Of a stretch of DNA of 64,000 nt, positions 1 to 64,000 are shown piece by piece. Source of the stretch: Pseudothauera hydrothermalis (GTDB lineage Bacteria; Pseudomonadota; Gammaproteobacteria; Burkholderiales; Rhodocyclaceae); NCBI RefSeq assembly GCF_003345255.1, contig NZ_CP029331.1:1178001-1242000 (forward strand). The letters run 5' to 3'. The notes under the pieces are model-generated. The model was not told the DNA's origin. It did no database searches and worked only from the letters and a program-made list of their open reading frames with translations. Both the position numbers and the translations under genes were made by a program. Positions within the stretch are counted from its first letter, which is position 1; every line of letters starts with the position of its first letter.

Positions 1-140
1 AGCGCCGATGCCAGAGCAACCGGAATCTTTGATTGATTGGGGCCGAGGAACAACTTGACCTTGAACGGGCCATCCTTGAGCAAGCCGAGGTCCTTGGGCT
101 GGACGTTCTCAAAATCGACGAGGACGAAGTTCGTGCGCAT
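1..140 (-). CDS. Integron cassette gene: NYN/PIN-like domain protein (partial)
   Basis: Minus-strand reading frame beginning with ATG at 140 and running off the left edge, so only the first 46 residues are visible. They start MRTNFVLVDFENVQPKDLG and continue into a FLGPNQSKIP segment. The acidic VDFENVQ start is typical of NYN/PIN-like nuclease domains, and proteins of this kind are common integron cassette cargo. The gene lies just inside an attC boundary at about 154-160 and is oriented away from the integrase, as expected for a cassette gene. There is no obvious Shine-Dalgarno sequence. The domain call rests on N-terminal similarity only, and the C-terminal half is outside the window. Confidence 0.72.
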   Translation of the reverse strand, partial: MRTNFVLVDFENVQPKDLGLLKDGPFKVKLFLGPNQSKIPVALASA

Positions 141-153
141 GACAATGGGGGAG

Positions 154-225
154 CCCTAACGTTCAAGCTCAGGGGCGCGAGCCTGCGCAGCAGGCGAAGC
201 GTCCCCCTGGAGCGCAATGTTAGGC
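154..225 (-). repeat. attC recombination site of integron cassette 1
   Basis: On the minus strand a 72-base element starts with the core GCCTAAC (225-219) and ends with GTTAGGG (160-154). The two ends are near-perfect inverted complements, enclosing an imperfect palindrome (CAGGCTCGCG/GCCTGCTGCG region). This matches the attC pattern RYYYAAC...GTTRRRY except for the last base of the right core. The cassette it closes spans roughly 226-470. The minus-strand translation through it reads NIALQGDAS, a pattern typical of attC read-through. Confidence 0.7.
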
Positions 226-470
226 GATGACGCCCGCAAGAGCGCCAGCGCCCGAAACCCCCGCCCGGCGCGGAAAGCGGCTGCGGTGGCCGAGGAACCC
301 GAAACCCTGCGAGCCCGCGACGGGGGCGAAGGGTGAAACGAAGCACGGAAGGGCGAGACTGCCGGCGACCGCCCCACGGAGCGCCAGCCCGACGGCCGGG
401 ACGGAGCGCGAAAGTCGGCGCTGGCGAGACGGCGACGAGGGACAGAAAGCGCGGACATAAACGGAAACGG
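226..470 (-). other. Integron cassette 1, about 250 bp, no recognised gene
   Basis: Interval between the attI core (470-476) and the attC site (154-225). A minus-strand frame starting at 458 (MSALSVPRRRL...) runs through it and into the attC, but the translation is Arg/Ala/Ser/Pro-rich with no recognisable domain and no ribosome-binding site. It may be an ORF-less cassette, which is common in integrons. Confidence 0.45.
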
Positions 471-562
471 CCTAACGTGCAGTATACACCTTGGTAGGTG
501 TATACTTGGTTTGTGAAAGGTGTATAACACCTGCTCTTTCTTTATAAATCATTGTTTAATAT
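470..562 (-). promoter_or_regulatory. attI region and PintI with core site GCCTAAC
   Basis: The stretch between the first cassette and the integrase start carries GCCTAAC at 470-476, which is GTTAGGC on the minus strand and fits the GTTRRRY insertion core. The first cassette boundary falls exactly here, so this is the likely attI insertion point. The remainder becomes AT-rich towards the intI start and must hold the integrase promoter. Confidence 0.6.
482..532. promoter_or_regulatory. Paired palindromes, putative operator in attI/PintI
   Basis: Perfect inverted repeat GTATACACC (482-490) / GGTGTATAC (497-505) with a 6-base spacer, followed by a second imperfect palindrome AGGTGT-ATA-ACACCT at 518-532. 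That gives four related half-sites of the form GGTGTATA, with palindrome centres about 31 bp apart (three helical turns). The arrangement looks like a repressor operator or multiple recombinase-binding sites. The regulator is unknown. Confidence 0.55.
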
Positions 563-1558
563 ATGAGCGATTCAGATATTGGGACCCAAGAGGCACCGCC
601 TCCTCCCCGCTTGCTGGATCGGGTGCGCGAGCGGCTTCGGCTCAAGCACTACAGCATAAGGACCGAGCATCAGTATGTCCAGTGGGTGCGGCGTTTCATA
701 CTTTTCCATGGCAAACGGCATCCGGCGGAGATGGGGGCGAAGGAGGTTGAGGCGTTTTTGACGCATTTGGCGGTGCAGGGGCAGGTAGCGGCTGCAACCC
801 AGAATCAGGCGCTTTCGGCTTTGTTGTTCCTGTACCGGGAGGTGCTGGGCCAGGATTTGCCCTGGCTGGATCAGGTGGTGCGGGCGAAGCGGCCGGCCCG
901 TTTGCCGGTGGTGCTTTCCCGGCAGGAGGTGGGTCGGGTGCTGGAGCACATGGATGGGGTGTATGGCCTGATGGCGCGGCTACTCTATGGGACGGGGATG
1001 CGCTTGATGGAGTGTGTGCGACTGCGGGTGAAGGATGTGGATTTCGAGCGGGGCGAGATTTTGGTGCGGGATGGCAAGGGGGCGAAGGATCGGGTGACCA
1101 TGTTGCCGCTTTCCCTGGTGCCCTTGTTGCAGGCCCATTTGCAGAAGCGGCGGCGGGTGTATGAGCTGGATCGTGAACAGGGTATGGCCACGGTTTATCT
1201 GCCGGATGCGCTGGAGCGCAAGTATCCGAATGCGGCGGCGGAATGGGGGTGGCAGTATATTTTTGTGGCGGGCAGTTATTCGGTGGACCCGCGCAGTGGG
1301 CAAAAGAGGCGGCATCATCTGGATGAAAAGCTGTTGCAGCGGGCCATGAAGCGGGCGGTGCAGGCGGCGGGCATTGCCAAGCTGGCAACGCCCCATACCT
1401 TGCGCCATTTTTTTGCCACCCATCTGCTCGAAAGCGGTTACGACATTCGCACCGTGCAGGAGCTGTTGGGCCACAAGGATGTGGCGACGACCATGATTTA
1501 TACCCATGTGCTCAATAAGGGCGGGCGTGGGGTGGTGAGCCCGCTGGACGGCCTGTGA
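563..1558 (+). CDS. intI: Integron integrase IntI (tyrosine recombinase)
   Basis: 331-residue site-specific tyrosine recombinase that excises and inserts gene cassettes between attC and attI. It has an N-terminal SAM-like core-binding domain ([20 protein letters not shown], about residues 25-45) and a C-terminal catalytic domain with Arg147 (GTGMRLME), His278-x-x-Arg281 (HTLRH), a GHKD box and nucleophile Tyr313. The IntI-specific insertion that separates it from XerC/D is present ([19 protein letters not shown], about residues 215-235). The start has no clear Shine-Dalgarno, but the N-terminal length suits IntI. It is divergent from the cassettes to the left, the standard integron geometry. 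No frameshift is seen, so it is probably functional. Confidence 0.95.
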
Positions 1559-1577
1559 TTCAGGCCGGGGCGTTTTT
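1549..1577 (+). terminator. Rho-independent terminator of intI
   Basis: CGGCCT (1549-1554) and AGGCCG (1562-1567) form a stem over a 7-base loop that contains the intI stop codon, followed by GGGCG and a T5 run at 1573-1577. Confidence 0.6.
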
Positions 1578-1733
1578 ATCGGGACGGCCGCCTTGTGTTT
1601 GCATACTGGCCGGCGACGATGGGCTCGGCTCCTTGTAATTTGAGGCGATCAAGGCCGAAGCGCTCCGCCAAGGGCGTTTTTCAATCCAGCGTTTGGTCAC
1701 ATATTCGGATCGCGGTTCACCGATTATCGAACC

Positions 1734-2783
1734 TTAGACTGCGACCAGATGGCTGGGTGGAGCGGTTTGCGGGGTGGCCTGGTCGAAATAGCCTTCGGTA
1801 TGGATGAGCGCATCGTTGGCTCCAAGGGCCTTGGCCGCTTCGACGCAGGCTGCCACGAACGGTGGGCTGCCGGCGATGAACACGCTGTGCTTGGACAAAT
1901 CCGGAAAAAGGGTTGGCAGGATGGTCGGGATGCGTCCGTGTAAAAGACCTTCGCGTTTTTCGCCGGTCAAGGTGGGCCGATAGGTAAAGTTGCGGTGGCG
2001 GGTTTCCCAGTATTTCATCAGGCCAAAATCGTAAAGGTCGGCCTCTTTCCGCGCCGAAAAGAGCAAGGTCACCGGTTTGCGGTAAGAGCGCCGCAAGGCG
2101 GCTTCCGTGAGCGACAGAATCGGGGCAAGCCCTGAGCCGGCAGCCATGCAAAGTACCGGGGTATCCACCGATGGGTCGCCAATGAAGGTGCCGTAAGGAC
2201 CGGAAATTTTCACCAGGTCGCCAAGTTTCAGGCAATCGTGCGCCCAGCGGCTGGTTTGACCGTCTGCGACCCGGGTGATTTGCAGCACGATTTCGCCATC
2301 GGGCCGCGGCGCATTGGCAATCGAATAGCAGCGCAGTGGTGCGCCGGCGCGCTCGTCACCTAGCGTGACGTATTGCCCAGGCCAATAGCGCATCGGCTGA
2401 CCGACCGGGCGAAAGTGCAGCTCAAGGATGCGCGGGGTGCGCACAATGCGGTCGGTGAGCACGAAACGCTGGTCCTCTCGCGGCGGAAAGAGCTTGGGCT
2501 TGGCGTCTTCAGTGCCCCACTCGATCACCAGTTCTGCCGACAGCGGTTTGGCCATGCACATCAAACCATAGCCTTGCTTGCGCTCATCTTGCGACAGCGC
2601 CATGTCCAGCACCATGCCCTGGTCGAACTGGCCGGACAACACTTTGACTTTACATTCGCCGCAGGCGCCTGCCCGGCAGTTGTTGGGCAGCGCATAACCG
2701 GCTTTTTCCAGCGCGCCGAGCACGGTGTCGCCGGCGGTGCATTCGACCTCGCGGCCGGAGGGGTGAAGACGGATTTTGTGCAT
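1734..2783 (-). CDS. 2Fe-2S ferredoxin/FAD/NAD(P)H oxidoreductase, electron donor to the adjacent di-iron oxygenase
   Basis: 349 residues with the architecture of oxygenase reductases (BenC, PaaE, phenol hydroxylase reductase). The N-terminal plant-type ferredoxin domain carries Cys36, Cys41, Cys44 and Cys76 (NNCRAGACGEC...GLMC). It is followed by an FAD-binding barrel with RCYSIAN and an NAD-binding domain with AAGSGLAPI. It should pass electrons from NAD(P)H to an oxygenase. Its start lies 73 bp after the stop of the upstream di-iron gene in the same direction, so the two probably form one transcript. The substrate of the pair cannot be read from the sequence. Confidence 0.88.
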   Translation of the reverse strand: MHKIRLHPSGREVECTAGDTVLGALEKAGYALPNNCRAGACGECKVKVLSGQFDQGMVLDMALSQDERKQGYGLMCMAKPLSAELVIEWGTEDAKPKLFPPREDQRFVLTDRIVRTPRILELHFRPVGQPMRYWPGQYVTLGDERAGAPLRCYSIANAPRPDGEIVLQITRVADGQTSRWAHDCLKLGDLVKISGPYGTFIGDPSVDTPVLCMAAGSGLAPILSLTEAALRRSYRKPVTLLFSARKEADLYDFGLMKYWETRHRNFTYRPTLTGEKREGLLHGRIPTILPTLFPDLSKHSVFIAGSPPFVAACVEAAKALGANDALIHTEGYFDQATPQTAPPSHLVAV

Positions 2784-2856
2784 GGTGTTCTCCCGATTGG
2801 GGGCAAAACGGCCGCGGATACGCTGCCCGCGGCCGGCGATGGCATCGACGAAGGTT

Positions 2857-3882
2857 TCAGAACACCGGAATGATGTCTTGCATGTCGACGTCCGACACTT
2901 CCTGACCGGTGATGCCCACTTCAGGGATTGCCGGGAACGGAATGCCGTAGCGGTCGAGTACGCCTTTGAGGTTCAGCATGGCGTTTCGCCAGTTTTCTTT
3001 TTTGGCCTCATAGCTGGGTACCCCGAAGCCCGCGCCGCGTGCGACTTCTTCGGCTTCACGCTGGTTGGCGATGAAATCGTCCGGCAGATCCCAGAATTCC
3101 ATCGGCGGCTCGAACAACACCGCAGATAGGAACAGATAGCCGGCGCGGATTTGTTTGGTCACCAGCGCCTTGTCCTCGGCTGGCAGGCGCGGGTAGTCGC
3201 GTTCCATCAGTGCCATACAGATGGCCATGTGGCGGCCTTCGTCGCGGCCGATGTTGCGGAAGGCTTCTTTGAACACCAGCTCGCGGGAGTTGTCGTGCAT
3301 CTGCTTGAAGATGGTCGCCGCTGCGATTTCACCCATCAGGAATGAGCTAAACAGCACCGCCAGTGAATACTTGGGCACTGCTTGCTTGTAACCGTTCCAG
3401 TAGCGGCCGCCGTTGTAATAGAGCCATTTGGCGTTTTTCTGCAGGCGACGGCCGAGTTCGGTCTTGGGCTCATAAGTCAGTGGGTCCGGATGTTCCAAAA
3501 ACTTGGTGATCGCTAGGCCGCACATTTGCTCGTGGTTTTGCTCGTCGCGAGTCACCGAGAAGAAGCAGCGGCGCACCGGGTCTTCTTCATGCACTTCATA
3601 AGTCTTGATGAAGGCTTCGGCAAATACCGGGGGTGCGGAGGCATCGAACACCGATAGCAGCGTCCACCAGTAGGCGATTGCCTCACGCTCTTCCCAGGAG
3701 TAGGACTCGACATCCAAGGTGTCCCAGGGCAGTTTTTTCGGATCCCAGTTTTCGCGCTGGGCAGCGTCCCAGACTTCTTCCATCTTCGCGGTCTGGGCAT
3801 GCCAGGACAACGGGTAGACGTTGGGTTGACGGGTTTCGGGCGGAAACTCCATCTGTTGTGCGAGCTTCTCATTGCGGGCCAT
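2857..3882 (-). CDS. Ferritin-like carboxylate-bridged di-iron oxygenase, substrate unknown
   Basis: 341 residues when started at ATG 3882, which has an AGGAGA Shine-Dalgarno; a longer upstream start would add a leader without family character. The protein shows the two ExxH half-sites of a four-helix di-iron centre: Glu89 (FAEAF), Glu114-x-x-His117 (RDEQNH), Glu185 (LMGEIAA) and Glu215-x-x-His218 (RDEGRH). Length and motif spacing resemble the ribonucleotide reductase R2/bacterial multicomponent monooxygenase superfamily, but I cannot assign it to BoxB, AcsF, PaaA or MiaE. Paired with a ferredoxin-flavin reductase downstream, it is probably a two-component oxygenase. FNR-like and TetR-type sites upstream suggest oxygen and effector control. 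Confidence 0.8.
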   Translation of the reverse strand: MARNEKLAQQMEFPPETRQPNVYPLSWHAQTAKMEEVWDAAQRENWDPKKLPWDTLDVESYSWEEREAIAYWWTLLSVFDASAPPVFAEAFIKTYEVHEEDPVRRCFFSVTRDEQNHEQMCGLAITKFLEHPDPLTYEPKTELGRRLQKNAKWLYYNGGRYWNGYKQAVPKYSLAVLFSSFLMGEIAAATIFKQMHDNSRELVFKEAFRNIGRDEGRHMAICMALMERDYPRLPAEDKALVTKQIRAGYLFLSAVLFEPPMEFWDLPDDFIANQREAEEVARGAGFGVPSYEAKKENWRNAMLNLKGVLDRYGIPFPAIPEVGITGQEVSDVDMQDIIPVF

Positions 3883-3961
3883 GCGTGTCTCCTCATGCTT
3901 TTGTGGATAGCGGCCATGTGCCGCTGGAAGCGAAAGATGACGCCAAAAAGCGGGCAAAAAG

Positions 3962-3975
3962 TTGACCTGGATCAA
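3962..3975. promoter_or_regulatory. FNR/Anr-type box upstream of the di-iron oxygenase
   Basis: TTGAC-CTGG-ATCAA matches the FNR/Anr/Dnr consensus TTGAT-N4-ATCAA at 9 of 10 fixed positions. It sits 80-93 bp before the start at 3882. A weak -10-like CATCTT on the minus strand at 3939-3934 lies about 32 bp downstream of the box centre, a spacing compatible with class II activation. Confidence 0.55.
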
Positions 3976-3987
3976 ATAAACCAAAAA

Positions 3988-4007
3988 TTGATCGACCGGT
4001 CGGTCAA
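3988..4007. promoter_or_regulatory. TetR-family-type operator palindrome
   Basis: TTGATCGACCGGTCGGTCAA is a 20-bp palindrome with a single mismatched pair and core GACCGGTC. It is very close to the ACCGACCGGTCGGT operators bound by TetR-type repressors of acyl-CoA and phenylacetate metabolism such as FadR/PaaR of Thermus. It lies between the di-iron oxygenase (minus) and the CobD-like gene (plus), and no TetR gene is nearby. Confidence 0.6.
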
Positions 4008-4142
4008 AAATCGGCGGCCTGCGCCGCAGGAGCGGTTTCGCACCGTGTCACGATGAACCGACTCGGGTTTGTGGTATCGTCAAACGTGCCGGCGCCCGCC
4101 CCGGCGCAGGCTGTCTGCCAGATTTCATCCTGACGATCCCGA

Positions 4143-5069
4143 ATGACGCTTTTTTCGCTGATTTTTGCGCTGCTCATCGAGCAGTTGCGCCCCTTGCCAG
4201 TGCAGCAGGTCGTGGCTGGGCCCTTGGGCCGTTTTTCAAGTCTGCTCGTCGAACGCTTCAATGACGGGCGCGCAGCCAATGGCCGGATGGTTTGGCTGTT
4301 GGTGGTCATTCCGGCCACACTGGCGGTCGGGCTGGTTTTTTACCTGCTGTGGCAGGTGCACCCCTTGTTCGCATTGCTGTTCAATGTGGGGGTGCTATAT
4401 CTCACCATGGGCTTTCGTCAGGAAAGCCATTTTTTCACCGATATTCACCTTGCGCTGCGCATGGGGGAGCTCGATCGTGCCCGTATTCTTTTGGGTGAAT
4501 GGCGCGGCGGTCAGTACCACGAGGCCAGTTCCAGCGAGGTGGCTCGTCTGGCGATCGAGCAGGCGCTGCTATCGGCGCACCGTAATGTGTTTGGCGTAGT
4601 GTTCTGGTTTATCGTGCTGCCCGGCCCTTGTGGCGCTGTGTTCTACCGGTTGAGCCGTTATTTTGCCGAGGACTGGGGCAGGCGCCGGGATGCCGAATTT
4701 GGTGAGTTTGGGCGGTTTGCCCGCACGGCTTTTGAGTGGGTGGATTTTGTGCCGGTGCGCCTGACGGCTGCATCGTTCTCGGTCGTGGGGGATTTCGAGG
4801 ATGCGTTGTTTTGTTGGCGCACCCAGGCTGTGCTTTGGCCGGATCGGCCCTCCGGTATACTGCTGGCCAGCGGTGCCGGGGCGATGGGCGTTCGGCTCGG
4901 GATGCCGGTCCATGAATCGGGCGAAATCGTGGATCGCCCGGAATTGGGGATCGGGGAAGAAGCCGATGCCGACTACATGCAAAGCACGGTCGGCCTGGTC
5001 TGGCGCGCGCTGTTGCTTTGCCTGCTGTTGCTGGCCCTGGTTGGCGTTGCCGGCTGGGTCGGTGCTTGA
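4143..5069 (+). CDS. CobD/CbiB family membrane protein
   Basis: 308 residues beginning MTLFSLIFALLIEQLRPLP, with several hydrophobic segments (about residues 50-90, 150-170 and 285-305). It is recognisable as the betaproteobacterial CobD/CbiB (AmpE-like) family. True CbiB/CobD condenses adenosylcobyric acid with aminopropanol phosphate at the inner membrane. Many members of this branch sit outside cobalamin operons, and no other cobalamin gene is seen here, so the exact reaction is uncertain. It is followed within 25 bp by the thiolase gene. Confidence 0.75.
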   Translation: MTLFSLIFALLIEQLRPLPVQQVVAGPLGRFSSLLVERFNDGRAANGRMVWLLVVIPATLAVGLVFYLLWQVHPLFALLFNVGVLYLTMGFRQESHFFTDIHLALRMGELDRARILLGEWRGGQYHEASSSEVARLAIEQALLSAHRNVFGVVFWFIVLPGPCGAVFYRLSRYFAEDWGRRRDAEFGEFGRFARTAFEWVDFVPVRLTAASFSVVGDFEDALFCWRTQAVLWPDRPSGILLASGAGAMGVRLGMPVHESGEIVDRPELGIGEEADADYMQSTVGLVWRALLLCLLLLALVGVAGWVGA

Positions 5070-5090
5070 TTGACGTGGAGGGAGTATCCA

Positions 5091-6272
5091 ATGGCAAATC
5101 GTGAAGTTGTGGTGCTGAGCGCAGTGCGTTCGGCGATCGGCTCGTTCGGGGGTTCGCTGAGCAACATGGAGCCCGCGGAACTCGCTGGTATCGTGATGCG
5201 TGAGGCGGTCTCCCGCTCCGGCGTCGATCCTCAGCAGATCAACTATGTGACCGTGGGCAATTGCATTCCCACCGACTCGCGTTACGCCTATGTACCACGC
5301 GTGGCCTCCATTCAGGCCGGTTTGCCGATGGATTCGGTGGCCATGCAGGTCAATCGGCTGTGCTCGTCCGGCTTGCAGGGCATCGTATCGACCGCGCAGG
5401 CCATCATGCTGGGCGATTGCGACTATGGTATCGGCGGTGGCGTGGAAGTGATGTCGCGCGGCGGTTATATGATTCCGGCGCTGCGTTCCGGTGCGCGCAT
5501 GGGCGACACCAAGGCGATCGACATGATGGTGGCGGTACTCACCGACCCCTTCGGTGTCGGTCACATGGGCATCACAGCCGAAAATCTGGCCACCAAGTGG
5601 GGGATCAGCCGGGAAGAGCAAGACGCTTTTGCGCTGGAATCGCAAAGACGTGCCGCCAAAGCCATTGCCGAAGGCTATTTCAAGTCGCAGATCGTGCCCA
5701 TCGTGCAGCAAACCAAGAAGGGCGAGACGGTGTTCGACACCGATGAGCACCCGCGTGCCACTTCCATGGAAGCTCTGGCCAAGATGAAGCCGGCTTTCAA
5801 GAAGGACGGCACGGTGACTGCCGGCAATGCATCCGGCATCAACGATGGGGCGGCCTTTTTTGTGCTCGCGGAAGCATCGGCAGCGGTCAATGCCGGCCAC
5901 AAGCCGATGGCCCGGCTGGTGTCTTATGGGGTTGCCGGTGTGCCGAACGACGTGATGGGCGAAGGACCGATCCCGGCCTCCAAGCTGGCGCTCAAGCGGG
6001 CGGGCTTGAGCCTGGATCAAATGGATGTGATCGAGTCCAACGAGGCTTTCGCCGCCCAGGCGCTGGCCGTGGCCAAGGGGTTGGAGTTGGATCTGGCCAA
6101 GACCAACCCGAACGGCGGTGCCATTGCGTTGGGTCACCCGGTCGGTTGCTCCGGTGCGTTCATTGCCACCAAGGCGGTGTATGAGCTGCACCGTACCGGT
6201 GGGCGTTACGCGCTGGTCACCATGTGTATCGGCGGCGGTCAGGGTATTGCGGCAATTTTTGAGCGTATCTGA
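5091..6272 (+). CDS. Acetyl-CoA C-acyltransferase (beta-ketothiolase, BktB/PhaA-like)
   Basis: 393-residue thiolase II. The start at ATG 5091 is preceded by GGAGGG. All catalytic residues are present: acylated Cys91 (NRLCSSG), His349 (GHPVGCSG) and Cys379 (TMCIGGGQG). The C-terminal GRYALVTMCIGGGQGIAAIF is nearly the same as in Cupriavidus BktB/PhaA. It condenses acetyl-CoA units or cleaves 3-ketoacyl-CoA in the cytoplasm, feeding polyhydroxyalkanoate synthesis or beta-oxidation. No phaB or phaC is adjacent, so the pathway assignment stays open. A strong terminator follows. Confidence 0.93.
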   Translation: MANREVVVLSAVRSAIGSFGGSLSNMEPAELAGIVMREAVSRSGVDPQQINYVTVGNCIPTDSRYAYVPRVASIQAGLPMDSVAMQVNRLCSSGLQGIVSTAQAIMLGDCDYGIGGGVEVMSRGGYMIPALRSGARMGDTKAIDMMVAVLTDPFGVGHMGITAENLATKWGISREEQDAFALESQRRAAKAIAEGYFKSQIVPIVQQTKKGETVFDTDEHPRATSMEALAKMKPAFKKDGTVTAGNASGINDGAAFFVLAEASAAVNAGHKPMARLVSYGVAGVPNDVMGEGPIPASKLALKRAGLSLDQMDVIESNEAFAAQALAVAKGLELDLAKTNPNGGAIALGHPVGCSGAFIATKAVYELHRTGGRYALVTMCIGGGQGIAAIFERI

Positions 6273-6298
6273 GCGCGCCGTTAGCGTACCGTTGCATC

Positions 6299-6325
6299 AA
6301 AAACCCGCTTCGGCGGGTTTTTTTT
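6299..6325 (+). terminator. Rho-independent terminator after the thiolase gene
   Basis: AAACCCGC (6301-6308), loop TTCG, GCGGGTTT (6313-6320), then a T run to 6325. UUCG tetraloop. Confidence 0.9.
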
Positions 6326-6502
6326 CGCCGTCAGTGCTCGAGTGTTGGATGCACCATTGTTACTGCAAAGCGGTCTGGCGATGCACCGATATTGTGCGCA
6401 AAGGCAGCGCAAAACCGCTGCATAAGGGGTGGAAAAGGCGCTGAACGCTGGCACGTTTCTGGCTGTCACAAAAAATGACTTTTTAGACCGAGCGGGCACA
6501 GT

Positions 6503-7927
6503 GTGATGACCATCAGAAATTATTACAACGAAATGACCGACGAGGCCGGGCGGGTGCGGGCGCACTATGCCGCTTATGCCAGTTGGTTGTCGGAAATGCC
6601 CGAAGAGCGACTGGCTCAGAAGCGTGCCGAGGCCGATGCGCTGTTTCATCGCTATGGCATCACCTTTGCCGTGTATGGCGACAAGGACGCCGGTACCGAG
6701 CGGCTGATTCCCTTCGACATCATCCCACGCATCATTCCGGCCGACGAATGGCAGATGCTCGCCGCAGGACTGTGCCAGCGGGTGCGGGCGTTGAATCTTT
6801 TCATCCGCGATATCTACCATGACCAAGCGATCCTCAAGGCTGGGCGTATCCCGGCCGAGCAGGTGCTCAACAACGCCCAATACCGCAAGGTGATGCAGGG
6901 GGTCGATGTGCCGGGCGAGATCTACGCGCATATTGCCGGCGTGGATGTGGTGCGTGCCGGGCAGGGCGAATACTACGTACTGGAGGACAATCTGCGGGTG
7001 CCTTCCGGCGTGTCGTACATGCTGGAAAACCGCAAGATGATGATGCGGCTTTTCCCGCGCTTGTTCTCGCGCTACCGGGTAGCGCCGGTCGACCACTACC
7101 CGGACATGTTGCTCAACACCTTGCGCAGCGTGGCGCCAACCGGAGTTGCCGACCCTACCGTGGTGGTGATGACGCCAGGCGCGTACAACAGCGCCTATTT
7201 CGAGCATGCGTTCCTGGCCCAGCAGATGGGCGTCGAGCTGGTCGAAGGGCAGGACATGTTCGTGCGCGATGATCAGGTTTTCATGCGCACCACCCGTGGC
7301 CCGCAACGGGTGGATGTGATCTACCGCCGGGTGGATGACGATTTTCTGGATCCGCTCGCCTTTCGGCCGGATTCGGTACTGGGCGTGCCGGGGCTGCTAC
7401 AGGCTTACCGAGCCGGTCGCGTCACCTTGTGTAACGCAATCGGCAGCGGTGTGGCCGACGACAAATCGATTTATCCCTATGTGCCCGAGATGGTGCGCTT
7501 TTATCTGGGTGAGGAGCCCATCTTGCACAACGTGCCCACCTATCTTTGTCGCAAACCCGACGATCTGCGTTATGTGCTCGATAAGCTGCCCGAACTGGTG
7601 GTGAAGGAAGTCCACGGCGCGGGCGGTTACGGCATGTTGGTCGGTCCCGCAGCGACCCAGGCCGAAATCGAGGCTTTCCGCGAGATCCTGGTCAAACATC
7701 CGGAGCGTTACATTGCCCAACCTACCTTGGCGTTATCTGCCTGCCCGACTTTCGTCGATGCCGGCATCGCGCCGCGCCATATCGACCTGCGGCCCTTCGT
7801 GCTGTCGGGCGAAGCGGTGCAGCTGATCCCGGGCGGACTGACCCGCGTGGCACTGCGCGAGGGTTCTCTGGTGGTCAATTCCTCACAGGGCGGCGGCACC
7901 AAAGACACTTGGGTGCTGGAAGCCTGA
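6503..7927 (+). CDS. Circularly permuted type 2 ATP-grasp protein
   Basis: 474 residues, containing the conserved YHDQAILKAGRIPAEQVL and EDNLRVPSGVSYMLENR segments of the circularly permuted ATP-grasp (former DUF404/DUF407) family. ATP-grasp enzymes ligate a carboxylate to an amine, and these are thought to make small peptides. It starts at GTG 6503, or at the ATG three bases on. It forms a pair with the alpha-E protein 34 bp downstream, a conserved association. In many genomes a transglutaminase-like gene completes the operon; here the next gene is rsgA on the other strand, so the third member is missing. Confidence 0.88.
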   Translation: MMTIRNYYNEMTDEAGRVRAHYAAYASWLSEMPEERLAQKRAEADALFHRYGITFAVYGDKDAGTERLIPFDIIPRIIPADEWQMLAAGLCQRVRALNLFIRDIYHDQAILKAGRIPAEQVLNNAQYRKVMQGVDVPGEIYAHIAGVDVVRAGQGEYYVLEDNLRVPSGVSYMLENRKMMMRLFPRLFSRYRVAPVDHYPDMLLNTLRSVAPTGVADPTVVVMTPGAYNSAYFEHAFLAQQMGVELVEGQDMFVRDDQVFMRTTRGPQRVDVIYRRVDDDFLDPLAFRPDSVLGVPGLLQAYRAGRVTLCNAIGSGVADDKSIYPYVPEMVRFYLGEEPILHNVPTYLCRKPDDLRYVLDKLPELVVKEVHGAGGYGMLVGPAATQAEIEAFREILVKHPERYIAQPTLALSACPTFVDAGIAPRHIDLRPFVLSGEAVQLIPGGLTRVALREGSLVVNSSQGGGTKDTWVLEA

Positions 7928-7961
7928 CAGCGGCGCAGCAAAGAACGAAGGGAGAACCGAC

Positions 7962-8906
7962 ATGCTCAGCCGTACCGCCGACCATCTCTACTGGATGGCC
8001 CGCTATATGGAGCGCGCCGAAAACATCGCGCGCATCCTGGACGTCAACCTGCGGATGTCGATGATGCCGCAGTCTGCGGTGCAGGAAGAACAGGCTTGGG
8101 GTGCGACCTTGCGCATCATGGGGTTGGAGGGCGCCTTTCATCAGCGTTATGCGGAAATCAGCCCCGATGCGGTGCTGGAGTTCATGGTTTTCGATACCGA
8201 CAACCCCTCCAGCGTGCGCAACTGCCTGCGCGCCGCACGCGAGAACGCCCATGCGGTGCGCGGTACGCTGACCTCGGAATTGTGGGAAACCACCAACGGC
8301 ACTTGGCTGAAAATGCGCGATTTCACCCCGGAGATGCTGGCCGACGCCGGGGCAGGCGAGTTCTTCGAATGGGTCAAGTACCGCTCGCACCTGTCGCGCG
8401 GGGTGACCATTGGCACCATGTTGCAGGACGAGTCGCTGCGCTTCATCCGTATCGGCACCTTTCTGGAGCGGGCTGACAACACCGCGCGGATTCTTGACGT
8501 GAAATATCAGCTACTGCTGCCCGCAGGTGAAGTCGAAGGCGGTGCGGCGGATTATTACCAGTGGAGCGCATTGTTGCGTTCGGTGTCCGCCTTTGAGGTG
8601 TATCGCAAGGTGTACCGCGATTTGATTACCCCTTCCCGTGTGGCCGAACTGCTGTTGCTGCGGGTCGATATGCCGCGCTCGATTGCACGCTGCATGAAAG
8701 AGGTTTACGCCAATCTGCGCGAGGTGGCCAACGATCATTCGGCAGAAACCGAACGCCGCGCAGGCGAACTGGAGGCTCAACTGCGTTTTGGCCGGATCGA
8801 GGATATTGTGCGCGATGGTCTGCACAATTACGTGGTGCGTTTGCTGGCACGGGTGCAGGACCTGGGCAACCGCATTGCCGACGATTTTCTGGTGCCACTG
8901 TCTTGA
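7962..8906 (+). CDS. Alpha-E domain-containing protein (DUF403)
   Basis: 314-residue, mainly alpha-helical protein starting MLSRTADHLYWMARYMERAENIARILDV, the signature opening of the alpha-E family; a second copy of the ERADNTARILD motif lies near residue 170. The start has an upstream GGGAG. Function is unknown, but the family is almost always encoded next to the permuted ATP-grasp protein, so a shared peptide-ligation role is inferred. Confidence 0.88.
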   Translation: MLSRTADHLYWMARYMERAENIARILDVNLRMSMMPQSAVQEEQAWGATLRIMGLEGAFHQRYAEISPDAVLEFMVFDTDNPSSVRNCLRAARENAHAVRGTLTSELWETTNGTWLKMRDFTPEMLADAGAGEFFEWVKYRSHLSRGVTIGTMLQDESLRFIRIGTFLERADNTARILDVKYQLLLPAGEVEGGAADYYQWSALLRSVSAFEVYRKVYRDLITPSRVAELLLLRVDMPRSIARCMKEVYANLREVANDHSAETERRAGELEAQLRFGRIEDIVRDGLHNYVVRLLARVQDLGNRIADDFLVPLS

Positions 8907-8920
8907 GTCGTTCGGCCTAC

Positions 8921-9835
8921 TTATCGGCGTGGATTGAGCCGTCTGGCTTCGGCGATTTCGGCGCGGATGGCACGATAGTGTTCAAATCGGCGTGGGTCGA
9001 TACGGCCGGCGGAGCGTGCCGCCTGCAGCGCGCAATCCGGTTCGGCATCATGCCGGCAGTCGCGAAAGCGGCACTGGCCCAGATAAGGGCGGAACTCCAC
9101 GAAACAGTCGGCTAACCGATCCTCTTCCAAATGCGCTAAACCAAAGGCTTGCAGGCCGGGGCTATCGATCAGCCAGCCGTCTTCGGGTAGCGGGTAGAGG
9201 CGGGCAAAGGTGGTGGTGTGTTTGCCAGTGTCGAGCGCGGTGGAGATCTCCCGGGTGGCGGCGTTGGCAGCCGGAATCAGCGCGTTGGTCAGCGAAGACT
9301 TGCCCATCCCGGACTGCCCCACCAGGATGCTGCGTTCGCCCCGCAGGTAGGCGTGCAGCGCATCGGCGCCGTGCAGTGCCGAAAGCTCCACGACCCGATA
9401 GCCCAGCGCGGCGAATAAGGTCAGCGCTTCACGTGCGGCCGGCAAGCGCTCGGTCAGATCGGCCTTGTTGAGTACGATCAGGGTTTTCAACTGTTGCGAT
9501 TCAGCGGCGCATAGGCAGCGCGACACCAAGAGATCGGAAAACGTCGGCTCGGTGGCCACCACGATCACGACTTGGCTGAGATTGGCGGCGATCAGCTTTT
9601 CCCGAAAGGCGTCCGAGCGCCACAGTAGGTTGCGGCGTGGATGCAGGCGCTCGATGGCGCCCTGGCCATCGCCGTGCGGCGTGACGTCGACCTCGTCGCC
9701 ACAGGCAAACACGCTCTTTTTGCCGCGCGGATAACCAGTCAGACTGCCGTGCGCGGTCAAGACTTCATAGTGGCGGCCAAAGGCCGCGGTGATCAGTCCA
9801 TGCAACGGTTTGCCGACGCCGGAGGTGCGTTTCAC
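8921..9835 (-). CDS. rsgA: Ribosome small subunit-dependent GTPase A
   Basis: 304-residue circularly permuted GTPase acting in late 30S maturation. Motifs occur in permuted order: G4 NKAD (about residue 143), G1 GQSGMGKSS (about 193), G3 DSPG (about 247), after an N-terminal OB-fold. The C-terminal zinc knuckle is visible as GQCRFRDCRHDAEPDC. It starts with GTG at 9835, four bases after the stop of a 56-residue gene, so translation is probably coupled. Confidence 0.94.
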   Translation of the reverse strand: MKRTSGVGKPLHGLITAAFGRHYEVLTAHGSLTGYPRGKKSVFACGDEVDVTPHGDGQGAIERLHPRRNLLWRSDAFREKLIAANLSQVVIVVATEPTFSDLLVSRCLCAAESQQLKTLIVLNKADLTERLPAAREALTLFAALGYRVVELSALHGADALHAYLRGERSILVGQSGMGKSSLTNALIPAANAATREISTALDTGKHTTTFARLYPLPEDGWLIDSPGLQAFGLAHLEEDRLADCFVEFRPYLGQCRFRDCRHDAEPDCALQAARSAGRIDPRRFEHYRAIRAEIAEARRLNPRR

Positions 9836-9838
9836 TTG

Positions 9839-10009
9839 TTACTCGTCGTAGGTGTCGAGATCGCCCGCGATGTTTGGTTCTTCATCCGGTGACAACCCGA
9901 GGTTGTCCTGGGTGGAGCGACCGGCGGCCTGTTGTGCCCGCACATCGGCCTGGGTGCGCCCGCCGTACGGTGCGGCTCGCCTAACGATGGGTGTGCGAGG
10001 TGTGTTCAT
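9839..10009 (-). CDS. Small hypothetical protein, 56 aa
   Basis: ATG at 10009 to TAA at 9839. The translation begins MNTPRTPIVRRAAPYGGRT and ends in an acidic tail, DLDTYDE. It sits tightly between the Ste24-like protease (9 bp upstream) and rsgA (3 bp downstream) on the same strand, which supports a real gene in an operon. No domain or transmembrane segment is recognisable; it looks unstructured, basic at the N-terminus and acidic at the C-terminus. Confidence 0.6.
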   Translation of the reverse strand: MNTPRTPIVRRAAPYGGRTQADVRAQQAAGRSTQDNLGLSPDEEPNIAGDLDTYDE

Positions 10010-10018
10010 CGTGGCTTG

Positions 10019-11269
10019 CTAGGTTGGCGATTGCAGCCGCGCCACGCGGATGGCGGCGGGTGGGTGAGAATCGAAGAAGCCCGAGTACAGCGGGTCCGGC
10101 GTGAGCGTCGCGGCATTGTCGCGGTAGAGCTTGACCAGCGCGCTGACTAGGTCGGCCGCGCGGGTGTGCTGCGCGGCATAGCGGTCGGCTTCGAACTCAT
10201 GTACCCGGGACCAGTAGCTCATCAGCGGCGCAAACGCAAAGGTGAAAGCAGGCAGCGCCAGCACAAGCAAGGCCAGGGCCATCGCGGTGCCGGTGGTGCT
10301 CACCCCGAGTCCGGCATAAAACCACGGCTGTTCGATCAACAGGCCAAGTAGCGCGAACACCGCCAGACTGCCAGCGCCCATCGCGGCCAAGCGTTTGAGC
10401 ACATGACGATGGCGAAAGTGACCAAGCTCGTGGGCCAGCACCGCCTCAACTTCCTGCGGGGTTAGCTTGTCGAGCAGGGTGTCGAAAAAAACGATGCGCT
10501 TGGCTGCGCCCAAGCCGGTGAAATAGGCATTGCTGTGTGCGGAACGGCGCGAACCGTCCATCACGTACAGCCCGCGCGAGCGAAAGCCACAGCGTTCGAG
10601 CAAGCCTTCGATTCGGCGGCGTAGCGCCTCGTCCGTCAGCGGGGTGAACGTGTTGAAAAGCGGCGCGATGAAGGTCGGCCAGATCAGCAGTGCGAGCAGG
10701 TTCACGCCGAACCAGAAGGCCCACACCCACAGCCACCAGCGTTCCCCCATGGCGCCCATCAGCCACAGCACTGTGGCCAGGATGGGTAGGCCGAGCACCA
10801 CGGCCAAGAGCATTTCGCGCGCAGTGTCCGCGGCAAAGAGTTTGGGCGTGATGCGGTTGAAGCCAAAGCGTTTTTCGATGCCGAAGATGCGCGCCAAGCT
10901 AAAAGGCAGATCGACCAACCAGCTAAGTACTCCCAGCGTGGCGAGCAGGGCGATGCCGTGCGCCAGCGAGTTGGCCGGGAAAACGGCCTGCCAAGCGTCA
11001 GCGATGGCCTGCAGGCCGCCGCCCAAGGTCAGCCCCAGCACAAAGAGCAGCGACACGGCTAGTTCCGCAAGACCCAAACGCATTCGCGCTTGGGTGTAGT
11101 CTGCCGCCTTTTGGTGCGCACTGAGGCTGATCGAGTCGGCAAACGCAGGGGGCACGGTGTTGCGCTGCATCCGCACATGACGGATTTGGCGCAGCATCAG
11201 CACCGCTTTGAGCGCAGCGCCGGTGAGTAGCGCACAGACGAAGAGCAAGGAAAAGGCGACAGCCGTCAT
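10019..11269 (-). CDS. M48 family metalloprotease, Ste24/CAAX protease-like
   Basis: 416 residues from ATG 11269, with about seven predicted membrane segments. The zinc site HELGH (VLAHELGHFRHRH) is at about residue 260, and a downstream Glu ligand lies in the HEFEADRYA motif. The layout is that of the Ste24/CAAX prenyl protease-1 group, acting at the inner membrane. An in-frame start at 11311 would add 14 basic residues; the inner Met directly precedes the first hydrophobic helix and is preferred. Lead gene of an operon with the 56-aa protein and rsgA; divergent from orn. Confidence 0.88.
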   Translation of the reverse strand: MTAVAFSLLFVCALLTGAALKAVLMLRQIRHVRMQRNTVPPAFADSISLSAHQKAADYTQARMRLGLAELAVSLLFVLGLTLGGGLQAIADAWQAVFPANSLAHGIALLATLGVLSWLVDLPFSLARIFGIEKRFGFNRITPKLFAADTAREMLLAVVLGLPILATVLWLMGAMGERWWLWVWAFWFGVNLLALLIWPTFIAPLFNTFTPLTDEALRRRIEGLLERCGFRSRGLYVMDGSRRSAHSNAYFTGLGAAKRIVFFDTLLDKLTPQEVEAVLAHELGHFRHRHVLKRLAAMGAGSLAVFALLGLLIEQPWFYAGLGVSTTGTAMALALLVLALPAFTFAFAPLMSYWSRVHEFEADRYAAQHTRAADLVSALVKLYRDNAATLTPDPLYSGFFDSHPPAAIRVARLQSPT

Positions 11270-11376
11270 GAGCAAATTTTTTGGGCGCCGACGCTGCGGC
11301 GCCGCAGGCACGCGGGGCGCGCTGCGTTCTGTGACACAATCGGTGCCTGGATTGTTTCGTCAAAGAGTGAAGGATT

Positions 11377-11925
11377 ATGGCACAGGATCAAAACCACCTC
11401 ATCTGGCTGGACATGGAGATGACCGGGCTGGAACCGGACCGTGACCGTATCATCGAAATCGCCGTCGTCATCACCGACGCGCAGCTCAACGTGGTGGCCG
11501 AAGCCCCGGTGATCGCGGTTCATCAGCCCGATGCGGTGCTCGATGCGATGGACGAATGGAACCGCAATACGCACGGTAAATCCGGGCTGACGGCGCGGGT
11601 GAGGGCGTCCACGCTGGGCGAGACCGAAGCCGAGCAGCAGATGCTGGCTTTTCTCAAGGAGTGGGTGCCGGCGCGCACTTCGCCGATGTGTGGCAATTCG
11701 GTCTGTCAGGACCGTCGTTTTCTGGCGCGTTATATGCCGCAACTGGAAGCCTGGTTCCACTATCGCAACCTGGATGTCTCCACGTTGAAGGAACTCGCCA
11801 AACGCTGGCGACCGGAGGTCTATAAAGGCGTGGAGAAAAAAGGCACGCATGAGGCGCTTGCGGATATCCACGAGTCGATTGCGGAGCTACGCCACTACCG
11901 CGACAACTTTCTGCGATTGTCCTGA
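11377..11925 (+). CDS. orn: Oligoribonuclease
   Basis: 182-residue DEDDh 3'-5' exoribonuclease that finishes RNA decay by degrading 2-5 nt oligoribonucleotides, including pGpG. The DEDDh residues are visible: WLDMEMTGL (Asp/Glu, about residues 12-14), the [10 protein letters not shown] Asp and the [14 protein letters not shown] His/Asp. Length is normal for the family. Divergent from the Ste24-like gene, and followed 8 bp later by a small membrane protein gene. Confidence 0.95.
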
Positions 11926-11933
11926 GCACCGGG

Positions 11934-12095
11934 ATGGGCCAATTCCTGCGTAGCCTGCTGGCCGCTGCCACCGGATGGCTGCGGGCGCGTTGGCGCAGGC
12001 TGCTGGCGATTGCGCTGCTGGTGGCCTTTTTCTATCTGCTGGGCTATTTCACCCCACGGGTGAGCAGCCCAGCAATGTGCTTGATCTACGGGTAG
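11934..12095 (+). CDS. Small single-pass membrane protein, 53 aa, hypothetical
   Basis: ATG 11934 to TAG 12093-12095. The sequence MGQFLRSLL... has one hydrophobic helix, LLAIALLVAFFYLLGYF (about residues 23-39), preceded by basic residues WLRARWRR. It begins 8 bp after the orn stop, so it is probably co-transcribed. Its 3' end overlaps the end of pgi on the other strand by 10 bp. No known family recognised. Confidence 0.5.
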   Translation: MGQFLRSLLAAATGWLRARWRRLLAIALLVAFFYLLGYFTPRVSSPAMCLIYG

Positions 12096-13723
12096 GGGGC
12101 GCCGCGGCGCAAGGCGGCGATGGCGCGCTGTAGACCGATGGTCGCGCCATCGCCGTGGGCCGTTGAAGTGGCGTCCGACAGGCGCCGCGCCATCTCCTTG
12201 CCTAGTTCCACGCCGTACTGGTCGAAGCTGTTGATCCCCCAAATCCAGCCCTGCACGAACACCTTGTGCTCGTAGAGCGCCATCAGCGCGCCGAGTGAGT
12301 AGGCGTCGAGGCGCGGCAGCAGCACCGTGGTGCTGGCCTGGTTGCCGGGAATCGTCAAATGCGGCGCAAGGCGGCGAATTTCGGCTTCGTCCGCACCGCG
12401 CGCGCGCAAGGCGGCCGCCGCCTCGTCCAGGCTGCGCCCATGGGTCAGGGCAGCGGCCTGGGCAAGTGCGTTATGGACCAAGGCTTGGCGGCGTGGGTCC
12501 TCACCGCCGGCGACCACGATGAAATCGACCGGAATCGCCCGTGTGCCCTGATAAAACAACTGGTGAAAAGCATGCTGACCGACGGTGCCGGCCCCGCCCC
12601 AGACTACCGGCGCCGTCATTACCGTGCTGAATGTGCCATCGCGCAGCGTGCGCTTGCCGTTGCTCTCCATTTCCAGTTGCTGCAGCCAGGCCGGAAAATT
12701 GCGCAGACCGTGCGCGTAGGGCAGCACCGCCAAGGTTTCCTGGTCAAGGAAGTCGGTGTTCCATAACCCCACCAGTCCCATCCACACCGGCAGGTTGGCG
12801 GCCAGCGGTGCGTTGCAAAAGTGCTCATCCATGGCGCGTGCGCCGGCCAGTAGCGCCTCGAAGCCAGTCTCGCCTAGTGCGATCAATACCGGAAGACCAA
12901 TCGCCGACCACACCGAATAGCGTCCGCCGACCCATTCGGGCATGGGCAGCAGGCGTTCTTTGGCGATGCCAAAATCCACTGCCGCAGCGACCGCGTTGGT
13001 GACCGCCACAAAGTGTGCGCCAAGGTCGGCGTCCGGGCCGAGTGCGGTACGCAGCCAGGCGCGCGCGGCTTGGGCGTTGGCCAGCGTCTCGGCGGTGGTG
13101 AAGCTCTTGGAGGCAACGATGAACAGTGTTTCGGCTGGATTGGCGTCGGCCAGCACTTCATCGAGCTCTTGAGGGTCGATGTTGGCGGCAAAGTGCACCA
13201 TGACAGGGTGTTTGGCCGTCGGCCCGGCGAGCGCTTCGACCACCATGCGCGGGCCTAGATCGGATCCGCCGATGCCCAGGTTGACCACCCGACGGATCGG
13301 CCTGCCGCTGGCGCCCTTGAGCACGCCAGCGCGTAAATCGCGGGCCAGCGTGCGCATGCGGCTTGCGGTGTCTTGCACTTGCGTTGCATCGGCGACCGGC
13401 GGCGGGCAGCCGCCACGCAGGGCCATGTGCAAGGCGGCGCGCTCTTCGGTGTGGTTGACCGGCTGGCCACTGAACAAAGCGTCGATCCCTTCCGGTAAGC
13501 GCGCCTGGCGGGCAAGCTCGATCAAAGCGTCGAGCGTGTTGCGGTCCAAACGCTGGCGGGAAAAATCGGCCAGCAGCCCACAGGCGTCGATGGACAATTC
13601 ATCGAAGCGCTTGGGGTGCGCATCGAACAGCTCGGCCACCCGCTCAGTGGCCAGACGTTGTCGGTGGGCATGTAAGAGCTGCCAAGCGGGCAGGCGGTCG
13701 GGTGGCAAAAAGGTGTCAGTCAC
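12086..13723 (-). CDS. pgi: Glucose-6-phosphate isomerase
   Basis: 545 residues, cytoplasmic interconversion of glucose-6-phosphate and fructose-6-phosphate. Family landmarks are present: GIGGSDLGPRMV, SKSFTTAET (phosphate-binding), EWVGGRYSVWSAIGLP and the C-terminal FDQYGVELGKEMARR. The start is GTG at 13723, which overlaps the end of the upstream ArnT-like gene by 8 bp; a much longer frame upstream translates the ArnT-like gene out of frame and is rejected. Confidence 0.94.
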   Translation of the reverse strand: MTDTFLPPDRLPAWQLLHAHRQRLATERVAELFDAHPKRFDELSIDACGLLADFSRQRLDRNTLDALIELARQARLPEGIDALFSGQPVNHTEERAALHMALRGGCPPPVADATQVQDTASRMRTLARDLRAGVLKGASGRPIRRVVNLGIGGSDLGPRMVVEALAGPTAKHPVMVHFAANIDPQELDEVLADANPAETLFIVASKSFTTAETLANAQAARAWLRTALGPDADLGAHFVAVTNAVAAAVDFGIAKERLLPMPEWVGGRYSVWSAIGLPVLIALGETGFEALLAGARAMDEHFCNAPLAANLPVWMGLVGLWNTDFLDQETLAVLPYAHGLRNFPAWLQQLEMESNGKRTLRDGTFSTVMTAPVVWGGAGTVGQHAFHQLFYQGTRAIPVDFIVVAGGEDPRRQALVHNALAQAAALTHGRSLDEAAAALRARGADEAEIRRLAPHLTIPGNQASTTVLLPRLDAYSLGALMALYEHKVFVQGWIWGINSFDQYGVELGKEMARRLSDATSTAHGDGATIGLQRAIAALRRGAPYP

Positions 13724-15356
13724 GTCGATAAAGCCGGAAGATGTCCAGTTGTTTGCCGCCGCCACGGCGGTATTCCCACAGCAGGGTCCATTCGTCGGGC
13801 AGCGTGCGCGGTGCCGCGCGGCGATCGTCATGCACCAGCAGCAGCCTGCATGGGCTGCCAGCCGGGCTGACTGCCTCGGGCCGCAGCCCGGCGTAGTAGT
13901 CCAGCGATGTGCGCACCGCGGCAGATAGGCCCATCGCCGCCACACAGTCGGAATGCTCATCGGCCAGAAAGCGAGCCAGCGATTCAACCGGCGGCCGATA
14001 GCTGCGGCCGTGGTTGAACCAGGGCATGAGCAAGGTCACTGCCAAACACCACAGCATGGTCATGCCTAACGCCCAGTTTCCCGGTGCACGGTTGGGGCTG
14101 CGCGGCAGGCGCAAGGCTGTCACCAGCCAGACGAGGGTAATGAGGGCGCCGATAGCCGCCAGTGCGCTCGAGCCATGGAGCACGAAGTCAGCGCCGTAGC
14201 GTTCGACATGGCGTGCAAGCCCAGGCGGCCAGGCAAAAACTTGCGCACTCCACCCCAGCCAGACCAAGATGGCAAACACTCCGAAAGTCATCACACCAAA
14301 CCAGTCGAAGGCGTTGGCCGCGCCGCGCCGCAATTGCAGCACGCCCGCGGCGGCCAATACAGCCAGCGGTGCGATGAGCACCAGCAATGCGACAGGGCGG
14401 TCGAAATTGCCGACCAGCAACCAGATCGCCGCCAAAAGCGTGGCGCCGATCGGCAAAATATAGGGTAAGTTCCATAGACGGCGGCGGCCGGACCACAGCG
14501 CCCACAACGCAATCGGCCATAATGGCCACGCAAACCAGCCGATGTCTTTCACGATTCGGTCATAGTCGGCAAACGCTATCGGGCTCTGCCCGAAGCGCTC
14601 CCAGCTCGCCTGCCACCAGAGTGCGAACAGTCCGGGATCTTGATCATGCAGAGCCAATGGCCAGGCCGCACCGAGCGGAAGCGCGACACACAGACCAAGC
14701 AGCAGCGCGCCGCTGACACGCGGGGTGAGGCATTCACGGCCCATCAGCGGTACCACCAGAAAAAGCGGCAGGGTCAGCATGGCAGCTGGCAGACCGCCAG
14801 CCAACACGCTCAGCGCCGTACCAAAGCAAGCCTTAAAAGCACCTGCCAACGGCGCGCTGGACAACTGCGCCAAACCGGCCAGTGTGAGCGCTTGCATCGC
14901 GATTAGCGCCAGCATCGGTTGCGTTTCGTGGGCATGGATGACCAGGCCGAGTGTGCCAAGAGTCAGCAGCACCGCGGGTGCGCGCGCTGGCCGACCATAG
15001 AGAAACCCGGCCGCGCGTGCCACCCAAAACAGCGTCAGGGCGGTAAAGAGCGCGCTGGCAAGGCGCGCGCCATCATGCAAAGGCAGCAGCCACGAAAAAA
15101 GCCTTGCCAGCAGTGCCGCTACCCAATAGTACAGCGGCGGAAAGTCGGTCACCGGCTGGCCGGCTAGATGCGGAAAGAGCAGTCCCTCGCCCTGCAGCAT
15201 GCTGAGCACCGGACCAAAATGCGCCGCATCGTCGCCGCGCCAGGGGTCATGTCCAGTCAGTCCGAACAAAAGATACAGTACCGTCAGCAGTACCAGACCC
15301 ACAGGGCCAAACAGGCGTTCCATCAGCGCAGTAGAGCGGGCGATCAGCAACGGCAT
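13716..15356 (-). CDS. ArnT-like glycosyltransferase family 39/83 membrane protein
   Basis: 546-residue polytopic protein starting MPLLIARSTALMERLFGPVG. An N-terminal luminal loop GHDPWRGDDAAHFG carries the acidic pair typical of the ArnT/PMT (GT-C) fold, followed by about 10-12 hydrophobic segments and a soluble C-terminal domain. Such enzymes move a sugar from undecaprenyl phosphate to lipid A, glycans or proteins in the periplasm. No arn or L-Ara4N genes are adjacent, so the donor and acceptor are unknown. Overlaps the start of pgi by 8 bp. Confidence 0.8.
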   Translation of the reverse strand: MPLLIARSTALMERLFGPVGLVLLTVLYLLFGLTGHDPWRGDDAAHFGPVLSMLQGEGLLFPHLAGQPVTDFPPLYYWVAALLARLFSWLLPLHDGARLASALFTALTLFWVARAAGFLYGRPARAPAVLLTLGTLGLVIHAHETQPMLALIAMQALTLAGLAQLSSAPLAGAFKACFGTALSVLAGGLPAAMLTLPLFLVVPLMGRECLTPRVSGALLLGLCVALPLGAAWPLALHDQDPGLFALWWQASWERFGQSPIAFADYDRIVKDIGWFAWPLWPIALWALWSGRRRLWNLPYILPIGATLLAAIWLLVGNFDRPVALLVLIAPLAVLAAAGVLQLRRGAANAFDWFGVMTFGVFAILVWLGWSAQVFAWPPGLARHVERYGADFVLHGSSALAAIGALITLVWLVTALRLPRSPNRAPGNWALGMTMLWCLAVTLLMPWFNHGRSYRPPVESLARFLADEHSDCVAAMGLSAAVRTSLDYYAGLRPEAVSPAGSPCRLLLVHDDRRAAPRTLPDEWTLLWEYRRGGGKQLDIFRLYRRD

Positions 15357-15462
15357 CGTATAGTTGGAAGGGTGCCTGGGGCTTCGGGCATGACTCGGGG
15401 ATGATCGCGGCCGATTGTATCTTGCCAGAGCATGGGCCGCCCCAAGCACGCGCTACCGACAA

Positions 15463-15487
15463 CAAAAAAGGCAGCCGCGGCTGCCTT
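15463..15487 (-). terminator. Rho-independent terminator of rpmE
   Basis: Palindrome AAGGCAGCCGCGGCTGCCTT at 15468-15487, with an A run on the plus strand at 15464-15469 that gives a U tract in the minus-strand transcript. Confidence 0.85.
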
Positions 15488-15507
15488 CCTCGAAACGTCT
15501 GGCTCGA

Positions 15508-15726
15508 TCAGCCAAGACGCTGAACGTTGCCGTACTTCTGGCGGAAGCGCTCGACACGGCCAGCGGTATCGACGATTTTTTGCTTGCCGGTATAGAACGG
15601 ATGGCAGGCGGAGCAGACTTCCACATGCAGAGTTGGTTTGTTCAGCGTGGAGCGGGTGGTGAAGCTGTTACCGCAGGAGCAGGTCACTTGAACTTCGGTG
15701 TAAGTGGGATGAATATCCGCTTTCAT
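15508..15726 (-). CDS. rpmE: 50S ribosomal protein L31, zinc-binding type
   Basis: 72 residues starting [19 protein letters not shown]. The CSCG and [14 protein letters not shown] motifs supply the cysteines of the zinc-containing C+ form, which also serves as a zinc store replaced by the C- paralogue under zinc starvation. Own terminator downstream. Confidence 0.97.
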
Positions 15727-15845
15727 GGTCGGTCCTCGATCCAGGCGGGCGGTGGATGTGGCCGCCCTGAGTGATGAAAGTCCGCCATTATCCCAGAGCG
15801 AGGGAGTAACCGCAAGGTTGGCTGTGGAGAGGTTGCTATAGGCTT

Positions 15846-17243
15846 TCAGATCGCCGGGCGCTGTCGCTGCAAGTCGGCCTCGACCTTACGCAGGGTGGGG
15901 TAGGCGAGCGCGTGATAAAGCGGGGTCTGGGCGATGGTCTTGGAGAAGGCGTGGGCCACCACCGCGGTGGCCATCAGCGGTAGCAGCATTTGGTGGTTGG
16001 CGGTCATTTCCATGACGATGACGAAGGAGGTGATCGGCGTCTGAGTGATGCCGGCCAGAAATCCCACCATGCCGAGCACCAGGATGGCTGAGCCGTGTTC
16101 CGGTGGCAGCATCAGGCCGATGTTTGCCCCCATGCCGGCGCCCACCGCCAGCGCCGGGGCGAATACGCCGCCGGGAATACGCGACAGAAAGGCAAGCCAG
16201 ATCACCGCCATCTTGGCGATCATGAAATACACCGGCAGTTGCGCGGCACCTTCCAAGGCGGCCTTGGATTCCGCGTAGCCGGTGCCGTAGGTCAGGCCGC
16301 CGGTAGCCAGGCCGATCAACGCTGTACCCAGGCCGCACAGGGCGGCGAAGGCGACCGGGCGGTCGTTCGACAATTGACCAAGTCTGCCCGGCAGGCCGCG
16401 GCTGGAAGCCACCAAGAGGCGCGAAAAGCCGCCGCCCAGCAGCCCGCCGATGGCCCCGCACAGCAGGATGGGCCACACGCTGTCAGGCCAGCCGATAGCT
16501 GCCGGAGTGCGGCCGAAATAGGTGTAGTTCCCCAGAACGGCCAAGGACATCAGGCCAGCAAAAATCACCGCAATCAGCGTGGTGCTGTTGGCCCGGAAAG
16601 GGTGGAAGCGGCACAACTCCTCGATGGCAAACATGATGCCGCCCAGCGGGGTATTGAACGCTGCCGCCACCCCGGCGCCGCCGCCGGCGATCATCAGGTC
16701 GCGGCTGTTGGCGATGCGGCGGGTCTTTTTGCCCGCGATCAGGCTCATCACCGAAGCGCCAATTTGCACCGAGGGCCCTTCGCGGCCAATGGATGCGCCC
16801 GACAGCAGGCCACCCAGGGTGAGGAATACCTTGGCGATCGCCAGGCGCATCGATAGCAGCTTTTTGCGCACTGCCGGATCGTCCGATTCGATTGCTGCAA
16901 TCGTCTGTGGAATGCCGCTGCCTTGCGCGCCGGGAAACCAGGTACGGGAAATCCACGCCATCAGCGCAAAGCCGGCGGGCGCGACGAGGAGTGTGAGCCA
17001 AGGCAGCTCCGCCATGATTCCCGCATGAGTGTCAATGGCCAGTTCGGCGCCGATGGCGAACAGGATGGCGATCAGGCCGGCAAGCAAGGCCGCCCCGACG
17101 AACTGCAGGCGAATCGTCCAGCGGCGGATCGACAGCCAGGGCAGGGCGTAGCGGCGACCGCCACGGGCGAGTTTGCGCAATGCCCGGTCGGACGCGCGCG
17201 CGAGCGGCCCGTCGCGGTCCGGCGTGGGTGGGGGAGGCTCCAT
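15846..17243 (-). CDS. ClC-family chloride channel/antiporter
   Basis: 465 residues with about 12-14 membrane helices. Selectivity-filter motifs of the ClC family are visible: GSGIPQ (about residue 110), [11 protein letters not shown] with the gating Glu (about residue 155), and [15 protein letters not shown] (about residue 350). It lacks C-terminal CBS domains. Bacterial members exchange Cl- for H+, for example in acid resistance. The 119 bp before rpmE and the 181 bp to the MarR gene hold no other gene. Confidence 0.92.
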
Positions 17244-17424
17244 GGGGGCGAATTATCGTTTTGTGTTGGTACGGGATCAACGGCGCAGCCGGCCCGGGCG
17301 TTGCGTTCCGACTACATTGCAGACAAGCCGCTGCTGCAGGGCCCTACAATACGCCCTTGCTGCAGCAATGTTAATTTTTTGACAATCACAATTCGAGCAA
17401 ATATAGTTCGGAGCGGCTTTTCAG

Positions 17425-17934
17425 ATGGCCTCACAATCTCCCTTGAAAAAGAACCCCAACAACAACTCCGGAGCCTCGCCTTTGTCGGTGCTGCAACGTT
17501 TTCGGGTGCTGATTCGCACGGCGCAGCGGCACTCGCAGTGGATCGAGCGCCAAAGCGGTGTGACCGGTGCCCAACTGTGGGCGATGCAGGAATTGGTGGA
17601 GGCGCCCGGACTGCGGGTCGGCGAATTGGCCAATCGCATGGCGTTGCATCAATCGACCGCCTCGAACATGGTGGATCGTTTGGAGACCGGTGGGCTGATC
17701 CGCAAGGAGCGCACTAGTGCGGATCAACGGGTGGTGCGGCTGTATCTGACTGAAAAAGGGCAGGAACTTTTGGCGCGTGCGCCGTCGCCGGCGCGTGGCG
17801 TCTTGCCGGAGGCCTTGCGCAAGCTCGATGAAGCCTCGCTGCAGCGTTTGCAGAACGAATTGGATGGCTTGCTGATGCAGATCAAGAACATGGATGAAGG
17901 CTTTGGCATGCAGCCGTTGCCGTTTACCGAATGA
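17425..17934 (+). CDS. MarR-family transcriptional regulator
   Basis: 169 residues with the winged-helix MarR core. The recognition helix region is ELANRMALHQSTASNMVDRLE and the wing is LIRKERTSADQRVVRLYLTEKG. The N-terminal 20 residues are polar and probably disordered. The ligand is unknown. It is the lone gene of its transcript, ending at a terminator, and the ClC gene is divergent across 181 bp, so that gene is a possible target. Confidence 0.9.
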   Translation: MASQSPLKKNPNNNSGASPLSVLQRFRVLIRTAQRHSQWIERQSGVTGAQLWAMQELVEAPGLRVGELANRMALHQSTASNMVDRLETGGLIRKERTSADQRVVRLYLTEKGQELLARAPSPARGVLPEALRKLDEASLQRLQNELDGLLMQIKNMDEGFGMQPLPFTE

Positions 17935-17997
17935 ACCGAATCCCCGCCGGCGGGTAGCCGGCATACCGTTTCGCACTTGTGCGGACAGCAGTTTGTA

Positions 17998-18022
17998 AGC
18001 GGCCCCAAGGCCGCTTTTTTTT
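17998..18022 (+). terminator. Rho-independent terminator after the MarR gene
   Basis: AGCGGCC (17998-18004), loop CCAA, GGCCGCT (18009-18015), followed by a run of eight T that merges into the FNR box of the next gene. Confidence 0.85.
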
Positions 18023-18034
18023 GATCGAGATCAA
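18021..18034. promoter_or_regulatory. FNR/Anr box upstream of the oxygen-binding di-iron protein
   Basis: TTGAT-CGAG-ATCAA is a perfect match to the FNR/Anr/Dnr consensus. It lies 115-128 bp upstream of the start at 18149. No good -10 element is seen at the class II distance (only CACACT near 18053), so the promoter position is not certain. Confidence 0.65.
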
Positions 18035-18148
18035 TTCTGCGTGACGCGGTGCACACTTCAGCCGGGGCGTTCCGGTAGAGTTGCGCGTCTTTGTGCGCCG
18101 CACAGTGGTTGCAAGGTGCGCGGTATTCTTTGTTGTTCAAAAACAATC

Positions 18149-18919
18149 ATGGCAGTCGAACTTTACAATGACGGCAAACATGTGTGCCTGGCGTTCTACG
18201 ATTTGGTACATGAAGAGGCGGAGCATGCAGTCCAGGCCAACCAGTTTCTGGTGGTCGATGGCGATCATGGCGCATTGATCGATCCGGGCGGCAATATGAC
18301 TTACAACGGCCTGCTGATGGGCATGCAGCGCTTCTTTCCGATCCGCAATCTGGACTATATCCTTGCTTCCCATCCGGATCCGGACATCATCGCGTCGTTG
18401 AACAAATGGATGGTCACCACCAGCGCCCGGGTGCTGATTTCCAAGCTGTGGACACGCTTTTTGCCGCATTTCACCTCTGGCCGAGACTATTCGGCACGCA
18501 CCATCGGTATTCCGGATGAGGGCATGTTGATCCCCTTGGGTAGCTGCAGGATCAAGGCGCTGCCCGCTCACTTCCTGCATTCGGAAGGCAACTTCCAGTT
18601 TTACGATCCGGTCTCGCGCATCCTGTTTTCAGGCGACCTGGGCGCATCGCTGGTCGATCATGGTCAGGCCTCGGAACCGGTACAGGATTTTGATCGGCAC
18701 CTGCCGCTCATGGAGGGCTTCCACCGCCGCTACATGGTGTCCAACAAGATCTGCCGCCTGTGGGCCAAGATGGCGCGCAGCCTGGATATCGAAATGATCG
18801 TGCCGCAGCACGGCGCGCGCTTCGTCGGCAAGGAAATGGTCGGCCGCTTCATCGACTGGGTCGAGCAACTGGAGTGCGGCGTGGACCTGATGACCGAGAA
18901 AAATTATCGGGCGCCTTGA
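18149..18919 (+). CDS. ODP-type metallo-beta-lactamase-fold di-iron protein (oxygen sensor/flavodiiron-like)
   Basis: 256 residues. The MBL-fold core has the metal ligands in a flavodiiron-like form: ASHPDPDIIAS (HxDxD variant, about residues 74-80), PAHFLHSEGNFQFYDP (about 145), LFSGDLGAS (about 168) and PQHGARF (about 228). This is the ODP (oxygen-binding di-iron protein) family, whose members bind O2 at a di-iron site and are linked to oxygen sensing or chemotaxis. It lacks a flavodoxin domain. The FNR box upstream agrees with oxygen-related expression. Start ATG 18149 chosen from family N-terminus. Confidence 0.85.
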   Translation: MAVELYNDGKHVCLAFYDLVHEEAEHAVQANQFLVVDGDHGALIDPGGNMTYNGLLMGMQRFFPIRNLDYILASHPDPDIIASLNKWMVTTSARVLISKLWTRFLPHFTSGRDYSARTIGIPDEGMLIPLGSCRIKALPAHFLHSEGNFQFYDPVSRILFSGDLGASLVDHGQASEPVQDFDRHLPLMEGFHRRYMVSNKICRLWAKMARSLDIEMIVPQHGARFVGKEMVGRFIDWVEQLECGVDLMTEKNYRAP

Positions 18920-18938
18920 AGGTGCGAGCGCCGTTGGC

Positions 18939-20162
18939 TCAGTCGGTTTGCCAGAATCGGTCCAGATGTTTGAAGTGCCAGCGTGCCGGGTCTTCGGTGC
19001 CAACGATGCGCTCGGTGCAACCCGGACGGGCCAGATCGAGCACCTCCGGTTTGAGGTGGGCATCGGCCCGGGTGGAGTAAAACACCCGCAGTTTTGGCTT
19101 GAGCAGGGATTTTGCGCCTTGCTCGATTACCACCGCCAAGCGGCCGGATTCCAGCCGTACCAGTGAGCCGACCGGATAAATGCCCACACTGCGCACGAAG
19201 GCCTGAAAGACGGTCTCATCGAAATGCCCTTTGCTCCACTCGGCCATCCTCCGGATCGACTCCGCAGGGTCCCAGCCGGCCTTGTAGGGGCGGTTCGATG
19301 TGATTGCATCATAGACGTCGCACACTGCGCCCATTTTGGCGAACAGGCTGATTTCGTCGGCCTTGAGATGGTGCGGATAGCCGCTGCCGTCGGTTTTTTC
19401 ATGATGGTGCAGGCAAACGTCCAGCGCCACGTCGTCGGCCCCGCCCGCCTCGCACAGCATCTGGTGTCCGCGCACCGGGTGTGACTTGATGATCTCAAAC
19501 TCGGCATCGGTCAGCTTGCCCGGTTTGTTCAATACTTCCAGTGGGATGGCGGCCTTGCCAATGTCATGCAGCAGGCCGGCCAGTCCGGCCTGACGCCAAT
19601 GTTCTTCCGGCAGACCAAGTTGGCGGGCCAGGGCGATCATCAGCGCGCACACCGCCACCGAGTGCATGTAGGTATAGTCGTCGGCGGTCTTGAGCCGTGC
19701 CAGACTGATCAACGCGCCCGGGTTGCGCGCTACCGATTGGGAAATCTCATCGACCAGCGGCAGGGCCTCGGCAGCGTGTATCGCCCGGCCCATGCGCGCT
19801 TCGTTGAACATCGACACCACGGCCGCTTTGGAGCGGGCACAGATTTGCGCTGCCCGGGCCAGTTCTTCGCGCATGGCCACCCGCGGGGTGATCGCTGTTG
19901 CGGCTGCGCGCTGCAACTGGCGCTCCACCGCGGCATCGCTTTCCGCCTTGGCTACCGCTTCTTCCGGATGTTCGAGCACGTCCGCGCCACGGGCGGTATC
20001 GATCCACACCTCGTGGATGCCGCATTCGACAATGCGGCGGATGTCGGCCGGATCGTCGAGCAGAAAGGAGCTGCGCCAAAACGGGTGTTCCATCCATGAA
20101 CCACAGAGTTCATGGATGAACATGCCGGGTTTGAGATGTTTGACCGGGATGCGTTTGAGCAT
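18939..20162 (-). CDS. HD-GYP domain cyclic-di-GMP phosphodiesterase
   Basis: 407 residues. The N-terminal DUF3391-type domain (MLKRIPVKHLKPGMFIHEL, about residues 1-140) is followed by the HD-GYP domain with LLHDIGK (HD pair, about residue 200) and HHHEKTDGSGYPHHL (the HHExxDGxGYP signature, about 255). Such enzymes hydrolyse c-di-GMP to pGpG/GMP, which links to orn elsewhere in the window. No sensor or receiver domain is seen. Transcribed after the VWA/MoxR genes in the same direction, 34 bp away. Confidence 0.92.
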   Translation of the reverse strand: MLKRIPVKHLKPGMFIHELCGSWMEHPFWRSSFLLDDPADIRRIVECGIHEVWIDTARGADVLEHPEEAVAKAESDAAVERQLQRAAATAITPRVAMREELARAAQICARSKAAVVSMFNEARMGRAIHAAEALPLVDEISQSVARNPGALISLARLKTADDYTYMHSVAVCALMIALARQLGLPEEHWRQAGLAGLLHDIGKAAIPLEVLNKPGKLTDAEFEIIKSHPVRGHQMLCEAGGADDVALDVCLHHHEKTDGSGYPHHLKADEISLFAKMGAVCDVYDAITSNRPYKAGWDPAESIRRMAEWSKGHFDETVFQAFVRSVGIYPVGSLVRLESGRLAVVIEQGAKSLLKPKLRVFYSTRADAHLKPEVLDLARPGCTERIVGTEDPARWHFKHLDRFWQTD

Positions 20163-20196
20163 TCTTGATCGGGTTTTTGCGGTTGATTGAGCAGGG

Positions 20197-21375
20197 TCAG
20201 TGATGTCGGCTCAACAGCGCGATGGCCCCCGCCAAGCCCGCCAGGGTGAGTGGAAACATGCGTTCGCCGACCAACTGGCGGATGATCTCGATCGACCTGC
20301 GGTAAGGCCACAGGCGTTCGGGCTCCGGGTTGAGCCACACCGCTGCGGGATAAGCGTCCAGCAAACGCCGCAGCCAGACCGCGCCGGGCTCGGTATTCAT
20401 GTGTTCGATGGAGCCGTGCGGGTGCAGGATTTCGTAGGGGCTCATGGTGGCGTCGCCGACAAAAATCAGCTTGTAGTCAGGCCCGTAACGGTGGATCACA
20501 TCGATCAGCGGGGTGCGTTCCTGGTGTCGGCGGGTGCTGTCGCGCCACACGCTTTCATAAACACAGTTGTGAAAATAATAGTACTCCAGGTGTTTGAATT
20601 CGCTGCGACAGGCAGAAAACAGCTCTTCGCACACCTTGACGTGGTCATCCATCGAGCCGCCTACATCCAGGAAAAGCAGCACCTTGACCGCGTTGTGGCG
20701 CTCCGGGCGCATCAGCAGATCCAGCCAGCCGGCGTTTTTTGCGGTGGCGGCGATGGTGCCCGGAAGGTCCAGTTCCTCGGCGGCGCCTTCGCGCGCAAAG
20801 CGGCGCAGGCGCCGTAGTGCCAGCTTGATGTTGCGGGTGCCCAGTGCCACATTGTCGTCAAGATTGCGGAATTCGCGCTTGTCCCACACCTTGACCGCGG
20901 TGCGGTTGCCGGCCGAGTCGCCGCCTATGCGGATACCTTCCGGGTGGGTGCCGCTGTTGCCGAAGGGCGATGAACCGCCGGTGCCGATCCACTTGTTGCC
21001 CCCCTGGTGTCGCCCCTTCTGTTCGGCCAGGCGCTTGCGGAACTCTTCCATCAGCCGCTCCCAGCCGAGTTTTTCCAGTCGCGATCGCTCCTCGGGGCTG
21101 AGGTGCTTTTTCATCATCGCGCGCAACCATTCTTCCGGTAGCTCGGCCTCCAGGCCGGGGATCTCGCTCACCCCTTTGAAGTACTCGCCAAAAGCCTGGT
21201 CGAAGCGGTCGTAAAGCGTTTCGTCCTTCACCAGGCAGGCGCGCGCGAAGTGATAGAACGCTTCCATGTCATGGCCGCACACCCGGGCACGCAGCCCTTC
21301 CAGCAGGGTCAGGTATTCACGTGTCGATACCGGCAGCCGGCGTGCTTTCAGATGCAGGAAAAAATCGATCAGCAT
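20197..21375 (-). CDS. VWA domain protein, CoxE-like
   Basis: 392 residues. The C-terminal half is a von Willebrand A domain with the MIDAS start FLDVGGSMDDH, where the first Ser of DxSxS is replaced by Gly, and a second motif, FVGDATMSPYE. The N-terminal half matches the CoxE-like/UPF family found beside MoxR ATPases. The pair is thought to act as a metal-insertion or protein-remodelling chaperone. It starts 8 bp after the MoxR stop, so the two are one operon. Confidence 0.85.
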   Translation of the reverse strand: MLIDFFLHLKARRLPVSTREYLTLLEGLRARVCGHDMEAFYHFARACLVKDETLYDRFDQAFGEYFKGVSEIPGLEAELPEEWLRAMMKKHLSPEERSRLEKLGWERLMEEFRKRLAEQKGRHQGGNKWIGTGGSSPFGNSGTHPEGIRIGGDSAGNRTAVKVWDKREFRNLDDNVALGTRNIKLALRRLRRFAREGAAEELDLPGTIAATAKNAGWLDLLMRPERHNAVKVLLFLDVGGSMDDHVKVCEELFSACRSEFKHLEYYYFHNCVYESVWRDSTRRHQERTPLIDVIHRYGPDYKLIFVGDATMSPYEILHPHGSIEHMNTEPGAVWLRRLLDAYPAAVWLNPEPERLWPYRRSIEIIRQLVGERMFPLTLAGLAGAIALLSRHH

Positions 21376-21383
21376 GACCCGGA

Positions 21384-22226
21384 TCAGCGGTTATGACGCG
21401 CCATGAACACCAGCCGCTCGAAAAGATGCAAGTCTTGCTCGTTTTTGAGTAGCGCACCGGCCAGCGGTGGCACGACCTCTTTGTTGTCGCGGCTCTTGAG
21501 CGCCTCGGGCGGAATGTCCTCGGCCATCAAAAGCTTCAACCAGTCGAGCAGCTCTGAGGTGGAAGGTTTTTTCTTCAGCCCGGGTATCTCGCGCAGACCG
21601 AAGAACACTTCCAGCGCTTCGGTAAGCAGCGCCTTTTTCAAACCGGGGAAATGCACCTCCACGATTGCCCGCATGGTGTCGCGGTCGGGGAATTTGATGT
21701 AGTGGAAAAAACAACGCCGCAGGAAGGCGTCCGGCAGTTCTTTCTCGTTGTTCGAGGTGATGAACACTAGCGGGCGGTGGCGCGCGCGCACGGTCTGGCG
21801 GGTTTCATAGACATGAAACTCCATGCGGTCCAGTTCGCGCAACAGGTCGTTGGGGAATTCGATGTCGGCTTTGTCGATTTCGTCGATCAGCACCACGGTC
21901 GGGGTGTCGGCTTCGAACGCTTGCCACAGCACGCCTTTGACGATGTAGTTGGCAATGTCCTTGACGCGATCCTCGCCCAGTTGCGAATCGCGCAGGCGCG
22001 AGACCGCGTCGTACTCGTAGAGGCCCTGCTGGGCCTTGGTGGTGGACTTGATGTGCCACTGCAGCAGCGGAAGATTGAGTGCACGCGCGACCTCCTCGGC
22101 CAGCATGGTTTTGCCGGTGCCCGGTTCGCCTTTGATCAGTAGCGGCCTTTGCAAGGTGATGGCGGCGTTGACCGCCAGCATCAGATCCGGGGTCGCAACG
22201 TAGTTTGGGGTGCCTTCGAAGCGCAT
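21384..22226 (-). CDS. MoxR-family AAA+ ATPase
   Basis: 280 residues from ATG 22226 (MRFEGTPNYVATPDL). Walker A GEPGTGKT (about residue 34), Walker B LIDEIDKAD (about 100), sensor-1 FITSNNEKELPDAFLRRC. MoxR proteins pair with VWA-domain partners to mature enzymes or cofactors; the VWA gene follows immediately. A longer start at 22250 adds only MYCFKEID and lacks a better ribosome site. Confidence 0.92.
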   Translation of the reverse strand: MRFEGTPNYVATPDLMLAVNAAITLQRPLLIKGEPGTGKTMLAEEVARALNLPLLQWHIKSTTKAQQGLYEYDAVSRLRDSQLGEDRVKDIANYIVKGVLWQAFEADTPTVVLIDEIDKADIEFPNDLLRELDRMEFHVYETRQTVRARHRPLVFITSNNEKELPDAFLRRCFFHYIKFPDRDTMRAIVEVHFPGLKKALLTEALEVFFGLREIPGLKKKPSTSELLDWLKLLMAEDIPPEALKSRDNKEVVPPLAGALLKNEQDLHLFERLVFMARHNR

Positions 22227-22321
22227 GTCGATTTCCTTGAAGCAATACAAGGATTATAGAGGGCATGGGAGGGCTGCAATGCATTGCAGCGTGGATCGCG
22301 CTTGCGTAGAATGCGCCCCCG

Positions 22322-22460
22322 TCATCGGGGAGTAGCCGCCCGGCATCGCGACCGGGGTCTGCATCAACAGACTTGTCCGGCAAGGACATGGTGCAGGCAG
22401 CAGGCACGCGCGCATCGCGCCGTGCACCGCCTGGCGAGACCTTTGACCGTGCTGCCCCGC
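22322..22460 (+). ncRNA. yybP-ykoY manganese riboswitch
   Basis: The leader of the GDT1-family exporter carries the conserved parts of the Mn2+ aptamer: CGGGGAGTAGCC at 22326-22337, which starts the closing stem, and GGCGAGACCTTTGACC at 22432-22447, the second metal-binding loop, with GCTGCCCCG at 22451-22459 closing P1 against CGGGG...AGC. Two hairpins lie between. The location fits the known use of this element before alx, mntP and TMEM165/GDT1-type genes. The downstream stretch 22455-22518, including CCGGGGGTG and GGGTTAACGCCGG, probably forms the expression platform. Expression should rise with manganese. Confidence 0.85.
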
Positions 22461-22518
22461 ATAGGGCCGGGGGTGTGGCGCGGTCATGGGTTAACGCCGG
22501 CCCGGAGTCTTCCCTTTC

Positions 22519-23082
22519 ATGGACGCTTTCCTCGTTTCCACCGGTATCGTCGCGCTCGCCGAAATCGGCGACAAGACCCAGTTGCTGTCTTTTGTGCTCG
22601 CTGCGCGCTTTCGCAAGCACTGGCCCATCATTGCCGGCATTTTGGTTGCCACGCTTGCCAACCACGCCTTTGCCGCGGCGGTCGGCGCCTGGGTGACCAC
22701 CGTCCTTGGGCCCGATCTGCTGCGTTGGGTGTTGGGCGTGTCCTTTATCGCCATGGCGGTGTGGATCATGGTGCCCGACAAGCTGGACGAGGAGGAGGTG
22801 CGCCCGCTGCGCTTCGGCGTGTTCGGCACGACGCTGGCGGCGTTTTTTCTTGCCGAGATGGGCGATAAAACCCAGGTGGCCACGGTTGCGTTGGCGGCGC
22901 AGTACGGGGACTTTGCCATGGTGGTGGTCGGTACCACGCTGGGCATGATGATCGCCAACGTGCCGGCGGTGCTGGTCGGCGGGCGGCTGGCCGAGCGGCT
23001 GCCGGTGCGCCTGGTGCACGGCATTGCGGCGCTCATCTTCCTGGTTCTGGGCGTGGCCGCCTTGCTGGGTTTCGGTGGCTGA
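22519..23082 (+). CDS. TMEM165/GDT1 (UPF0016) family manganese exporter
   Basis: 187 residues, six predicted membrane helices in two halves, each with the family motif E-x-G-D-K-T: EIGDKTQLL (about residue 14) and EMGDKTQVA (about residue 112). GDT1 proteins transport Mn2+/Ca2+; bacterial ones export Mn2+. The manganese riboswitch upstream strongly supports a Mn2+ efflux role. Confidence 0.93.
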   Translation: MDAFLVSTGIVALAEIGDKTQLLSFVLAARFRKHWPIIAGILVATLANHAFAAAVGAWVTTVLGPDLLRWVLGVSFIAMAVWIMVPDKLDEEEVRPLRFGVFGTTLAAFFLAEMGDKTQVATVALAAQYGDFAMVVVGTTLGMMIANVPAVLVGGRLAERLPVRLVHGIAALIFLVLGVAALLGFGG

Positions 23083-23120
23083 TCAGGCCATGTAAGGGTT
23101 TGTCCCGATTCGGGAATCGT

Positions 23121-23150
23121 TTGCCTTTGGCTTTCGCAGCGGCATAGAAT
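23121..23150 (+). promoter_or_regulatory. Possible sigma-70 promoter for the cytochrome c pair
   Basis: TTGCCT (23121-23126) and TAGAAT (23145-23150) separated by 18 bp, about 107 bp before the first cytochrome start. A hairpin formed by GCGCCCGGAC and GTCCGGCGC follows at about 23165-23200 in the leader. Confidence 0.35.
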
Positions 23151-23256
23151 CAGCGCAAAAAAAGGCGCCCGGACAGCAAATTCAAACAGGTCCGGCGCAT
23201 GTCCGGCAAGCGCTTTTTCAGCAGTGCCTGAATTCCGACCCAACGGAGGAGACACC

Positions 23257-23589
23257 ATGCAGGGACGGAGTTTCATCGTTGCAAGCGTGCTGGCCATCGC
23301 CGCTGGCCCCGCGCCGGCGGACAACGGCCCGCCCAAGGGCGACCCACAAGCGGCCCGCAGCAAGATTTCCATGTGCATCGGCTGCCACGGCATTCCCGGC
23401 TACCGCACCACCTTTCCGGACGTCTATCCGGTGCCCAAGCTAGGCGGGCAGCACCCGGAGTACATCGTCCGCGCGCTGCAGTCCTACAAGAGCGGCGAGC
23501 GCAGCCACCCCACCATGCGCGGCATCGCCGAGAGCCTGAGCGAGCAGGACATGGCCGATCTTGCCGCGTACTACGGCACTGCAAGGTAG
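23257..23589 (+). CDS. Class I c-type cytochrome, mono-haem, periplasmic
   Basis: 110 residues starting at ATG 23257 behind GGAGGAGA. An export signal (MQGRSFIVASVLAIAAG) is followed by one haem site CIGCH at about residue 41 and a probable Met ligand in HPTMRG. It resembles one half of cytochrome c4/c553 proteins. Nine bases separate it from a second cytochrome gene, so both are likely co-expressed as small electron carriers. Confidence 0.88.
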   Translation: MQGRSFIVASVLAIAAGPAPADNGPPKGDPQAARSKISMCIGCHGIPGYRTTFPDVYPVPKLGGQHPEYIVRALQSYKSGERSHPTMRGIAESLSEQDMADLAAYYGTAR

Positions 23590-23598
23590 GAGAGGGCG

Positions 23599-23949
23599 AT
23601 GCGAGCGAGCAATCCAACCCCCTTGTTCCGCACGCTGCCGCTGGCCGTGGCCGCCGCTGCCCTGCTGCTGAGCAGTCCGGCGCTGGCGGGCGGCGACCCG
23701 GTCCGCGGGCAACAGAAATCCGCGGTGTGTGCCGCCTGCCATGGGCCGGACGGCAACAGTCCGTCGCCTGAGTTTCCGCGCATTGGCGGGCAGCATGAAG
23801 ATTATTTGTTCCATGCGCTGCGCGCCTACCAACTGGGCACCCGTAAAAATCCGATCATGGCCGCCCAGGTCGAGGGGCTTTCGAATCAGGATTTGCGCGA
23901 TCTGGCAGCCTGGTTTGCCAGCCAGCAGGGCTTGTACCTCAAGCGCTGA
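23599..23949 (+). CDS. Class I c-type cytochrome, mono-haem, periplasmic
   Basis: 116 residues with a clear signal peptide (LAVAAAALLLSSPALA, cleavage near residue 30), haem-binding CAACHG at about 44-49 and a downstream NPIMAAQ Met ligand. GGQHEDYLFHALRAYQLGTR is a cytochrome c4/c553-type motif shared with the preceding gene. The tandem pair may have arisen by duplication and could work together as a split c4-like di-haem unit. Confidence 0.9.
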   Translation: MRASNPTPLFRTLPLAVAAAALLLSSPALAGGDPVRGQQKSAVCAACHGPDGNSPSPEFPRIGGQHEDYLFHALRAYQLGTRKNPIMAAQVEGLSNQDLRDLAAWFASQQGLYLKR

Positions 23950-23958
23950 ACCGCTGCA

Positions 23959-25869
23959 TCAGTCTGCGGAGAGCGGCGGTAGCGGCGGCAGCGGGCAGTC
24001 CAACGCCTCGCCGATCGTACGCAGCAGTTCGTACTCTTGCGGCGCGACCTGCCCGTCGTGCAGCACTGCGGCGGCGCAGGCTTCCAGCAGGCGCTTGCGG
24101 AATGGTGGCGAACTGACGGCAAGGCGTTCGAGCGCTGCGTCGATGCGGGCCGGGCCAAGATCCGCGGCGCTCAGCAGGCAGTAGGGGCCGTCCAGCGGGG
24201 CAAGGCCGGCGGCGCGGCTGAAGGCTGCTTCGACATCGCATTCGGTCCGGTGTCCAACTCGGGCCAGCAGGCTGAACAGCACACCACAATCTTCCTTCAG
24301 ACGGGTCGGTGTGGCCAGGGCGGCAACCCGTGGCCCGTTGCGACGTCCTTGCAGCACCACACGCAGCAGATGCTGCAACGCGTATTCGAACAGCGATACC
24401 CGGCCGTCGGCACGTACCAGTGCGTCGGCGGTGGTAAGCAGGGTGCGACGGGCCTCCAGGGACAGCTCTTTGAGCGTTGGCAGAGCAAGGTCGAGCAGAG
24501 GCAGGCGCAAGGCTGCGCCGGCCGTCACGACCGCGGCCCGCAAGGCAGCGCTGCGCTCGGCAAGGGCCGGACCGTGCGCCGCGCGAACTTGGTCGAGCTG
24601 CTTGTGCGCGATGCCGGCGTCGGCCGACAGCAGCAACGCGAAGACCAGCGCCTGAGCGTCGCCAGGGCGGTGAGCGGCCTCGTGCAGGGCCGGCGGCAGC
24701 GCGGCGAGCAGATCGCGGGCGTAGTTCATGTGCGCCGGCAGGACCGTACCGGCCGTGGCCGCCAAGCCTTCCGCCGACAGCCGCTGCGGGCCGGCGGCAG
24801 GGCCAGCGAACCCGGCGACAAGCGTTCCGTCCGCCATGCCCGAGCCGTCGTCGACCTCGGCGGGATCGGAAAGGGGGGCAGCGGGCTGTATCTTGTCTGG
24901 TTCGAAGTTCGGGTCGATGCGGCGGATACGCTCCTCAATCGGTGGATGGGTCGCAAACAAGCGCGACAGCGCCAGCCCACTGCCAAAGAACATGTGGCTT
25001 GTTTCTTCCGCGCGCGGATGGCGAATTTCCGAGCCGTAGCCGGCGATGCGCTTGAGCGCCCCGGCGATCCCGGACGGGTTGCGGGTAAACTGCACCGCCG
25101 CGGCGTCGGCCAGATATTCGCGCTGGCGCGAGACCGCCGCTTTGATGATGTTGCCGAACAGCACGCCGATGTAGCCGACCACCATCAGCACCAGCCCCAT
25201 CAGCACGAGCGGTGCGGCGCCCTTGTCCGAGCCGCGTGCGCCGCGCAGCAGGATGCGGCCGATGAGGGTGAGCAGCAAAATGCCGTGCAGCACGCCCATC
25301 AGGCGCAGGTTGAGGCGCATGTCGCCGTTGAGGATGTGGCTGAACTCGTGCGCGATCACGCCCTGCAGCTCGTCGCGCGACAGCGCTTCCAGGGCGCCGC
25401 GGGTGACCGCGACCACTGCCTCGGTGGTGCCGCTGCCCGCGGCGAAGGCGTTGATGCCTTGTTCGGCGTCAAGGAGGTAGACCGGCGGCGCGGGCAGGCC
25501 GGCGGCAATCGCCATCTCATCCACCACGTTGATCAGGCGACGCTCCAGCGGGTCGTGGCTGTCGCGAGCCACCAGCCGCCCGCCCAGTGCTTCGGCCACC
25601 GCGGCGCCGCCGCCGCGGGCGAGCGCGATGATCTTGTACAGCGAACCGAGCAGGATGAAGCCACCGATCCCCGCCGCGCTGGTGAGGAACAGATCGGGTT
25701 GCCATAGCGAGGGCGGCGGCGCGCCCGGCGGCCGGCTCTCACCCAGGCCGAGCACGAAGGCGAGCGCCAGGTAGATGACCAGCACGATCGCCACCACCGC
25801 CGCGGCGAACCAGCCCACCAGCCAGCGGCTGGTACGCCGGGCACGGTCCTGCGCGGCGAAGAAATCCAT
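23959..25869 (-). CDS. M48 family metalloprotease, HtpX-like with C-terminal extension
   Basis: 636 residues. Two N-terminal membrane helices, zinc motif HEFSH (GVIAHEFSHILNGD, about residue 175), two further helices and an EYLADAAAVQFTRNP segment with the third ligand. The last 300 residues are an Ala/Leu-rich helical domain not found in ordinary HtpX (about 290 aa). It is 13 bp downstream of lemA, and LemA plus a large M48 protease is a recurrent pair. Likely an inner-membrane quality-control protease. Confidence 0.87.
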   Translation of the reverse strand: MDFFAAQDRARRTSRWLVGWFAAAVVAIVLVIYLALAFVLGLGESRPPGAPPPSLWQPDLFLTSAAGIGGFILLGSLYKIIALARGGGAAVAEALGGRLVARDSHDPLERRLINVVDEMAIAAGLPAPPVYLLDAEQGINAFAAGSGTTEAVVAVTRGALEALSRDELQGVIAHEFSHILNGDMRLNLRLMGVLHGILLLTLIGRILLRGARGSDKGAAPLVLMGLVLMVVGYIGVLFGNIIKAAVSRQREYLADAAAVQFTRNPSGIAGALKRIAGYGSEIRHPRAEETSHMFFGSGLALSRLFATHPPIEERIRRIDPNFEPDKIQPAAPLSDPAEVDDGSGMADGTLVAGFAGPAAGPQRLSAEGLAATAGTVLPAHMNYARDLLAALPPALHEAAHRPGDAQALVFALLLSADAGIAHKQLDQVRAAHGPALAERSAALRAAVVTAGAALRLPLLDLALPTLKELSLEARRTLLTTADALVRADGRVSLFEYALQHLLRVVLQGRRNGPRVAALATPTRLKEDCGVLFSLLARVGHRTECDVEAAFSRAAGLAPLDGPYCLLSAADLGPARIDAALERLAVSSPPFRKRLLEACAAAVLHDGQVAPQEYELLRTIGEALDCPLPPLPPLSAD

Positions 25870-25882
25870 TGCCGGCAACCGC

Positions 25883-26473
25883 CTAGTTGAAGCTCACCTT
25901 CACCGGCTGGCGCGCCACGCTGTCATCCAGGGTCCATTGCTCGGCCGGTTTGAAGCCGAAGCTGTTGGCCACCAGCGAGTCGGGAAACTGCTCGCGCTTG
26001 ATGTTGTACGCCGTCACGGCATCGTTGTAGGCCTGACGGGCAAAGGCGATGCGGTTTTCGGTACTGGCCAGCTCTTCCTGCAATTGCGCCATGTTCTGGT
26101 TGGCTTTGAGGTCCGGATAGTCCTCGGCCAGGGCAAAGAATCGACCCAGTGCGCTGCCCAGCACGTTTTCGGCACCCATCAACGCCTGCATCGCCGTGGT
26201 ATCGCCCGGATTGTCCTCGGCGCGCCGCGCCGCGGATTGGGCCTGGTTACGCGCCTGGATGACCGCTTCGAGCGTGTCACGCTCATGCTGCATGTAAGCC
26301 TTGGCGGTTTCCACCAGATTAGGAATCAGGTCATAGCGCCGTTGCAACTGCACGTCGATCTGTGAAAAGGCGTTCTTGACCCGATTACGTAAGGCGACCA
26401 AGCCGTTGTAAATGACCACCAAGTAGCCGGCGAGGACGACGACAATGGCGATGACAATCCAGGTGCTAGACAT
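25883..26473 (-). CDS. lemA: LemA family protein
   Basis: 196 residues, one N-terminal transmembrane helix (IVIAIVVVLAGYLVVIYNGLV), then the helical LemA core with the conserved NAFSQIDVQLQRRYDLIPNL and GRFFALAEDYPDLKAN. Function is poorly known, but it commonly partners membrane proteases. First gene of the LemA-M48 operon. Confidence 0.92.
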   Translation of the reverse strand: MSSTWIVIAIVVVLAGYLVVIYNGLVALRNRVKNAFSQIDVQLQRRYDLIPNLVETAKAYMQHERDTLEAVIQARNQAQSAARRAEDNPGDTTAMQALMGAENVLGSALGRFFALAEDYPDLKANQNMAQLQEELASTENRIAFARQAYNDAVTAYNIKREQFPDSLVANSFGFKPAEQWTLDDSVARQPVKVSFN

Positions 26474-26614
26474 GCCGTAGCGCTCCGCAAAGGTTTCGGA
26501 ACTCGCATGCTACCGTGTAAATGAGGCGCGGCAACAGCGGCATGTGGGCGTGGAGCGGTTGAAGCGTGGCGACTGAAGACCTATTGTGTGCACACCATCA
26601 GGCCGCGCCCCATC

Positions 26615-26833
26615 ATGTTCAGCGTTCGTTTGCCGTTTGCCTCCGGGCTATTGCTGCTGGGTATCGTGCTGTCGTCGTCCCCGGCGTCGGCTGCGCCTGC
26701 GCCGTGGTATTTGTGGCGCAGCAAGGCCGACGGTGCTTTGTATTGCGCGCAGGTGCCGCCTGGGCCGGGCTGGGAGCGGGTGAGTGGGCCGTTTGCCGAT
26801 CTGCGCTGCGAACGGCCGCTTCTGGGGCGTTGA
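26615..26833 (+). CDS. Small exported protein, hypothetical, 72 aa
   Basis: Start ATG 26615; an upstream in-frame GTG at 26588 would spoil the signal peptide. A classic signal sequence (LPFASGLLLLGIVLSSSPASA, cleavage near residue 25) leads into a 45-residue mature part with two cysteines (LYCAQVPPGPGWE and LRCERPL) that could form a disulfide. No known family. Monocistronic between lemA (divergent) and the DUF1841 gene (convergent). Confidence 0.6.
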   Translation: MFSVRLPFASGLLLLGIVLSSSPASAAPAPWYLWRSKADGALYCAQVPPGPGWERVSGPFADLRCERPLLGR

Positions 26834-26889
26834 GCGGGTGAAACGGCCCGCAGGGGAGGTGCTTCGCCGGGCGCGGGCAAGCGCGGTGC

Positions 26890-27324
26890 TTAGCCGAGGG
26901 TGCTGGCGCGCCGGCGTACGCATTCAAGGTAGGCCGCGCCGTCCGGCGGTGCGTTGTGGCGCTGGGCGTTGAATACTGTTTCGCCCAGGCATTCGAGCAC
27001 CTCATGCAAGGCGGCGTGGCGGTCGCCGCGGCGCAGTTGCAGGCTGGCTACTGCGGCACGGATGCCGGGCGGCTGATCGATCGAGAGCTGTTCTTCGATT
27101 GCCAGATGCAGCGACAGGTGCAGAAAAGGGTTGATCTGCCCATCGTCCGGACTGAATTCACGGTCGATTGCGGCCGGGTCTTCCAGCACGCGGTGGTATT
27201 CCGGATGCAAGGCGATGATGTCGACCGCGATCGATTCCAGTGCGCTCAGCGCTTCGCCGGCGCGCCGCTTGCGCCAAGCCTGGATGAAGAAGTTGCGCAC
27301 CTGCTCGCGCGAGGGATTGAACAT
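26890..27324 (-). CDS. DUF1841 family protein
   Basis: 144 residues, MFNPSREQVRNFFIQAWRK start and HPEYHRVLEDP / NPFLHLSLHLAIEEQLSID motifs characteristic of DUF1841, a beta/gammaproteobacterial family of unknown function often next to nth. Lies 18 bp after nth on the same strand. Confidence 0.85.
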   Translation of the reverse strand: MFNPSREQVRNFFIQAWRKRRAGEALSALESIAVDIIALHPEYHRVLEDPAAIDREFSPDDGQINPFLHLSLHLAIEEQLSIDQPPGIRAAVASLQLRRGDRHAALHEVLECLGETVFNAQRHNAPPDGAAYLECVRRRASTLG

Positions 27325-27342
27325 GGTTTCGGTCTCCGGCGT

Positions 27343-27978
27343 TCAGGCGGTTTTATCGCGATATTGGCACAGATCGCGCACGATACAGGCGGCGCAGTCG
27401 GGCTTGCGGGCGGTGCAAACATAGCGCCCGTGCAGAATCAGCCAGTGGTGGGCGTCTTTGAGGTAGTTTTTGGGGATGCGGCGCATCAGCGCCTGTTCCA
27501 CGGCCAATACGTCTTTGCCGGGGGCAAGCCCGGTGCGGTTGGCCAGACGAAAGATGTGGGTGTCGACTGCGATGACCGGATCGCCGAATACGGTGTTGAG
27601 CACCACATTGGCGGTCTTGCGGCCGACGCCGGGCAGGGCTTCGAGCGCGGCACGATCATGCGGCACCGCACCGCCGTGGCGTTCCAGCAATTGGCGTGAC
27701 AGCGCCACGGTGTTTTTTGCCTTGGTGCGGAACAGGCCGATGGTCTTGATGTATTCGGCCACGCCTTCTTCACCCAGGGCTGTCATCGCCTCCGGGGTGG
27801 GGGCAGCGGCAAAAAGCTTGCGGGTGGCGAGGTTGACGCTTTTGTCGGTGGCTTGAGCCGAAAGCACCACTGCCACCAGCAATTGGTAGGGTGTGCGGTA
27901 TTCGAGTTCGGTCGTGGGGTGAGGGTTGGCCTCAGCGAGCCGGCGGAAAAACTCGCCGATGGCCGCACGCTTCATCAT
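27343..27978 (-). CDS. nth: Endonuclease III (DNA glycosylase/AP lyase)
   Basis: 211 residues starting at ATG 27978 (or the next ATG, 27975). The helix-hairpin-helix LPGVGRKTANVVL carries the catalytic Lys, the catalytic Asp follows in VDTHIFRLANR, and the C-terminal [4Fe-4S] loop Cys-x6-Cys-x2-Cys-x5-Cys is seen in CTARKPDCAACIVRDLC. It removes oxidised pyrimidines. Its start is 4 bp beyond the rnfE stop, the same gene order as E. coli rsxABCDGE-nth. Confidence 0.95.
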   Translation of the reverse strand: MMKRAAIGEFFRRLAEANPHPTTELEYRTPYQLLVAVVLSAQATDKSVNLATRKLFAAAPTPEAMTALGEEGVAEYIKTIGLFRTKAKNTVALSRQLLERHGGAVPHDRAALEALPGVGRKTANVVLNTVFGDPVIAVDTHIFRLANRTGLAPGKDVLAVEQALMRRIPKNYLKDAHHWLILHGRYVCTARKPDCAACIVRDLCQYRDKTA

Positions 27979-27982
27979 GCGC

Positions 27983-28705
27983 TCAACCCGCCGCTGGCGC
28001 GCCGGTCGGCTTGTCTTGCGCAGCCGTGGCGGCCGCCGGATGCCGCTGGGCACGCTGACGCGCACTGGCACGTTGATTGATCCAATTGAATAGCGCAATC
28101 AGCACGCCAAGCGCAAAGAAGGCGCCCGGCGGCAGGATGGCAATCAAAAAGCCGGGATAATCTTCGCCGAATACCTCGATGGCCGACAGCGCGGGAAAAA
28201 GTAAATCGATGCCCGACAACAGCGTGCCACTGCCGATCAACTCCCGCAGGCCGCCCAACACAGCCAGTACCCACACCAGACCAAGGCCCATCATCACGCC
28301 GTCTATCGTGGAGCTGATCGGATCGTTCTTGGCCGCATAGGCTTCCACCCGGGCAAGCACGATGCAGTTGGTGACGATCAGCGGAATGAAGATGCCAAGT
28401 ACCAAATACAAGCCATGGAGATAAGCGTTAAAAGCGAGATCCACCATGGTGACCAGGGCGGCGATGATGAGGATGAACACCGGAATGCGGATTTCATAGG
28501 GAATGAAGTTGCGCAGGCTAGCGACCGCCAAATTGGCCACCGCCATCACTAGAATGGTTGCCAGCCCCAAGCTGACTGCATTGACCATGCTGGTACTGAT
28601 CGCCAGGATCGGGCACAGGCCAAGCAACTGCACCAAGCCGGGATTTTGTTTCCACAGGCCGTTATGAGCGGTTTCGCGCAATCTTTGCATGTCCATGGCA
28701 ATCAT
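27983..28705 (-). CDS. rsxE: Rnf/Rsx electron transport complex subunit E
   Basis: 240 residues, six membrane helices, conserved NPGLVQLLGLCPILAIST and LFIPLIVTNCIVLARVEA-like segment (FIPLIVTNCIVLARVEAYA). With RsxA it forms the inverted membrane pair that carries electrons across the inner membrane. A hydrophilic C-terminal tail of about 40 residues (QRASARQRAQRHPAAA...) extends past the usual end. Overlaps rsxG by 4 bp (ATGA). Confidence 0.94.
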   Translation of the reverse strand: MIAMDMQRLRETAHNGLWKQNPGLVQLLGLCPILAISTSMVNAVSLGLATILVMAVANLAVASLRNFIPYEIRIPVFILIIAALVTMVDLAFNAYLHGLYLVLGIFIPLIVTNCIVLARVEAYAAKNDPISSTIDGVMMGLGLVWVLAVLGGLRELIGSGTLLSGIDLLFPALSAIEVFGEDYPGFLIAILPPGAFFALGVLIALFNWINQRASARQRAQRHPAAATAAQDKPTGAPAAG

Positions 28706-29376
28706 TCCTTGGCAGTCAGGGTACTGCCGGAAGCGGCGGCAAACAGCGCATCGCGATGCGCCACCGCAAAGGCAAGCGCACGACCGGTCGCATGGGTTAC
28801 TGCGCGGGCGCTGATCGTGGCGCCAGTGTGGGCATCGAACACGCCGCCGTCACGCTTGACTTTCCATACGGCCGGCGCGACATCTTCCATGCCGATGCCG
28901 GCAAACTGGCCGATCCACGGCCGTTCTTTGTTGCGGTCTTTCTTTGGGTCGATGTAGTCGCCCAGACCTGGAGTTTCTTTGTGGCGGACGACACGCACGC
29001 CGCCGATACGCCCATCGGAGGTGACCGCGAGAATTAGGTCGATATCGCCTCCGTAGCCGTCGTGGGCCACCGCTTCGAGCACCAAGGCCACTGGCGCGCC
29101 GTCCTTGCGCGCGCGATAGACCACGCCGCCGCCGTCCAAGCCGAGTGCCGGGGTGGGGCCAAGTTTGACCATGTCTTCGAGGAGCGCGTTGTCGTAGCGG
29201 TCGGCTGGCAATACCTCATTGATGAGGCGCATCTTTTCTGCCTGAGCCGAGGCTTCGATGGTGGGGCGGGTGAGCCGGTAGGTGTAAGCCATGGCCGCAG
29301 TAAATAGCAGGCTGAAAATCAGCATGATGGCTGCGGTGCGCAGCGCGGTACGCACGGCCGTATAGCGGGCGCTCAT
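28702..29376 (-). CDS. rsxG: Rnf/Rsx complex subunit G, flavoprotein with covalent FMN
   Basis: 224 residues from ATG 29376 (MSARYTAVRTALRTAAIML); the frame stays open upstream inside rsxD but that part is out-of-frame rsxD. One N-terminal membrane helix, periplasmic domain, and the FMN attachment motif DAHTGATISARAV, with the acceptor Thr at the end of TGAT. ATGA-type overlap with rsxD and rsxE gives translational coupling. Confidence 0.94.
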   Translation of the reverse strand: MSARYTAVRTALRTAAIMLIFSLLFTAAMAYTYRLTRPTIEASAQAEKMRLINEVLPADRYDNALLEDMVKLGPTPALGLDGGGVVYRARKDGAPVALVLEAVAHDGYGGDIDLILAVTSDGRIGGVRVVRHKETPGLGDYIDPKKDRNKERPWIGQFAGIGMEDVAPAVWKVKRDGGVFDAHTGATISARAVTHATGRALAFAVAHRDALFAAASGSTLTAKE

Positions 29377-30380
29377 GGGCGATCTCCGCGATGACCGAAC
29401 ACGCGCGGCTGGGTTTTCATGTCGATCAGCGGCACGCACATGTTCATCAGCAATACAGCGAAGGCGATGCCTTCCGGGTAGGCGCCGAAATTGCGGATCA
29501 GGTAAGCGATGATCGCTACGCCCGTAGCGAACAACAGTTTGCCGCGTGGCGTGGTGGCGCCCGAGACCGGGTCGGTCACAATGAAGAAGGCCGCCAGCAT
29601 GGCGCCGCCACTGGCCAGATGAAATAGCGGCGAGGCGTATTGTTCCGGATGCACCAGCCAAAACAGGCCAGCGATGACAGTCAGCGCAACGATGAAGGCG
29701 CTCGGCATGTGCCAGGTGATGACGCCGCGCGCCAGCAGAAAGAGCCCGCCGAGCAGATAGCCGGCCGCTACCCATTCCCAGCCACGTCCGCCGAGTGCCC
29801 CGAAAGCCGGCTGCTGTTGCAGCAGCGTGGCCACATCGCCCGCGCCCGTCCGCAGGCCGGTACGCAGGGCGTCCAGCGCGGTGGCACCGGTGATGGCGTC
29901 CAGGTTGCGTGCACCGCCCAAAATGAGCTCGAGCTGGGTGGCAAAATCAAGCTGGCCGGCCGGCGGCCACTGCGACATCAGCGCCGGATAGGCAACGATC
30001 ATCGTGCAATAGGCCACCATTGCCGGGTTGAAAGGGTTTTGTCCCAGGCCGCCATAAAGGTGCTTGGCGGCGACGATGGCCACCAGGACCGCCAGCGTGG
30101 TCAGCCACCACGGTACGATGGTCGGCAGACAAAGCGCCACCAGCCAGGCGGTGACCAGTGCCGACAAATCGCCCAGAGTGCGCATGACCGGCCGCTTACG
30201 CAGGCGCAGCATCAGCGCTTCGGCGGCCAGCGCCACGACACTGGCAAGCAACAGGTTGACTAAAATGCCGGCACCGATCTGCCACACATAGGCGGCAATG
30301 CCGGGCACCAGCGCCAGCAGCACGGTCAACATCACCTGCTGAACGCTGGCCGGTTTACGAATGTAGGGGGAGTGGATCAT
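29373..30380 (-). CDS. rsxD: Rnf/Rsx complex subunit D, membrane flavoprotein
   Basis: 335 residues, about 9-10 membrane helices. The FMN-binding motif DAITGATALDALRTG (covalent Thr in TGAT) is near residue 165, and GLGQNPFNPAMVAY is conserved in RnfD/NqrB. Ends overlapping rsxG. Confidence 0.95.
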   Translation of the reverse strand: MIHSPYIRKPASVQQVMLTVLLALVPGIAAYVWQIGAGILVNLLLASVVALAAEALMLRLRKRPVMRTLGDLSALVTAWLVALCLPTIVPWWLTTLAVLVAIVAAKHLYGGLGQNPFNPAMVAYCTMIVAYPALMSQWPPAGQLDFATQLELILGGARNLDAITGATALDALRTGLRTGAGDVATLLQQQPAFGALGGRGWEWVAAGYLLGGLFLLARGVITWHMPSAFIVALTVIAGLFWLVHPEQYASPLFHLASGGAMLAAFFIVTDPVSGATTPRGKLLFATGVAIIAYLIRNFGAYPEGIAFAVLLMNMCVPLIDMKTQPRVFGHRGDRP

Positions 30381-30395
30381 GGCGTCGGCAGACGG

Positions 30396-32111
30396 TCATG
30401 CGTCGCGCGCAGAGGCGGAGTTTTTTTCATCGGCGATGGGCGCTGAGGCCGACTCGGGCGCCGGGTCGGTCGCCTCGGTGAGCCCGAGCGTTTGACGGCG
30501 ACGGTCGATTGCGGCGATCTCCGCCAAGGTCTCAGGGCTCAGATCGTCTGTGTTCTTCGGCGCGCTGGCGGCTTTTTGCGCTTTGGCGCGCGCCAGCGCC
30601 GCAGCAATCAGAGCTTTTTTGGGGTCTTCTGCAGCGGCTAAAGCCCCATCGCCAGCGGCCGGCTGCTCGGCCAGCTTGGCGCGCGTTTCGGCTGCCTTGG
30701 CGGCAAGCTTGGCCGCTTTTTCTTCCTTTTCGCGCTCTTGACGCCAGTTCCGGAACTCGAATCGTTCGCGGGCCTGGTCAGCGGCCTTTTTGTCTTTTTC
30801 GCGCGCCCAAATTTCGCTTTTGGCAAAGCGGAAATAGTCGACCAGTGGAATGTGCGATGGACACACATAGGCGCAGCAGCCGCACTCGATGCAGTCGAAC
30901 AGGTGGTATTCCTGCGCTTTGCCGAAATTTTTGGCGCGTGCATGCCAATACAGCTCGAAAGGTTGCAATTCGGCCGGACAGGCGCGCGCGCAGGCGCCGC
31001 AGCGGATGCAGGCTTGTTCCGGCGGCGGATCGGGGAAGAGTTTTTGCGAAGCGGAAATCAGGCAGTTGGTGGCTTTGACCACCGGCACGGTCAAGGCCGG
31101 CAGGGCAAAACCCATCATCGGGCCGCCCATGATGATGCGGTCGGTATCCGCGCGCCGCGGGCCGGCCAGCGGCAGTAGTTCTTCCACGGGTGTGCCAATC
31201 AGCACTTCAAAATTACCGGGTTGGTCCACGTTGCCGGTCAGGGTCAGCACCCGGCTCACCAGCGGCTCACCAAAATGCATGGCGCGATAGACCGCGTAGG
31301 CCGTGCCGACGTTGAAGCACTGCACGCCAAATTCGCCGCCCAGCCGTCCATAAGGCACCTCAATACCGGTCAACACCCGGATCAGTTGTTTCTCGCCGCC
31401 TGCCGGGTAGAGCGTGGGGACGGCCACCACTTCGACGTTGCCATCCATCGTTTTGGCTGCCTCGCGCATCGCGGCAATGGCCTCGGGCTTGTTGTCCTCG
31501 ATGCCGACGATCAGGCGCGGCGCGCCGATGAGTTCGCGCAGAATTTGCGCGCCAGCCAGAATGTCCGCGGCGCGCTCGCGCATCAGGCGGTCGTCGCAAG
31601 TAATCCAGGGCTCGCATTCGGCGCCGTTGAGAATCAGCACGTCGATGCCGCGACCGGTGCCAAGCTTGATATGACTCGGAAATGCAGCCCCACCCAGGCC
31701 GACGATGCCGCAGTCGCGCAAATGGGCCAGCGCCTGGTCGCGCGAGTGCGCGCGCCAGTCGAAGGGCGCATGCTCGATCCAGCGGTCCTCGCCGTCCGGC
31801 TCGATGACTACCGACAGCGTGTCCAAGCCCGAAGGGTGAGGCATCGGGTGATTGGCAACTTCGATTACCGTGCCCGAGGTGGGCGCGTGCACCGCGGTAC
31901 CCAGCACACCTTCAGGCGCGCCGATGCGCTCGCCCTTGAGCACCTTCTGACCGGCCGCGACCAGGCATTCCGAAGCGGCGCGCGCGCTTTGGCGTAATGG
32001 CACCACCAGCCGGGACGGAATGGGCGCTGGCCGGATTGGGCTGCCGGCCGATTCGCTTTTGTGAGACTCAGGCTTGATGCCGCCGTGGAAACCGAACAGA
32101 CGCGCGATCAT
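30396..32111 (-). CDS. rsxC: Rnf/Rsx complex subunit C, NADH- and Fe-S-binding
   Basis: 571 residues. An N-terminal RnfC barrel ([12 protein letters not shown]...), a flavin/NADH-binding part with [25 protein letters not shown], and two [4Fe-4S] motifs near residues 370-425, [12 protein letters not shown] and [12 protein letters not shown]. The last 130 residues are a charged Ala/Lys/Glu-rich tail, as in gammaproteobacterial RsxC. It is the cytoplasmic NADH entry point of the complex. Overlaps rsxB by 4 bp. Confidence 0.95.
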
Positions 32112-32659
32112 GCAAACTTCCTAAGTTCCACCACCGGGTATTTCCATTTCCAGTTTTCCACGGTCTCCGGTAACGGCTTCATGGTGATGCAATCGACCGG
32201 GCACGGCGCAACACACAACTCACAGCCGGTGCACAGTTGTTCCACCACGGTATGCATTTGCTTGGCGGCACCAATGATGGCATCCACCGGGCAGGCCTGG
32301 ATGCACAGCGTGCAGCCGATGCAGGTTTGTTCGTCGATGAAGGCCACCGCCTTGGGTTTTTCCACCCCGTGCTCTTCCGACAATGGTTTGAACTCGCGCC
32401 CGAGTAGATCCGCAAGCTTACGGATGCCTTCCTCGCCGCCTGGCGGGCACTGGTTGATGTCGGCTTCGCCGTTGGCGATGGCCTGGGCGTAGGGTTTGCA
32501 GCCGGGGTAGCCGCACTGTCCGCATTGGGTCTGCGGCAAAATGGCGTCGATTTTGTCGACCAGCGGATCGCCTTCCACCTTGAAGCGGATCGATGCAAAG
32601 CCGAGTGCTGCGCCCAGCACGACGGCGATTCCGGCCATGATCAGCAGTGCGGTCAGCAT
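32108..32659 (-). CDS. rsxB: Rnf/Rsx complex subunit B, multi-Fe-S ferredoxin
   Basis: 183 residues. N-terminal membrane anchor ([21 protein letters not shown]), then an Fe-S domain with [16 protein letters not shown] and two ferredoxin-type [4Fe-4S] motifs, [12 protein letters not shown] and [12 protein letters not shown]. It passes electrons between soluble ferredoxin and the membrane subunits. ATGA overlap with rsxC; about 100 bp to rsxA. Confidence 0.95.
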
Positions 32660-32758
32660 AGGGTCAACGCGGGCGGGTTTGGGCGCAAAAGGGTGGAGAA
32701 TAAGAGAGCGCGAATATTGTTTTTTTGCTCAAGATCAGAAGTCACGCGCACTGCGCCA

Positions 32759-33343
32759 TCACTGGAAGCGATCCAGGCCGGTAAAACCCATGAAAGCCAA
32801 GCTCATGAAACCGGCGGTGATCATGGCGATTGCCGTACCCTTGAATGGCTGTGGCACATCGGCGCCGTCCAGGCGTTCGCGGATGCCAGCGAACAGCACC
32901 AGCGCCAAGGTGAACCCCAGCGAGGAACCGAAGCCGAACAGCAAGGATTCGAGCAGATTGTGGTTGAGGCCGACGTTGAGCAAGGGCACGCCAAGCACCG
33001 CGCAGTTGGTGGTGATCAGTGGCAGATAGATGCCCAAAACCTGGTGCAGCAAGGGGCTGGTCTTTTGGATGACCAGTTCGGTGAACTGCACGATCGCGGC
33101 AATGACTACGATGAACGACAGGGTGCGCAGGTAGGCGAGATCATAGGGCTGCAGCAGATAGTGGTCGATCAGGTAGCTGGTGCCCGAGCCCAAAGTCAGC
33201 ACGAAGGTGGTCGCAGCGCCCATGCCGACCGCGGTTTCCAGCTTTTTGGACACCCCCATGAACGGGCATAGTCCCAAAATGCGGGTAAACACCACGTTGT
33301 TGACCAGGACCGCGCCGAGGACGACGAAAAGATAGCTGCTCAT
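32759..33343 (-). CDS. rsxA: Rnf/Rsx complex subunit A
   Basis: 194 residues, six membrane helices, typical opening [20 protein letters not shown] with the conserved Cys, and [15 protein letters not shown] in the inverted half. First gene of rsxABCDGE-nth. Rnf uses the ion gradient to drive electrons from NADH to ferredoxin (or the reverse), for nitrogen fixation or for resetting SoxR; which use applies here is not shown. Confidence 0.95.
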
Positions 33344-33433
33344 GACTGGCTAGCCGCACGTAACCGCAGGATTATCCCCTGCCGCACTGCGGCGCTCAAC
33401 CCCGCTGGCGGAATAGGTTTATGAACGCTGGTG

Positions 33434-34471
33434 CTATGCAGCAACCGGCGGTGCGGGCGGGCGCAGGCCGTCGGTGGCGCGCACGCATTCACGCACCAGC
33501 GCTGGGCCGCGGTAAATCAGCCCGCTATAGAGCTGCACCAGGCTGGCGCCGGCTTCCAGCTTGGCACGTGCGGTGCGTCCGTTGGTCACACCACCGGCGG
33601 CAATGATCGGCAGCTCGCCGGCCAACGCTGCCGCCAGTTTGACCACCACGGCGGTAGAAGCCTCGAACAGGGGCGCACCGGACAGCCCGCCTTGCTGCTC
33701 CGCAAAACGCACTCCTTGCACTTTGTCGCGCGCGGTCGTGGTATTGGTGGCGATCACGCCATCGATGCGATGGCGGCGCAGCGCATCGGCGATATGGATG
33801 ATTTGTTCTTCGTCCAGATCCGGGGCGATCTTGAGGGTCAGCGGTACATAGCGCCCGTGCCGGTCTGCCAGCCGCGCCTGGGCGGCCTTGAGTTTTTTCA
33901 ATAGATCGTCCAGTTCCGACTGGTCCTGCAGCTTGCGCAGGTTTTCGGTGTTGGGCGAAGAGATATTGACCGTGACATAGCTGGCCAAGGGATAGACCTT
34001 TTCCAGGCAGGCCAAGTAGTCATCGGCGGCGTTTTCGAGCGGCGTGTCGAAGTTCTTGCCGATGTTAATGCCGAGGATGCCACTGAATTTTGCCAGCTTG
34101 ACGTTGGCCACCAGTGCGTCCACGCCGTGGTTGTTGAAGCCCATGCGGTTGATGATGCCCTGTACTTGCGGCAGGCGAAACAGGCGCGGACGCGGATTGC
34201 CGGGTTGCGGGCGCGGGGTGACGGTGCCGATTTCGATGAAGCCGAACCCCATACGCGCCAAGCCGTCGATGGCTTCGCCGTTTTTGTCCAGACCGGCCGC
34301 CAGACCGATGGGATTCGGAAAAGTCAGGCCCATCGCGGTAACTGGCGCAGCCGGTGCCGGGCGGCCGGCCGGCAGTGCGCGACCGGCAAGATTCAGGGCG
34401 GCAAGGGTGACTTCATGCGCGGTTTCCGCGTCCAGCGAAAACAGCAAAGGGCGGGCGATGTCGTAGAGCAT
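33434..34471 (-). CDS. pyrD: Dihydroorotate dehydrogenase (quinone), class 2
   Basis: 345 residues, pyrimidine synthesis, membrane-associated, FMN. The N-terminal helical extension of class 2 enzymes ([20 protein letters not shown]) is present. Catalytic Ser in [14 protein letters not shown]/substrate motifs [30 protein letters not shown] and [11 protein letters not shown]. Confidence 0.95.
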
Positions 34472-34595
34472 AGTCCGATTCTACCCAAAACGCCGGGTGG
34501 CGGTGCGGGTGGGTTCTGAGTGCGCCAGCGCGCCATGCGGGGCATGTCGTCGGCAGCCTGCCGGGTATAGGGCTCAGTGTTGCGGCAAGGGCTCC

Positions 34596-35348
34596 TCAGC
34601 CTGCCTGCAGGCCGGGAAACTCGTGGGCAAATTCCGCCAGAGGCCGCCATTGGCCGCGTACCCGCCCTTCCAGTGCGCTAAAGCGCGATTTGTAGGCCAT
34701 CTTGGGGCTTTCCGCGATCCAGTAGCCAAGATACACATAGGGCAGGTACAGACGGCGGCAGGTTTCGATTTGCCACAGAATGCCATAGGTGCCGTAGCTA
34801 GCCTGCGCCACCTGCGGATCGAAAAAGGTGTAGACGCTGGACAGCCCGTCGGTGAGGCGGTCGATCACGCTGACCATGCGCAACACGCCGTGCTCGCGAA
34901 ACTCCACCAGGCGGGTGTCGACATGGCTTTGCAGCAGAAAGTGGGCGTATTGCTCCCGATTGTCCTGGTCCATGCCGCCACCGGCGTGGCGCGCGTGCTG
35001 GTAACGCTGGTAGAGGGCGTAGTGTTCTTCTTGAAACACAAGCGGGCATTCGGCGGCCTCCAGTGTTGCATGTCGGCGCGCCGCGCGGCGTTGACTTCGA
35101 TCTGGCCGAAAGCGGTCGACAGCGACCCGTACCGGTACGCAGGCGCGGCAGTTATCGCAGTACGGGCGGTAGGTGAACGTGCCGCTGCGACGAAAGCCGT
35201 TACGCACCAGCTCGCTATAGATGTGCGGATCGATCAGATGGCCCGGGGTGGCCACCTGTGATCGGGCCAGACGATCGGGCAGATAGGAGCACGCATAAGG
35301 TGCCGTGGCGTAGAACTGGATGAGCGCATACGGGTAATCTTTTTGCAT
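34596..35348 (-). CDS. bpt: Aspartate/glutamate leucyltransferase (N-degron, Bpt/ATE fold)
   Basis: 250 residues. N-terminal Y-A-C motif ([11 protein letters not shown]) and [13 protein letters not shown], the cysteines typical of Bpt/ATE1 transferases; C-terminal [20 protein letters not shown]. Bpt moves Leu from Leu-tRNA to N-terminal Asp or Glu, sending proteins to ClpS-ClpAP. It lies 62 bp after aat in the same direction, so both N-degron tagging enzymes are in one cluster. Confidence 0.92.
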
Positions 35349-35410
35349 GTCGGTCTCCCCGCGTTGGCGGGCGCTCCGGCACCCGGTTTGTTTTGGGATG
35401 GCCGGCGCTC

Positions 35411-36118
35411 TCAGCGCCAGTCAAACCCTTGCGCGGCGTCTGCCGGCCATCGGCCAGGTGGCGGGCCTGCTACTGTCCAGGTATCCAGACCGCGGCAGAA
35501 ATCCCGGCGCGGGATCTCCCGTGCGCCCATGGAGAGCAGATGCTGCGTGGTCATCTGGCAATCTATCACGGCGAAATCGCGTGTCTCAAGAAAACGCGCT
35601 AGGTGCGCCAACGCTGCCTTGGAGGCATCCGACACCCGGGAAAACATGGATTCGCCAAAAAAAACCCGTCCCAGCGCGATGCCATACAGTCCGCCGACCA
35701 GCTTACCGTCGGCCCACGCTTCGACACTGTGGGCGTAGCCCAGTTCATGCATGCGCAGGTAGGCGGCCTGCATGTCTGCGGTAATCCAGGTGCCGCCGCC
35801 CGGTTTGCGCGGTGCGGCGCAGGCGGCGATGACCTGTTCGAAGGCGGTGTCCAAGCGGATTTCAAAGCGCGCGTGACGTAGGGTTTTTCTCAGCGAGCGG
35901 GCGATGCGGATTTCGGACGGATACAGTACCAGGCGCGGGTCCGGGCTCCACCACAAAATGGGTTCGCCCGGGCTGTACCACGGAAAGATGCCGCGACGGT
36001 AGGCGGCCAGCAGCCAGTCGGGCGAGAGCTTGCCGCCGGCGGCAAGCAGACCTTGGGGCGTTCGCAGCGCATGTTCGACCGGCGGGAAATCGGGTCGATC
36101 GACCAGCCAAGCAATCAT
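35411..36118 (-). CDS. aat: Leucyl/phenylalanyl-tRNA--protein transferase
   Basis: 235 residues. Family landmarks: [21 protein letters not shown] (about residues 40-60), [20 protein letters not shown], and the catalytic region [11 protein letters not shown]. It adds Leu or Phe to N-terminal Lys or Arg. Its ATG overlaps the stop of the upstream ABC ATPase gene by 4 bp (ATGA), an unexpected coupling between an iron-type transporter subunit and N-degron enzymes. Confidence 0.95.
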
Positions 36119-37230
36119 GCCGTGATCTCGGTCAGACCTTGGTCTAGCGCGCTGGCCGGTTCGGCGGTGTCATCATGGAAGGTCACCACATGATCGACCG
36201 CCAGGCGGATGCCGATGGCTTCGCCGATGGCGTGATTGTGGTGGCTGGGTACCAGCGACAGCACCTGGGTGCCGCTGGGCAGCGCCAAGGTGTAGAGGAT
36301 GTCCGCGCCGCGAAAAGCTTTTTTCACCACCCGCGCCTTCAGCGGGCTGGCGTCGTCATGCACGATGTCGTCCGGGCGCAGCAGAACTTCCACCCGGCAC
36401 TGGCGGTTGCAACGTCCGCAGCCGCTCGAGCATTGCACCGGCACTGCGCTGTTGAGTGTGCCCAGCTCGACCTCCACCTGGCGCTCGTTGAGCACGATGC
36501 CTTGCACCAGCACGCCCTGGCCGATGAAATCGGCCACGAAGCGGTTGGCCGGACGGTGATAAAGGTTGTAGGGGGTGTCCCACTGCTGAATGCGCCCCTC
36601 GTGCATGATGCCGATTTCGTCGGCGACCGCAAACGCTTCGTGCTGGTCATGGGTGACCAGGATGGCGGTGGTGCCGGTGGCCTGGATGATGTCGCGCACC
36701 TCAAAAGAGAGCCGCTCGCGCAGGTCCACATCCAGATTGGAGAACGGTTCGTCGAGCAGCAGCAGGGCAGGGCGGGGGGCCAGCGCGCGCGCCAGCGCGA
36801 CGCGCTGCTGCTGACCGCCGGAGAGTTCATGTGGATACTTGCTGCCCTGGTCAGCCAAGCCGACGATGTCGAGCAGCTCCGCGACCCGCGCGCGGCGTGT
36901 TTCGGGGTTGGCGCCGCGCAGACCGAAACCCACGTTCGCAGCCACGCTCAGGTGGGGAAACAGCGCGTAGTCTTGAAAGACCATGCCAATACGCCGATGT
37001 TCGGGCGGCACATGCCGGTTGCGGCTGCTAACCACCTGGCCGTCGAGCCGGATCTCGCCGGCGGTCACCCGTTCGAACCCGGCGATGCAGCGCAGAACGG
37101 TGGTTTTGCCACAGCCCGATGGCCCCAGCAGGCAGCCGATACGCCCTTTTCCCAGGCGCAGGCTGAGCTTGCGCACCACGTGGTGGCGGCCAAAGGCAAG
37201 TTCAATGTCGATCAGTTCGAGGTGAGGCAT
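36115..37230 (-). CDS. ABC transporter ATP-binding protein, Fe3+-type (FbpC-like)
   Basis: 371 residues from ATG 37230 (MPHLELIDIELAFGRHHVV). Walker A GPSGCGKT at residues 36-43, signature LSGGQQQRVALARAL, Walker B LLLLDEPFSNLD and the switch His in TAILVTHDQHEA, followed by a TOBE-type regulatory domain. That domain contains a cysteine cluster CSSGCGRCNRQC (about residues 267-278) before LLRPDDIVHDD, which could bind metal or an Fe-S cluster. The permease gene is divergent, across a 116-bp gap; no periplasmic binding protein is seen in the window. Confidence 0.88.
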   Translation of the reverse strand: MPHLELIDIELAFGRHHVVRKLSLRLGKGRIGCLLGPSGCGKTTVLRCIAGFERVTAGEIRLDGQVVSSRNRHVPPEHRRIGMVFQDYALFPHLSVAANVGFGLRGANPETRRARVAELLDIVGLADQGSKYPHELSGGQQQRVALARALAPRPALLLLDEPFSNLDVDLRERLSFEVRDIIQATGTTAILVTHDQHEAFAVADEIGIMHEGRIQQWDTPYNLYHRPANRFVADFIGQGVLVQGIVLNERQVEVELGTLNSAVPVQCSSGCGRCNRQCRVEVLLRPDDIVHDDASPLKARVVKKAFRGADILYTLALPSGTQVLSLVPSHHNHAIGEAIGIRLAVDHVVTFHDDTAEPASALDQGLTEITA

Positions 37231-37346
37231 GCCGTGATCCAGGCGACGGGGCAACATGCCGGGGATTATTGCACTGCGGTCGGTGAAATGCGATCAATTA
37301 TAATTTTCGCCACAAACGAATGACCGTGGGCAGGGACGAAAGCGTA

Positions 37347-39038
37347 ATGGACATTGCACAGACAGTGAAGGCAGGCCGATCTGGACTCGCCCAGCGCCTG
37401 CGCGGCGACGGCTCCGTGCTCACCGCGGTGGCGGTGCTGATCGCCGTGCTGATTGCCATGCCGGTGCTGTCGGTGTTCTCCAACGTGCTGGTGGGCGGCA
37501 CCTCGGCCACCTGGGCGCACCTGGCCGACACCGTGCTGGGTGAGTTCGTGCGCAATACCGTGATCCTGTGCATCGGTACCGGTCTGGGCGTGGCCAGCAT
37601 CGGGGTGACCACGGCTTGGTTAACAGTCATGCATGATTTTCCCGGCCGACGTTTTTTCGAGTGGGCGCTGGTGCTGCCGCTGGCAGTGCCGGCCTATGTG
37701 ATGGCTTATGTTTATACCGACACGCTGCAGTTCGTCGGCCCGGTGCAGACCTGGCTGCGCGAGCTGTTCGGCTGGCGTGCCGGGGATTACTGGTTTCCCG
37801 ACGTGCGCTCGGTGGGCGGCGCGGTGGCGATGTTCATGTTCGTGCTCTACCCCTATGTCTATATGCTGGTGCGCACCGCCTTCCTCGAGCGCGCCGCCGG
37901 CATGCTGGAGGCCGGACGCTCGCTGGGGCTGGGGCCGTGGAGCAGTTTCTTCCGCGTGTCCTTGCCGCTGGCCCGCCCCGCGGTGGTTGCCGGCACCGCG
38001 CTGGCGCTGATGGAAACTTTGGCCGACTTTGGCACCGTGGCCTATTTCGGGGTGCAGACTTTTACCACCGGCATCTACCGGGCGTGGTTTTCGCTGGGCG
38101 ACCGCATTGCTGCGGCGCAGTTATCGGCCGCGCTGCTGGCCTTCGTCATTCTGGTGCTGCTGCTCGAACGCGCCAGCCGCGGGCGGGCGCGCTTCAACAA
38201 CACCTCGCGCAGCGCCGCACGGCCGGTGCGCAAGCGGCTGTCGCCAGCCGCCGGTGCGCTGGCCGCCTTGGCCTGCTTCATGCCTCTGTTTCTCGGTTTT
38301 CTGCTGCCGGGCTTTCTGCTGCTCAAGATGGCCATAGTCGAGGGCGATGCGCAGTTCGGCGCGCGCTTTGTCGACCTGGCGCGCAACAGCTTCGTGCTTG
38401 CCGCGGTGACCGCCGTGCTGGCCGTGGTGCTGGCGGTGCTGCTGGCCTACGCGGCCCGCCTGGCGCGCAGCCGTCTGCCGGAGATGCTCAACCGCGTGGT
38501 CGCCCTGGGCTATGCGGTACCGGGCTCGGTGATCGCGGTCGGCGTGCTGATTCCGGTGACCCGGCTGGACCACCAGATCGCCGCAGTCTGGGAGGCGGTC
38601 TTTGGGGTCCATCCCGGCCTGCTGCTGACCGGCGGCATCGCTGCGCTGGTGTACGCCTATTTGAGCCGCTTTCTGACCGTGGCGCTGCATTCGGTGGAGT
38701 CCAGTCTGAGCAAAATCACCCCCAGCATGGACGATGCCGCGCGCAGCATGGGTTATGGCACCTGGGCGACGTTGGGCCGGGTGCATGTGCCCATTCTGCG
38801 CGGCAGCCTTCTTACCGCCGGCTTACTGGTGTTCGTGGATGTGATGAAGGAGCTGCCGGCCACGCTGGTGATGCGTCCCTTCAACTTCGACACCTTGGCC
38901 ACCCAGGCGCACACCCTGGCTGCGGATGAGCGGTTGAGCGAAGCGTCCACCGCAGCGCTGACCATCGTCGCCGTCGGCCTGTTGCCGATGTTCATTGTTT
39001 CCCGGCAGATTGCGCGCGGCGAGCGCGTCAGTACTTGA
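37347..39038 (+). CDS. ABC transporter permease, Fe3+-type (FbpB-like, fused two-domain)
   Basis: 563 residues from ATG 37347; an earlier in-frame ATG at 37320 is possible. About 12 membrane helices in two copies of the BPD_transp_1 domain, each with an EAA-like loop: ERAAGMLEAGRSLGLGPW (about residue 185) and MDDAARSMGYGTWATLG (about 465). This duplicated layout is typical of FbpB iron(III) permeases. It probably works with the divergently encoded ATPase. The shared AT-rich promoter gap (37287-37320) might bind Fur, but the match to the Fur consensus is poor. Confidence 0.88.
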   Translation: MDIAQTVKAGRSGLAQRLRGDGSVLTAVAVLIAVLIAMPVLSVFSNVLVGGTSATWAHLADTVLGEFVRNTVILCIGTGLGVASIGVTTAWLTVMHDFPGRRFFEWALVLPLAVPAYVMAYVYTDTLQFVGPVQTWLRELFGWRAGDYWFPDVRSVGGAVAMFMFVLYPYVYMLVRTAFLERAAGMLEAGRSLGLGPWSSFFRVSLPLARPAVVAGTALALMETLADFGTVAYFGVQTFTTGIYRAWFSLGDRIAAAQLSAALLAFVILVLLLERASRGRARFNNTSRSAARPVRKRLSPAAGALAALACFMPLFLGFLLPGFLLLKMAIVEGDAQFGARFVDLARNSFVLAAVTAVLAVVLAVLLAYAARLARSRLPEMLNRVVALGYAVPGSVIAVGVLIPVTRLDHQIAAVWEAVFGVHPGLLLTGGIAALVYAYLSRFLTVALHSVESSLSKITPSMDDAARSMGYGTWATLGRVHVPILRGSLLTAGLLVFVDVMKELPATLVMRPFNFDTLATQAHTLAADERLSEASTAALTIVAVGLLPMFIVSRQIARGERVST

Positions 39039-39089
39039 GCGGGCCGCCCGCGGGGTGCGGTCGCGGTCATCATCCGATCGGCGTATTTG

Positions 39090-39103
39090 TTGACCGGGAT
39101 CAA
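39090..39103 (+). promoter_or_regulatory. FNR/Anr box of the cytochrome c peroxidase promoter
   Basis: TTGAC-CGGG-ATCAA matches the FNR/Anr consensus at 9 of 10 positions. A -10-like TAGACT at 39125-39130 lies 31 bp from the box centre, the spacing of class II FNR-activated promoters (-41.5). Bacterial cytochrome c peroxidases are commonly under FNR/Anr control. Confidence 0.75.
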
Positions 39104-39171
39104 GTTGCGAGCTTTTCCGGTGTTTAGACTTCGTCCAAAGTCTTTAACCGCGAAGAAAGGGAGCAACAACG

Positions 39172-40173
39172 ATGAAACGCACCATTTTTCCCGTTGCCGT
39201 TGCGCTGCTGTCAGGCTTGGCCATCCAGAGTGCTCAGGCCGCTACGGACGAGCCGATCCAGGTGATCCGTCCGCCGCAGAATATCAACCTGGGCATGGTC
39301 GAGCTGGGCAAGAAACTCTACTTCGACCCGCGTCTGTCCAAGTCCGGTTTCATTTCCTGTAATTCCTGTCACAACCTGTCGATGGGCGGTTCCGACAATC
39401 TGCCGACCTCGATTGGCGATAAATGGCAGCAAGGGCCGATCAATGCCCCCACCGTGCTCAACTCCAGCCTCAACGTGGCGCAGTTCTGGGACGGTCGGGC
39501 GGCCGATCTGAAAGAGCAGGCCGGCGGTCCGATTGCCAATCCGGGCGAGATGGCTTTCAGTCACACCCTGGCCGTTGGCGTGCTCGAGTCCATTCCGGGT
39601 TATGTGCGCGAATTCAAGCAAGTTTTTGGTACCGACAAAATCGATATCGACCAGGTGACCGCTGCCATTGCGGAATTCGAAAAAACCCTGGTGACGCCGA
39701 ACTCGCGCTTCGATCAGTGGTTGCTTGGCAAGAAAGACGCGCTCAATGCCACCGAGCTGGCCGGCTATCAACTGTTCAAAGACAGCGGTTGTGTGGCCTG
39801 CCACAACGGTGAAGGCGTGGGCGGCAACTCCTTCCAGAAGATGGGTATCGTCGAACCCTATAGAGCTTCCAGCCCGGCCGAAGGCCGCATTGCGGTAACC
39901 GGCAAAGATGCCGACCGCTTCAATTTCAAGGTGCCGACCTTGCGCAACGTGGAATTGACCTATCCGTATTTCCATGACGGCGCAGCCAACACCCTGACCG
40001 AAGCGGTGGACATCATGGGCCGTTTGCAGTTGGGCAGGAAATTCACCGAGGAAGAAAACGCGCAGATCGTGGCCTTCCTCAAGACGCTCACCGGGGATCA
40101 GCCCAGCTTCACCCTGCCTATTCTGCCGCCGTCTTCCGACAGCACGCCGCGCCCGCAGCCTTTCGGCAATTAA
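39172..40173 (+). CDS. ccp: Di-haem cytochrome c peroxidase
   Basis: 333 residues with a signal peptide (VAVALLSGLAIQSAQA, cleavage near residue 23). Two c-type haem sites, CNSCH (about residue 64) and CVACH (about 207), and the usual KVPTLRNVELTYPYFHDG segment. It reduces H2O2 in the periplasm with electrons from small cytochromes c. GAAAGGGAG Shine-Dalgarno. The FNR box upstream fits expression at low oxygen. Confidence 0.95.
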   Translation: MKRTIFPVAVALLSGLAIQSAQAATDEPIQVIRPPQNINLGMVELGKKLYFDPRLSKSGFISCNSCHNLSMGGSDNLPTSIGDKWQQGPINAPTVLNSSLNVAQFWDGRAADLKEQAGGPIANPGEMAFSHTLAVGVLESIPGYVREFKQVFGTDKIDIDQVTAAIAEFEKTLVTPNSRFDQWLLGKKDALNATELAGYQLFKDSGCVACHNGEGVGGNSFQKMGIVEPYRASSPAEGRIAVTGKDADRFNFKVPTLRNVELTYPYFHDGAANTLTEAVDIMGRLQLGRKFTEEENAQIVAFLKTLTGDQPSFTLPILPPSSDSTPRPQPFGN

Positions 40174-40211
40174 AAGCGGCGCAAACGGCCGCGCACTTGC
40201 GGCAAAGACCG

Positions 40212-40240
40212 ACGGGGGCAGCAGCCCCCGTTTGACTTTT
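40212..40240 (+). terminator. Probable terminator after ccp
   Basis: CGGGGGC (40213-40219), loop AGCA, GCCCCCG (40224-40230), then TTTGACTTTT. Strong stem with an interrupted T run. Confidence 0.6.
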
Positions 40241-40255
40241 CATCGATCCAAAGAC

Positions 40256-40924
40256 TCAACCGCCATGCAGCGAAATGACTGGCCAGCCGTGCCGTGCTGC
40301 GTGGGCACGCAAGGTGGGGTCCGGGTCGACCGCAACGGGATGGCTGACTCGGTTCAGCAGTGGCAGATCGTTGTGCGAGTCGCTGTAAAACCAGCTTTGT
40401 TCAAAGCTGCCGAAATAAAGCCCCAGTGATTCCAGCCAGGCTTCCACGCGCTCGATCTTGCCGGCTTGAAATGCCGGGGTGCCGCGTGGTTTGCCGGTAA
40501 ATGCGCCGTTTTCCATGGCTGGAATGGTTGCAACCAAGTGTTCGATGCCGAACGCACGCGCAATCGGCCCGGTCACGAAGGCGTTGGTGGCGGTGACCAC
40601 GGCGACCAACGCTCCGCGATCCAGATGGTGGCGCACCAAATCGCGCGCGGGCTGGCCGATCATCGGCGCAATAGTCGATTGCATGAATTCCCGATGCCAG
40701 GCGTCCAATTGGGCGCGTGGATGGCGGGCGAGCGGGGCGAGCTGAAAGTCGAGAAACTCGAAAATATCCAGCGTGCCGGCTTTGTACTGTTCATAAAAGG
40801 CGATGTTCTTGGCCTCTTGCACTTCGCGGTCGAGCACGCCTTTACCGATTAAAAATTGCGCCCAGGCAAAATCCGAGTCGCCATTGAGCAAGGTGTTATC
40901 GAGATCGAAAAGAACCAGGTCCAC
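40256..40924 (-). CDS. HAD-IB family phosphatase
   Basis: 222 residues from GTG 40924, which makes the protein begin directly at the HAD motif I LVLFDLDNTLLNGDSDFAW and has a GGAA upstream; an ATG at 40972 would add an untypical 16-residue leader. Motif II TATNAF, motif III/IV YSDSHNDLPLLNRVSHPVAVDPD. Related to phosphoserine phosphatase; betaproteobacterial members with this context may act as histidinol-phosphatase, but the substrate is not proven. Next to hda. Confidence 0.85.
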   Translation of the reverse strand: MDLVLFDLDNTLLNGDSDFAWAQFLIGKGVLDREVQEAKNIAFYEQYKAGTLDIFEFLDFQLAPLARHPRAQLDAWHREFMQSTIAPMIGQPARDLVRHHLDRGALVAVVTATNAFVTGPIARAFGIEHLVATIPAMENGAFTGKPRGTPAFQAGKIERVEAWLESLGLYFGSFEQSWFYSDSHNDLPLLNRVSHPVAVDPDPTLRAHAARHGWPVISLHGG

Positions 40925-40981
40925 TTGAATGTTTCCGTTGGGGTAGGTCAATCGGGGCGTCGAGGGCGGCATCGGATAGCA

Positions 40982-41653
40982 TCAGATATCGAGGCCGCCT
41001 TGCATCAGTTCGCGCAGCAACGGCAGCGTGACGGGGCGCTTGCGCTCCAGCGAAGCATGATCCAGCGCGTCCAACGTGGCCAGCAGGCTGGGGAGGTCGC
41101 GACGGCCGTGGCGCAGCAGGTAGTCGAGCACTTCCTCGCTCATGCGCAGGCCACGGCGTTGCGCCTGACCGGCAAGGATGGCCGCGCGCGAAGCGTCGTC
41201 CAGCGGTTGCACCTCGTAGATCAAGCACTGGCCGATGCGCGTGCGCAGGTCCTCACGCAAAATGAGCGCACGTGGCGCGCAAGGGCCGGCCAGTAGCAAG
41301 GTTTGGCGGCGGGTGCGGGCCCGGTTGAAAGCATTGAAAAGCTCCACTTGCGCCTCCTCGGCCAAGCGGTCGACGTCATCGCAGGCGAGCAGGGCGTCGG
41401 CGGTGTCCGGCAAGCTGTCGCAGACTGCGTTGGCGGGCAGATAAACCACAGGGCGACCCGCGGCGCGTGCTTCGGCCACGCTGGCCTGCAATAAATGGCT
41501 GCGTCCGCTGCTGGGCGCACCCCACAAATACAAATGGGACTCGCCAAGAATGCTGGCACGCAGCGCGGCAATCAATTCTTGATTGGCGCCGGCGACGAAA
41601 TTGTCGAAAGAAGGCGGCGCATCGCGGCGAATGTTCAGGACAAGCTGCTTCAC
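40982..41653 (-). CDS. hda: DnaA regulatory inactivator Hda
   Basis: 223 residues, a DnaA-like AAA+ domain. N-terminal clamp-binding motif QLVLNIR, Walker A variant GAPSSGRSHLL, sensor motif and LLATLDALDHASLERKRPVTLPLLREL near the end. Works with the beta clamp to stimulate ATP hydrolysis by DnaA. Start overlaps the AI-2E permease stop (ATGA). Confidence 0.9.
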   Translation of the reverse strand: MKQLVLNIRRDAPPSFDNFVAGANQELIAALRASILGESHLYLWGAPSSGRSHLLQASVAEARAAGRPVVYLPANAVCDSLPDTADALLACDDVDRLAEEAQVELFNAFNRARTRRQTLLLAGPCAPRALILREDLRTRIGQCLIYEVQPLDDASRAAILAGQAQRRGLRMSEEVLDYLLRHGRRDLPSLLATLDALDHASLERKRPVTLPLLRELMQGGLDI

Positions 41654-42753
41654 GCCCGATCCTCACCGGCCACTTCATTGCCCGCTTCACCAAGATACAG
41701 ACGGCTGGCAAACCAGGCGCGCTTGAGTTCGCGCAAGAAAACCAGCAGTGCGGCGCTCACCGGCAGTGCGACCAACATGCCGACGAAGCCGAACAACTGA
41801 CCAAAGGCCATCAGCGCAAAAATCACCGCCAGCGGATGCAGGCCGACCCGTTCGCCGACCAGGTATGGGGTGAGTACGAAGCTCTCCAGCAACTGTCCCA
41901 AGCCATAAACCGCCGCCACGCCAATCAAAGGCGCCCAGCCGCCGCCTTGCAGCAGCGCGGCCAGGATGGCCAGCAGCAGGCCGCCGCCAAATCCGACATA
42001 GGGGATGAATACCAGCAGGCCGGTGATCACCCCCACAGGCAGCGCAAAGGTCAGTCCGGCCAGCCACAACCCGAGGCTGTAATAGGCTGCAAGCAACAGC
42101 ATCACCGAAAGCTGCCCGCGCAAGAATTCAGACAGCACCGAGTCGATGTCGCCGATGATGCGCAGACTGCGCGCAAGCCAAGGGCGCGGCACGATGTCGC
42201 GCAAACCGGCGAGCAGGCGCGGCCATTCCTGCAGCAGATAGAACATCACGATGGGAATCAGAAAAAGGTTGGCGGCCAGCGCGATCAGTGCCATGCCGCC
42301 ACTGGTTGCATGGCTGAGCAGCACGCGCAGTAGGTCCTGCGCATTGTCGCTGTGCTGGCGCACCAGTTCGCGCACCAAGGCGGCGTCGAGCTGGATGTTT
42401 ACATTCAAGCGTTCGGCTAGCCATGGCGCAACACGCTGGTTGAAGTGCTCCAGCAGGTCGGGCAGGCGGCGCAACAAGGCGGCGGTTTCGGAATACACCA
42501 GCGGCGCCATGATGCCCACCAGCAGGGTGAGCAGCAGGCCGATGCCCAGGATCACCAGCAGTACCGCAGCCGGGCGCGGCAGCCGGCGCGCCACCAGGGC
42601 GTTGACCGCCGGGTCGCAGATATAGGCCAGCACCGCGGCAATGGCAAACGGCGCCAGAATCGGCGAGAGAGCGTAAAACAGCGCCAGCAGGGCCAAGCCG
42701 ACCCCGATCCAGACCAGGGTCTGGCGGGTATCGGATGCGCGGGAGGAGGTCAT
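41650..42753 (-). CDS. AI-2E family transporter / PerM-like permease
   Basis: 367 residues, 7-8 membrane helices, family motifs PRPAAVLLVILGIGLLLTLL near the start and VITGLLVFIPYVGFGGGLLLA, VFALMAFGQLFGFVGMLVALPV-type end. Substrate unknown despite the family name. Conserved neighbour of hda and purM in betaproteobacteria. Divergent from purM. Confidence 0.9.
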   Translation of the reverse strand: MTSSRASDTRQTLVWIGVGLALLALFYALSPILAPFAIAAVLAYICDPAVNALVARRLPRPAAVLLVILGIGLLLTLLVGIMAPLVYSETAALLRRLPDLLEHFNQRVAPWLAERLNVNIQLDAALVRELVRQHSDNAQDLLRVLLSHATSGGMALIALAANLFLIPIVMFYLLQEWPRLLAGLRDIVPRPWLARSLRIIGDIDSVLSEFLRGQLSVMLLLAAYYSLGLWLAGLTFALPVGVITGLLVFIPYVGFGGGLLLAILAALLQGGGWAPLIGVAAVYGLGQLLESFVLTPYLVGERVGLHPLAVIFALMAFGQLFGFVGMLVALPVSAALLVFLRELKRAWFASRLYLGEAGNEVAGEDRA

Positions 42754-42900
42754 TTCAAGTAAAATCGCGGACTTGGCGCGGGGCTTGCGGCCCCGCGGAA
42801 CCCGTAACTGTAGCCATTTGGCGTGACGCTCTCAAGCTTGCGCGGGGCGCACCGAGCCACCGTGGCACGCCAGAGTCCATTGCCCGCTAAAGGATCGACC

Positions 42901-43947
42901 TTGACCGCCTCCAAACCTTCTCTTTCGTATCGTGATGCCGGTGTGGACATCGATGCCGGCGATGCCCTGGTCGAGCGCATCAAACCGCTTGCCCGCCGCA
43001 CCCTGCGCCCTGAGGTGCTGGGCGGCATCGGCGGCTTCGGTGCGCTGTTCGCGCTCGCTGGCAAGTATCGCGAGCCGGTGCTGGTGTCCGGCACCGACGG
43101 CGTCGGCACCAAGCTCAAGCTTGCTTTTCAGTGGAACAAGCATGACACCGTAGGCCAGGACCTGGTGGCGATGAGCGTCAATGACATTCTGGTGCAGGGT
43201 GCTGAGCCGCTGTTTTTTCTGGACTACTTTGCCTGCGGCAAGCTGGACGTAGACACCGCCGCCGACGTGGTGGCAGGCATCGCCCGCGGTTGCGAGCTGG
43301 CCGGCTGTGCGCTGATCGGCGGCGAGACGGCCGAGATGCCCGGTATGTATCCGGCCGGCGAATACGATCTGGCCGGCTTTGCGGTCGGTGCGGTGGAAAA
43401 GTCCGAAATCATCGACGGCTCCAAGATCGTCCCCGGCGATGTGGTGCTGGGCTTGGCCTCCAGCGGTGCGCATTCCAATGGTTATTCGCTGATCCGCAAA
43501 ATCATCGATCTGGCCCAACCGGACCTGGATGCCGATTTTCACGGCCGCCCTTTCCGTGACGTGGTGCTTGAGCCCACCCGCATTTACGTCAAGCCCCTGT
43601 TGGCGCTGATGCGCGCAATGCCCGGCGTGGTCAAAGGCATGGCTCACATCACAGGTGGCGGTATCACGGAAAACCTGCCGCGGGTGCTGCCTGCGGGGCT
43701 GACTGCGCGCATCGATGCCGCGGCATGGACGTTGCCGCCGCTATTTAAGTGGTTGAAGGAAGCCGGTAACGTGGCCACGCAAGAGATGTATCGGGTGTTC
43801 AATTGCGGCATCGGCATGGCGGTGATCGTCTCCGCGGCCGACGCCGAGGCGGCTCAGACCCAGCTTGCCGAGGCGGGCGAGACCGTGTTTCGGATCGGCC
43901 GCATCGACACCCGTGCCGACGGCGAGCCGCCGACCATCGTCGGCTAA
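42901..43947 (+). CDS. purM: Phosphoribosylformylglycinamidine cyclo-ligase
   Basis: 348 residues, purine synthesis (FGAM to AIR). The best start is TTG 42901, which has an AAAGGA 6 bp upstream and gives the usual N-terminus (M)[20 protein letters not shown]; an upstream in-frame start at 42823 would add 26 untypical residues. Motifs: [38 protein letters not shown] and [15 protein letters not shown]. The rare start codon may lower translation. Confidence 0.94.
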
Positions 43948-44074
43948 GCCGCGGCTGCGCCGGCGCAGCATGGAACATCTGTGTGCTGCACGGGTCTGCA
44001 AATTGGGGACTGCATCGAACGAACCGGCCAGGCCGTAGCTGGCGGCCTGTTAGGTCAAAGGGGGCGGCGCAAGC

Positions 44075-45145
44075 GTGCCAATGAACCGCAAGTCGATCAT
44101 GCTGGCTGCTCTGGCGGGCATCTTGGCGCTGGCAGGCACCGCTTGGTATAGCCAGCGCACGCGCGCCGCGACGCCGCCGCCGGCCGATGCGGCCATCGTG
44201 GTCGAAACCGCCGAAGTTCGTCGCGTGGCCATGCCCGATGAGGCGGTGGCGGTGGGCACCTTGCGTGCCAATGAATCGGTGGTGCTGCGCCCGGAAGTGG
44301 CCGGGCGCGTCAAGAGCATCCTGTTCCGCGAAGGCACGCCGGTCAAGCGTGGCGCGGTGCTGGTGGAGTTGGACGATGCGCTGCAGCGTGCCGAGTTGCA
44401 GCAGGCGCGCGCCGGTCTGGACTTGGCGCAAGCCAATTTTCAACGAACCGAAGGACTGTTCGCCCGCCGCTTTGTGAGTTCGAGCGCGCGCGACGAAGCC
44501 GCCAGCCGTTTGCAAGCGGCGCGCGCCGCGGTGGCGCTGGCCGATGCCCGTCTGCGCCGCATGACACTGACTGCGCCATTCGACGGCATCGTTGGCATTC
44601 GCCAGATCAGCGTGGGAGCGTTTGTCAAAGAAGGCGACGCGCTGGTCAATCTGGAAGACATTTCGGTATTGAAGCTGGATTTTCGTTTGCCCGAGGCGCT
44701 GCTGCCGCGCCTGCGCACCGGCCAGGTGCTGGAGGTGGGCAGCGATGCGCTGCCCGGCGAGCGTTTTGCGGCGCAGATCGAAGCGATCGATCCGCTCATC
44801 GATGCGCAAACGCGCGCGGTGTCGATTCGTGCCCGCCTGGACAATCCGCAAGCCCGCTTACGCCCAGGCATGTTCGCCCGGGTGCGGCTGATCCTGGAAG
44901 AACGTCCGGAGGTGGCCGTGGTGCCGGAGGAGGCGCTGCTGCCCTCCTCGGGCGGCACGCAATATGTGTTCCGTGTGGTCGGTGGGCGTGCCGAGCGTGT
45001 GGCCATCCGTATCGGCACCCGGCGCGATGCGCTGGTCGAAGTGGTGGAAGGTCTTGCTCCGGGTGAGCAGGTGGTGACCGCCGGGCAAATGAAACTGCGC
45101 GACGGCGCTGCGGTGCGCGTGCTCGGCGCCGCGGCCGGTGGCTAG
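44075..45145 (+). CDS. RND efflux periplasmic adaptor (membrane fusion protein)
   Basis: 356 residues. An uncleaved or signal-like N-terminal helix (SIMLAALAGILALAGTAWY), a lipoyl-like half (VVLRPEVAGRVKSILFREGTPVKRGAVLVEL), a short alpha-hairpin (about residues 105-150), a second lipoyl half (LRRMTLTAPFDGIVGIRQIS) and beta-barrel/MP domains (RLRPGMFARVRLIL). Sixteen bp before the RND pump gene. No outer membrane factor is encoded here, so a TolC-like protein must be elsewhere. Confidence 0.92.
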   Translation: MPMNRKSIMLAALAGILALAGTAWYSQRTRAATPPPADAAIVVETAEVRRVAMPDEAVAVGTLRANESVVLRPEVAGRVKSILFREGTPVKRGAVLVELDDALQRAELQQARAGLDLAQANFQRTEGLFARRFVSSSARDEAASRLQAARAAVALADARLRRMTLTAPFDGIVGIRQISVGAFVKEGDALVNLEDISVLKLDFRLPEALLPRLRTGQVLEVGSDALPGERFAAQIEAIDPLIDAQTRAVSIRARLDNPQARLRPGMFARVRLILEERPEVAVVPEEALLPSSGGTQYVFRVVGGRAERVAIRIGTRRDALVEVVEGLAPGEQVVTAGQMKLRDGAAVRVLGAAAGG

Positions 45146-45160
45146 GCAAAGCTTGCGGCC

Positions 45161-48100
45161 ATGCTGATTGCCGACACCTGTATCCGCCGCCCGGTGTTTG
45201 CCACCGTGCTGTCGCTATTGGTGGTGCTGATCGGTGTGGTGTCGTGGACCAGGCTTACGGTGCGCGAGTACCCCAATATCGATGAGCCGGTGGTGACGGT
45301 AGACACCACCTATCGCGGCGCCAGCGCGGAAGTCATCGAAACCCAGATCAGCAAGCCTTTGGAAGACGCGCTGGCCGGCATCGAAGGGGTGGATGTCATC
45401 CAGTCGATCAGCCGCCAAGAGCGCAGCCAGATCACCGTGCGTTTTCGCATCGAGCGCGACCCGGACAGCGCCGCGGCCGACGTGCGTGACCGCGTCTCCC
45501 GGGTGCGCAGCCGTCTGCCCGATGGCGTGGATGAGCCGGTGATCGCCAAGGTCGAAGCCGATGCCAGCCCAATCATCTGGGTGGCGTTCTCCTCCGACCG
45601 TCACAGCCCGCTGGAAGTCACCGATTTTGCCACCCGCATCGTCAAGCCGCGTTTGCAGACTTTGCCGGGTGCCGCCGATGCGCGGGTGTATGGCGGGCGC
45701 GACTACGCCATGCGGATTTGGCTGGACCGCGACCGTCTGGCGGCCTTCGGCCTGACCGTGCAGGAGGTGGAAGATGCGCTGCGCCGGCAGAACGTGCAAG
45801 TGCCCGCCGGGCGCATCGAAAGCGCGCAGCGCGAATTTGCCGTGGTGGCGGCCACCGACTTGAGCCGGCCGGAAGAATTCGAAGCGGTCGTGGTGCGTGC
45901 GCCGGTCAGCGCCGACGACTACCCGGTGCGCCTGCGCGACCTGGGCCGGGTGGAAGAAGCCGCCTCCAGCGAGCGCACGCTGGTGCGCTTCATGGGCAAA
46001 CCGGCCGCCTCGGTGGGACTGATCAAGCAAGCCACCGCCAACCCGCTGGATCTGAAACGCGGCCTGGTCCAGATGCTGCCGGCGCTGCAGGCGGAGCTGC
46101 CCGAAGGCATGACGATGACCATCGCCAACGACACCACGGTGTTCATCGAACGCTCGATCTCTGCGGTGTTTGCCACCATTTTCGAAGCCATCGTGCTGGT
46201 GGCGCTGATCTGCCTGTTCTTCCTGCGCAACGGGCGCGCCATGCTGGTGCCGTTGGTGACTATTCCGGTGTCGCTGATCGGCGCCTGTGCGCTGATGCTG
46301 CTGTTTGGCTTTTCGATCAACACGCTCACCCTGCTCGCCCTGGTGTTGGCCGTCGGCCTGGTGGTCGATGACGCCATCGTGATGCTGGAGAACATCTACC
46401 GCCACATCGAGGAAGGCATGCCGCCACTGCAGGCTGCGTTCCAAGGTTCGCGCGAAATTGCCTTTGCGGTGATCGCCATGACGCTCACCCTGGCCGCGGT
46501 CTATGCCCCGGTGGCCTTCATGAGCGGGCGTACCGGCAAGCTGTTTACCGAATTTGCGCTCACCCTGGCCGGTGCGGTGTTGGTGTCGGGCTTTGTTGCG
46601 CTGACCTTGTCGCCGATGATGTGCGCCAAGATGCTCCGTCACCAGCCGGCGCACGGGCGGCTTTACAACGCCATCGAGCGCTTCCTTGAAGGTCTCACCG
46701 CCCGCTACCGCACGGCCTTGGTGCGCGCCCTGCAGATGCGCGGGTGGGTGATGCTGGTTTTTGCGTTGGTGGCCGGCAGTACGGTGTTGCTGTTTGGCCA
46801 ACTCAAGCAGGAACTGGCCCCAATCGAAGATCGCGGCCGGGTCATCGGCCTGTTCTCCGGCCCGGAAGGGGCAACCGTCGACTACATGGCGCGCTACGCT
46901 GCGCAACTCGAACACATCTACGCCAAAACCGCCGATGTGGACCGTTACATGGTGATCAGCGGCAGCCCCACGGTGTCGCAGGGCATTTCCTTCGTCGGAT
47001 TCACCGACTGGACTGAGCGCCGCCGCAGTGCCACCGAGATTGCTGCCGAATTGCGAGCGCAGATGAACGACATCCCCGGCGTGCGCGCTTTCCCCAGCCT
47101 GCCGGCGGCCTTTGGGCAAGGCGCGCGCTCGCGTCCGGTAACCTTCGTGGTGATGGCCTCGGCCTCCTACGAGGAGATGGCGCACTACACCGACCTGATC
47201 ATCGACGAAATTTCCGCTCACCCCGGTTTCATCGCCCCGGAAAGCGACCTCAAGCTCACTCAGCCGGAGCTGGTGGTGGAGGTCGACCGCGACCGTGCGG
47301 CCGACCTCGGGGTGCCGGTGGAAGTCATCGGCCGCACCCTGGAAACCCTGCTCGGCGGCCGTCAGGTCACCCGCTACAGCCGCGAAGCCGAACAGTACGA
47401 TGTGCTGGTGCAATTGACGCCCACCGGGCGGGCTAACCCCGCCGATATCGGCGACCTCTACGTGCGTGCGCGCGGCGGCCAGATGGTGCCGCTGGCCAGT
47501 GTGGTCAAGGTGCGCGAGACGGTGAGTCCGCGCGAACTCAACCACTTTGCCCAGCGCCGCGCGGTGAAAATCAGCGCCAACCTGGCCCCGGACTACGCGC
47601 TGGGCGAAGCCCTGGCGCACCTCGAACAGGTGGCGGCCCGAATCCTGCCGGCCGGTTATACCGTCGATTACGATGGCCAGTCGCGCGAATTCCGTACCAG
47701 CTCGGCCAGCCTTGCCATCACCTTTTTGCTCGCGCTGGCGTTCATCTACCTGGTGCTGGCGGCGCAGTTCGAAAGCTTCCGCGACCCGCTGATCATCATG
47801 CTCACCGTGCCGCTGTCGATGGCCGGTGCGCTCGGCGCGCTGTATCTTTTCGGCGGCACACTCAATGTATATAGCCAGATCGGGCTGATTACCCTGGTCG
47901 GGCTGATCACCAAACACGGCATCCTGATCGTGGAATTTGCCAACCAATTGCGCGATGCCGGGGAACAACTGTTCGATGCGGTCATCCAAGCTTCCGTATT
48001 GCGCCTGCGCCCCATTTTGATGACTACTGGGGCCATGGTGCTGGGCGCGGTGCCGCTGGCGCTGGCCACGGGTGCGGGGGCGGAGAGCCGTCAGCAGATC

Positions 48101-48277
48101 GGCTGGGTCATCGTCGGCGGTCTGCTACTTGGCACCGTTTTCACCCTGTTCGTGGTGCCAACGGTCTATACTGTGCTCGCACGCCGCAGGCGTAATCGGC
48201 TGGCAGCGCCGTTGGACCGCCAAGGCGCGGCGGACGCGGCCCAATCGCCGCACCGTGTGGCAATCAGGAGGGGATAA
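45161..48277 (+). CDS. RND efflux pump permease, HAE1 family
   Basis: 1038 residues, 12 membrane helices and two large periplasmic loops. The proton-relay Asp pair is in GLVVDDAIVMLENIYRHIE (helix 4) and the Lys of helix 10 in LITKHGILIVEFANQLRD, as in AcrB/MexB. Opening MLIADTCIRRPVFATVLSLL. Probably exports hydrophobic drugs or solvents. The stop TAA overlaps the ATG of the next gene by one base. Confidence 0.94.
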   Translation: MLIADTCIRRPVFATVLSLLVVLIGVVSWTRLTVREYPNIDEPVVTVDTTYRGASAEVIETQISKPLEDALAGIEGVDVIQSISRQERSQITVRFRIERDPDSAAADVRDRVSRVRSRLPDGVDEPVIAKVEADASPIIWVAFSSDRHSPLEVTDFATRIVKPRLQTLPGAADARVYGGRDYAMRIWLDRDRLAAFGLTVQEVEDALRRQNVQVPAGRIESAQREFAVVAATDLSRPEEFEAVVVRAPVSADDYPVRLRDLGRVEEAASSERTLVRFMGKPAASVGLIKQATANPLDLKRGLVQMLPALQAELPEGMTMTIANDTTVFIERSISAVFATIFEAIVLVALICLFFLRNGRAMLVPLVTIPVSLIGACALMLLFGFSINTLTLLALVLAVGLVVDDAIVMLENIYRHIEEGMPPLQAAFQGSREIAFAVIAMTLTLAAVYAPVAFMSGRTGKLFTEFALTLAGAVLVSGFVALTLSPMMCAKMLRHQPAHGRLYNAIERFLEGLTARYRTALVRALQMRGWVMLVFALVAGSTVLLFGQLKQELAPIEDRGRVIGLFSGPEGATVDYMARYAAQLEHIYAKTADVDRYMVISGSPTVSQGISFVGFTDWTERRRSATEIAAELRAQMNDIPGVRAFPSLPAAFGQGARSRPVTFVVMASASYEEMAHYTDLIIDEISAHPGFIAPESDLKLTQPELVVEVDRDRAADLGVPVEVIGRTLETLLGGRQVTRYSREAEQYDVLVQLTPTGRANPADIGDLYVRARGGQMVPLASVVKVRETVSPRELNHFAQRRAVKISANLAPDYALGEALAHLEQVAARILPAGYTVDYDGQSREFRTSSASLAITFLLALAFIYLVLAAQFESFRDPLIIMLTVPLSMAGALGALYLFGGTLNVYSQIGLITLVGLITKHGILIVEFANQLRDAGEQLFDAVIQASVLRLRPILMTTGAMVLGAVPLALATGAGAESRQQIGWVIVGGLLLGTVFTLFVVPTVYTVLARRRRNRLAAPLDRQGAADAAQSPHRVAIRRG

Positions 48278-48762
48278 TGGACACCACCTTTTCGCTCGCC
48301 AACACCAATCCTGCATCGCTGCAGGCCGCACGGTCGCAGCCCTTGCGCGGCCCAGAGAGCCAGCCAGCCACCGCGGCGGCAACGCCGGCCCCCGTGCCCG
48401 AGAGCACCCAGGTCACGCTCAGTGCCCAAGCCCGTGCTGCCGAACAGGCTGCCCGCAGTGCCGGTGTACCGCCCGCAGCGGCGCCGTTGACGCAGGCGGC
48501 CAGCGCCGACCCGGTGCAGGCTTCCCCGGCCGCGCAGCGTGCCGATGCAAGCCCATTGGCCACTGCCCGACCTGCGGCGGTGGCCGAATCGGTCAACGCC
48601 GCGCGCGCGCTCGGCGCTCCGGTCGAGCGCCCGGCCAGCGCACCTGCCGGTTCGCCGGATGCCCCCAGCGCAACTGCCAACCCCGCGGCCCAGCTTTACC
48701 TTGAAAACGCAGGCCGTCCCGACTCCCAACCCCGGCCCTCGGTGGTGCGCACCTCTGCCTGA
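48277..48762 (+). CDS. Ala/Pro-rich low-complexity protein, hypothetical
   Basis: 161 residues, over one third Ala plus Pro/Ser, no membrane helix or signal peptide. A short motif, ESTQVTLSAQARAAEQA (about residues 43-59), and QLYLENAGR near the end resemble small disordered proteins of betaproteobacteria. It starts within the stop of the RND gene (TAATG), with a GGAGGGG Shine-Dalgarno, so it is translationally coupled. No function can be assigned. Confidence 0.65.
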   Translation: MDTTFSLANTNPASLQAARSQPLRGPESQPATAAATPAPVPESTQVTLSAQARAAEQAARSAGVPPAAAPLTQAASADPVQASPAAQRADASPLATARPAAVAESVNAARALGAPVERPASAPAGSPDAPSATANPAAQLYLENAGRPDSQPRPSVVRTSA

Positions 48763-49173
48763 ATCTGCCCACAAACCAAGTATCCCGGGCGCTCTGCTGT
48801 GCGTGGAGCTTGCATCGCAACCCGGCAAAGCCTTCGAGGAAAAGTTTGACCGAACCGGCGGGAGTTCCGATTCGCTACCCGCGCTTCCGGTGGATGAGTT
48901 GGGCGCGGCGCTATCGCCTCGTACCGTTCGAGCGCCGGGCCCGGACCATCTAGACTCATCTGGGTGGGGTGGGGCGCGGCATGTCCCCGCAGACCAAGAC
49001 GGCCGCCGGTGGATTCGGCGATGTCGGCAACCTCATTGTTGTGGCCTACCTGCGCCCGTCCAAACTCAAGCACATGCCTGCCAACCCCTTCGCCCCAGCC
49101 ATTCCCGTGGGCTCGGCCGCTACCGCTGAGAAGTCAATTTCCCCTGGATACGGCACAGAGCCCCATTCTTCGG
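48763..49173. other. 411-bp gap with no convincing gene
   Basis: A plus-strand frame 48969-49199 (MGRGMSPQTKTAAGGFGDVG..., 76 aa) and longer minus-strand frames exist, but none has a ribosome-binding site or a recognisable domain. A G-rich stretch (TGGGTGGGGTGGGGCG) lies at about 48960-48976. It may be a decayed gene or the edge of the CRISPR island. Confidence 0.4.
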
Positions 49174-49620
49174 TCAATTCTTATCAGCCGCTGCGCTGAC
49201 GCTCGAAGTTTGCTGTGCCGCTTTGCCGCCTGCTTCAATGCCGGGTGAAGCAGGTTGGGGAATAATCGATGCGTCGCATTTTTTCTGAATCGCTGCTTTT
49301 TCCAAGGCGTCGCGTTCTCCTTTCAGCCGACTATACTCGGCCGCCTCCGGTCCGTCTCCTCCCTCGAGGAAAAACAGCGCAGGCCAGAAGAGAACCATTC
49401 CAACCGCCATCTGGGCGCTATCGGCGTCCGCGGTTTTTTTCAAACTTCCATGAAGTTCATTGGCGCGACGTGAGACCCTTTCCAGTTCGCTCGCAATTTG
49501 GTTGCAGTCATAATCTTTGTACTGCATTGGCGACACGTAGGACGCTTGGATTTTGTCCGGGCTCGATGCACAACCACCAAGTGCAACAGAAAAAGCTAGC
49601 CCAATAAGCGTTTTCTTCAT
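49174..49620 (-). CDS. Small lipoprotein
   Basis: 148 residues with a type II signal MKKTLIGLAFSVALGGC; the lipobox ALGGC puts the lipidated Cys at residue 17. A conserved-looking block, YVSPMQYKDYDCNQIASELE, then a hydrophobic segment MAVGMVLFWPALFFLE (about residues 71-86) and a helical ERDALEKAAI region follow. GGGAGAAAAA ribosome site. Function unknown; similar short lipoproteins are widespread in proteobacteria. Confidence 0.82.
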   Translation of the reverse strand: MKKTLIGLAFSVALGGCASSPDKIQASYVSPMQYKDYDCNQIASELERVSRRANELHGSLKKTADADSAQMAVGMVLFWPALFFLEGGDGPEAAEYSRLKGERDALEKAAIQKKCDASIIPQPASPGIEAGGKAAQQTSSVSAAADKN

Positions 49621-49698
49621 TTTTTCTCCCTTCTGGTCGATGACAGCTCCCTTTGCGGAGCCTTGCGTCCGAGTTGACGAGACCGCCGCGGACTTGCG

Positions 49699-50685
49699 GT
49701 CTTAATCCCTTTGAAATCAGGGCAACTGCTTGGACTTAGAAGGAGGCCAGCATGGCCGGAGTGCTTATGTCTTAATCCCTTTGAAATCAGGGCAACTGCT
49801 TGGACGCTTCGGGAACTCGGCATTGCCAAGCACCCCGTCTTAATCCCTTTGAAATCAGGGCAACCGCTTGGACCCACCGTGAGTACGTCGGCCATGGGGA
49901 TGGCCACGTCTTAATCCCTTTGAAATCAGGGCAACCGCTTGGACCCTGCGCCCCGGCGAGAAGCAGTGCAAGTTCGTCTTAATCCCTTTGAAATCAGGGC
50001 AACCGCTTGGACAGATGAGCAGGACAACCCATACCTGCCCCTGGCGTCTTAATCCCTTTGAAATCAGGGCAACCGCTTGGACTCTGAAAATGCAGAAATC
50101 CTATAACTGCGTTGACAGTCTTAATCCCTTTGAAATCAGGGCAACCGCTTGGACTGCGGCCCACAGCGCTACCGTGTTCGGGTGCGCGTCTTAATCCCTT
50201 TGAAATCAGGGCAACCGCTTGGACTGCTCGACATCCCGACCAGCGCCCTGGTTGGCGGTCTTAATCCCTTTGAAATCAGGGCAACCGCTTGGACCGCGAT
50301 ACGTCCGTCAAAACGTCCAGATCGGGGAGTCTTAATCCCTTTGAAATCAGGGCAACCGCTTGGACAGCAATCACGGCCAAGCCTGGCCGCCCCTCGTTGT
50401 CTTAATCCCTTTGAAATCAGGGCAACCGCTTGGACCCGGGCAAAGCGAAAAGCAGCGGGCAACCCTGTGTCTTAATCCCTTTGAAATCAGGGCAACCGCT
50501 TGGACCGACATGCGTTAGCATGCTCACAAAGAAAAACCCGTCTTAATCCCTTTGAAATCAGGGCAACCGCTTGGACTGCGGATGCCGACTGAATTGCTGG
50601 AGGCGGCGGGTCTTAATCCCTTTGAAATCAGGGCAACCGCTTGGACGTTAGGTGGGCTAGGTTCAATCTCTGGCCACGGGTCTTA
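49699..50685 (-). CRISPR. CRISPR array, trailer-side segment: 14 full repeats plus the first 6 nt of the 15th
   Basis: 37-nt repeats beginning GTCTTAATCC and ending CAACCGCTTGGAC on the plus strand; spacers 31-35 nt. Full repeats start at 49699, 49769, 49837, 49908, 49976, 50046, 50118, 50188, 50258, 50329, 50399, 50469, 50540 and 50610, and a broken one starts at 50680. The first two repeats have CAACTGC instead of CAACCGC, marking the old (trailer) end. On the minus strand repeats end in ATTAAGAC, the usual 8-nt 5' tag of type III crRNA, so the array should be read leftwards from the right-hand leader. Confidence 0.98.
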
Positions 50686-51785
50686 CTAACTTTTCAATAA
50701 GTAGTGTCAGCCCAGGATATAGCGGCACTCTGGCTGCCTAAAAAATGACTTCACGAGTTCGGGGAGCTTCTGGATGCTACGCAAAGCACGGAGTGCGAGT
50801 CGCTTCATCTCCTCGGCGCTCTCGACCAACTGGCTCGAAACCTTCCGCTTCACATGAGCCCAGACTGTTTCGTCCGGGTTCAGCTGCGGCGAGTAAGGCG
50901 GCAAATAGAACAACTTGAGCTTGCCGTCCAAGCTCTCGATGTAGCTCTTGACCATCTTTGCCTTGTGAATCGGATGACCATCGACGATCAGAAAGACCGG
51001 TTTCTCGGCATTGAGCATCAAGCGCTTGAGGAACTCGACGAACACTTTCGCACCGACCGAGCCCTCATGCAGCATGAACCGAAATTCGCCCTGCGTGCCG
51101 ACGGCCGAGATCATGTTCAGCGAGAAGCGCCGACCCGTCGCCTGCACCACCGGCGTCCGGCCTTGTGGCGCCCAAGTCGTGCCGGTGTGGTAGTCCGAGC
51201 GGATGCCCGACTCGTCGCCAAAGTAGATCGTTGCTCCGAGCCGCTTGGCTTCAGCGCGAATCGCGGGGTAGGTCTCCGTCTCCCAAGTGCGCACCAGGAC
51301 GGGGTCTTGCTGCCACGCCTGGTAGAGCGGCTTCTGGGCGCTGAAACCCAGGATCTTCATCAGGCGGTGAACCGAGGAGACCGACAGCTCTTTCTTGAAT
51401 TGGCGTTTGATCAAGTGACGAATCAGAGACAGCGTCCACAAGCCGAACTCGAACTTGAACTGCTGCGGGTTGTGGTCACGAACCGCATTGGCAATCCACG
51501 AAAGCTCCTCGGCGCTGAGTTTGCTCGGGCGTCCCGGAATCGGCTTGGCGAGCAATGCGTTCTGTCCGCCATTGGCAAAATCGGCGAGCCACCGGAAAAC
51601 GCTGCGCTCATTCACGCCATACGCCGCCGCGACGCTTTGCACCGTCTGCCCGTCACGTACCGCTTTGACGGCCTGCTGCCGCATGACCTGCAAGGTGTGA
51701 TGATCGAGAGCTCGGCCGTCGGAAAGTCGTTTGCATTTCATAGGCCATATTATCGCTCACATGACACTACTTATGGGAAACTCAG
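50686..51785 (-). mobile_element. IS630-family insertion sequence inside a CRISPR repeat
   Basis: 1100-bp element with imperfect 24-bp terminal inverted repeats, 50686-50709 and 51762-51785, sharing the inner core ATAAGTAGTGTCA. It is flanked by a TA duplication (50684-50685 and 51786-51787), the target preference of IS630/Tc1-mariner elements. Removing the element and one TA restores a perfect 37-nt CRISPR repeat, so the ends are fixed precisely. One intact transposase gene. Confidence 0.95.
50707..51741 (-). CDS. IS630-family transposase
   Basis: 344 residues. N-terminal helix-turn-helix (VQSVAAAYGVNERSVFRWLADF), then a DDE catalytic domain: first Asp in YFGDESGIRSD, second in FLIVDGHPIHKAK, Glu in PPYSPQLNPDETVWAHVKRK. 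Intact frame, so probably active. Transcribed in the same direction as the pre-crRNA. Confidence 0.95.
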   Translation of the reverse strand: MKCKRLSDGRALDHHTLQVMRQQAVKAVRDGQTVQSVAAAYGVNERSVFRWLADFANGGQNALLAKPIPGRPSKLSAEELSWIANAVRDHNPQQFKFEFGLWTLSLIRHLIKRQFKKELSVSSVHRLMKILGFSAQKPLYQAWQQDPVLVRTWETETYPAIRAEAKRLGATIYFGDESGIRSDYHTGTTWAPQGRTPVVQATGRRFSLNMISAVGTQGEFRFMLHEGSVGAKVFVEFLKRLMLNAEKPVFLIVDGHPIHKAKMVKSYIESLDGKLKLFYLPPYSPQLNPDETVWAHVKRKVSSQLVESAEEMKRLALRALRSIQKLPELVKSFFRQPECRYILG

Positions 51786-53017
51786 TAATCCCTTTGAAAT
51801 CAGGGCAACCGCTTGGACTTTGGGAAAGTTAAGACTAGCTCGCGCGATACGGTCTTAATCCCTTTGAAATCAGGGCAACCGCTTGGACGCAGGGGGCCGA
51901 CGAACCTGAGCGGGGCGCGTGGGTCTTAATCCCTTTGAAATCAGGGCAACCGCTTGGACACATCAGCGATGATGACCGATGAAGAGTTCTACGGTCTTAA
52001 TCCCTTTGAAATCAGGGCAACCGCTTGGACCCCGAATTCGGTAGTGTGATCACGTACTTCAGTGTCTTAATCCCTTTGAAATCAGGGCAACCGCTTGGAC
52101 ACGCCTGCGCTGTGATGTGAAGTGGTTTCCACAGAGTCTTAATCCCTTTGAAATCAGGGCAACCGCTTGGACTCGACAAGCATCACGAGTCGCTGGCCGA
52201 GCCGCGTCTTAATCCCTTTGAAATCAGGGCAACCGCTTGGACCATCGGCCTGGCCAGGGTCACGGACACCGATCAGTCTTAATCCCTTTGAAATCAGGGC
52301 AACCGCTTGGACAAAATGATGAATTCCACCGAAATGAATACCGCCGTCTTAATCCCTTTGAAATCAGGGCAACCGCTTGGACTTATTGCATCGAGCGGAT
52401 GACGCTAGATGATCAGTCTTAATCCCTTTGAAATCAGGGCAACCGCTTGGACTCGCAGAATTGTACAATATGGAAGAATGGGGAATGTCTTAATCCCTTT
52501 GAAATCAGGGCAACCGCTTGGACGTGAGATTACAGGGATGAAAGGTAAAACGTGCCTGTCTTAATCCCTTTGAAATCAGGGCAACCGCTTGGACGGTCTG
52601 CTTGGGGCGCTTCGGTTTCACTCGTCGCGTCTTAATCCCTTTGAAATCAGGGCAACCGCTTGGACCTCGCGCGTGGCTCCATCAAGGTCATCACGTTCGT
52701 CTTAATCCCTTTGAAATCAGGGCAACCGCTTGGACTAACACTGAAGAGAAAGAGTTTGAGATTTCGTCTGTCTTAATCCCTTTGAAATCAGGGCAACCGC
52801 TTGGACATGAGGATATTGTTTATCTTTGTATCCGTGATTATGTCTTAATCCCTTTGAAATCAGGGCAACCGCTTGGACAAGGACGAAAGATGGCTGGAAA
52901 GAAGTGTCTAGTCTTAATCCCTTTGAAATCAGGGCAACCGCTTGGACTCCAACGGCAACAAATATCGCTTACACCAAGATGTCTTAATCCCTTTGAAATC
53001 AGGGCAACCGCTTGGAC
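51786..53017 (-). CRISPR. CRISPR array, leader-side segment: the last 33 nt of the broken repeat and 17 full repeats
   Basis: The 3' part of the interrupted repeat occupies 51786-51818. Full repeats then start at 51852, 51923, 51994, 52064, 52136, 52206, 52276, 52346, 52416, 52487, 52558, 52629, 52699, 52770, 52842, 52911 and 52981, with spacers of 32-35 nt. All are identical in sequence. Together with the trailer side the ancestral array had 32 repeats and 31 spacers. This segment lies next to the leader and cas2, so its spacers are the newest. Confidence 0.98.
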
Positions 53018-53144
53018 TGCTCGCCTTGAAAAAGCCTTACCAATCAGTGTGTTGCAGAGGGGGTTCACAAAGATCGGGGTGGTTTCGAGAGCGGATTGTT
53101 TCAAGCTGGGTTCCTCGCGCCCAAGCGCGTGGGATTGTATCACT
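53018..53144 (-). promoter_or_regulatory. CRISPR leader
   Basis: 127 bp between the last repeat and the stop of the downstream-most cas2 gene. Position opposite the degenerate trailer and orientation of the type III 5' tag place the leader here, with pre-crRNA transcribed leftwards. No clear -35/-10 pair stands out. Confidence 0.6.
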
Positions 53145-53492
53145 TTATGAGCTTGTGCTGGGGAGCTTTGGCGCTCGGGCCAGAAGCTGCTGCAGGCTGG
53201 GCGAGGTGGCCGATAGAATCAGCGCGTTGCCGGGCAGGCTACCGCGGCCCAAGGTGTCGATGCTTAGCCGCTCCGGCAACTGATAGCCGCGCACGTCGTC
53301 GCTGCTGGGGTCGATACGGCTGTCGAGGTCGTCCATCAGGCGTCCCATTTGCGCGGCGCTGCCTTCAAAGTGAAAAACCGAGTACTGGACCGGTGTGGCG
53401 TGTTTGACCAGAAATCGATGAAGGCGCGCCAGGCGTTTGGGGTGGGTAATGTCATAAGCGATCAGCCAGCCGCGCGGTGTGTTCAGTGCCAT
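53145..53492 (-). CDS. cas2: Cas2 (first copy, cas2a)
   Basis: 115 residues. The N-terminal beta strand WLIAYDITHPKRLARLHRFL holds the conserved Asp and is followed by the Cas2 ferredoxin-like fold (VQYSVFHFEGSAAQMGRL). It is longer than the second Cas2 by about 20 residues at the C-terminus. Overlaps the end of the cas1-like gene by 10 bp. Nearest cas gene to the leader. Confidence 0.92.
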   Translation of the reverse strand: MALNTPRGWLIAYDITHPKRLARLHRFLVKHATPVQYSVFHFEGSAAQMGRLMDDLDSRIDPSSDDVRGYQLPERLSIDTLGRGSLPGNALILSATSPSLQQLLARAPKLPSTSS

Positions 53493-54289
53493 GCTTCGAT
53501 CTCCCGTGCAAGGTGACGTTTGAGGTCTCCGAGGTGTTGCAACAAACGTGTCGAGTGCTCACGCGCCCAGTTTTCAAATATGTGTACGCTGATTTGGGTG
53601 TGATCTGCGTGGGCGTTGGCGATGTTGCCGGCGTCAAAGTTGAATTCTGCCCACAACAGGGCAGCCAGTTCGTCGGCCAGCGCCAGGTGGCTGGCGTCGA
53701 AGCCCCAGTAGCTCGGTTGCAAGCCTTCTTGGTGCAGGCGGTCGACCACCAGGGCGTGGCACCAGCTTGCGCTTTCCGGGTTGACGTTGATCGGGTGAGT
53801 GCCTTTGTAGACGTATTCCCGTTTTAGGGCTGCAAAGGCGCGTGGGGCCATGGTGCGATGGCCGGTTTTGGCTGCGCGCAGAGCGCAGGCGGTTAGCGTC
53901 TCCAGGCGCCGGCGGGTGATCCAGTTGGCGAACCGTTGCCGCCAGTCGGGTAGCTCCAGGTAGGTTTCGATCAAGGTGGAAAAGGGCTGGTGCGGGGTGA
54001 GCCGGGGGTGTAGCGCGCCGAGCGCATGACCGTAGCCATCCGTCCAAGTAATCGGTATGCCTGCGCGCAGACAGGCGGTCAGTGCGTTGCCGGTCCAACT
54101 GAGGTGGCGGTTGCAGACGATGCGGCACACTCTGGCCAGCGGAAAGCGCAGGGTGGCGCCGTTTGCCGGTTGCAGCACCAGGTGATTGGTGCCGGCGTCG
54201 ATGCGCGCCGGGGACGGGCGGAGCAGGTACAGCGGTTTGCGGGCGGGCAGCGCTGCAGTGGCGCTGTGGCGCTGCAGGCAAATTGTCAT
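53483..54289 (-). CDS. Diverged Cas1-like protein, probably catalytically inactive
   Basis: 268 residues from ATG 54289, two bases after the stop of the canonical cas1; a TTG at 54295 is an alternative. The N-terminal beta domain (YLLRPSPARIDAG...TWTDGYGHALGALHP) and helical C-terminal domain follow the Cas1 layout. However, the metal-binding Glu of canonical Cas1 (GLEGSAARAYF) aligns with Lys156 in FAALKREYVYKG, and the HxxxxGRxSLxxDLxE motif has become GFDASHLALADELA without the His. The frame is intact and closely packed between cas1 and cas2, so it is unlikely to be a decaying pseudogene. Inferred to be a structural partner in adaptation. Confidence 0.75.
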   Translation of the reverse strand: MTICLQRHSATAALPARKPLYLLRPSPARIDAGTNHLVLQPANGATLRFPLARVCRIVCNRHLSWTGNALTACLRAGIPITWTDGYGHALGALHPRLTPHQPFSTLIETYLELPDWRQRFANWITRRRLETLTACALRAAKTGHRTMAPRAFAALKREYVYKGTHPINVNPESASWCHALVVDRLHQEGLQPSYWGFDASHLALADELAALLWAEFNFDAGNIANAHADHTQISVHIFENWAREHSTRLLQHLGDLKRHLAREIEAWH

Positions 54290-54291
54290 GG

Positions 54292-55284
54292 TCAAAAGTC
54301 CTCGTCATTGTCTTCGCCGTCGCCTGAGGCCAGCCACGGTTCGCCTTCGGTCCGTAATTGACGGGCGAGCCGGGTGCAGGCTTGGCGCAGCCAGCGGCGC
54401 GGGGCCGGGGCAAAGCGTTCCCAGTTGGCGTAAAAATGTCCGCGGCCGGCTTTGCCAAGCAGGCAGGCGCCTTTGTCGGCAAAAAAATGTTCGGCGCGCA
54501 GGGTTCCGACGGCGAATTGCTGCCAGATCCAGGCGTCGACGTGTGGACGCAAAGGTTCGATGAGGTCGCAGGCGAGCGATTCTCGCCCAAAGGCGGGGCG
54601 GTGATAGAAACCCAGCAGAGGGTCCAGGCCGGCGGCGTGGGCGGCGCGGACGGCTTCGAAGTGCAGCAGGGTGTAGGCCAAGGACAGGCAGGCGTTGACC
54701 GGGTCGCGGGGCGGCCGACGGTTGCGCCCGGTAAAGTTCAACGCGGGGGCGAACAGTGCGGTGTAGGCGCGAAAGTAGGCGCGTGCCGCGCTGCCTTCGA
54801 GTCCGCGCAGGCGGGCGCTGGAGATGCCGGTTTCGGCAGCCTGGGGGAGCGCATCGGCAAGCTGGCCACAGGCGTCGAACAGCGCTTTGCGCAGGTCTGG
54901 GCGGTATGTTTGCGCTTTGTGCAGCAGGCGGTGTTGGCGGCGTATTTTGGCGATCACCAGTTGCTGCGCCCAGCCGGCGCAGAAGGCGAGGTCCAGGGTG
55001 CGACGGGCCTGTGCCAGGCGTATGGCCGCTTCGTTGTGCGCCGGGCCCAGTACAATGGCCTCTTGCCGACTGGCGCGCGGGCTGAGCAACAAGGTGGTTG
55101 CGCCGGCTTCGGCTAGTTTGATCAATACCGCGGTGTCGATGCGGGTGCGTGCGCCCTGGACGATGACCCGGTCGATCAGTCGCAAGGGTATGGTCTGGCT
55201 GCGGCAGCCGTTTTCAAACAGAGCAAGCGCGCCATCGGTCATGCGGATTTCAAGGTCGGCGCGGTCGAGCAGCAGCGTGGCCAT
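54292..55284 (-). CDS. cas1: Cas1 integrase (canonical)
   Basis: 330 residues from ATG 55284 (MATLLLDRADLEIRMTDGAL). Catalytic metal ligands Glu163 (RGLEGSAARAYF), His228 (GFYHRPAFGRESL) and Asp240/Glu243 (ACDLIEPLRP) are present. Integrates new spacers with Cas2. No reverse transcriptase or Cas6 fusion, unlike some type III Cas1. An acidic tail (SGDGEDNDEDF) ends the protein. Confidence 0.95.
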   Translation of the reverse strand: MATLLLDRADLEIRMTDGALALFENGCRSQTIPLRLIDRVIVQGARTRIDTAVLIKLAEAGATTLLLSPRASRQEAIVLGPAHNEAAIRLAQARRTLDLAFCAGWAQQLVIAKIRRQHRLLHKAQTYRPDLRKALFDACGQLADALPQAAETGISSARLRGLEGSAARAYFRAYTALFAPALNFTGRNRRPPRDPVNACLSLAYTLLHFEAVRAAHAAGLDPLLGFYHRPAFGRESLACDLIEPLRPHVDAWIWQQFAVGTLRAEHFFADKGACLLGKAGRGHFYANWERFAPAPRRWLRQACTRLARQLRTEGEPWLASGDGEDNDEDF

Positions 55285-55288
55285 GGCG

Positions 55289-55573
55289 TTACCCCACGTA
55301 AAAATAGTCGGGATCGGTAGGTCGGACGGCAACGCCCAGTGCGAAGGTGCGTGCGCTGCGGTCAAGACGTAGCAGAAAAAAGCGGTCTTCGGCCTCGTTG
55401 AGCAGCAAGGCCATGTCATGCAGAAGTTCGTGGCGTTCGCTGTGAGTCAGGAACACCTCATGCACCGACTTTTGTCCGCCGGTGGTGTAGCCGCGCACCA
55501 GGGCAAGCGCGGCCGCCAGGCGGCGCGGGTGAGCGATGTCGTAAGCGGCAAGAAAGAAGTCGCGCTGGGACAT
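55289..55573 (-). CDS. cas2: Cas2 (second copy, cas2b)
   Basis: 94 residues from ATG 55573. The conserved FFLAAYDIAHPRRLAAALAL start and KSVHEVFLTHSERHELLHDM follow the Cas2 fold; the C-terminus ends RPTDPDYFYVG. It precedes canonical cas1 by 4 bp. Only about one quarter to one third of positions look shared with the other Cas2, so this is not a recent duplication. Confidence 0.93.
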   Translation of the reverse strand: MSQRDFFLAAYDIAHPRRLAAALALVRGYTTGGQKSVHEVFLTHSERHELLHDMALLLNEAEDRFFLLRLDRSARTFALGVAVRPTDPDYFYVG

Positions 55574-55659
55574 GATGAACAACCAGAAAGCGTATGCCTT
55601 GGCGGCATCATGCCTACTTGGACGCCGGTTTTCAGCAAGCGCAAGCTTGCCGTTGCGAT

Positions 55660-56631
55660 TCAGAAGGCGGCATCGAGGGGCAGCAGTTGGTAAGCGCCCA
55701 GTCCCAGGGTGGCGTTTTTACCTACATGCAGCCATTGGCCCAAGTGCAGCCATGGCAAAAGCGCGGTGAGTTCGCCGCAAAAGGTCCAGGTACCGATGGC
55801 GCCCCCCAAAATCATTTCTTGCTTTTGCCGGCTGGAGTAGCGGGACCAGTCTTGCCAGCGCAGGTTGCGCCGGTGTTGCAGCGTGTCAGCAAGCGCGACG
55901 AGCTGGTGCACGTTGCCTACGGCATCGGCTTTGCCGCCGTGAAACTCTGCAAGCAGGCTGATTCGTCGGAGTAAGTCGGCTATGAATTTGCGCGGGGTCA
56001 GTGCGTGAGGGCGCACCGGCTGACCTTGATGTTGCAAGCGCAAAGGGGTGGTGAACCGCAGGGCGATCCGGCGGGTCTGTGCCGGGTAGGGGGCCGCCAC
56101 CAGCGCTTGGGCCGATGCCGCATTGTGGGGGGCGATGGCGGGCGCGCCGGCTTGCCAGATTGGCGTCCATTGCGCTGGCCCGGCCGGGTTGGAGTGTTGG
56201 AGGTCGATTTGTTGCAGGGTGCCGCAGGCGCGTTGGCTACCGATACCTTGTGCAAAGGCGTTTTGTAGCGCACGGCTGATCAGCGGCAGGTGTTCGAGTG
56301 CGCGGCCAATCAGCACCAGGTTGAAGGTGAGCGGATGGCCTTGCGGGATGTGGGCGGTGCCAAAGGGCGGCGGTTCGATGACATAGGGGTTGGGGATGTG
56401 GCTGAAGCGTTGCAGGGCGTGTTGCGTCGGGGCCGGGGCTTCGAAAATCGCCGGGTAGGGGCAGTGGTTGCGTACCGGGCAGGGCTCGCAACGGGGTTGG
56501 CCAGTGAGGCAACTTGCCCGACGTAACGCCGCCCCGAACTGCCCGCGCAGCAGCGAGCCGGCGTATTGCGGCAGCTGCAGCGGTTGGTTCATGCGAAAGG
56601 TGTAGCGATAGCGGGCGAGCGGCAGCGGCAT
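55660..56631 (-). CDS. cas6: Cas6 pre-crRNA endoribonuclease
   Basis: 323 residues from ATG 56631 (MPLPLARYRYTFRMNQPLQL). RAMP-fold protein with the C-terminal Cas6 domain: the region GQWLHVGKNATLGLGAYQLLPLD holds the Gly-rich loop. A cysteine cluster CEPCPVRNHCPYP lies near residue 50. It cleaves the 37-nt repeats to leave the ATTAAGAC tag. One base after the CARF-HEPN gene, so in the same operon. Confidence 0.9.
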   Translation of the reverse strand: MPLPLARYRYTFRMNQPLQLPQYAGSLLRGQFGAALRRASCLTGQPRCEPCPVRNHCPYPAIFEAPAPTQHALQRFSHIPNPYVIEPPPFGTAHIPQGHPLTFNLVLIGRALEHLPLISRALQNAFAQGIGSQRACGTLQQIDLQHSNPAGPAQWTPIWQAGAPAIAPHNAASAQALVAAPYPAQTRRIALRFTTPLRLQHQGQPVRPHALTPRKFIADLLRRISLLAEFHGGKADAVGNVHQLVALADTLQHRRNLRWQDWSRYSSRQKQEMILGGAIGTWTFCGELTALLPWLHLGQWLHVGKNATLGLGAYQLLPLDAAF

Positions 56632-56632
56632 A

Positions 56633-57811
56633 TCAGGAAAGTTCCCGGATGAAGGTGTTGAGCTGTGCGTGCAAGGCGTGCTCATCGTTGAGCAGCTTGG
56701 CGATTTCGTCGTTGTGCGAGCGCTGGCCATGGGCCAGTGCATTGCGCAGCCATTCCAGTCGTTTGAATAGTCGGTTTTCCTGCCCGAGTGCCCTGCGCAC
56801 CTCGTCCCGCTCTTCAAAGTTTCCGGGATTGCCCCGGCGGCGGTTGACTTCGCGGGTGATGAGCCCTTCCAGCAGAAAAATGGCTGCACGCAAGTAGTCG
56901 CGTCGGCCGAGATAGGCGCGGGCCAGTGCCAGTTCGCGCTCACCGCGCTCTGCTTTGCGCACCCAGGCCACCCGGGCTTCCAGTTCGGGACGGAACAGGC
57001 TGCCGAGCGGGCCGGTGTGCGTGGCAATCGCCTCTAACGATGCGCTGAGTTTTTGCCGTGCGCCCTCCAGATGATTGACCCGTTCCAGAAACGCGGCCGA
57101 TTCAAGGATGCGCGCGCGCCCTTCAGGCATGCCGTCCTCGGCCAGCAGGCGGGAAAACACGCTGTAGTCGCCGTCCTTGTCGTAGCTGGACAGGGCGTCG
57201 ACCCAATCGAGCATCTTGAGCATGCCTTTGAGCCGCAGCACCGGTACTTCGCCAGTGGCCGGGTCCTTCATGTCGTAGGCGCCATAAAAGATGTCCTCGA
57301 TCTCGACATGGCGGACACGCGAAAGATAGCGGGCCGCGATCAGCGCGAGCATCGGCAGGTGCCGGAAGGAGTGGGTCACGTCGATGGCGATGTGTTCGCC
57401 TTCGCTCAGGCAGGCCGCCAGTTGTCCGAGCAGCGCCGCCTGACCGGCCTCATCGCGGGCGTAGTCGATCAGCACGCAGTCGACCGGGTGTCCGAGGCGT
57501 GTGGACAGCCTGCCGGCATGGTCTTGCAGAAGTGCCGCATCGACGGTGTCGGAATCGACCGCATCGATGAGTTGCAGGAGTCCATCGTCGTCTGGTTCGG
57601 CCTGACCGGATTCGCGCTCGAAAAACACATCCCACATGCTGCCGGAGGTGCCGACCAGGATCAGCCGGTCAGGCTTCAGGTAGTCGTCGAGCGCCATGCC
57701 GAAGAAGGGGACTTCGCGCATGAACTTGCTATCGAAGCGGTATTTTGCCGTGCGGTAGCCGCTTCGAGGATCGTATTGGCCCTTGCCTAGAAAGCTGATC
57801 AGGGTGCTCAT
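56633..57811 (-). CDS. CARF-HEPN ribonuclease, TM1812/Csx2 family
   Basis: 392 residues. N-terminal CARF domain: RLILVGTSGSMWDVFF near residue 50 and the DxTH-type motif AIDVTHSFRHLPMLALIAARY (about 145-165). C-terminal HEPN domain with the RNase motif Rx4H in WLRNALAHGQRS (about residue 365). In type III systems, Cas10-made cyclic oligoadenylate binds the CARF domain and switches on HEPN RNA cleavage, giving collateral defence. Lies between cas6 and csx16. Confidence 0.9.
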   Translation of the reverse strand: MSTLISFLGKGQYDPRSGYRTAKYRFDSKFMREVPFFGMALDDYLKPDRLILVGTSGSMWDVFFERESGQAEPDDDGLLQLIDAVDSDTVDAALLQDHAGRLSTRLGHPVDCVLIDYARDEAGQAALLGQLAACLSEGEHIAIDVTHSFRHLPMLALIAARYLSRVRHVEIEDIFYGAYDMKDPATGEVPVLRLKGMLKMLDWVDALSSYDKDGDYSVFSRLLAEDGMPEGRARILESAAFLERVNHLEGARQKLSASLEAIATHTGPLGSLFRPELEARVAWVRKAERGERELALARAYLGRRDYLRAAIFLLEGLITREVNRRRGNPGNFEERDEVRRALGQENRLFKRLEWLRNALAHGQRSHNDEIAKLLNDEHALHAQLNTFIRELS

Positions 57812-57833
57812 GTGTGGTCCTCGAACGGTGTCC

Positions 57834-58130
57834 TCAGGATTGCTGAGCTTTGATCACATAGCCTTCGAGCCGGGCGCCATAGGCGGCGAGCTGGTCGGCC
57901 GAGAGTTCCTGACCGCGCACTTCGGGCGGCAGGTCGAGCGACAGATGCAGGTAACGCCCGCCGCGGGCGCAGACCGCGGCCGCCAGATGCACCGGCAGCG
58001 TGCCGATCACGGTGTCGCCCGGATTGAGTTGTGCTGGATCGAGATGGGCGATCTGCCGGTCGACGGTCAGCCCCTGACGCCGCGCCCACTCGATGGCGCC
58101 GGGGTGGCGGGTGACGAAGTAGGTGGTCAT
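57834..58130 (-). CDS. csx16: CRISPR-associated protein Csx16 (VVA1548 family)
   Basis: 98 residues from ATG 58130: MTTYFVTRHPGAIEWARRQG, DTVIGTLPVHLAAAVCARGG and YLHLSLDLPPEVRGQELSAD are the diagnostic blocks of Csx16. The family is confined to type III loci and has been proposed as a ring nuclease that removes cyclic oligoadenylate. Start overlaps the cmr6 stop by 4 bp. Sitting beside the CARF-HEPN effector, it fits an off-switch role. Confidence 0.88.
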   Translation of the reverse strand: MTTYFVTRHPGAIEWARRQGLTVDRQIAHLDPAQLNPGDTVIGTLPVHLAAAVCARGGRYLHLSLDLPPEVRGQELSADQLAAYGARLEGYVIKAQQS

Positions 58131-59338
58131 GCCGATTCGCCCCGTAGCGCGGCCATATGCAGCTTCTTGCGCGCGTCCTTCCAGTCGTCCTTGCGGTCGA
58201 GTTTCTCGACCACGGCCGGCAGCCACTGGGCAAGCGCCTCGGCCAATTGCAGGCGGTCCGCGGCGCTCCAGCCCTGTGCTTCGTCCAGGGCCTGTCTGCT
58301 CAGCTGCAATGCGACGGCATAGAGGCCACTGCCCGGGTTCAAGGGGTCCTTGCGGCCGCTTGCCTGTTTTTTCGAGCACTGCTCGACGAATTTGGCGATC
58401 GCGCGTGCTTGGGGGCTGAGCGCGGCCGACTCGGCTTGGCGCGCCTGCTGGGCTTGTGCTTCGGCTCTTGCGGCGGCCTCCTGTTCCAGCTTGCGGCGCC
58501 GGGCCGGGTCCTGAGCGAGCCGTCCGTAGCCCACGGCGCTCTTCGCGCCAAAACCCAGCCATTCGCCGGCCAGTTCGATTGCGGCCGCGAGTAGCGCGCG
58601 CCAGCGCTCGCGCAGCGCGGCGGCTTCGGCGGGGATTAGCGCGGGGTTGCACTGCACATGCAGGGTGCATTCGCAGCCGGCCGCCACCGCCAGGAAGGGG
58701 ATGGGGTTGGGCTGCTCGTTGGCGTGCGGGCTGCCGTTGCCCTGCAGATAGCCGCTGTGGTGCGGGGTCATGATCTCGACGGTAAGCAGCGGGACCTTGT
58801 CCCTGGCGGGCTGGAAGAAGAGATCCCAGAACATCAGCGCGCCGCGGGTGCGGATGGCGTTGGTGTCGCCGGGCTCGGTTTCCAGGCCGAACAGCACATC
58901 AATCGCGTGCTGATCCCAACCGGCGGTGTCGCCCCAGTCGCCGCTGGCCAGTTCCTCCGCGGCGCGGCGGATCACGCCCTTGACACCGCTGCCGGCCAGG
59001 TAGGGCAGGCCGTGCGGATTCAGGAAAGCGAAGCCGTTTTCCAGCGGATGCTCGTTGCCTAGGCCGGTGGCCAGCGGCGCGGTGAGGCGGGCGGGGTGGG
59101 TGAATACCAAGTCCCCGAGGCTGGCGGCCAGCACGCTCTGGCGCTGGCACAGCGCCTTCAGGGCGGCGCGGCTGTGGCTGGGCAGCGCGCCGGCCACGGT
59201 TATGAAGGCGGGGGTCTTGTTGCTGGGCTTGCGCCAGTCGGCTTCCCAACCGTCGAAATACAGCCCGAAGCGGTGGCCGGGCGGGCAATCGTCGAAGCGG
59301 TTGTTGCGGGTGAGGTAATCGGGCAGGGCGAAGCTCAT
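58127..59338 (-). CDS. cmr6: Type III-B RAMP protein Cmr6
   Basis: 403 residues, RAMP fold with GSGVKGVIRRAAEEL (about residues 118-132) and the Gly-rich GFGAKSAVGYGRL (about 262-274). The usual Cmr6 is about 250-340 aa; here a charged helical extension of roughly 120 residues (KLEQEAAARAEAQAQQARQAE...) follows the core. Cmr6 caps the Cmr filament near the 3' part of the crRNA. Confidence 0.92.
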   Translation of the reverse strand: MSFALPDYLTRNNRFDDCPPGHRFGLYFDGWEADWRKPSNKTPAFITVAGALPSHSRAALKALCQRQSVLAASLGDLVFTHPARLTAPLATGLGNEHPLENGFAFLNPHGLPYLAGSGVKGVIRRAAEELASGDWGDTAGWDQHAIDVLFGLETEPGDTNAIRTRGALMFWDLFFQPARDKVPLLTVEIMTPHHSGYLQGNGSPHANEQPNPIPFLAVAAGCECTLHVQCNPALIPAEAAALRERWRALLAAAIELAGEWLGFGAKSAVGYGRLAQDPARRRKLEQEAAARAEAQAQQARQAESAALSPQARAIAKFVEQCSKKQASGRKDPLNPGSGLYAVALQLSRQALDEAQGWSAADRLQLAEALAQWLPAVVEKLDRKDDWKDARKKLHMAALRGESA

Positions 59339-59348
59339 GGCGATGTCC

Positions 59349-59744
59349 TCACAGCGCGGCCGCGAACTGGCGGATCCAGCGCAGGATGCGCAGGGCTTCG
59401 TCGGTGGCCTGGCGGTATCGGTCTGGCTGGGCGCGCAGCAACAAATCCATCATCGGCTGAAATCCCGGGTCCTGGCCGTTGCCGCCTGCGCGCTTCATGA
59501 TCCAGCGGCGCAGCTGAGCAGCCAGCGCGCGGTGATGGTCCTTGTTTTTGTCTTGATAGAACGCCAGCGTCTGCATCAGGCCGTTGTTCATGATCAGCGC
59601 GGGGGCCGCTTTGGCGAGGTTGCGGTACTCGTCGCCGGCGAGCTGGACGCCTTCTTGCGCGCACTGCCAAGCAAATTGCGCGCGCTGCTGCTCCAGCGTG
59701 GTCCGGGTGGCGGGGGTTTTGTTCTTTTCGGTGGTCGTGCTCAT
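59349..59744 (-). CDS. cmr5: Type III-B small subunit Cmr5
   Basis: 131 residues, all helical: TTLEQQRAQFAWQCAQEGV near the N-terminus and LIMNNGLMQTLAFYQDKN, the Cmr5 signature. Forms the inner filament contacting the target RNA. Ten bp upstream of cmr6. Confidence 0.93.
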   Translation of the reverse strand: MSTTTEKNKTPATRTTLEQQRAQFAWQCAQEGVQLAGDEYRNLAKAAPALIMNNGLMQTLAFYQDKNKDHHRALAAQLRRWIMKRAGGNGQDPGFQPMMDLLLRAQPDRYRQATDEALRILRWIRQFAAAL

Positions 59745-59758
59745 CGCTGTTCTCCCGG

Positions 59759-60685
59759 TTAGCGGCTGTTGCCTCGGATGACCCGCGCGGCAACCAGCCC
59801 GCGCCCGGTGGTGGCGTCGCCGCCGATCTGCAAGATCTGGCCGTCGATCGCCTGGGTGACATGTTGCAGCACCGCCTCGGCCTCCAGTTCGGCCTTTTCG
59901 CTGCGCTCGCGGCTTGCCATCAGGCTGCCCAGCATCAGGGTTTCGGGCGGCAGGTTCTCGGTGTAGAAAAGGCCGCCATCATCGGCCGCGCCGGTCTTGT
60001 TGTCGATGCGCACATGGGGTTCGACCATGGTGGCGTTCTTGGCGAACCAGGTGAAATCCTCGTCGGCCAGCAACACCAGGTCGCGGGCGAACTTGTCGCG
60101 GAAATAGTCGTGGGCCTCACCGGCGGGCAGGGCATGCTTGGCCAGCCAGCCTGCCATGGCTTTGAGCTTGTCCTCCTGGGCGCGGCTGTTGTGGTACTCG
60201 AAGGCTTCCAGATGCAGCGTGTTGTCGGAGAGGAGTTCTGGGTTGGCCGCGCAGCATTCGTTGGCTGCGAGCGTTGCCGGCACGGCGGGCACGTCCTGGA
60301 TGCCGAGCTGGGCGAGCAGCCGTGCGGCGCGGGCTAGCGCATGGGCGCTGGTGGCATACACATAGCCTTGCTTCACACAACGCACCGGGAAGGCGACCAG
60401 CTGGGCATCACCCAGGCTGATGGCGCCAGCGTGCAGGTTGCCGGATTGCGATTCGGGACCGAACAGCCGGTCGAGCAGCTTTTCGCCCTTTTCGCCTTCG
60501 ATCCAGCCGGGCAGGGCATGAAAGCGGTGACGGATGGCGCCCTTCAGGCCCGAGCCGGGGAATACCGGGTGTTCGCAATGGCGCTCGCGGGCGATGGGGT
60601 TGTCGATCAGGCCGAAGGCTTGGCCTGCGCCCATATGGACAGGGCTGGTGGCATACAGGAACAGGGCGGCGTGGGCTTGGAACAT
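59759..60685 (-). CDS. cmr4: Type III-B backbone RAMP nuclease Cmr4
   Basis: 308 residues from ATG 60685 (MFQAHAALFLYATSPVHMGAG). The loop GLIDNPIARERHCEHPVFPG holds the Asp used for target RNA cleavage, followed by GSGLKGAIRHRFH, and the C-terminal Gly-rich motif is QIGGDATTGRGLV. Several copies build the filament and cut target RNA every 6 nt. Its upstream neighbour is a PIN toxin rather than cmr3. Confidence 0.94.
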   Translation of the reverse strand: MFQAHAALFLYATSPVHMGAGQAFGLIDNPIARERHCEHPVFPGSGLKGAIRHRFHALPGWIEGEKGEKLLDRLFGPESQSGNLHAGAISLGDAQLVAFPVRCVKQGYVYATSAHALARAARLLAQLGIQDVPAVPATLAANECCAANPELLSDNTLHLEAFEYHNSRAQEDKLKAMAGWLAKHALPAGEAHDYFRDKFARDLVLLADEDFTWFAKNATMVEPHVRIDNKTGAADDGGLFYTENLPPETLMLGSLMASRERSEKAELEAEAVLQHVTQAIDGQILQIGGDATTGRGLVAARVIRGNSR

Positions 60686-60705
60686 GGGTGAGTCCTCGAT
60701 GCGAT

Positions 60706-61104
60706 TCAAAGGGTGACGGTGCGCAGATGGCCGCTGGCGGCAGCATCCAGGCGATGATCGTTGGTCCAGAATTCGTCACAGCCGGCTTCGATGGCCGCTG
60801 CCAGGTGCAGCGCATCCGGGGTTTTCGGGCGGTGGCGGGCGCGCAGTTCGGTGGCCAGTTCGAAAACAGAGCGAGAGAGCGCAGCCCAGAACAGCCCGGG
60901 TGAGGCGAAGAAATGCTCATAGCGCCCGAGCAGGGATGCGTCCTGCAACCGTAATCGACCGACACGACATTCGAGCCGGGTCAGTTCGCTGACCGCCAGT
61001 TTGGGGTAAGCGCTGCGCACCCAGGCTTCGTGCAGGCGTGAGGCAAATTCGGCATGACGCTCGACCGCGTAGATCACCATGCAGGTGTCGGGATAAACAA
61101 GCAT
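60706..61104 (-). CDS. VapC-like PIN-domain ribonuclease toxin
   Basis: 132 residues. PIN active-site acids Asp6 (VYPDTC), Glu40/45 (VSELTRLEC), Asp97 (KTPDALHLAAA) and Asp116 (WTNDHRL). VapC toxins cut tRNA or rRNA. The ATG overlaps the antitoxin stop by 4 bp (coupled). Embedded between cmr3 and cmr4 in the Cmr operon, where it will be co-transcribed with the interference genes. Confidence 0.92.
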   Translation of the reverse strand: MLVYPDTCMVIYAVERHAEFASRLHEAWVRSAYPKLAVSELTRLECRVGRLRLQDASLLGRYEHFFASPGLFWAALSRSVFELATELRARHRPKTPDALHLAAAIEAGCDEFWTNDHRLDAAASGHLRTVTL

Positions 61105-61355
61105 CAGTCTTCATCTCCCCAGGCGTTACGCTCTTCGGCGATCTGGGCGTCGATCTCTTCCCGGGTACGCCGGCTGGGCGGCAGGGTCTCAAGCCAGTTG
61201 AACAAGGCCTGCAGGCTATCATCGCTGCTCGGCTGCGGCTCGATCACTTTGACAGCGACTTCGACTTGCAGGCGCTGCGAAGGGAAGTCGTCCGGCAAGG
61301 TGATTTCAAGGTGGCGCTTGGCGTCTGTTTCGGCAAAGGTGCGATATAGCTGCAT
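61104..61355 (-). CDS. VapB-like antitoxin
   Basis: 83 residues starting MQLYRTFAETDAKRHLEITL. The C-terminal motif REEIDAQIAEERNAWGDE is common in antitoxins paired with PIN toxins. No clear AbrB/RHH DNA-binding domain can be seen, so autoregulation is uncertain. Located 47 bp after cmr3, the largest gap in this part of the operon, which may hold its own promoter. Confidence 0.82.
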   Translation of the reverse strand: MQLYRTFAETDAKRHLEITLPDDFPSQRLQVEVAVKVIEPQPSSDDSLQALFNWLETLPPSRRTREEIDAQIAEERNAWGDED

Positions 61356-61402
61356 GGTCTCAATCCTTGTTCGGCAAAAGACGGGGCTGTCCGGCCACTT
61401 GC

Positions 61403-62542
61403 TCAGTTCCAGTGCGCAAGCAGACAGGCATTGAAGCCTTCGGCGCAGCGGGCGGGGTCGGGGCAGGGCAGGCCGTCGTGCTGCAGGGCGTCGAGCGCGG
61501 CCGGGTCGCCCTGGAAATCCTCCAGCCAGTACACACTGCCGGCGGGTGCGGCGCGTAGCGCCGGCTTGGGCTGACGGCGGGCCAAGTCCCAGCCGGAGAC
61601 GGTCTCCAGCCGGGGCACGGCGGCACAGACCAGCCGCGCCGAGGCACCATGGAAATGCCAGCGGTTGTTGCCATCCAGACCGGGCAGGCGCCAGCCTTCC
61701 GGGAAAATCCCCGGGCTTGTGAGCAGCAGGCGGAAGCGCCCGGCGCTGGCCAGCGCGGCGCTGTCGATGCGCGGTAAGGCGCAGTCGATCGGACGCACCC
61801 GTGCGGCGTGCCCGTCGCCGCCAAAGCGCAGCAAACCGTCTTTGGGCAGTACGCCGTCGGCACCCTGCACCCGTGCGACGAAGGCGACGCCGGGTTTGAG
61901 CGCAATGGCCTCGCTGGTGTAGAGCTGACCTTCGGCCACGGTGGCTTTTCCGGCCTCAAGCGCGATGCCCAGGCGTGAGTCGAGCGTCCACAGCTCGGAA
62001 CTGGAGAGCCAGTGCCCTTTTTGCTTGTCGAGTGGATCTCCGCGCTGCCAGGCGCCAATGCCGGCGGCTGTGAGCCACAGCCCGCCCTTGGGTTTGCCGG
62101 CCTCGGGTTGGCACAGGGTAGGGGTGAGCGGCAGCGGGTGGCTGCTGGCCAGGGCCGGGTGCAGCGCGGTGGGTTGTAGCGCGGTGGCGCGCTCCTGCTG
62201 GTCGATGCTGAGGTCGGCGGGCAGCGGCAGCAGCGCTTCGAAGCTGTCCTTGCCGGTTTTGCGGGCGAGGCCGAAATGCGCGATGCGGAAGGCGCCAGGC
62301 GCGTCCACACTGCCCAGGCTGGCGGCCAGCGGCCCTTCCAGCCGGATGCTGTCCGCGGCGAAGGCGGCGGGGTCGATCTTGGCGTCGGCCAGCATGCGGC
62401 TACGCAGCGCGCCGGCGGCCACCGAGGGCCAGGGCGGCATCAGCGCTTCGCCATGACTGCCGGCGTCGGCAAAGAGTTTGTTGCCGCGCAGGATCAGCAC
62501 GTCCAGTGGTTCGATCAGCAGGGTGTGTTCGGCATGAGGCAT
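61403..62542 (-). CDS. cmr3: Type III-B RAMP protein Cmr3
   Basis: 379 residues: LLIEPLDVLILRGNKLFADAG and MPPWPSVAAGALRSRML at the N-terminus, characteristic of Cmr3, and a central DSRLGIALEAGKATVAEGQLYTSE segment shared by RAMP proteins. Cmr3 with Cas10 binds the 5' tag of the crRNA. 20 bp after cmr2. Confidence 0.93.
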   Translation of the reverse strand: MPHAEHTLLIEPLDVLILRGNKLFADAGSHGEALMPPWPSVAAGALRSRMLADAKIDPAAFAADSIRLEGPLAASLGSVDAPGAFRIAHFGLARKTGKDSFEALLPLPADLSIDQQERATALQPTALHPALASSHPLPLTPTLCQPEAGKPKGGLWLTAAGIGAWQRGDPLDKQKGHWLSSSELWTLDSRLGIALEAGKATVAEGQLYTSEAIALKPGVAFVARVQGADGVLPKDGLLRFGGDGHAARVRPIDCALPRIDSAALASAGRFRLLLTSPGIFPEGWRLPGLDGNNRWHFHGASARLVCAAVPRLETVSGWDLARRQPKPALRAAPAGSVYWLEDFQGDPAALDALQHDGLPCPDPARCAEGFNACLLAHWN

Positions 62543-62562
62543 GGATCATTGCTCCTGGACGG

Positions 62563-64000
62563 TCAGCGGTTCGGGTTGGCACGGCTTTCGCGGGCGAGGA
62601 ATTCGGCCACGGCCAGCACATCGGCGATCACACTGCCCGGATCAGTATCGGCCAGCCGCGGGTGCAGGGCGAGGGTGGCAAGCTTGTCGCCGAATTCGTC
62701 GCCCTGGTCCTCACGCGCGCCTTGCCGCTTGAGCCGATAGGCCAGATTGCGGGCAAGCAGCGCATGCAGCGCGGCTTTCTCCATCTGCACCGGCAGATGC
62801 GGCAACCAGCCTTGCGTCACATAAGCTGCCTTGCGCGAGGTGTCGTCGCCGGCAAAGAGCGCGGTGAGGCTGGCGAGGATTGTCATCGGCGAGCCGTCGA
62901 GCGTGGGTGTTTCTCCCTCTTTGGGCGGGTCCAGCCGCCATGGCAGGGTCAGCTCGGTGGCGCCGCCGCCGCGCTTCAGAAGCGTGATTGCGAAGGCGTC
63001 GCGCCCGCCTTTGTCTTTGGCGCGTTTTTCGGCTGCGCGCAGCCGCCGCAGCACCGCGCCGAGCGGGGCACTGTGGTGGGCGATCACCGCGCCGGCGCTG
63101 GCGGTGGCGTATTCGCCCATCAGGCGCAGCAGGCGGCCATCGAGCAGCGCATGGCCACCGCCCAGCTCGAGGCCGGTCATGTCCAGGCCGAGCGATGCGA
63201 CCAGTGCACCCGGTACCGGCAGCCCGCCATAAGCCGCGCGCAAGAGCGTCAGGCAAGCCAAGAGATCGTCGACCGCCACCAGCGCCATCACATCGTCGCC
63301 GCCGGCGTAGATCAGCTTGCCCTTGCAGCGGTTTTCCACGATGTCTTGCACCAAGGTCAGCGCGAAGCCGTTGAGCGCGCCGGAGATCGCCATGTGGCGG
63401 CTGGGCGAGACGGCGCGCGGGGCGGCCAGATATTCGGCGAGTTCCCGGCGGTTGAAGTGCGCATTCAGATGGTTGCGGATCTGCGGATGGAAAGTGTTGC
63501 GGGTGGTGAGCGGATGCGCCTGGCTGCCGCCCGAGATCCACGCGCCCATGTTGTCGCCGTCGAGCAAGATCAGCGCGTAATAGGCCTCGGGTTTGTCGCC
63601 GAGCAATTTGCGCACGAGCTCCGCGCTTTCGTTGCGCGCTTCGGGGTCGTCGGAGCTGTCGTTTTCCATCAGCGCGGGCAGCACGCGGGCAAGCCGGCGT
63701 TGTTCCGGGGTGAACTCATTGCCCCGCATCAGCTTGTGTATCAGCCGGCGCGGCAGGGCCGCGTAGTCCAGCGCACCTGCATGCTCGGCCTGGTCGGCCT
63801 TGACCAGCAGATCGAGCCCGGCCTGGCCGATGGGCGCTCCCTGTTCCAGCCAGCGCTCCAGCGAGGTCGACACCGCCAGCGTGTGGGTGGAGATTACGAA
63901 GCGGCGCACATCGAGGTTGCAGCGCTTCAATTCGTGCTCGACGAACCAGCGCGGCCACAGGCGCTTGAGCATCGCCAGCGCCGACAGGTGTTCGCCCTTG
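62563..64000 (-). CDS. cmr2: Type III-B Cas10/Cmr2, C-terminal part (N-terminus beyond right edge)
   Basis: At least 478 residues visible; the frame remains open to position 64000 through KGEHLSALAMLKRLWPRW, so the Met at 63972 is internal. The palm domain carries the GGDD motif (KLIYAGGDDVMALVAVDDL, plus strand about 63290-63310), required for cyclic oligoadenylate synthesis, and a first palm-like GDNMGAWISGG. The HD nuclease domain, if present, lies outside the window. Main subunit of the Cmr complex. Confidence 0.95.
   Translation of the reverse strand, partial: KGEHLSALAMLKRLWPRWFVEHELKRCNLDVRRFVISTHTLAVSTSLERWLEQGAPIGQAGLDLLVKADQAEHAGALDYAALPRRLIHKLMRGNEFTPEQRRLARVLPALMENDSSDDPEARNESAELVRKLLGDKPEAYYALILLDGDNMGAWISGGSQAHPLTTRNTFHPQIRNHLNAHFNRRELAEYLAAPRAVSPSRHMAISGALNGFALTLVQDIVENRCKGKLIYAGGDDVMALVAVDDLLACLTLLRAAYGGLPVPGALVASLGLDMTGLELGGGHALLDGRLLRLMGEYATASAGAVIAHHSAPLGAVLRRLRAAEKRAKDKGGRDAFAITLLKRGGGATELTLPWRLDPPKEGETPTLDGSPMTILASLTALFAGDDTSRKAAYVTQGWLPHLPVQMEKAALHALLARNLAYRLKRQGAREDQGDEFGDKLATLALHPRLADTDPGSVIADVLAVAEFLARESRANPNR

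Follow-up and report, generated by a model that had tools for sequence, protein, structure and literature searches.

The CRISPR locus examined here lies in a stretch of 64,000 nucleotides from Pseudothauera hydrothermalis (hereafter the window), and raises the question of what a second Cas1 that apparently lacks an active site, together with a second Cas2, might contribute to a type III-B adaptation module. To our knowledge, every Cas1-Cas2 integrase known to date is symmetric and is built of one Cas1 and one Cas2; this symmetry hampers the dissection both of the role of the non-catalytic Cas1 and of one-way spacer insertion. With the two Cas1 roles in separate genes, each could be mutated alone.

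Four genes make up the module, all on the minus strand and at, or a few bases from, the positions given in the initial annotation. Read along transcription, they are cas2a (55289..55573, 94 aa), cas1 (54292..55284, 330 aa), the diverged second cas1, here called cas1' (53483..54289, 268 aa), and cas2b (53145..53492, 115 aa), which overlaps cas1'. The products of cas2a and cas2b match Pfam CRISPR_Cas2 at 2.7e-6 and 1.2e-13 respectively, and Cas2a has a GGQKSV motif and an aromatic C-terminal tail in the alignment of its relatives. A probable leader of 127 bp (53018..53144, minus strand) lies between cas2b and a minus-strand CRISPR array of 37-bp repeats, oriented on the basis of the ATTAAGAC 3' end of the reverse-complement repeat and of slightly degenerate repeats at the opposite end. 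The array has 32 repeats in total and is interrupted by a transposase-like gene (50707-51741; IS630 type by eye), which separates a cas-proximal part (51782..53017, 18 repeats of 37 bp, spacers of 32-35 bp) from a distal part (49699..50646, 14 repeats). The repeat at 51782, the first of the cas-proximal part, adjoins this IS630-type gene and has four mismatches. The cas-proximal piece of the array gave no phage match.

On the far side of cas2a, and on the same strand, lie cas6 (55660..56631; PADLOC Cas6, 4e-100), a gene for a csx1-type CARF-HEPN effector (56633..57811; TIGR02221, 4.8e-66; PADLOC CARF_HEPN, 5.9e-154), csx16 (57834..58130; 133 bits to the annotated Csx16 of Allochromatium tepidum), cmr6 (58127..59338; TIGR01898, 9e-26), cmr5 (59349..59744; TIGR01881, 2.9e-16), cmr4 (59759..60709; PADLOC Cmr4, 6e-58), cmr3 (61403..62542; TIGR01888, 92.7 bits, slightly below the cut-off of 100.4) and cas10/cmr2 (62563..64000; PADLOC Cas10, 1e-43), which is cut by the end of the window and in the genome encodes 986 aa with GGDD present. 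Cas10/Cmr2, Cmr3, Cmr4, Cmr5 and Cmr6 are thus all encoded in the operon, and the type III-B setting proposed earlier is borne out by NCBIfam (Cmr3, Cmr5, Cmr6, Csx1) and by PADLOC (Cas6, Cmr4, Cas10). Between cmr4 and cmr3 (60706-61355) are two small overlapping ORFs which, by eye, resemble a PIN-domain toxin-antitoxin pair.

The partner Cas1 (Pfam Cas_Cas1, 8.6e-65) has an intact active site. Glu163, His228 and Asp240, which had been named as its retained catalytic residues, are invariant in 30 of 30 blocks, but we take the third metal ligand to be more likely Glu243 than Asp240, by analogy with solved Cas1 proteins; position 243 is E in 28 of the 30 blocks and D in two. Cas1', by comparison, passes the curated Pfam Cas_Cas1 (PF01867) cut-off weakly (33.3 bits vs 22.3). 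It also matches PADLOC profile PDLC01185, 'Cas1, diverged variant, second in the loci', at full length (1-246/246, E = 4.4e-108), and its position second after cas1 is constant in 32 genomes. All 30 relatives of Cas1' match PDLC01185 at E <= 1e-3, and 29 match a general Cas1 profile. The existence of this PADLOC profile means that the family is already known by label; the label itself places a second Cas1 in the locus but gives no function, partner genes or mechanism, and no paper describing the family was found in the open-access literature that we searched.

In a profile-profile comparison with the partner Cas1 family, Cas1' aligns along nearly its whole length (probability 98.4, E = 8.5e-15), with columns 3-316 paired with 4-262 so that both Cas1 domains are spanned and a gap falls around the catalytic Glu. 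We relied on this alignment; MAFFT, given the two Cas1 proteins of the window alone, misaligned them. Pfam, PADLOC and the profile-profile comparison agree that the 268-aa protein is homologous to Cas1. It has lost the catalytic Glu and His motifs, as first suggested, although not by the simple replacement of Glu by Lys156 that had been read from the sequence: the stretch with LRGLEG is a gap in Cas1', the alignment over the following catalytic segment (conserved RRPPRDPVN) is weak and short, and K156 is unconserved, with K in seven of 30 sequences. The RGxE(G/S) motif is absent from all 30 Cas1' proteins, GFxH-like strings occur in four of them, none at the active-site position, and residue 210, which aligns with E243 of the partner, is most often Arg (10/30). 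The Glu, His and acidic metal ligands of an active integrase are therefore present in the partner Cas1 and missing from Cas1', which, judged from its sequence, is a diverged and catalytically dead Cas1. Its best conserved positions (Y21, P50, R53, L70 and C73) are all in the N-terminal domain, the domain that forms the dimer in known Cas1 structures. A single-sequence AlphaFold model of Cas1' was unusable (pLDDT 41).

What could a dead Cas1 do in an integrase? Ordinary Cas1-Cas2 contains four identical Cas1 subunits, two of which catalyse strand transfer at the two ends; the other two take no part in catalysis and line the repeat channel as its walls (PMC12259127). For a type II-A complex, a contact is described between the C-terminal strand of Cas2 and the N-terminal domain of a single Cas1 in each dimer (PMC6620040). 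The literature also describes Cas2-Cas1 as a ruler. Canonical Cas1-Cas2 of types I-E, I-F and II-A thus resembles the present module in its active Cas1, ferredoxin-like Cas2 and neighbouring array, and in that the known complexes also contain active and inactive Cas1 subunits; in those systems, however, active and inactive subunits are copies of one polypeptide and Cas2 pairs with itself, whereas here a dead Cas1 and a second Cas2 have genes of their own. We consider it fairly probable that the products of all four genes form a single heteromeric integrase, which supplies the type III-B array with spacers and in which Cas1' fills the non-catalytic Cas1 seats. The role of the inactive Cas1 would most likely have been handed to a separate protein, Cas1', and each end would be occupied by a Cas1:Cas1' pair in which Cas1 joins the strand and Cas1', via its retained N-terminal beta domain, holds the dimer, Cas2 and DNA. 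Cas2a and Cas2b may pair as a heterodimer; the length of prespacers and the fit to leader and repeat would be determined by Cas1' and Cas2b, which could diverge freely. We infer all of these protein contacts and the stoichiometry, as well as any control of orientation by the four-gene integrase. Retention of the N-terminal domain by a protein without an active site is what would be expected if the wall seat has its own gene. A rather unlikely alternative is that Cas1' is a specificity or regulatory partner which binds Cas1-Cas2 from outside and replaces no Cas1 subunit, helping to recognise leader or repeat, to deliver prespacers or to couple acquisition to the Cmr effector; against this, Cas1' aligns over nearly the whole length of Cas1, and conservation concentrated in the dimer-forming domain would better suit a subunit seat.

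To establish how widely the block occurs, we searched at four ranks around the window's genome (family, order, class and phylum) and in the class to which a second centre belongs, all within the Pseudomonadota (partly overlapping draws, comprising roughly 1,000 different genomes). Cas1' was found in 32 genomes from at least two classes: the window's own genome, two from its family, four from its order, 19 from its class and six from the second class. The order cas2a-cas1-cas1'-cas2b on one strand was conserved in 31 of the 32, and in the last the contig breaks off ahead of cas2b; csx16, csx1 or cmr genes adjoin the block in most of the larger loci, and a CRISPR array is usually present. The same block in the same order in 32 genomes argues that the dead Cas1 is a long-kept working part. 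A block-type Cas1 (E < 1e-120; the next best Cas1 is at about 1e-73) occurs in 19 genomes of the class sample. Cas1' is complete in 18 of these and reduced in the other to an N-terminal remnant of 67 aa. In this last locus the remnant KALYIVGPQDTKVILNGPAL lies between cas1 and cas2b (L117:2478-2678), where the loss is still visible. A tblastn search of plasmids and phages found no Cas1'; a scan of viral contigs gave no match with a Cas1 query and one ordinary Cas1 locus with a Cas1 alignment as query.

We calculated dN/dS to assess the constraint on Cas1'. Three close pairs gave 0.14, 0.17 and 0.17, and three more distant pairs 0.42-0.49; Cas1' is under purifying selection and is constrained less than Cas1, and the higher values of the distant pairs count against the heteromeric integrase. 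Cas1' is also the fastest evolving of the four proteins, with a mean pairwise identity of 22% compared with 45% for Cas1, as a partner acting from outside might be. Fast evolution, loss of the active site and loss of the gene in at least three lineages (see below) are likewise what a decaying, functionless duplicate would show, yet we hold such decay to be very improbable given the dN/dS of the three close pairs, the fixed gene order and frames of normal length in 31 genomes. The pseudogene reading of Cas1' was rejected on the close-pair values and on the frames, which are open apart from the copy cut by a contig end in the 32nd genome. Two Cas1' profile matches span a stop. The initial annotation had raised the possibilities that the 268-aa protein falls outside Cas1 or occurs only here as a decaying copy; the profiles place it within Cas1, and it occurs beyond this genome. 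A conserved block with an active and a dead Cas1, two diverged Cas2 and purifying selection fits the heteromeric integrase envisaged at the outset.

A pair of congeners, G534 and G574, provides a natural experiment on the functions of the two halves of the block. Coming from upstream, as far as the 3' part of cas1, their DNA is 87-100% identical in the segments compared, mostly at least 96%; identity then falls to about 52-80% through cas1', cas2b and the leader, with a breakpoint near the 3' end of cas1. At the protein level, identity is 96% for Cas1 and 99% for Cas2a, compared with 76% for Cas1' and 68% for Cas2b. We found that spacers in the adjacent array, compared at the same repeat length and register, are longer in G534 (33.8 +/- 1.4 nt, n = 32) than in G574 (29.2 +/- 1.5 nt, n = 50; p = 7e-14); most other arrays adjacent to the block have spacers of around 32-35 nt. 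Spacer length thus tracks Cas1', Cas2b and the leader and not Cas1 and Cas2a, and from this we infer that Cas1' and Cas2b may causally set it; these results need to be read with caution, as this is a single pair in which the leader, a few repeat bases and other cas1 genes in both genomes (that of G574 being split over two frames) are confounders. The proposal that the module influences substrate choice is supported in part, by this one comparison and with the leader changing along with Cas1' and Cas2b. As a tentative extension, which we consider possible but short of probable, the integrase would be asymmetric, with Cas1:Cas1' dimers on Cas2a:Cas2b and the Cas1'/Cas2b side setting spacer length and possibly the orientation of insertion. 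The ruler could in that case be exchanged while the catalytic half stays as it is, and G534 and G574 lend themselves directly to a swap experiment on spacer length.

The same comparison bears on the alternatives. The position of cas1' and cas2b on the array side, and their change along with leader and repeat in G534 and G574, would suit a specificity partner acting from outside. The divergence boundary in L012/L013, which parts cas2a-cas1 from cas1'-cas2b, might instead indicate two complexes sharing a locus, Cas1 and Cas2a forming the integrase and Cas1' and Cas2b having another job such as non-catalytic prespacer binding. This we judge improbable: cas1 and cas1' are nested between the two cas2 genes, and both cas2 genes are kept in two plasmid modules without Cas1', as well as in a sister group with no Cas1' detected in its short flanks.

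We inferred trees of the four proteins to place these variants. Block Cas1 forms one group (support 94), with a sister group (support 99) that includes Allochromatium tepidum pAt1 and three modules (L127, L129 and L130) with two Cas2 genes beside a single Cas1; these modules differ from the block in their order, cas2-cas2-cas1, and in that no Cas1' was detected in their short flanks. The Cas2 tree separates 2a from 2b and places the Cas2 proteins of the window in these respective clusters; the proteins are short and the tree is weak. Sister-group Cas2 proteins occur in each cluster, which makes an older date for the Cas2 duplication probable, and since the sister modules have two Cas2 and no detected Cas1', the pairing of Cas2 genes probably predates Cas1'. 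The combination of two Cas2 genes and one Cas1 seen in L127, L129 and L130 may merit separate attention.

All Cas1' proteins fall in a single clade (support 100). A topology uniting this clade with block Cas1 was not rejected and scored better than the free search (p-AU 0.86), with long branches. Plasmid modules of Sphaerotilus sulfidivorans and Aeromonas media have the order cas2a-cas1-cas2b, without Cas1', and their nesting within the four-gene clade indicates that the loss is secondary. Counting these two modules and the remnant locus, Cas1' has, on the evidence of trees and gene content, been lost at least three times. Such losses indicate that Cas1' is dispensable or replaceable and count against its service as a subunit of a heteromeric integrase. 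On the Aeromonas media plasmid (pMC64A), a gene for a Toprim-domain protein (L017:11260-12291) separates the cas2a-cas1-cas2b module from the cmr operon, and Cas1, Cas2a and Cas2b have long branches. Distance matrices of the four proteins are correlated (Mantel r 0.47-0.64, p = 0.0005), as would be expected for a co-inherited unit, contact and shared ancestry not being separated by the Mantel test.

It had also been suggested that the module might acquire RNA-derived prespacers. This found no support, as one reverse transcriptase (RT) query matched nothing in the 35 loci scanned. The module is similar to RT-Cas1 modules in its type III association, and an RT-Cas1 locus (L011) also adjoins two Cas2-like ORFs; it differs in its unfused Cas1 and in that the scan of four-gene loci detected no RT.

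Two further features of the window and its genome were recorded. The genome that holds the window has one more partial match to Cas1 (G000:C1:2991690-2991980), so that another adaptation module may exist there. A manganese riboswitch (yybP-ykoY, RF00080, 63.7 bits) is present at 22315-22433 of the window.
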